From an uncultured Rhodospirillaceae bacterium (GTDB lineage Bacteria; Pseudomonadota; Alphaproteobacteria; RF32; CAG-239), in contig OMQZ01000160.1 of the NCBI GenBank assembly GCA_900313355.1, positions 1 through 12,165 on the forward strand: DNA of 12,165 bases, read 5' to 3'. The notes beneath the pieces are model-generated. The model saw nothing but the letters and a program-made list of their open reading frames with translations. It searched no databases and was not told the DNA's origin. The stretch's first letter is position 1, and each line of letters opens with the position of its first letter. Below, piece by piece: positions 1-12,165 of this stretch. The position numbers and the translations under genes were made by a program.

Positions 1-848
1 GCAAGAACACGCTCGGTAAAATACATTTCCGTAATGACAAGCTTTGATGAATTATATTTGCCAAACCTTCTCATCATATTGAGCATAGAATTTACATAAC
101 GTTCATCCCAACCTTGTTTTAAGAGCATATCAGCCATCTGATCGCCTTGTTTTTGTGCCAAATCACGCACAAATTCATTTCTCACCGTAATATCTTTTTC
201 AAAAGTAACTTTTTGTTCATTCGGTGTTTTTTGGAACGAGAGAACAACCAAATCTGAAAAATCACGCGGTGTCATAAGTTGCAAAATCTGCGGATCAATT
301 TTACGCTTAATTAAATAGGTTTTTAAATTTTTTTCAATTCGGCGAAAACTTTGAAATCTTGAAAAAAGCTTCCACGAAGGTGAACTTTCAAAATCATATT
401 CAATCGTTTTCGGTCTTTTTTGCAACGGATGAGAAAGCAGATGCAAATAATAAGGACTGAGCTCACGCGAGCGCAATCCTTCTTTTAAACGATCAATCGT
501 GCCGTAAAAATCCATTCTTATGGTCAAAACTTCCTGTTTATGCAAAAAATTCCCGTCATGCTGAGCAATCTTGAAACCGGCGGCAGATAAAATATCATCC
601 AGTTTTTTTTCAGCCGTTCGCTTAAACAGGGTTTTACTCTTAGATGTTTCATTTGCCATTTTTGCCAAAAGCTCATATGCCTTACCGGCATCTTCAACAG
701 AAAGGTTGTAAAAATCATCTATATATTCGTCTTTATGATATAAAACAGCCATATAGGGAAACTGAGCAATTTCTTTTTCTTCTTCCTCTGCTCTGGTGTT
801 TTCCTCAATTCTGTGTTTACGTGCGTATTTACTGCCTTTGGGAGCCAT
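1..848 (-). CDS. Hypothetical protein, N-terminal 282 residues (truncated by window edge)
   Basis: Reading the minus strand from ATG at 848-846 gives an open frame with no stop down to the window edge. An AAGG Shine-Dalgarno (plus-strand cctt, 857-860) sits 8 nt upstream, and a promoter-like pair lies further up. The protein starts MAPKGSKYARKHRIEEN, then an acidic run (about residues 15-27, EENTRAEEEEKE), then a mixed-charge soluble region with no signal peptide or membrane segment. I do not recognise the family. It is divergent from pepA with 135 bp between the two starts. The C-terminus is missing. All plus- and minus-strand short ORFs inside it are shadows. Confident as a gene, no function assigned. 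Confidence 0.8.
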   Translation of the reverse strand, partial: MAPKGSKYARKHRIEENTRAEEEEKEIAQFPYMAVLYHKDEYIDDFYNLSVEDAGKAYELLAKMANETSKSKTLFKRTAEKKLDDILSAAGFKIAQHDGNFLHKQEVLTIRMDFYGTIDRLKEGLRSRELSPYYLHLLSHPLQKRPKTIEYDFESSPSWKLFSRFQSFRRIEKNLKTYLIKRKIDPQILQLMTPRDFSDLVVLSFQKTPNEQKVTFEKDITVRNEFVRDLAQKQGDQMADMLLKQGWDERYVNSMLNMMRRFGKYNSSKLVITEMYFTERVL

Positions 849-876
849 TTATCTTACCTTTTTAATTTTGTCCAAA

Positions 877-905
877 GGTATACACGAAAATACGATTTAA
901 AGCAA
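877..905 (-). promoter_or_regulatory. Promoter for the minus-strand gene starting at 848
   Basis: On the minus strand, TTGCTT (905-900) and TATACC (882-877) are separated by 17 nt, which would start a transcript near 870 with a leader of about 20 nt containing the ribosome site. Match by eye only. Confidence 0.5.
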
Positions 906-949
906 GCTATTTTTTTTCAAAAAGTAACATATTTTTAGAAAATAGAGAT

Positions 950-955
950 TATAAT
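950..955 (+). promoter_or_regulatory. Probable -10 element of pepA
   Basis: A consensus TATAAT lies 28 nt before the pepA start. No good -35 hexamer is visible at 16-18 nt upstream, where the sequence is A/T runs, so only the -10 is called. Confidence 0.4.
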
Positions 956-983
956 ATGCAAAAAACGAATATAGGAGAATAAA

Positions 984-2423
984 ATGGTAGAATATATTTT
1001 TGACAACCAACGAAGTGCGGGCTCTGTTGCCACAGTGATTTTCACAACCTCAAAACCAAACACAGAAACGCTCACGAAATATTTGAAAGAAGATGAAGCT
1101 GAAACGGTTGCACATTATGTCCGTCAGCAATCCCCAAAAAATGGTGATATTATTGAACTCAATACACCAAAACATAAAATTATCGCAGTTATCACAGACC
1201 TTAAAAATGGAAAGAATTATCAACTGTTGGGCGGAAAAATATACAAACACCTGAAAGCTGAAAAACAAGCCCGAATCATTATGCCTAAAGAATTTTCGAA
1301 AACAGCTTCATACGAAATGGCTTTAGGTATCGAACTCGGTTCATATTCTTTTGATAAATACCTCACAAAACGTGAAGAAAAAGATTTTTCGAAACTTGAA
1401 ACGGTTTATTTCAAAGCCAAAGACCTCTCCGCCAAAGAATACATCCCTTATGCAGCCCTTGCAAACGGTGTTCGCTATGCCAGAGATCTCACAAACGAGC
1501 CCTCAAACAACATGACACCGATTGATATGTCAGATGACATCAGACGTTTGGGTTATTTAGGTCTTGATGTTGAAATCTTAGATGAAAAACGCATGAAATC
1601 AAACGGCTTTAATTTAGCCTTATCGGTTGCACAAGGCTCTGCCAATCCGCCGCGTGTTGCCGTCATCAAATGGATAGGCAATAAACAAAATGAAAACTTT
1701 GATTTAGGTTTGGTTGGAAAAGGCGTAACCTTTGACTCCGGCGGCATTTCCTTAAAACCCGGAAACGGTATGTGGGATATGAAACAAGACATGGCAGGTG
1801 CCGCTGCCGTTGTCGGCGCCTTAAAGGTAATTGCATTGCAAAAATTACCCGTCAATGTCGTCGGTGTTGTCGGTCTTGTTGAAAATATGCCTTCCGGCAC
1901 AGCAACGCGCCCCGGAGATATTGTCACATCAATGTCAGGTCAAACCGTTGAAATTTTAAACACCGATGCTGAAGGCAGATTGGTCTTAGCCGATTGCTTG
2001 TGGTATATCCAATCTCAATACGGCGTCAAAAAAGTGATTGATATTGCAACCCTCACTGGCGCTATTTTGGTTGCCCTCGGCACAGAAATGGCAGGTGTGA
2101 TGGGCAACGACCAAAACTTTATTGAAAAAATCAAAAAAGCCGGCACATCATCAGGTGAAGAAGTATGGCAACTCCCCTTAAATGCCGCATATAATAAAAT
2201 GATGGATTCTGACATCGCCGACATGAAAAACATCAGCGAGTCGCGAAATGCCGGCTCCGTTACGGCAGCTTGCTTCTTACAAAGATTTATTCAAAAAGGT
2301 GTCAAATGGGCACACCTCGATATTGCAGGTATGGATAAAGAAACAAAAGGCAGACCTTTAACCCCCAAAGGCGCCTCAGGCTTTGGTGTCAAACTCTTTG
2401 TTGAAATCATCAAAAATCTGTAA
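984..2423 (+). CDS. pepA: Leucyl aminopeptidase (M17 family), PepA
   Basis: Cytosolic di-metal exopeptidase that removes N-terminal residues from peptides. The 479-residue length is normal for M17. The N-terminal regulatory domain covers about residues 1-150 and the catalytic domain the rest. The whole M17 active site is visible: K246 and D251 in GKGVTFDSGG, K258 in SLKPG, D269 in KQDMAGAA, and the family signature NTDAEGRL with D328, E330 and R332. Each lies exactly 24 residues before its E. coli PepA counterpart (K270, D275, K282, D293, D352, E354, R356). The start is supported by AGGAG at 973-977, 6 nt upstream of ATG. The gene ends in its own terminator. In E. coli PepA also acts as a DNA-binding accessory protein in Xer recombination; whether this one does cannot be seen. 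Confidence 0.97.
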   Translation: MVEYIFDNQRSAGSVATVIFTTSKPNTETLTKYLKEDEAETVAHYVRQQSPKNGDIIELNTPKHKIIAVITDLKNGKNYQLLGGKIYKHLKAEKQARIIMPKEFSKTASYEMALGIELGSYSFDKYLTKREEKDFSKLETVYFKAKDLSAKEYIPYAALANGVRYARDLTNEPSNNMTPIDMSDDIRRLGYLGLDVEILDEKRMKSNGFNLALSVAQGSANPPRVAVIKWIGNKQNENFDLGLVGKGVTFDSGGISLKPGNGMWDMKQDMAGAAAVVGALKVIALQKLPVNVVGVVGLVENMPSGTATRPGDIVTSMSGQTVEILNTDAEGRLVLADCLWYIQSQYGVKKVIDIATLTGAILVALGTEMAGVMGNDQNFIEKIKKAGTSSGEEVWQLPLNAAYNKMMDSDIADMKNISESRNAGSVTAACFLQRFIQKGVKWAHLDIAGMDKETKGRPLTPKGASGFGVKLFVEIIKNL

Positions 2424-2447
2424 TTAACCTAAAAACAAAAACACCTC
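2409..2447 (+). repeat. Left copy of direct repeat at pepA 3' end (attL-like)
   Basis: ATCAAAAATCTGTAA (2409-2423), the last five codons of pepA, plus TAAAAACAAAAACACCTC (2430-2447), the start of its terminator, recur at 4174-4208. The first part has one mismatch, the second is identical, and the linker differs by 4 nt. The two copies bracket the island. Confidence 0.6.
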
Positions 2448-2472
2448 TTGCTAAAACAAGAGGTGTTTTTTT
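2441..2472 (+). terminator. Intrinsic terminator of pepA
   Basis: A perfect 10-bp stem (2441-2450 with 2457-2466), loop CTAAAA, followed by a run of T. It starts 17 nt after the pepA stop. Confidence 0.92.
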
Positions 2473-2488
2473 ACATGTGCTTGGAAAT

Positions 2489-2518
2489 TTGACAAGCGAA
2501 TCGTTGATTTGCTATAAT
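2489..2518 (+). promoter_or_regulatory. Consensus sigma-70 promoter of the island gene
   Basis: TTGACA (2489-2494) and TATAAT (2513-2518), both perfect hexamers, are 18 nt apart. Transcription would begin near 2525, giving a leader of about 118 nt before the ATG at 2643. Confidence 0.85.
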
Positions 2519-2524
2519 ACAATT

Positions 2525-2642
2525 AGGTTTTTGAGAAACCCTCTCGTTCAGGCCTTATTTGCTTAGCGAACCCTAAATAACGAGCGGCCTTATTTTGATA
2601 AATCCTGCAAACAGCGTATTAACTTAATAAGGATTTTATGAA
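2525..2642 (+). promoter_or_regulatory. Structured 5' leader that can mask the ribosome site
   Basis: The transcript would open with a hairpin (2526-2530 with 2536-2540). CTCGTT (2543-2548) can pair with AACGAG (2579-2584). The 10-mer GGCCTTATTT occurs twice (2551-2560 and 2586-2595). Its CCTTATT pairs over 7 bp with AATAAGG (2626-2632), which overlaps the Shine-Dalgarno AAGGA (2629-2633). Either copy could mask the ribosome site, and copy one can instead pair with AAATAA (2575-2580), so alternative folds are possible. What would switch them is unknown. Confidence 0.5.
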
Positions 2643-4133
2643 ATGTCTTTAAATATCGATAAAGTATATCAGGACGCGTATGACGCCGAAGTTAAGCGTG
2701 CATACGGTCAAGCAGTTGAAGAATATAGCGCACAACGTGTGCAGGCTGAACAAAACGAGGATTTTGAAACAATACCGTTCTTTCAAGAAAGCCTGAAACT
2801 TGCCGAAGAAAACGCAAGGCTTGATGAGCAATATCCGGCTTATGAGGGTGAGACAATCGACATTAACGGCGTGCAGAAAACCGTTTATAACTCAAACGGT
2901 GAGCGTATAGCCATATCCGCTGAGGCGTTAAGGAACTTCTATAACTGGTTTGGTGATAGTAAGGTTGTTGATGAACAAGGTCGGCCAAAGGTCGTTTATC
3001 ATGGAACAAACGCAAGGTTTAGCGTGTTTAGCACAGATTTTGAGAGCAACGGCAAGACTCTCGGCGATGGTTTTTATTTCTCAAACAACACGGATGCCGC
3101 AGAGGATTATGGAAAGTATAGGGTGGATGTGTATTTATCTTTGGAAAATCCGCTATTTTTGGATGAAGATAATGCGTATAATGTTTTTGAAAACGAATTA
3201 GGAATATCTAAAGACGAAATTGAAGGATGGAAAAATTATTACAGCAATAGCAAGTGGCATGTTGTGAATCGTATTTTCTCAGAAGATAATTTAACGAATG
3301 TTATAAAAAATAAAGGATATGATGGAATAATATGCACGGATAGAACATCTTTTGGCAGAGATTATCCTATAAATGAATACGTTGCCTTTGAGCCTGAGCA
3401 AATCAAATCCACATCAAACAGAGGCACGTTTAGTAAAGACAATCCGGATATTTATTATCAGAGCGGTGTGGTGGACAGTGTAAAGAATTTATTTAAGCCT
3501 TTAGTTAAGGATATTAGCCAATTTAGAAGTATTTTTAGAAAAACAATCAGAGGTGAAGTCGGCGAAAATACTATATTACAAATTTCTGAAAGAACGCCAG
3601 AAGTATATAAAATGCTTGGGTTAGATGATAAACCAATGGGTATATCAAACAAAACAATTAAAAAAGCAAATATAGGAAAGCACGATGTTCCGTTAGATGT
3701 TTTAGAAGAATTACCGGAATATATTTTTGATCCGATTGCTGTGCTTGATTCAAAAACGAATAAGGGAAGCCTCGTTTCTATTTTGAACGCTGTTGATAAA
3801 AACGGTGATACGGTTGTTGCAATTATAAAACCGACAAAGGGTAAATACAATATCATACCGAGCATTTACGGAAAAGACGATTTAGACAACCTTATAAAAA
3901 GCAGTAAGATAAGATATAAAGATATAGAAAGAGCCAACATTGCTATCAGACCTTCCTCGCTCCAATTGCTTGGGGTGGATAACACCGTTGGCTCATTAAC
4001 TAAGTCAAGTATAACACCATCTGAGGCGAATGTCAAGAAAAATCAGCAGAAGTTTTATCAAGGCGAGAGCAATCCGCTTGGCGCTTATATGCCTGCCTCA
4101 AGGGTTATACACTTGTTTAAGAAAGTGGGATAA
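2643..4133 (+). CDS. Polyvalent-protein fragment: ADP-ribosyltransferase-like plus phage MuF-C/PBECR-like domain
   Basis: A 496-residue protein with no signal peptide. Residues 1-75 are charged and helical. Residues about 78-115 carry the linker motif common before these domains (ALRNFYNWFGDSKVVD). Residues 115-272 match the ART-like domain of phage and conjugative-element proteins, with candidate triad H120 (VVYHGT), Y145 (GFYFS) and E245 (NEYVAF), ending in the usual NRGTF..NPDIYYQ. Residues 310-430 resemble the MuF C-terminal/PBECR putative nuclease domain (GKHDVPLDVLEELPEYIFDP, then SIYGKDD). The last 28 residues (YQGESNPLGAYMPASRVIHLF) resemble the point where larger polyvalent proteins enter a zinc-peptidase-like domain, but a stop follows at once, so the C-terminus looks truncated. 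Start chosen by AAGGA 9 nt upstream. A toxin or effector role is inference; no immunity gene is recognisable. Confidence 0.8.
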   Translation: MSLNIDKVYQDAYDAEVKRAYGQAVEEYSAQRVQAEQNEDFETIPFFQESLKLAEENARLDEQYPAYEGETIDINGVQKTVYNSNGERIAISAEALRNFYNWFGDSKVVDEQGRPKVVYHGTNARFSVFSTDFESNGKTLGDGFYFSNNTDAAEDYGKYRVDVYLSLENPLFLDEDNAYNVFENELGISKDEIEGWKNYYSNSKWHVVNRIFSEDNLTNVIKNKGYDGIICTDRTSFGRDYPINEYVAFEPEQIKSTSNRGTFSKDNPDIYYQSGVVDSVKNLFKPLVKDISQFRSIFRKTIRGEVGENTILQISERTPEVYKMLGLDDKPMGISNKTIKKANIGKHDVPLDVLEELPEYIFDPIAVLDSKTNKGSLVSILNAVDKNGDTVVAIIKPTKGKYNIIPSIYGKDDLDNLIKSSKIRYKDIERANIAIRPSSLQLLGVDNTVGSLTKSSITPSEANVKKNQQKFYQGESNPLGAYMPASRVIHLFKKVG

Positions 4134-4173
4134 AAACTACCAAGTCCTCATTTTACAGTTTTTATCACCACTA

Positions 4174-4208
4174 ATCCAAAATCTGTAACTTAAAAACAAA
4201 AACACCTC
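4174..4208 (+). repeat. Right copy of the pepA-end direct repeat (attR-like)
   Basis: ATCCAAAATCTGTAA (4174-4188) differs from the pepA 3' end by one base, and TAAAAACAAAAACACCTC (4191-4208) is identical to the left copy. The distance between repeat starts is 1765 bp. Confidence 0.6.
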
Positions 4209-4236
4209 CGGCTGATTGCCGAGAGGTGTTTTCGTT
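4201..4236. terminator. Bidirectional intrinsic terminator
   Basis: Stem of AACACCTC plus CGGC (4201-4212) with GCCG plus GAGGTGTT (4218-4221 and 4223-4230), one bulged A, loop TGATT. T-rich tract follows on the plus strand, and on the minus strand TTTTTGTTTTT follows, so it can end both the island gene and the minus-strand gene that stops at 4251. Its lower stem equals that of the pepA terminator. Confidence 0.85.
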
Positions 4237-4250
4237 TTCAGATTGCTCAG

Positions 4251-4718
4251 TCAAAAAATGATCGGCGATTCCGATTCTTCTTTAGGTCTCGAAACAGAAA
4301 CTTCATCCGAGAATTTCACGGTTGTGCTCAACTGATACATCACCGTATCTCTCGGTGTGACAAGCTTGTAATCACCATTTCCGGTAACCAACATCCGCTC
4401 ATCTTCCGTTAAAATGTAACCCCAACCTTTCTGCCAATCCAAGCATTTAACACGACTTGTAATCGTCCCACCTTCTCCCCGGCTTAGCTCATTCGCTTTC
4501 ACGTAATTATAATGAGCGAAAAACACAAGAGTCGCACACATCAAAGCAAAGATCACAGATATGACTACACTCCTCCAATCCGCGTATAAGATAGTCATAA
4601 GACCTGAGAACACAAGTAAAAAAGAAAACACTGCAAGCAGAATAGAAAGTCCCATAACTGATATAATTATATTAAACATAAAAATCAAACTACTGGCAAA
4701 AATATAACATATTTTCAT
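4251..4718 (-). CDS. Small membrane protein with three predicted N-terminal helices
   Basis: 155 residues. Hydrophobic stretches lie at about residues 5-22, 24-45 and 50-69, followed by a soluble C-terminal domain of about 85 residues (EGGTITSRVKCLDWQKGWGYIL onward) ending in an acidic, Ser/Pro-rich tail. I recognise no family. The start is uncertain: no Shine-Dalgarno is visible before the ATG at 4718, nor before the internal ATGs at residues 14 and 22, so the first helix may not be part of the protein. It converges on the island gene, shares its bidirectional terminator, and is divergent from metK, whose promoter lies just upstream. Confidence 0.65.
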   Translation of the reverse strand: MKICYIFASSLIFMFNIIISVMGLSILLAVFSFLLVFSGLMTILYADWRSVVISVIFALMCATLVFFAHYNYVKANELSRGEGGTITSRVKCLDWQKGWGYILTEDERMLVTGNGDYKLVTPRDTVMYQLSTTVKFSDEVSVSRPKEESESPIIF

Positions 4719-4740
4719 AACACGTCAATAATTATTAGAC

Positions 4741-4768
4741 TTGACAATCACTTTTTTTGTGATAGGTT
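4741..4768 (+). promoter_or_regulatory. metK promoter with inverted repeat in the spacer
   Basis: TTGACA (4741-4746) and a weak TAGGTT (4763-4768) with a 16-nt spacer place the transcript start near 4775, just in front of the riboswitch. The spacer holds ATCAC (4747-4751) and GTGAT (4759-4763) as a palindrome with 7 T between, an operator-like arrangement. Confidence 0.5.
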
Positions 4769-4777
4769 GCAGTTCTA

Positions 4778-4828
4778 ACGTGTGGATTTAACCTAACTTG
4801 TCCGGCACTAAACGGACTAAACAAGGAG
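4778..4828 (+). ncRNA. SAM-II/SAM-V-like riboswitch upstream of metK
   Basis: A compact H-type pseudoknot can be drawn. P1 is GTGT (4780-4783) with GCAC (4805-4808). P2 is GTCCG (4800-4804) with CGGAC (4813-4817). The loop GGATTTAACC (4784-4793), the following TTG (4798-4800), and CTAAACAAGG (4817-4826) closely resemble the conserved GAUUUAACC, UUG and CUAAA-AAGG elements of SAM-II and SAM-V aptamers as I remember them. The 3' end runs straight into the Shine-Dalgarno AAGGAG (4823-4828). Known members bind S-adenosylmethionine and hide the ribosome site, so high SAM would lower translation of the SAM synthase. SAM-II versus SAM-V cannot be settled by eye. Confidence 0.72.
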
Positions 4829-4836
4829 ATTTTAAT

Positions 4837-5844
4837 ATGCTTAAAACAGCAGAATTTGTGTCTTTAGGACACCCCGATAAAACAGCAGATTTCATTTCAG
4901 AATATATTTTAGATCGTGCTCTTGAACAAGATCCGAAGGTCAAATATGCCGTTGAGGTGATGGTCAAGGGCAACACTGTCGTCCTGGGCGGCGAAGTCTG
5001 CTCTAACATCGAATTAAAAAACATCGAAATATATGTCAAAGATGCCATTCGAAAAATCGGTTATGATGAACACTATCATCAAATTTGGGGCGAAAATGCA
5101 CTTGATGTCACAAGCTTAAAAATCATCAACCTGATTGGGTGTCAGTCTTGTGAAATTCTTCAAGGCGTCGAAAACGGCGGTTGGGGCGACCAAGGCGTTT
5201 TTGCAGGTTACGCATGCCAAGGCGAAGGTCTGCTCCCAAGAGAGCTCTTTTTAGCAAAAAAGTTGAACAACGCCCTTTATACAAAAGCCTTAAAATCAGA
5301 CAATTTAGGTCTTGATATCAAAACGCAAATCACCATCGATAATAAAGGCAAAATCAAAACAGCAATTGTTGCCATCCCAATGCTCAAACCTCAAGATTTG
5401 ACATCATTTATTGAAAAAACCTTAGGCGCTTGCCCTGCTGAGCTCATCATCAACGGCACAGGCAACTACACTTGCCATAGCGCAATTGCCGATTGTGGCA
5501 TTACAGGCAGAAAACTCGCTTGTGATTTTTATTCCACCACATGCCCTGTCGGTGGCGGCTCACCATGGGCAAAAGATGCAAGCAAGGCAGATGTTTCCTT
5601 AAACATTTTAGCGCGCAAATTAGCTGTTCAGCACCTCAAAGACAATGATGAAGTCTTTGTTTATTTGTCATCTTGCATCGGACGTTCAACGCTTCCGAGC
5701 GCCACACTCAAATGCGTCAAAAACGACCAAGTTACATGGCAAAATCTTGAAGGCGATTTTTCACCTCGTGCGGTTATCAAAGATTTAGGGCTTGACAAGC
5801 CTGTTTTTGCCGACTTATGTGCAAAAGGAATCACTGCAATATAA
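4837..5844 (+). CDS. metK: S-adenosylmethionine synthase (methionine adenosyltransferase), short divergent form
   Basis: Makes SAM from methionine and ATP. The true start is the ATG at 4837, 8 nt after AAGGAG; a longer reading from TTG at 4798 would lie inside the riboswitch. The protein has 335 residues against about 380-400 in typical bacterial MetK. Key motifs survive: GHPDK (11-15), metal/K+ site glutamates E40 and E53, GDQG with D118, D160 and K162, GITGRK (221-226), and a phosphate loop GGGSPWAKDASKAD (239-252) with K246, K250 and D252. The usual GGGAFSGKDPTKVDRS form is altered and the usual TYGG before it reads FYSTT. The missing length is in the middle region and at the C-terminus. 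Expected to be active from the residues kept, but clearly an unusual branch. Followed 11 nt later by the NIF3-like gene, probably one operon. Confidence 0.9.
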   Translation: MLKTAEFVSLGHPDKTADFISEYILDRALEQDPKVKYAVEVMVKGNTVVLGGEVCSNIELKNIEIYVKDAIRKIGYDEHYHQIWGENALDVTSLKIINLIGCQSCEILQGVENGGWGDQGVFAGYACQGEGLLPRELFLAKKLNNALYTKALKSDNLGLDIKTQITIDNKGKIKTAIVAIPMLKPQDLTSFIEKTLGACPAELIINGTGNYTCHSAIADCGITGRKLACDFYSTTCPVGGGSPWAKDASKADVSLNILARKLAVQHLKDNDEVFVYLSSCIGRSTLPSATLKCVKNDQVTWQNLEGDFSPRAVIKDLGLDKPVFADLCAKGITAI

Positions 5845-5855
5845 AAGGAAAACAA

Positions 5856-6182
5856 ATGGAATTTAACTATTTCAAATTAGATATTTTCATCCCCGAAACA
5901 CATCTCAAACTTTTGCAACATGCTTTGCAAAAAGCAGATGCCGGACATTTCGGAAAATATGACAGCTGCCTTTCATATTCTCATGTCACAGGCGTTTGGC
6001 GCACACTTGACGGTGCAACCCCCTACCTCGGCAAAATCGGTGAAATATCTGAAGAACCGGAAATCAAGGTTGAAGTTGCTTGTAAAAAAGAAAACTTAGA
6101 ACAAACCATTCAGGCAATCAAAGCTGTTCATCCGTATGAAGAACCCGTGATAAACATCATTCCGATGACAATCGCCTTATAA
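5856..6182 (+). CDS. Stand-alone NIF3/YqfO-like domain protein
   Basis: 108 residues starting at ATG 5856 with AAAGGA 7-8 nt upstream; the longer frame from 5817 would overlap metK. Motifs of the YqfO-type domain found inserted in NIF3 family proteins are present: IPETH (12-16), GKYDSC (33-38), TGVWRTLDGATPYLG (45-59), EVRIE-like KVEV (71-74) and HPYEEP (92-97). The fold resembles CutA/PII-type ferredoxin-like domains. The biochemical role of stand-alone members is not established. It sits 11 nt after metK and before a shared terminator, so it is probably co-transcribed and may fall under the same SAM control at the transcript level. Confidence 0.8.
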   Translation: MEFNYFKLDIFIPETHLKLLQHALQKADAGHFGKYDSCLSYSHVTGVWRTLDGATPYLGKIGEISEEPEIKVEVACKKENLEQTIQAIKAVHPYEEPVINIIPMTIAL

Positions 6183-6188
6183 AAAGAA

Positions 6189-6213
6189 CCTCCCTTTCGG
6201 GAGGCTTTTTTTT
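6189..6213. terminator. Bidirectional terminator between convergent operons
   Basis: CCTCCC (6189-6194) and GGGAGG (6199-6204), loop TTTC, then 8 T on the plus strand. The T tract overlaps the stop of the minus-strand gene at 6212, and on the minus strand TTCTTTTT follows the stem. Confidence 0.9.
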
Positions 6214-6847
6214 ATTTCTTTGCAGGCTCTTTTTTAACCTCAGTCTTTTTTGTAACAGCTTTTTTTGTAGCAGGCTTTTTCTTAGCAACAGCTTTTTTGG
6301 GCGCCGTTTTTTTCACTGGTGCTTTTTTAACAGCCGGTTTCGTTGTTTTTGTAGGAGCCGCTTGTTTAACTTCTGATTTTTCTTTTGGTTCGCTCAAATG
6401 TTTTTTGATTTCTTCTTCAATTTTAAAACCATCTTCTTTTGTCATAGCATAAAGCGGAATTGAAAAAGCACCGAACTTATATCCCTCAGACATTTTTTGC
6501 ATCAAAGTAAGCGGATATTGGGCGCCTTTTTTGAGCTTAAAACGCAAGAAATCATTACCGCAACAGCATCTTGATTTAACTCTCTCAACTTTTTCAACAT
6601 CAACCCATTTAAGCTTTGCGTTGTGATCAATCACAATACCTTCTTTATCAATTTGAGCTAACTTTTGAGGATTCATAAAAACATAAAAAGCAGCCAAAGC
6701 AGAAATTAAAACAACAATTTTAACTACCGTAACCCAAATCAGCTCATAAAGCTTAGTTGTCGGGAAAAAGAGTGCAATCAGCAATAAAACAATATTGATA
6801 GCAGCCCAGTTTCTCAACTTTTTTCGATCATAATAAAATTCAGTCAT
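6212..6847 (-). CDS. Membrane protein with PH-like middle domain and Lys/Ala-rich tail
   Basis: 211 residues. Two membrane segments (about 14-29 and 36-58) form a hairpin. Residues about 60-150 look like a soluble beta-rich domain of the bacterial PH-like/STM3941 kind (QIDKEGIVIDHNAKLKWVDVEKVE), with an odd cysteine triplet at 94-96 (RCCCGND). Residues 162-211 are a low-complexity tail of repeated KKA, KKP and TKK units, like histone H1 or the tails of some bacterial DNA-binding proteins. AAGGAA precedes the ATG. It lies 13 nt after the EamA gene, so the two form an operon. The family call is tentative; the tail probably contacts nucleic acid or acidic lipid (inference). Confidence 0.75.
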   Translation of the reverse strand: MTEFYYDRKKLRNWAAINIVLLLIALFFPTTKLYELIWVTVVKIVVLISALAAFYVFMNPQKLAQIDKEGIVIDHNAKLKWVDVEKVERVKSRCCCGNDFLRFKLKKGAQYPLTLMQKMSEGYKFGAFSIPLYAMTKEDGFKIEEEIKKHLSEPKEKSEVKQAAPTKTTKPAVKKAPVKKTAPKKAVAKKKPATKKAVTKKTEVKKEPAKK

Positions 6848-6860
6848 AATTTTTCCTTTC

Positions 6861-7748
6861 TTAAACGACGAGTATAACTCCTAAGATCATTAAAACGAAA
6901 CAAAATAATTTTTTCAATAAAATTCTTGCCGTAATTTTTTCTTTTAATTTGATATTGAAAGCATAAAGCAAAAATCCGCTGATGGCAAGCAAGAAAATCG
7001 GCTCCATTCTTTCAATCGCCGCACTGATCACCGGAGAAAGCTTTGAAACACCGTATGTTTCAGTCGTTACCGCCCAAAAATACATAAACTCATTTAATGC
7101 AAAGAGCGGACATTTATGCAAATAAGGCGGAAAATGCTTCACAATATCTTTTCTGTATTTTGTAATAAAAAGAAGCCCCAAAGGTAAAATACCGGAAATC
7201 AAATTAGGATAAAAAACCAAATTAACCCAATTTCCTTCTTCTTTAATAACGAGTTTAACAAATATAATACGTGAGGACAACATAAACGAAGACAACAGCA
7301 TATAATAAAAAGCTCTGTTCAGCTTCGGGATTTTATTTCCTTTAATGCTAAGTGCTATTGAAGCCATAATGATAATCATAAAACCGATGTATTGATGTAA
7401 GCTCAAAACATCCCTTAAGATAAAATATGACAATATCGGTACAATCACCTGTCCCAGCGCAAACAACGCAGAAACAATAGACGTATCAATCACCTTCATC
7501 GCCGAATAATAAGGATATAAATACCCCACATCAATAAGAGATAAAATCAAATAATAGCCCCAAACCTCCTGCGGCGGAAAGGTCGGCATACCGAATAACA
7601 ACAGAAGCGGTAAAAAGACACAATTCATCATAGAAATATAAAAAATCATTGTTGTCTGATGTTTAAAAGTATAGTTCGACAACAAACTTTCAATCAAAAC
7701 CGCCGTGGCATAAAACATCGGTGATAAAAATGCAATAAAAAGAATCAT
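6861..7748 (-). CDS. EamA/DMT-superfamily transporter
   Basis: 295 residues with about ten hydrophobic helices in two EamA-like halves (about 1-135 and 145-295), typical of inner-membrane drug/metabolite transporters. The motif of a helix followed by a glycine and short basic loops is repeated in both halves. I prefer ATG at 7748, which has an AGAGA stretch 8 nt upstream, over the TTG at 7790, which has no ribosome site and would add a charged 14-residue extension. Substrate unknown. First gene of a two-gene unit with the PH-like membrane protein. Confidence 0.85.
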   Translation of the reverse strand: MILFIAFLSPMFYATAVLIESLLSNYTFKHQTTMIFYISMMNCVFLPLLLLFGMPTFPPQEVWGYYLILSLIDVGYLYPYYSAMKVIDTSIVSALFALGQVIVPILSYFILRDVLSLHQYIGFMIIIMASIALSIKGNKIPKLNRAFYYMLLSSFMLSSRIIFVKLVIKEEGNWVNLVFYPNLISGILPLGLLFITKYRKDIVKHFPPYLHKCPLFALNEFMYFWAVTTETYGVSKLSPVISAAIERMEPIFLLAISGFLLYAFNIKLKEKITARILLKKLFCFVLMILGVILVV

Positions 7749-7815
7749 AAATGTCTCTAAATTTTTAAAGAATGCTATTTTTATAAACAAAAAAACTTAG
7801 AATTTCGTTAATTTT

Positions 7816-7843
7816 CAAAACAAAAACCGCCCTAAAAGGCGGC
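7816..7843 (-). terminator. Terminator behind tRNA-Lys
   Basis: On the minus strand CCGCC/GGCGG (7838-7842 with 7827-7831) closes a six-base loop and is followed by TTTTTGTTTTG. On the plus strand T6 also follows, so it may be bidirectional. Confidence 0.8.
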
Positions 7844-7851
7844 TTTTTTAT

Positions 7852-7927
7852 TGGTACGCGCACGGGGGCTCGAACCCCGGACCCACTGATTAAGAGTCAG
7901 TTGCTCTACCAACTGAGCTATACACGC
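7852..7927 (-). tRNA. tRNA-Lys (anticodon CUU)
   Basis: Full cloverleaf on the minus strand: acceptor GCGTGTA with TGCGCGT, D-arm GCTC/GAGC, anticodon arm ACTGA/TCAGT with loop CTCTTAA (anticodon CTT), T-arm CGGGG/CCCCG with loop TTCGAGC. The 3' CCA is encoded (plus 7852-7854). Positions 1 and 72 form a G-U pair and the acceptor stem holds further wobble pairs (4-69 and 6-67), slightly unusual. Confidence 0.96.
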
Positions 7928-7944
7928 ATGAGTGAATTGAACTT

Positions 7945-7973
7945 CTTATAACAAACTAAATTTTATTTTGCAA
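7945..7973 (-). promoter_or_regulatory. Promoter of tRNA-Lys
   Basis: Minus strand TTGCAA (7973-7968) and TATAAG (7950-7945), spacer 17 nt, ending 18 nt before the tRNA 5' end. Confidence 0.65.
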
Positions 7974-7997
7974 CAACTTTTTTGATATTTTTTCAAA

Positions 7998-8024
7998 TAA
8001 AAAAAGCCTTGTTCAAAACAAGGC
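7998..8024 (-). terminator. Terminator of gapR
   Basis: Perfect 8-bp stem (8006-8013 with 8017-8024), three-base loop, then seven to eight T on the minus strand. It lies 20 nt after the gapR stop. Confidence 0.92.
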
Positions 8025-8043
8025 CTTAGAATCAATAAAAGAC

Positions 8044-8286
8044 TTACATATCGAGCGCTTTGCGATAAGTGTCGATTAAAAATTCTTGTTCGTCACGATC
8101 TGCCTGATCCATCTTTCTGAGTTTTAAAATAGCGCGCATGATCTTGACATCAAAACCGGCGCTCTTTGCCTCAGCAAAAACTTCGCGAATATCTGTTGCT
8201 ATTTCTTTCTTATCTTCTTCTAATTTTTCGATTCTTTCAATAAGAGAGCGTAATCTGTCACTTGCGATTCCACCAACTTCAGCCAT
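8044..8286 (-). CDS. gapR: GapR nucleoid-associated protein (DUF2312)
   Basis: 80 residues, fully helical and highly charged, matching Caulobacter GapR along its length: an initial coiled-coil helix (about 9-35, SLIERIEKLEEDKKEIATDI), then EVFAEAKSAGFDVKIMRAILKLRK (about 36-59) and a C-terminal dimer region. GapR encircles overtwisted DNA ahead of RNA polymerases and replication forks and stimulates type II topoisomerases. GGAG lies 9 nt before ATG. It is monocistronic, divergent from pyk, and has its own terminator. The Caulobacter protein is about 9 residues longer at the N-terminus. A strong alphaproteobacterial marker. Confidence 0.95.
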   Translation of the reverse strand: MAEVGGIASDRLRSLIERIEKLEEDKKEIATDIREVFAEAKSAGFDVKIMRAILKLRKMDQADRDEQEFLIDTYRKALDM

Positions 8287-8410
8287 TTTTTTATTCTCCG
8301 TAAATCATAAGTTAAACATTTTATGTTAGAAAGAGACTTAACAAAAAAAAATCTGTTTTACAAGTCATATTTTTGGATTATATCAACAAAAAAATAAAAG
8401 GGAAAGAACA

Positions 8411-9832
8411 ATGCCTCAAAACACAAACACAAAGATTTTAGCAACCATCGGCCCAGCAACAGCCTCTAAAGAAATTTTATCAAAATTGATTGACGCCGGT
8501 GCAGATGCCTTTCGTTTTAACTTTTCTCACGGAACACACGAAGAACACCAAGAGCGTTATAAAATCGTCCGTGAACTCTCGAAGAAAAAAAATCGCCATA
8601 TCTCAATAGTGGCGGATATGCAAGGCCCGAAACTTCGTGTCGGTCGTTTTCAAAATGGGGCCGTCACATTAAAAGCATCTCAAAATTTCACACTTGATTT
8701 GAACGAAGATCCGGGCGATGAAAAGCGCGTTAATCTTCCTCACGTTGAAATTTTTAAAGCCGTTAAAAAGGGCGACAAATTGCTCTTAAATGACGGAAAC
8801 ATTGTTTTAGAAGTCCTTTCAAAAGATGCATCACATATTAAAACAAAAGTCATTGTCGGCGGAAAACTTTCCGATCACAAAGGTGTTAATCTTCCGAACA
8901 TAACCTTACCGATTTCCGCTTTAACGCCAAAAGATATTGATGATGTAAAATTTGCTCTTAAATTAGGTGTGGATTGGATCAGCTTGTCTTTCGTTCAAAA
9001 AGCACAAGACGTCAAAGATGCACGAAAATTAATCGGCAAGAAAGCTTTAATTATCTCAAAACTCGAAAAACCGAGTGCGATGGAAGAATTAGATGAAATT
9101 ATTTCGCTTTCAGATGCCATTATGGTTGCCCGCGGCGATTTAGGCGTCGAATGTCCGATTGAAACGGTCCCCGTTCTTCAAAAAAAGATAATCACAGCTT
9201 GCAGAAAACAAGCCAAACCCGTCATCGTTGCAACTCAAATGTTAGAGTCAATGATAAATGCTCCGACACCGACCAGAGCCGAAGTTTCAGATGTTGCAAC
9301 AGCAGTTTATGACATGGCAGACACTGTCATGCTTTCTGCCGAAACGGCTGTCGGTTCATATCCCGCCGAGTCGGTTGCCATGATGCACCATATTATCGAA
9401 CAGGTTGAACACGATTCTCACTTTATTGAATGCACATCTCACAATGAGTCACATGTTTGTTCATTAGAATCGCTTGGAATTACCTATGCAGCCAAAGAGC
9501 TTTCCGAAGTTTTACCGAATGTTGCCGCCATTGTCACATTCACAAACTCAGGCTTTACAACATTTTCAATGTCAAAAGAACGTCCGGATTTACCGATTGT
9601 TGCCATAACGCCTCATGAAAACGTTGCCTCGCGCATGGGAATTGTTTGGGGGGTGCGCGCCGTTGTTGACGAAAAAGTGTTCCAAAACTTTGACATGATT
9701 GAAGACATTGCAAACAAACACGTCAAAGCTCTATCCATCGGTAAAAAAGGCGAATACATCATCACAACAGCAGGTTACCCGTTCGGACAAACTTTACTCA
9801 CAAACCTGCTCCATACGATTAAAATTAAATAA
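8411..9832 (+). CDS. pyk: Pyruvate kinase
   Basis: Last step of glycolysis: phosphoenolpyruvate plus ADP to pyruvate plus ATP, in the cytosol. 473 residues, the normal length. Substrate and metal residues are visible: R35, N37, S39 and H40 in FRFNFSHG, QGPK (71-74), catalytic K217 and metal ligand E219 in ISKLEK, signature MVARGDLGVE (238-247) with D243, ATQMLESM (274-281) and PTRAEVSDVATAV (287-299). The B domain runs from about 72 to 165 and the C-terminal domain from about 345. AAGGGA precedes the ATG by about 8 nt. Monocistronic with a strong terminator. Effector type cannot be told from the sequence. Confidence 0.97.
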   Translation: MPQNTNTKILATIGPATASKEILSKLIDAGADAFRFNFSHGTHEEHQERYKIVRELSKKKNRHISIVADMQGPKLRVGRFQNGAVTLKASQNFTLDLNEDPGDEKRVNLPHVEIFKAVKKGDKLLLNDGNIVLEVLSKDASHIKTKVIVGGKLSDHKGVNLPNITLPISALTPKDIDDVKFALKLGVDWISLSFVQKAQDVKDARKLIGKKALIISKLEKPSAMEELDEIISLSDAIMVARGDLGVECPIETVPVLQKKIITACRKQAKPVIVATQMLESMINAPTPTRAEVSDVATAVYDMADTVMLSAETAVGSYPAESVAMMHHIIEQVEHDSHFIECTSHNESHVCSLESLGITYAAKELSEVLPNVAAIVTFTNSGFTTFSMSKERPDLPIVAITPHENVASRMGIVWGVRAVVDEKVFQNFDMIEDIANKHVKALSIGKKGEYIITTAGYPFGQTLLTNLLHTIKIK

Positions 9833-9850
9833 AAAGCGTTTTTTAAAAAA

Positions 9851-9889
9851 AAGTTTCAAGCATTTTCAAATACTTGAAACTTTTTTTAT
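9851..9889 (+). terminator. Terminator of pyk
   Basis: AAGTTTCAAG (9851-9860) with CTTGAAACTT (9873-9882), 12-nt loop, T tract after it. A-run before and T-run after can extend the stem. Confidence 0.9.
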
Positions 9890-9920
9890 ACAAAATATAC
9901 AAAATTTTTAAATTTTTGTC

Positions 9921-9949
9921 TTGACGTGTTTTAAAAAATATGGTATACA
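9921..9949 (+). promoter_or_regulatory. Strong promoter of the unassigned RNA gene
   Basis: TTGACG (9921-9926), 17-nt spacer, TATACA (9944-9949). Predicted start near 9957. Confidence 0.75.
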
Positions 9950-9956
9950 TTTTTCC

Positions 9957-10479
9957 AGAAACCAATTATGAAGATACAGATATGAAAACCATCTATAGAC
10001 TGACGCCGATGTAGCTTAAGTCCTGGGATTAGACAAGGCTTGATCCCCGCCAAACGTAAAATTTAGAAAACGAAAAAACAAACGCCATGACACGAGGACC
10101 TACCATTCTTATGGCTAGTACCCAGATCCAGAACTGATCAACGACGGCCGGCAGCCGAAGAAGCGCGTAACTCCTATCCCCCGCAACCGAGCGGCACGAT
10201 TGGGAAACGCAGCGAAGAATCGGCAAAAAAAACGCAACCTCAAATGGAAGCAAAAAACAAGAGCCCAACTCGGGACACTTTTTAGGCAAGGTGGAAATAC
10301 CACCCCAAGGAGACACTAACACTAAAACCTACCTACCGATGTAGTAGAAAGTGGCTTCAAGCACCTTCGTTGCCATTCTCAGTAAAGCAACACCGAAGAT
10401 GCGAACGCACCCCTTCCGTAGTAAGGCACGCGATTTTTACATACTCTGAGAGGCCACCCCCGAAAGGGGGATTTTTTTT
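9957..10479 (+). ncRNA. Unassigned long structured noncoding RNA
   Basis: About 520 nt between a good promoter and a strong terminator, with no convincing ORF. It is GC-rich against an AT-rich background (40 of 60 bases G or C in 10141-10200), as structured RNAs are in such genomes. Helices visible by eye: 10025-10032 with 10040-10047 (seven-base loop), 10100-10106 with 10111-10118 around TCTT, 10290-10294 with 10300-10304, the CTAC/GTAG stem around 10327-10347, 10365-10373 with 10387-10398 (9 bp, three-base bulge), and 10412-10415 with 10423-10426. The loop TCTCAG (10377-10382) can pair with CTGAGA (10446-10451), a long-range pseudoknot. CCGATGTAG occurs twice (10006-10014, 10336-10344). I looked for tmRNA (including the permuted alphaproteobacterial form), RNase P, SRP and 6S hallmarks and found none that fit, but distance from the known forms remains possible. 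Confidence 0.65.
10457..10479 (+). terminator. Terminator of the long RNA
   Basis: CCCCC, GAAA tetraloop, GGGGG (10457-10470), then A and eight T. No T tract follows on the minus strand, so it serves the plus-strand transcript and not the opposing gene. Confidence 0.93.
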
Positions 10480-10482
10480 ATT

Positions 10483-10851
10483 CTACCGAACAATAATAAC
10501 GAATTTAAACGAAGGCTTCAAATCTCCGCTTTCCCAAGAACGTTTATGAAAGCCGTACAATTCAACCTGACCGTTGTTCGTTGCCTGATAGCGAAATACT
10601 CTTTCCCCGCCTGCGCCGATTAAATTTGACTTTGAGGGAGCATATTGATCCGATACATTTGCCACAACCATCTGACTTTGAGGATTTGTTTGTATTTCCC
10701 AGCGATAACCTGTCGACGGATTTTCAGGCAACTTAATACTAAATTCTTGACCGACGGCGAGCGTGAGTGTTTTTCCGCTATCACCCTGATACAGAACCTT
10801 TTCATTACACCCCATAAGTGCCAACAACAAAAACAGCGCAATTTTTTTCAT
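10483..10851 (-). CDS. Chagasin-like (I42) cysteine-protease inhibitor, lipoprotein
   Basis: 122 residues. The N-terminus is a lipoprotein signal (MKKIALFLLLALMGC, lipidated Cys15). The three inhibitory loops of the chagasin fold are present: NPSTGY (44-49), GAGG with following ERVFRY (79-88) and RSWE (104-107), the counterpart of RPW. Length fits the family. AAGGAG lies 8 nt before ATG. It would be anchored in the cell envelope and inhibit papain-type cysteine proteases, its own or a host's (inference). It is convergent with the long RNA and divergent from the aas-like gene. Confidence 0.9.
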   Translation of the reverse strand: MKKIALFLLLALMGCNEKVLYQGDSGKTLTLAVGQEFSIKLPENPSTGYRWEIQTNPQSQMVVANVSDQYAPSKSNLIGAGGERVFRYQATNNGQVELYGFHKRSWESGDLKPSFKFVIIVR

Positions 10852-11034
10852 AAGCCTAACTCCTTAAACAATCCACAACTATATATACCTCTTTTTTCGA
10901 CATTTTTAAATTTTGTTTCCTTGTTATGCACATTTTCCCAATAGTTTCTCAAAAGTGCCTACTTTACATTTAAGCCTATGGGGTATATTTTTGCTAGAAA
11001 CAATACGAAATATTTTGTGAATGGAGATTAAAAT

Positions 11035-12165
11035 ATGCGTGATTTTGTACGCTTTTTGCTGAGATGTTTTTTTAGGACTTTTAAGGTTCGCTTTGAGATG
11101 CGTTTTGATGTTTCAAAATTGCCTCAAAAAGGTGTCTATATCTCAAACCACGTTTCATGGGTTGATCCGATTGTTTTATTTGCATTTCTTCCGGGCAATC
11201 CGGTCTTTGCTTTGCACGGACAGCTTTATCGAAACTACTGGGTTCGCTTATTCTTAAAGACAGCAGATGTCGTCAAACATGACAATATTGATGTTCCTGA
11301 CTTAAAGCATTTAATTGCCACAGTCAATTCCGGACGTTTATGCGTTATTTTTCCCGAAGGCCGCATGACCACAAACGGCAACATCATGAAAATTTATGAA
11401 TCTGCCGGCTTGCTTGCCGACAAGACAGATTCTCCCGTTATCCCGATTTGGATTAACGGCTTGCAATATTGCCATTTTTCAAACACGCGTGGAAAATTGC
11501 CTCACCGCTATTTTCCCCATGTTAAAATTGTTGTGGATGCCCCTCGCCCGCTAAAATTAAAAGACGAGCTCCGCCATCAACGTAACCACATTTCAAACGA
11601 AATTTACATGATTATGCGCGAGCAAATGTTCGAATCCATTTATGACAAGAAGATGACGGTTTTCACTCAATTGATAAAAGCTTCCAAAATCCACGCCAAA
11701 CGTTGTTTTGGTTTGCGCCGTCCATACGTCTTGGAAGACATCACAAGAAAGCCGAAAACATTTAAAGACATTATGTTGGCTTCTTATGTTTTGGGACGCC
11801 ACTTTTCAAAAATTTCAAAACATCAAGAATCTATCGGCATTATGTTGCCTAACTCTGTGGCCGCAATCTGCACATTTTTCGGGCTGAATGCCTATGGTCA
11901 GGTTCCTGTTATGATTAACTTTTCAGCCGGTTCCCAAAATGTCACAAGCGGTCTTAAAACGGTATTGGCAAAAAAAGTAATCACCTCAAAAATGTTTATC
12001 AAAAAAGCAGGTTTGGAATCCCTTGTTCAAGCAATTCAAAACGAGGGCATCGAAATCATATACCTTGAAGAGGTCGGCAAATCCGTTTCGATTTTTGCCA
12101 AGATTCTTGCTTTATTGCAATACAAAGTTAAATATGTTCCCTATAAAGCCACCCCTGATGACAGA
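11035..12165 (+). CDS. aas: Aas-like acyltransferase/acyl-ACP synthetase, N-terminal part (runs off window)
   Basis: 377 residues to the window edge, no stop. Residues 1-190 are a PlsC-type acyltransferase: HVSWVD (39-44, the HX4D motif), and FPEGRMT (106-112) followed by IMKIYESAGLLADKT. From about residue 225 the sequence enters an AMP-forming acyl-CoA/ACP synthetase domain (SIGIMLPNSVAAICTFFGLN, then PVMINFSAG). Order and spacing match E. coli Aas, which re-acylates 2-acyl-lysophosphatidylethanolamine at the inner membrane. There is no transporter (MFS) domain in front, unlike the LplT-fused forms of some bacteria. GGAG (11023-11026) 8 nt before ATG supports the start. The ATP-binding core lies beyond the window. 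Confidence 0.9.
   Translation, partial: MRDFVRFLLRCFFRTFKVRFEMRFDVSKLPQKGVYISNHVSWVDPIVLFAFLPGNPVFALHGQLYRNYWVRLFLKTADVVKHDNIDVPDLKHLIATVNSGRLCVIFPEGRMTTNGNIMKIYESAGLLADKTDSPVIPIWINGLQYCHFSNTRGKLPHRYFPHVKIVVDAPRPLKLKDELRHQRNHISNEIYMIMREQMFESIYDKKMTVFTQLIKASKIHAKRCFGLRRPYVLEDITRKPKTFKDIMLASYVLGRHFSKISKHQESIGIMLPNSVAAICTFFGLNAYGQVPVMINFSAGSQNVTSGLKTVLAKKVITSKMFIKKAGLESLVQAIQNEGIEIIYLEEVGKSVSIFAKILALLQYKVKYVPYKATPDDR

Follow-up and report, generated by a model that had tools for sequence, protein, structure and literature searches.

A candidate free-standing string of conserved minigenes with a structured 3' domain downstream of pyk in uncultured Rhodospirillaceae

Introduction

Open reading frames (ORFs) on which ribosomes stall are known as switches ahead of single genes. 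Dual-function small RNAs of the SgrS/SgrT type are organized differently, as free-standing transcripts that combine a small ORF with a structured 3' part. Among the described leaders, toiL of E. coli topAI is reported as a short ORF sensing several drug classes (PMC12121999), and the Salmonella mgtCBR leader is reported to carry two tandem ORFs (mgtM and mgtP), one of which is proline-rich (PMC3641672). Arrest peptides of the RAPP type (ApcA, ApdA, ApdP, and SecM) are described as ending in RAPP, RGPP, RAPG, or RAGP, as needing an N-terminal region beside the motif, and as lying upstream of genes (PMC12992588). An inverse toeprinting study reported intrinsic pauses at XP(P), PP(X), and XP(C) in the absence of drug, and erythromycin-dependent pauses at +X(+), XP(X), XP(W), and +X(W) (PMC6238534). 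Proline-rich peptides acting on terminating ribosomes are also described, including insect ones (PMC10449632, PMC11347161), and the large ornate bacterial RNAs GOLLD, ROOL, and OLE are described as long RNAs whose function is not known (PMC12286853).

Here we examined positions 9921-10479 of a 12,165-nt stretch of DNA from an uncultured Rhodospirillaceae bacterium (hereafter the window; contig OMQZ01000160.1, assembly GCA_900313355.1, forward strand). Comparative sequence analysis indicates that this feature is a conserved string of minigenes with a structured tail, outside Rfam. Like ErmBL, toiL, and mgtM/mgtP, it combines RNA structure with very short ORFs whose codons or motifs are prone to stalling, but those leaders precede the gene that they control, whereas the unit described here ends at its own terminator and holds up to five named ORFs per locus. 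It resembles the SgrS/SgrT type in that a stand-alone transcript, a promoter, a structured 3' part (six of eight loci), and a terminator can all be recognized in the sequence, yet it has several ORFs of 7-20 codons rather than one longer ORF. The predicted transcript is long, as are GOLLD, ROOL, and OLE; unlike them it has no Rfam match, its fold is weak overall in most loci, and it contains conserved tiny ORFs.

A predicted transcription unit outside the known RNA families

In the window, the feature sits between pyk (Pfam PK) and a convergent gene for an I42-type inhibitor, and it is delimited by the following elements.

9921..9949 (+), promoter TTGACG-17-TATACA, its layout kept in all seven loci that include the promoter
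10457..10479 (+), intrinsic terminator CCCCC-GAAA-GGGGG-A-U8; a terminator also closes each other locus

A preliminary description of this DNA had named the promoter, a GC-rich body, and a GNRA-capped terminator, and all three held on examination. The consensus over the seven promoter-including loci was TTGAC(A/C/G), exactly 17 nt, and TATA(A/C)(A/G); the window promoter was absent from the list of a promoter scanner whose rule requires T as the sixth base of the second hexamer. GC content is 0.474 in the body, 0.386 across the window, and 0.195 in the flank at 9834-9956, and the terminator hairpin is GAAA-capped. The transcription unit is real and, in our best reading, free-standing rather than a gene's leader. 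The predicted RNA, approximately 520 nt from its own promoter, would carry tiny genes followed by a pseudoknotted 3' domain, with its own terminator directly after.

The gene beyond the unit differs among species. It was found to be the I42 inhibitor in the window genome (G000), a Bor lipoprotein in G002, EF-Ts in G003, and a CvpA-like gene in G008, while the neighbors in G005, G006, and G007 were similar to the I42 inhibitor by eye and that of G001 was a 437-residue ORF. The neighbors are convergent in G000, G003, and G008, and the Bor gene of G002 lies on the same strand approximately 200 nt past the terminator. Because the neighbor changes between species, the loci have no gene in cis in common.

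No Rfam 15 family reached its threshold in the window (6S, SRP, GOLLD, ROOL, OLE, and the rest included). The best sub-threshold match was NsiR1 (21 bits, E 0.12, positions 10419-10478), and the fetched regions of seven homologous loci returned tRNAs only. The preliminary view that the RNA belongs to no recognized family was therefore borne out. Its companion suggestion of a very diverged housekeeping RNA fared poorly. Such an RNA would fit in size, but an alpha_tmRNA gene lies elsewhere in the same genome (G000:C120, E 6.7e-66) with no alpha_tmRNA match in the window; tmRNA is expected once per genome, and this reading is refuted for G000. RNaseP_bact_a likewise had no match in the window, and RNase P was found at other places in eight of the 11 genomes of the genus. 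Six of these eight carry the unit (G001, G003, G005, G007, G008, and, in part, G002). In G000 (an incomplete genome), G006, and G009 no RNase P turned up, so that RNase P is excluded only through sister species. Given also that Rfam found nothing beyond tRNAs in the seven homologous loci, we consider a diverged tmRNA or RNase P RNA to be exceedingly improbable.

Other features of the window were also noted. Upstream, positions 2643-4133 (+) encode a 496-residue protein with two Pfam domains, an ADP-ribosyltransferase of polyvalent proteins and, at the C terminus, a phage MuF domain, perhaps a phage remnant. An S-adenosylmethionine synthetase ORF lies at 4798-5844 (+; 348 residues from TTG as listed) and is overlapped by a CutA1-like ORF at 5817-6182 (+), the latter a weak match at 24.8 bits compared to a cut-off of 22.4.

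Distribution within and beyond the genus

We assessed the interval downstream of pyk in the 11 genomes of the genus in the collection used (G000 to G010). Promoter, body, and terminator were found directly downstream of pyk in seven of these (G000, G001, G003, G005, G006, G007, and G008). G002 is an eighth, in which the contig begins inside the unit and the 3' part was found by model R1 (E 4.2e-7). The unit thus recurs more than chance would allow. G004, the closest relative (pyk 96% identical in protein and 88.7% in DNA), had no unit, and its pyk terminator abuts the I42 gene. At this locus (L055, G004:C39, approximately 2302-2365) the T-run of the pyk terminator is followed at once by the 3' end of the I42 gene, an arrangement for which a loss between the two terminator T-runs would account; G004 either lost the unit or never had one. 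G009 and G010 have other genes downstream of pyk and no unit. No R1 match in G004 was better than E 0.39, and G009 and G010 gave no match at all up to E 1.

Of 27 new loci downstream of pyk in other genera, 19 were inspected, over at most 520 nt each (185 nt in one), and none of these showed such a unit. Across 126 family genomes, every R1 match other than the six loci bearing a 3' domain had an E value of at least 0.004. Three of the weak matches outside pyk loci (E 0.004-0.093), namely L106, L107, and L108, were inspected and judged to be chance. Across 384 other genomes of the class there was none at E 0.01 under strict filters, with eight candidates scored per listed genome. Because loci without the 3' domain, such as those of G003 and G008, escape R1, a wider presence is possible. 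We also rejected 74 viral contigs that matched the pseudoknot pattern as chance (best R1 E 0.71), and of eight weak DNA matches elsewhere to the G003 and G001 loci, the six that were inspected showed no array. A second copy of the unit was looked for in G000 and not found at an E value up to 0.06, nor did the model give a good match in any other place (remaining matches E 0.07 or more). The literature found under general terms, as opposed to the organism name, does not name the locus.

Tiny ORFs with conserved peptides

The preliminary description had seen no convincing ORF in the body. There is indeed no long one, but three short ORFs of the window have counterparts in other species that are conserved as peptides, and this part of the description must be revised. 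The ORFs and the block around the last of them are as follows.

9968..9985 (+), possible ORF of five codons, MKIQI, which overlaps ORF A at its start (ATGA), seen in the sequence only
9982..10014 (+), ORF A, MKTIYRLTPM, TAG stop; start and stop align automatically with G007
10087..10137 (+), ORF B, MTRGPTILMASTQIQN, TGA stop, behind an A-rich leader; start and stop align automatically with G007 and G005
10225..10309 (+), block of 85 nt containing ORF C and its leader, 100% identical in G006
10244..10285 (+), ORF C, MEAKNKSPTRDTF, TAG stop, identical in G006

Between one and five named ORFs of 7-20 codons were recognized per locus in the genus, three of them in the window, and their peptides share the recurring cores RLTP/RLVP, RP(F/Y)xP, (I/T)R(G/A)P, and RPPP. 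The counterparts of ORF A (class A) are MKTTHRLTPI in G007, MNKTKHRLVPF in G001, and a more distant MDKQNMHRRAVF in G003. A further class, A2, comprises MKKRTRPYAPT (G005), MKKTRPFAPT (G003), MKKYRPFCPT and MKTRTRTRLYAPG (G001), and MNTKKTRPFAPY (G008). Class B, which is weak in its second half, includes MIRGPNILAATQNFIN (G005), MIRGPNMVATQNLSNK (G007), and MIRAPDFRRYEHEIDF (G001), with MTTINSPPILGTPQLLSEKK of G003 perhaps a further member. The position of ORF C is occupied by MESKTRPPP in G001, MENKDPP in G005, MNAKTRPPPC... in G007, and MWRIRPPPWHLRPSTQ, which begins MWRIRPPP, in G002, and class C also includes MKMKIRPPP (G008). The G007 RPPP frame lacks the early stop and continues to 35 codons. 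No counterpart of MKIQI was found in the other loci, and an MFNPSG... pair (G001 and G005) that overlaps a stem was excluded from the counts.

Along the unit, ORFs follow in the order A, A2, B, and C, the 3' domain coming last; species may lack one or more of these elements, and in G008 the RPPP ORF comes first. G006 retains only a recognizable ORF C and has no counterpart for ORFs A and B. The 85-nt block is fully identical between G000 and G006, compared to 80.2% identity of their pyk DNA, which could reflect either an exchange of modules among species or a constraint of unusual strength. In the G005 locus (L053, G005:C123, approximately 2205-2350) an extra stretch was noted between ORF A2 and ORF B that, by eye, seems able to form long stems.

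We assessed coding in eight ORF pairs aligned by hand, with start and stop codons excluded; MAFFT alignments A2 and A3 had lost the frame and were not used. Differences at codon positions 1, 2, and 3 numbered 26, 23, and 46, giving a third-position share of 46/95 (binomial p = 0.0016), and replacements were more conservative than relocated ones in all eight pairs (p 0.0008 to 0.0475, combined 2.5e-9), although these values are optimistic because the choice of peptides, pairs, and motifs was made by eye. A choice-free check was made with MAFFT alignments of whole loci in nine pairs. Among the 12 aligned ATG starts of 6-40-codon ORFs, nine belonged to named ORFs, and the five that also had aligned stops were all named. 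The G000-G007 alignment gave three aligned starts, each of a named ORF, while the pairs G001-G002, G001-G003, and G003-G008 gave none. The four peptide motifs, which were derived from the loci themselves, occurred in 19 of the 53 short ORFs counted across the eight loci (three nested; none in G006) compared to 0 of 4300 distinct control short ORFs taken from other DNA of loci L001-L113, mostly from family genomes.

The named ORFs also differ in what precedes their starts. The A content of the 20 upstream nucleotides was 56% for 21 named ORFs compared to 33% for 47 other ATGs of the loci (p = 2.6e-7), and a Shine-Dalgarno-like word (AGGA, GGAG, or GAGG) preceded none of the 21 named starts compared to five of ten ordinary ORFs of the window. 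Coding of the tiny ORFs is well supported by these comparisons, and we consider it very likely that they are translated. The codon-like substitution that the preliminary description had listed as a refuting result for a structured RNA is thus present, in the tiny ORFs upstream of the 3' domain.

RNA structure and the 3' domain

The structural elements of the predicted RNA in the window are the following.

10025..10051 (+), pseudoknot-capable element after ORF A, GGGAU/AUCCC with GGC/GCC, in G000, G007, G005, and G001
10147..10224 (+), GC-rich region separating ORFs B and C, with stems in the predicted fold, GCCGGCAGCCGA ... UCGGC
10333..10344 (+), hairpin P0 of 4 pairs, paired through different sequences in G005, G006, and G007
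10365..10398 (+), 3' domain hairpin P1/P2 with loop UCUCAGUAA, pairing kept while sequences differ in six genomes
10377..10382 (+), pseudoknot loop partner UCUCAG, 5-6 pairs possible in six of eight loci, invariant
10446..10451 (+), pseudoknot 3' partner CUGAGA, pairing with the loop at 10377-10382

Folded as a whole, the body of the window unit was only weakly better than its shuffles (z = -1.48), 7 of 100 of which folded just as well. Over seven loci z ranged from -0.52 to -7.08, with -7.1 in G008, -3.4 in G005, -3.2 in G007, and -0.5 to -1.6 in the other four. In the G001 version of the element after ORF A the first stem is GGGU/ACCC, and GCCGGCAGCCGAAGAAGC within the GC-rich region is identical in G001.

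Stems P1 and P2, which support the pseudoknot, show compensatory changes in six genomes, and P0 does so in four. Alignment A4 was off by two columns at the pseudoknot, so the stems were checked row by row with anchored blocks. The loop-to-3'-end pseudoknot of the preliminary description was recovered: TCTCAG at 10377-10382 can pair with CTGAGA at 10446-10451. The loop CUCAG and its partner CUGAG never vary across loci that have the 3' domain, and the pseudoknot is thus a conserved possibility whose own pairs are unable to covary because both partners are invariant. G003 and G008 are without the 3' domain. As for the proposal of a new class of long bacterial noncoding RNA, the last 110-150 nt do behave as structured RNA in six of eight loci, but the region upstream, with its codon-like substitutions in tiny ORFs, does not conform to it.

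In G001 (MRPSAQ) and G002 (the end of MWRIRPPPWHLRPSTQ) the last ORF stops at a UAA inside the loop CUCAGUAA. Because the stop lies inside the loop, a terminating ribosome would have to open the hairpin, and such a placement would couple translation to the 3' fold in these two species. A general placement of stops in hairpin loops, striking on visual inspection, was rejected (mean 0.23 for 20 ORF stops compared to 0.25 for 159 other stop triplets), as was the AUG-UAG in P0 (10341-10346) as a minigene, given that P0 pairs differently in each species.

Stall-prone composition of the peptides

We examined the 20 distinct peptides for residues and motifs associated with ribosome pausing. Proline was present in 19 of 20 compared to 1155 of 2817 control ORFs, and PP in 6 of 20 compared to 77 of 2817. 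[KR]x[KR] was found in 11 of 20 (controls 527/2817) and [KR]xR[PL] in 10 of 20 (controls 43/2817). In this respect the array reads like a collection of published pause motifs. However, none of the three peptides of the window contains [KR]xR[PL], and [KR]x[KR] occurs in ORF C alone, which counts against a stalling reading. The peptides also recall the RAPP type through Arg-x-Pro cores, the G001 class B peptide beginning with MIRAPD and others with MIRGP or MTRGP, but RAPP, RGPP, RAPG, and RAGP occurred in none of the 20. At 7-20 residues, peptides this short hardly offer the N-terminal region that RAPP-type arrest is reported to need, a further point against stalling. A different likeness is to the type II proline-rich antimicrobial peptides drosocin and apidaecin, described as short Arg-Pro peptides that act on terminating ribosomes; these are made by insects and act from outside. 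Single words such as RPYAP may resemble them.

Discussion

The comparisons support, at the level of sequence, a conserved unit, conserved tiny peptides with codon-like change, and a structured 3' domain. Because the peptides are rich in stall motifs and the neighboring gene changes between species, we tentatively favor, short of even confidence, a free-standing array of stall-prone minigenes with a structured 3' domain that senses translation stress and acts in trans. Ribosomes would load at the A-rich leaders and translate the tiny genes into peptides of 7-20 residues built on Arg followed by Pro (RLTP, RPFAP, RGP, RPPP). Going by the published motif strengths, XP(X), PP(X), and, in many peptides, +X(+) may make the ribosomes pause or arrest under translation stress, possible stresses being a drug in the exit tunnel, a shortage of EF-P, or scarce Pro or Arg tRNA. 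More speculatively, the pattern of stalled ribosomes could set RNA folding or cleavage, and the 3' domain, whose loop CUCAGUAA is invariant, could be the output acting in trans. A fuller version, which we hold with more doubt, is a multi-input sensor of translation stress without an attached gene, in which each ORF would watch a different stress and combined occupancy would set the fold or fate of the 3' domain, again acting in trans.

Next after the stress sensor ranks a dual-function RNA, in which the 3' domain would be a base-pairing or protein-binding sRNA and the peptides trans-acting products that do not stall their own ribosomes. The conservation of the peptides, the separate structured domain ahead of the terminator, and the precedent of proline-rich peptides acting on terminating ribosomes (PMC10449632, PMC11347161) all speak for it, and we regard it as possible though rather unlikely. 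The peptides vary between species and within a locus more than a fixed target suggests, G006 does without counterparts of ORFs A and B, and no secretion or processing genes were seen adjoining the unit. A third reading is a structured noncoding RNA whose tiny ORFs are by-products of conserved RNA sequence; it would draw on the covarying stems P0, P1, and P2, the invariant pseudoknot, and the low fold z of G008, G005, and G007. Yet the z of the other four loci, the third-position excess and conservative replacements, the A-rich leaders, and the recurrence of the peptides where the DNA of the loci no longer aligns (G003 and G008) make it improbable.

A tandem attenuator or leader whose cis target has moved or been lost is more improbable still. 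Its serial short ORFs and hairpins would resemble leaders such as that of mgtCBR (PMC3641672), and short ORFs with a conserved peptide are indeed found; a controlled gene downstream on the same transcript is not, given the unit's own terminator and differing neighbors, which are convergent in three genomes and on the same strand only well past the terminator in G002. The identity of the 85-nt block against the more divergent pyk, along with the absence from G004, G009, and G010, could instead suggest a small mobile or decaying element with ORFs common by recent descent rather than selection. We give this slightly less credence than the lost leader, since the unit keeps the same place downstream of pyk in seven genomes, its ORFs change in a codon-like manner, and neither a second G000 copy nor a good match elsewhere was encountered within the E values given above.

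These findings point to bacterial genes of 7-20 codons that escape both ordinary annotation and Rfam. They also carry a caution for long "noncoding RNAs" picked by eye or by fold alone, which can be strings of minigenes. If the stress-sensor reading is true, a self-terminated transcript made mostly of stalling ORFs would show that, in cells, sensor and gene are separable.
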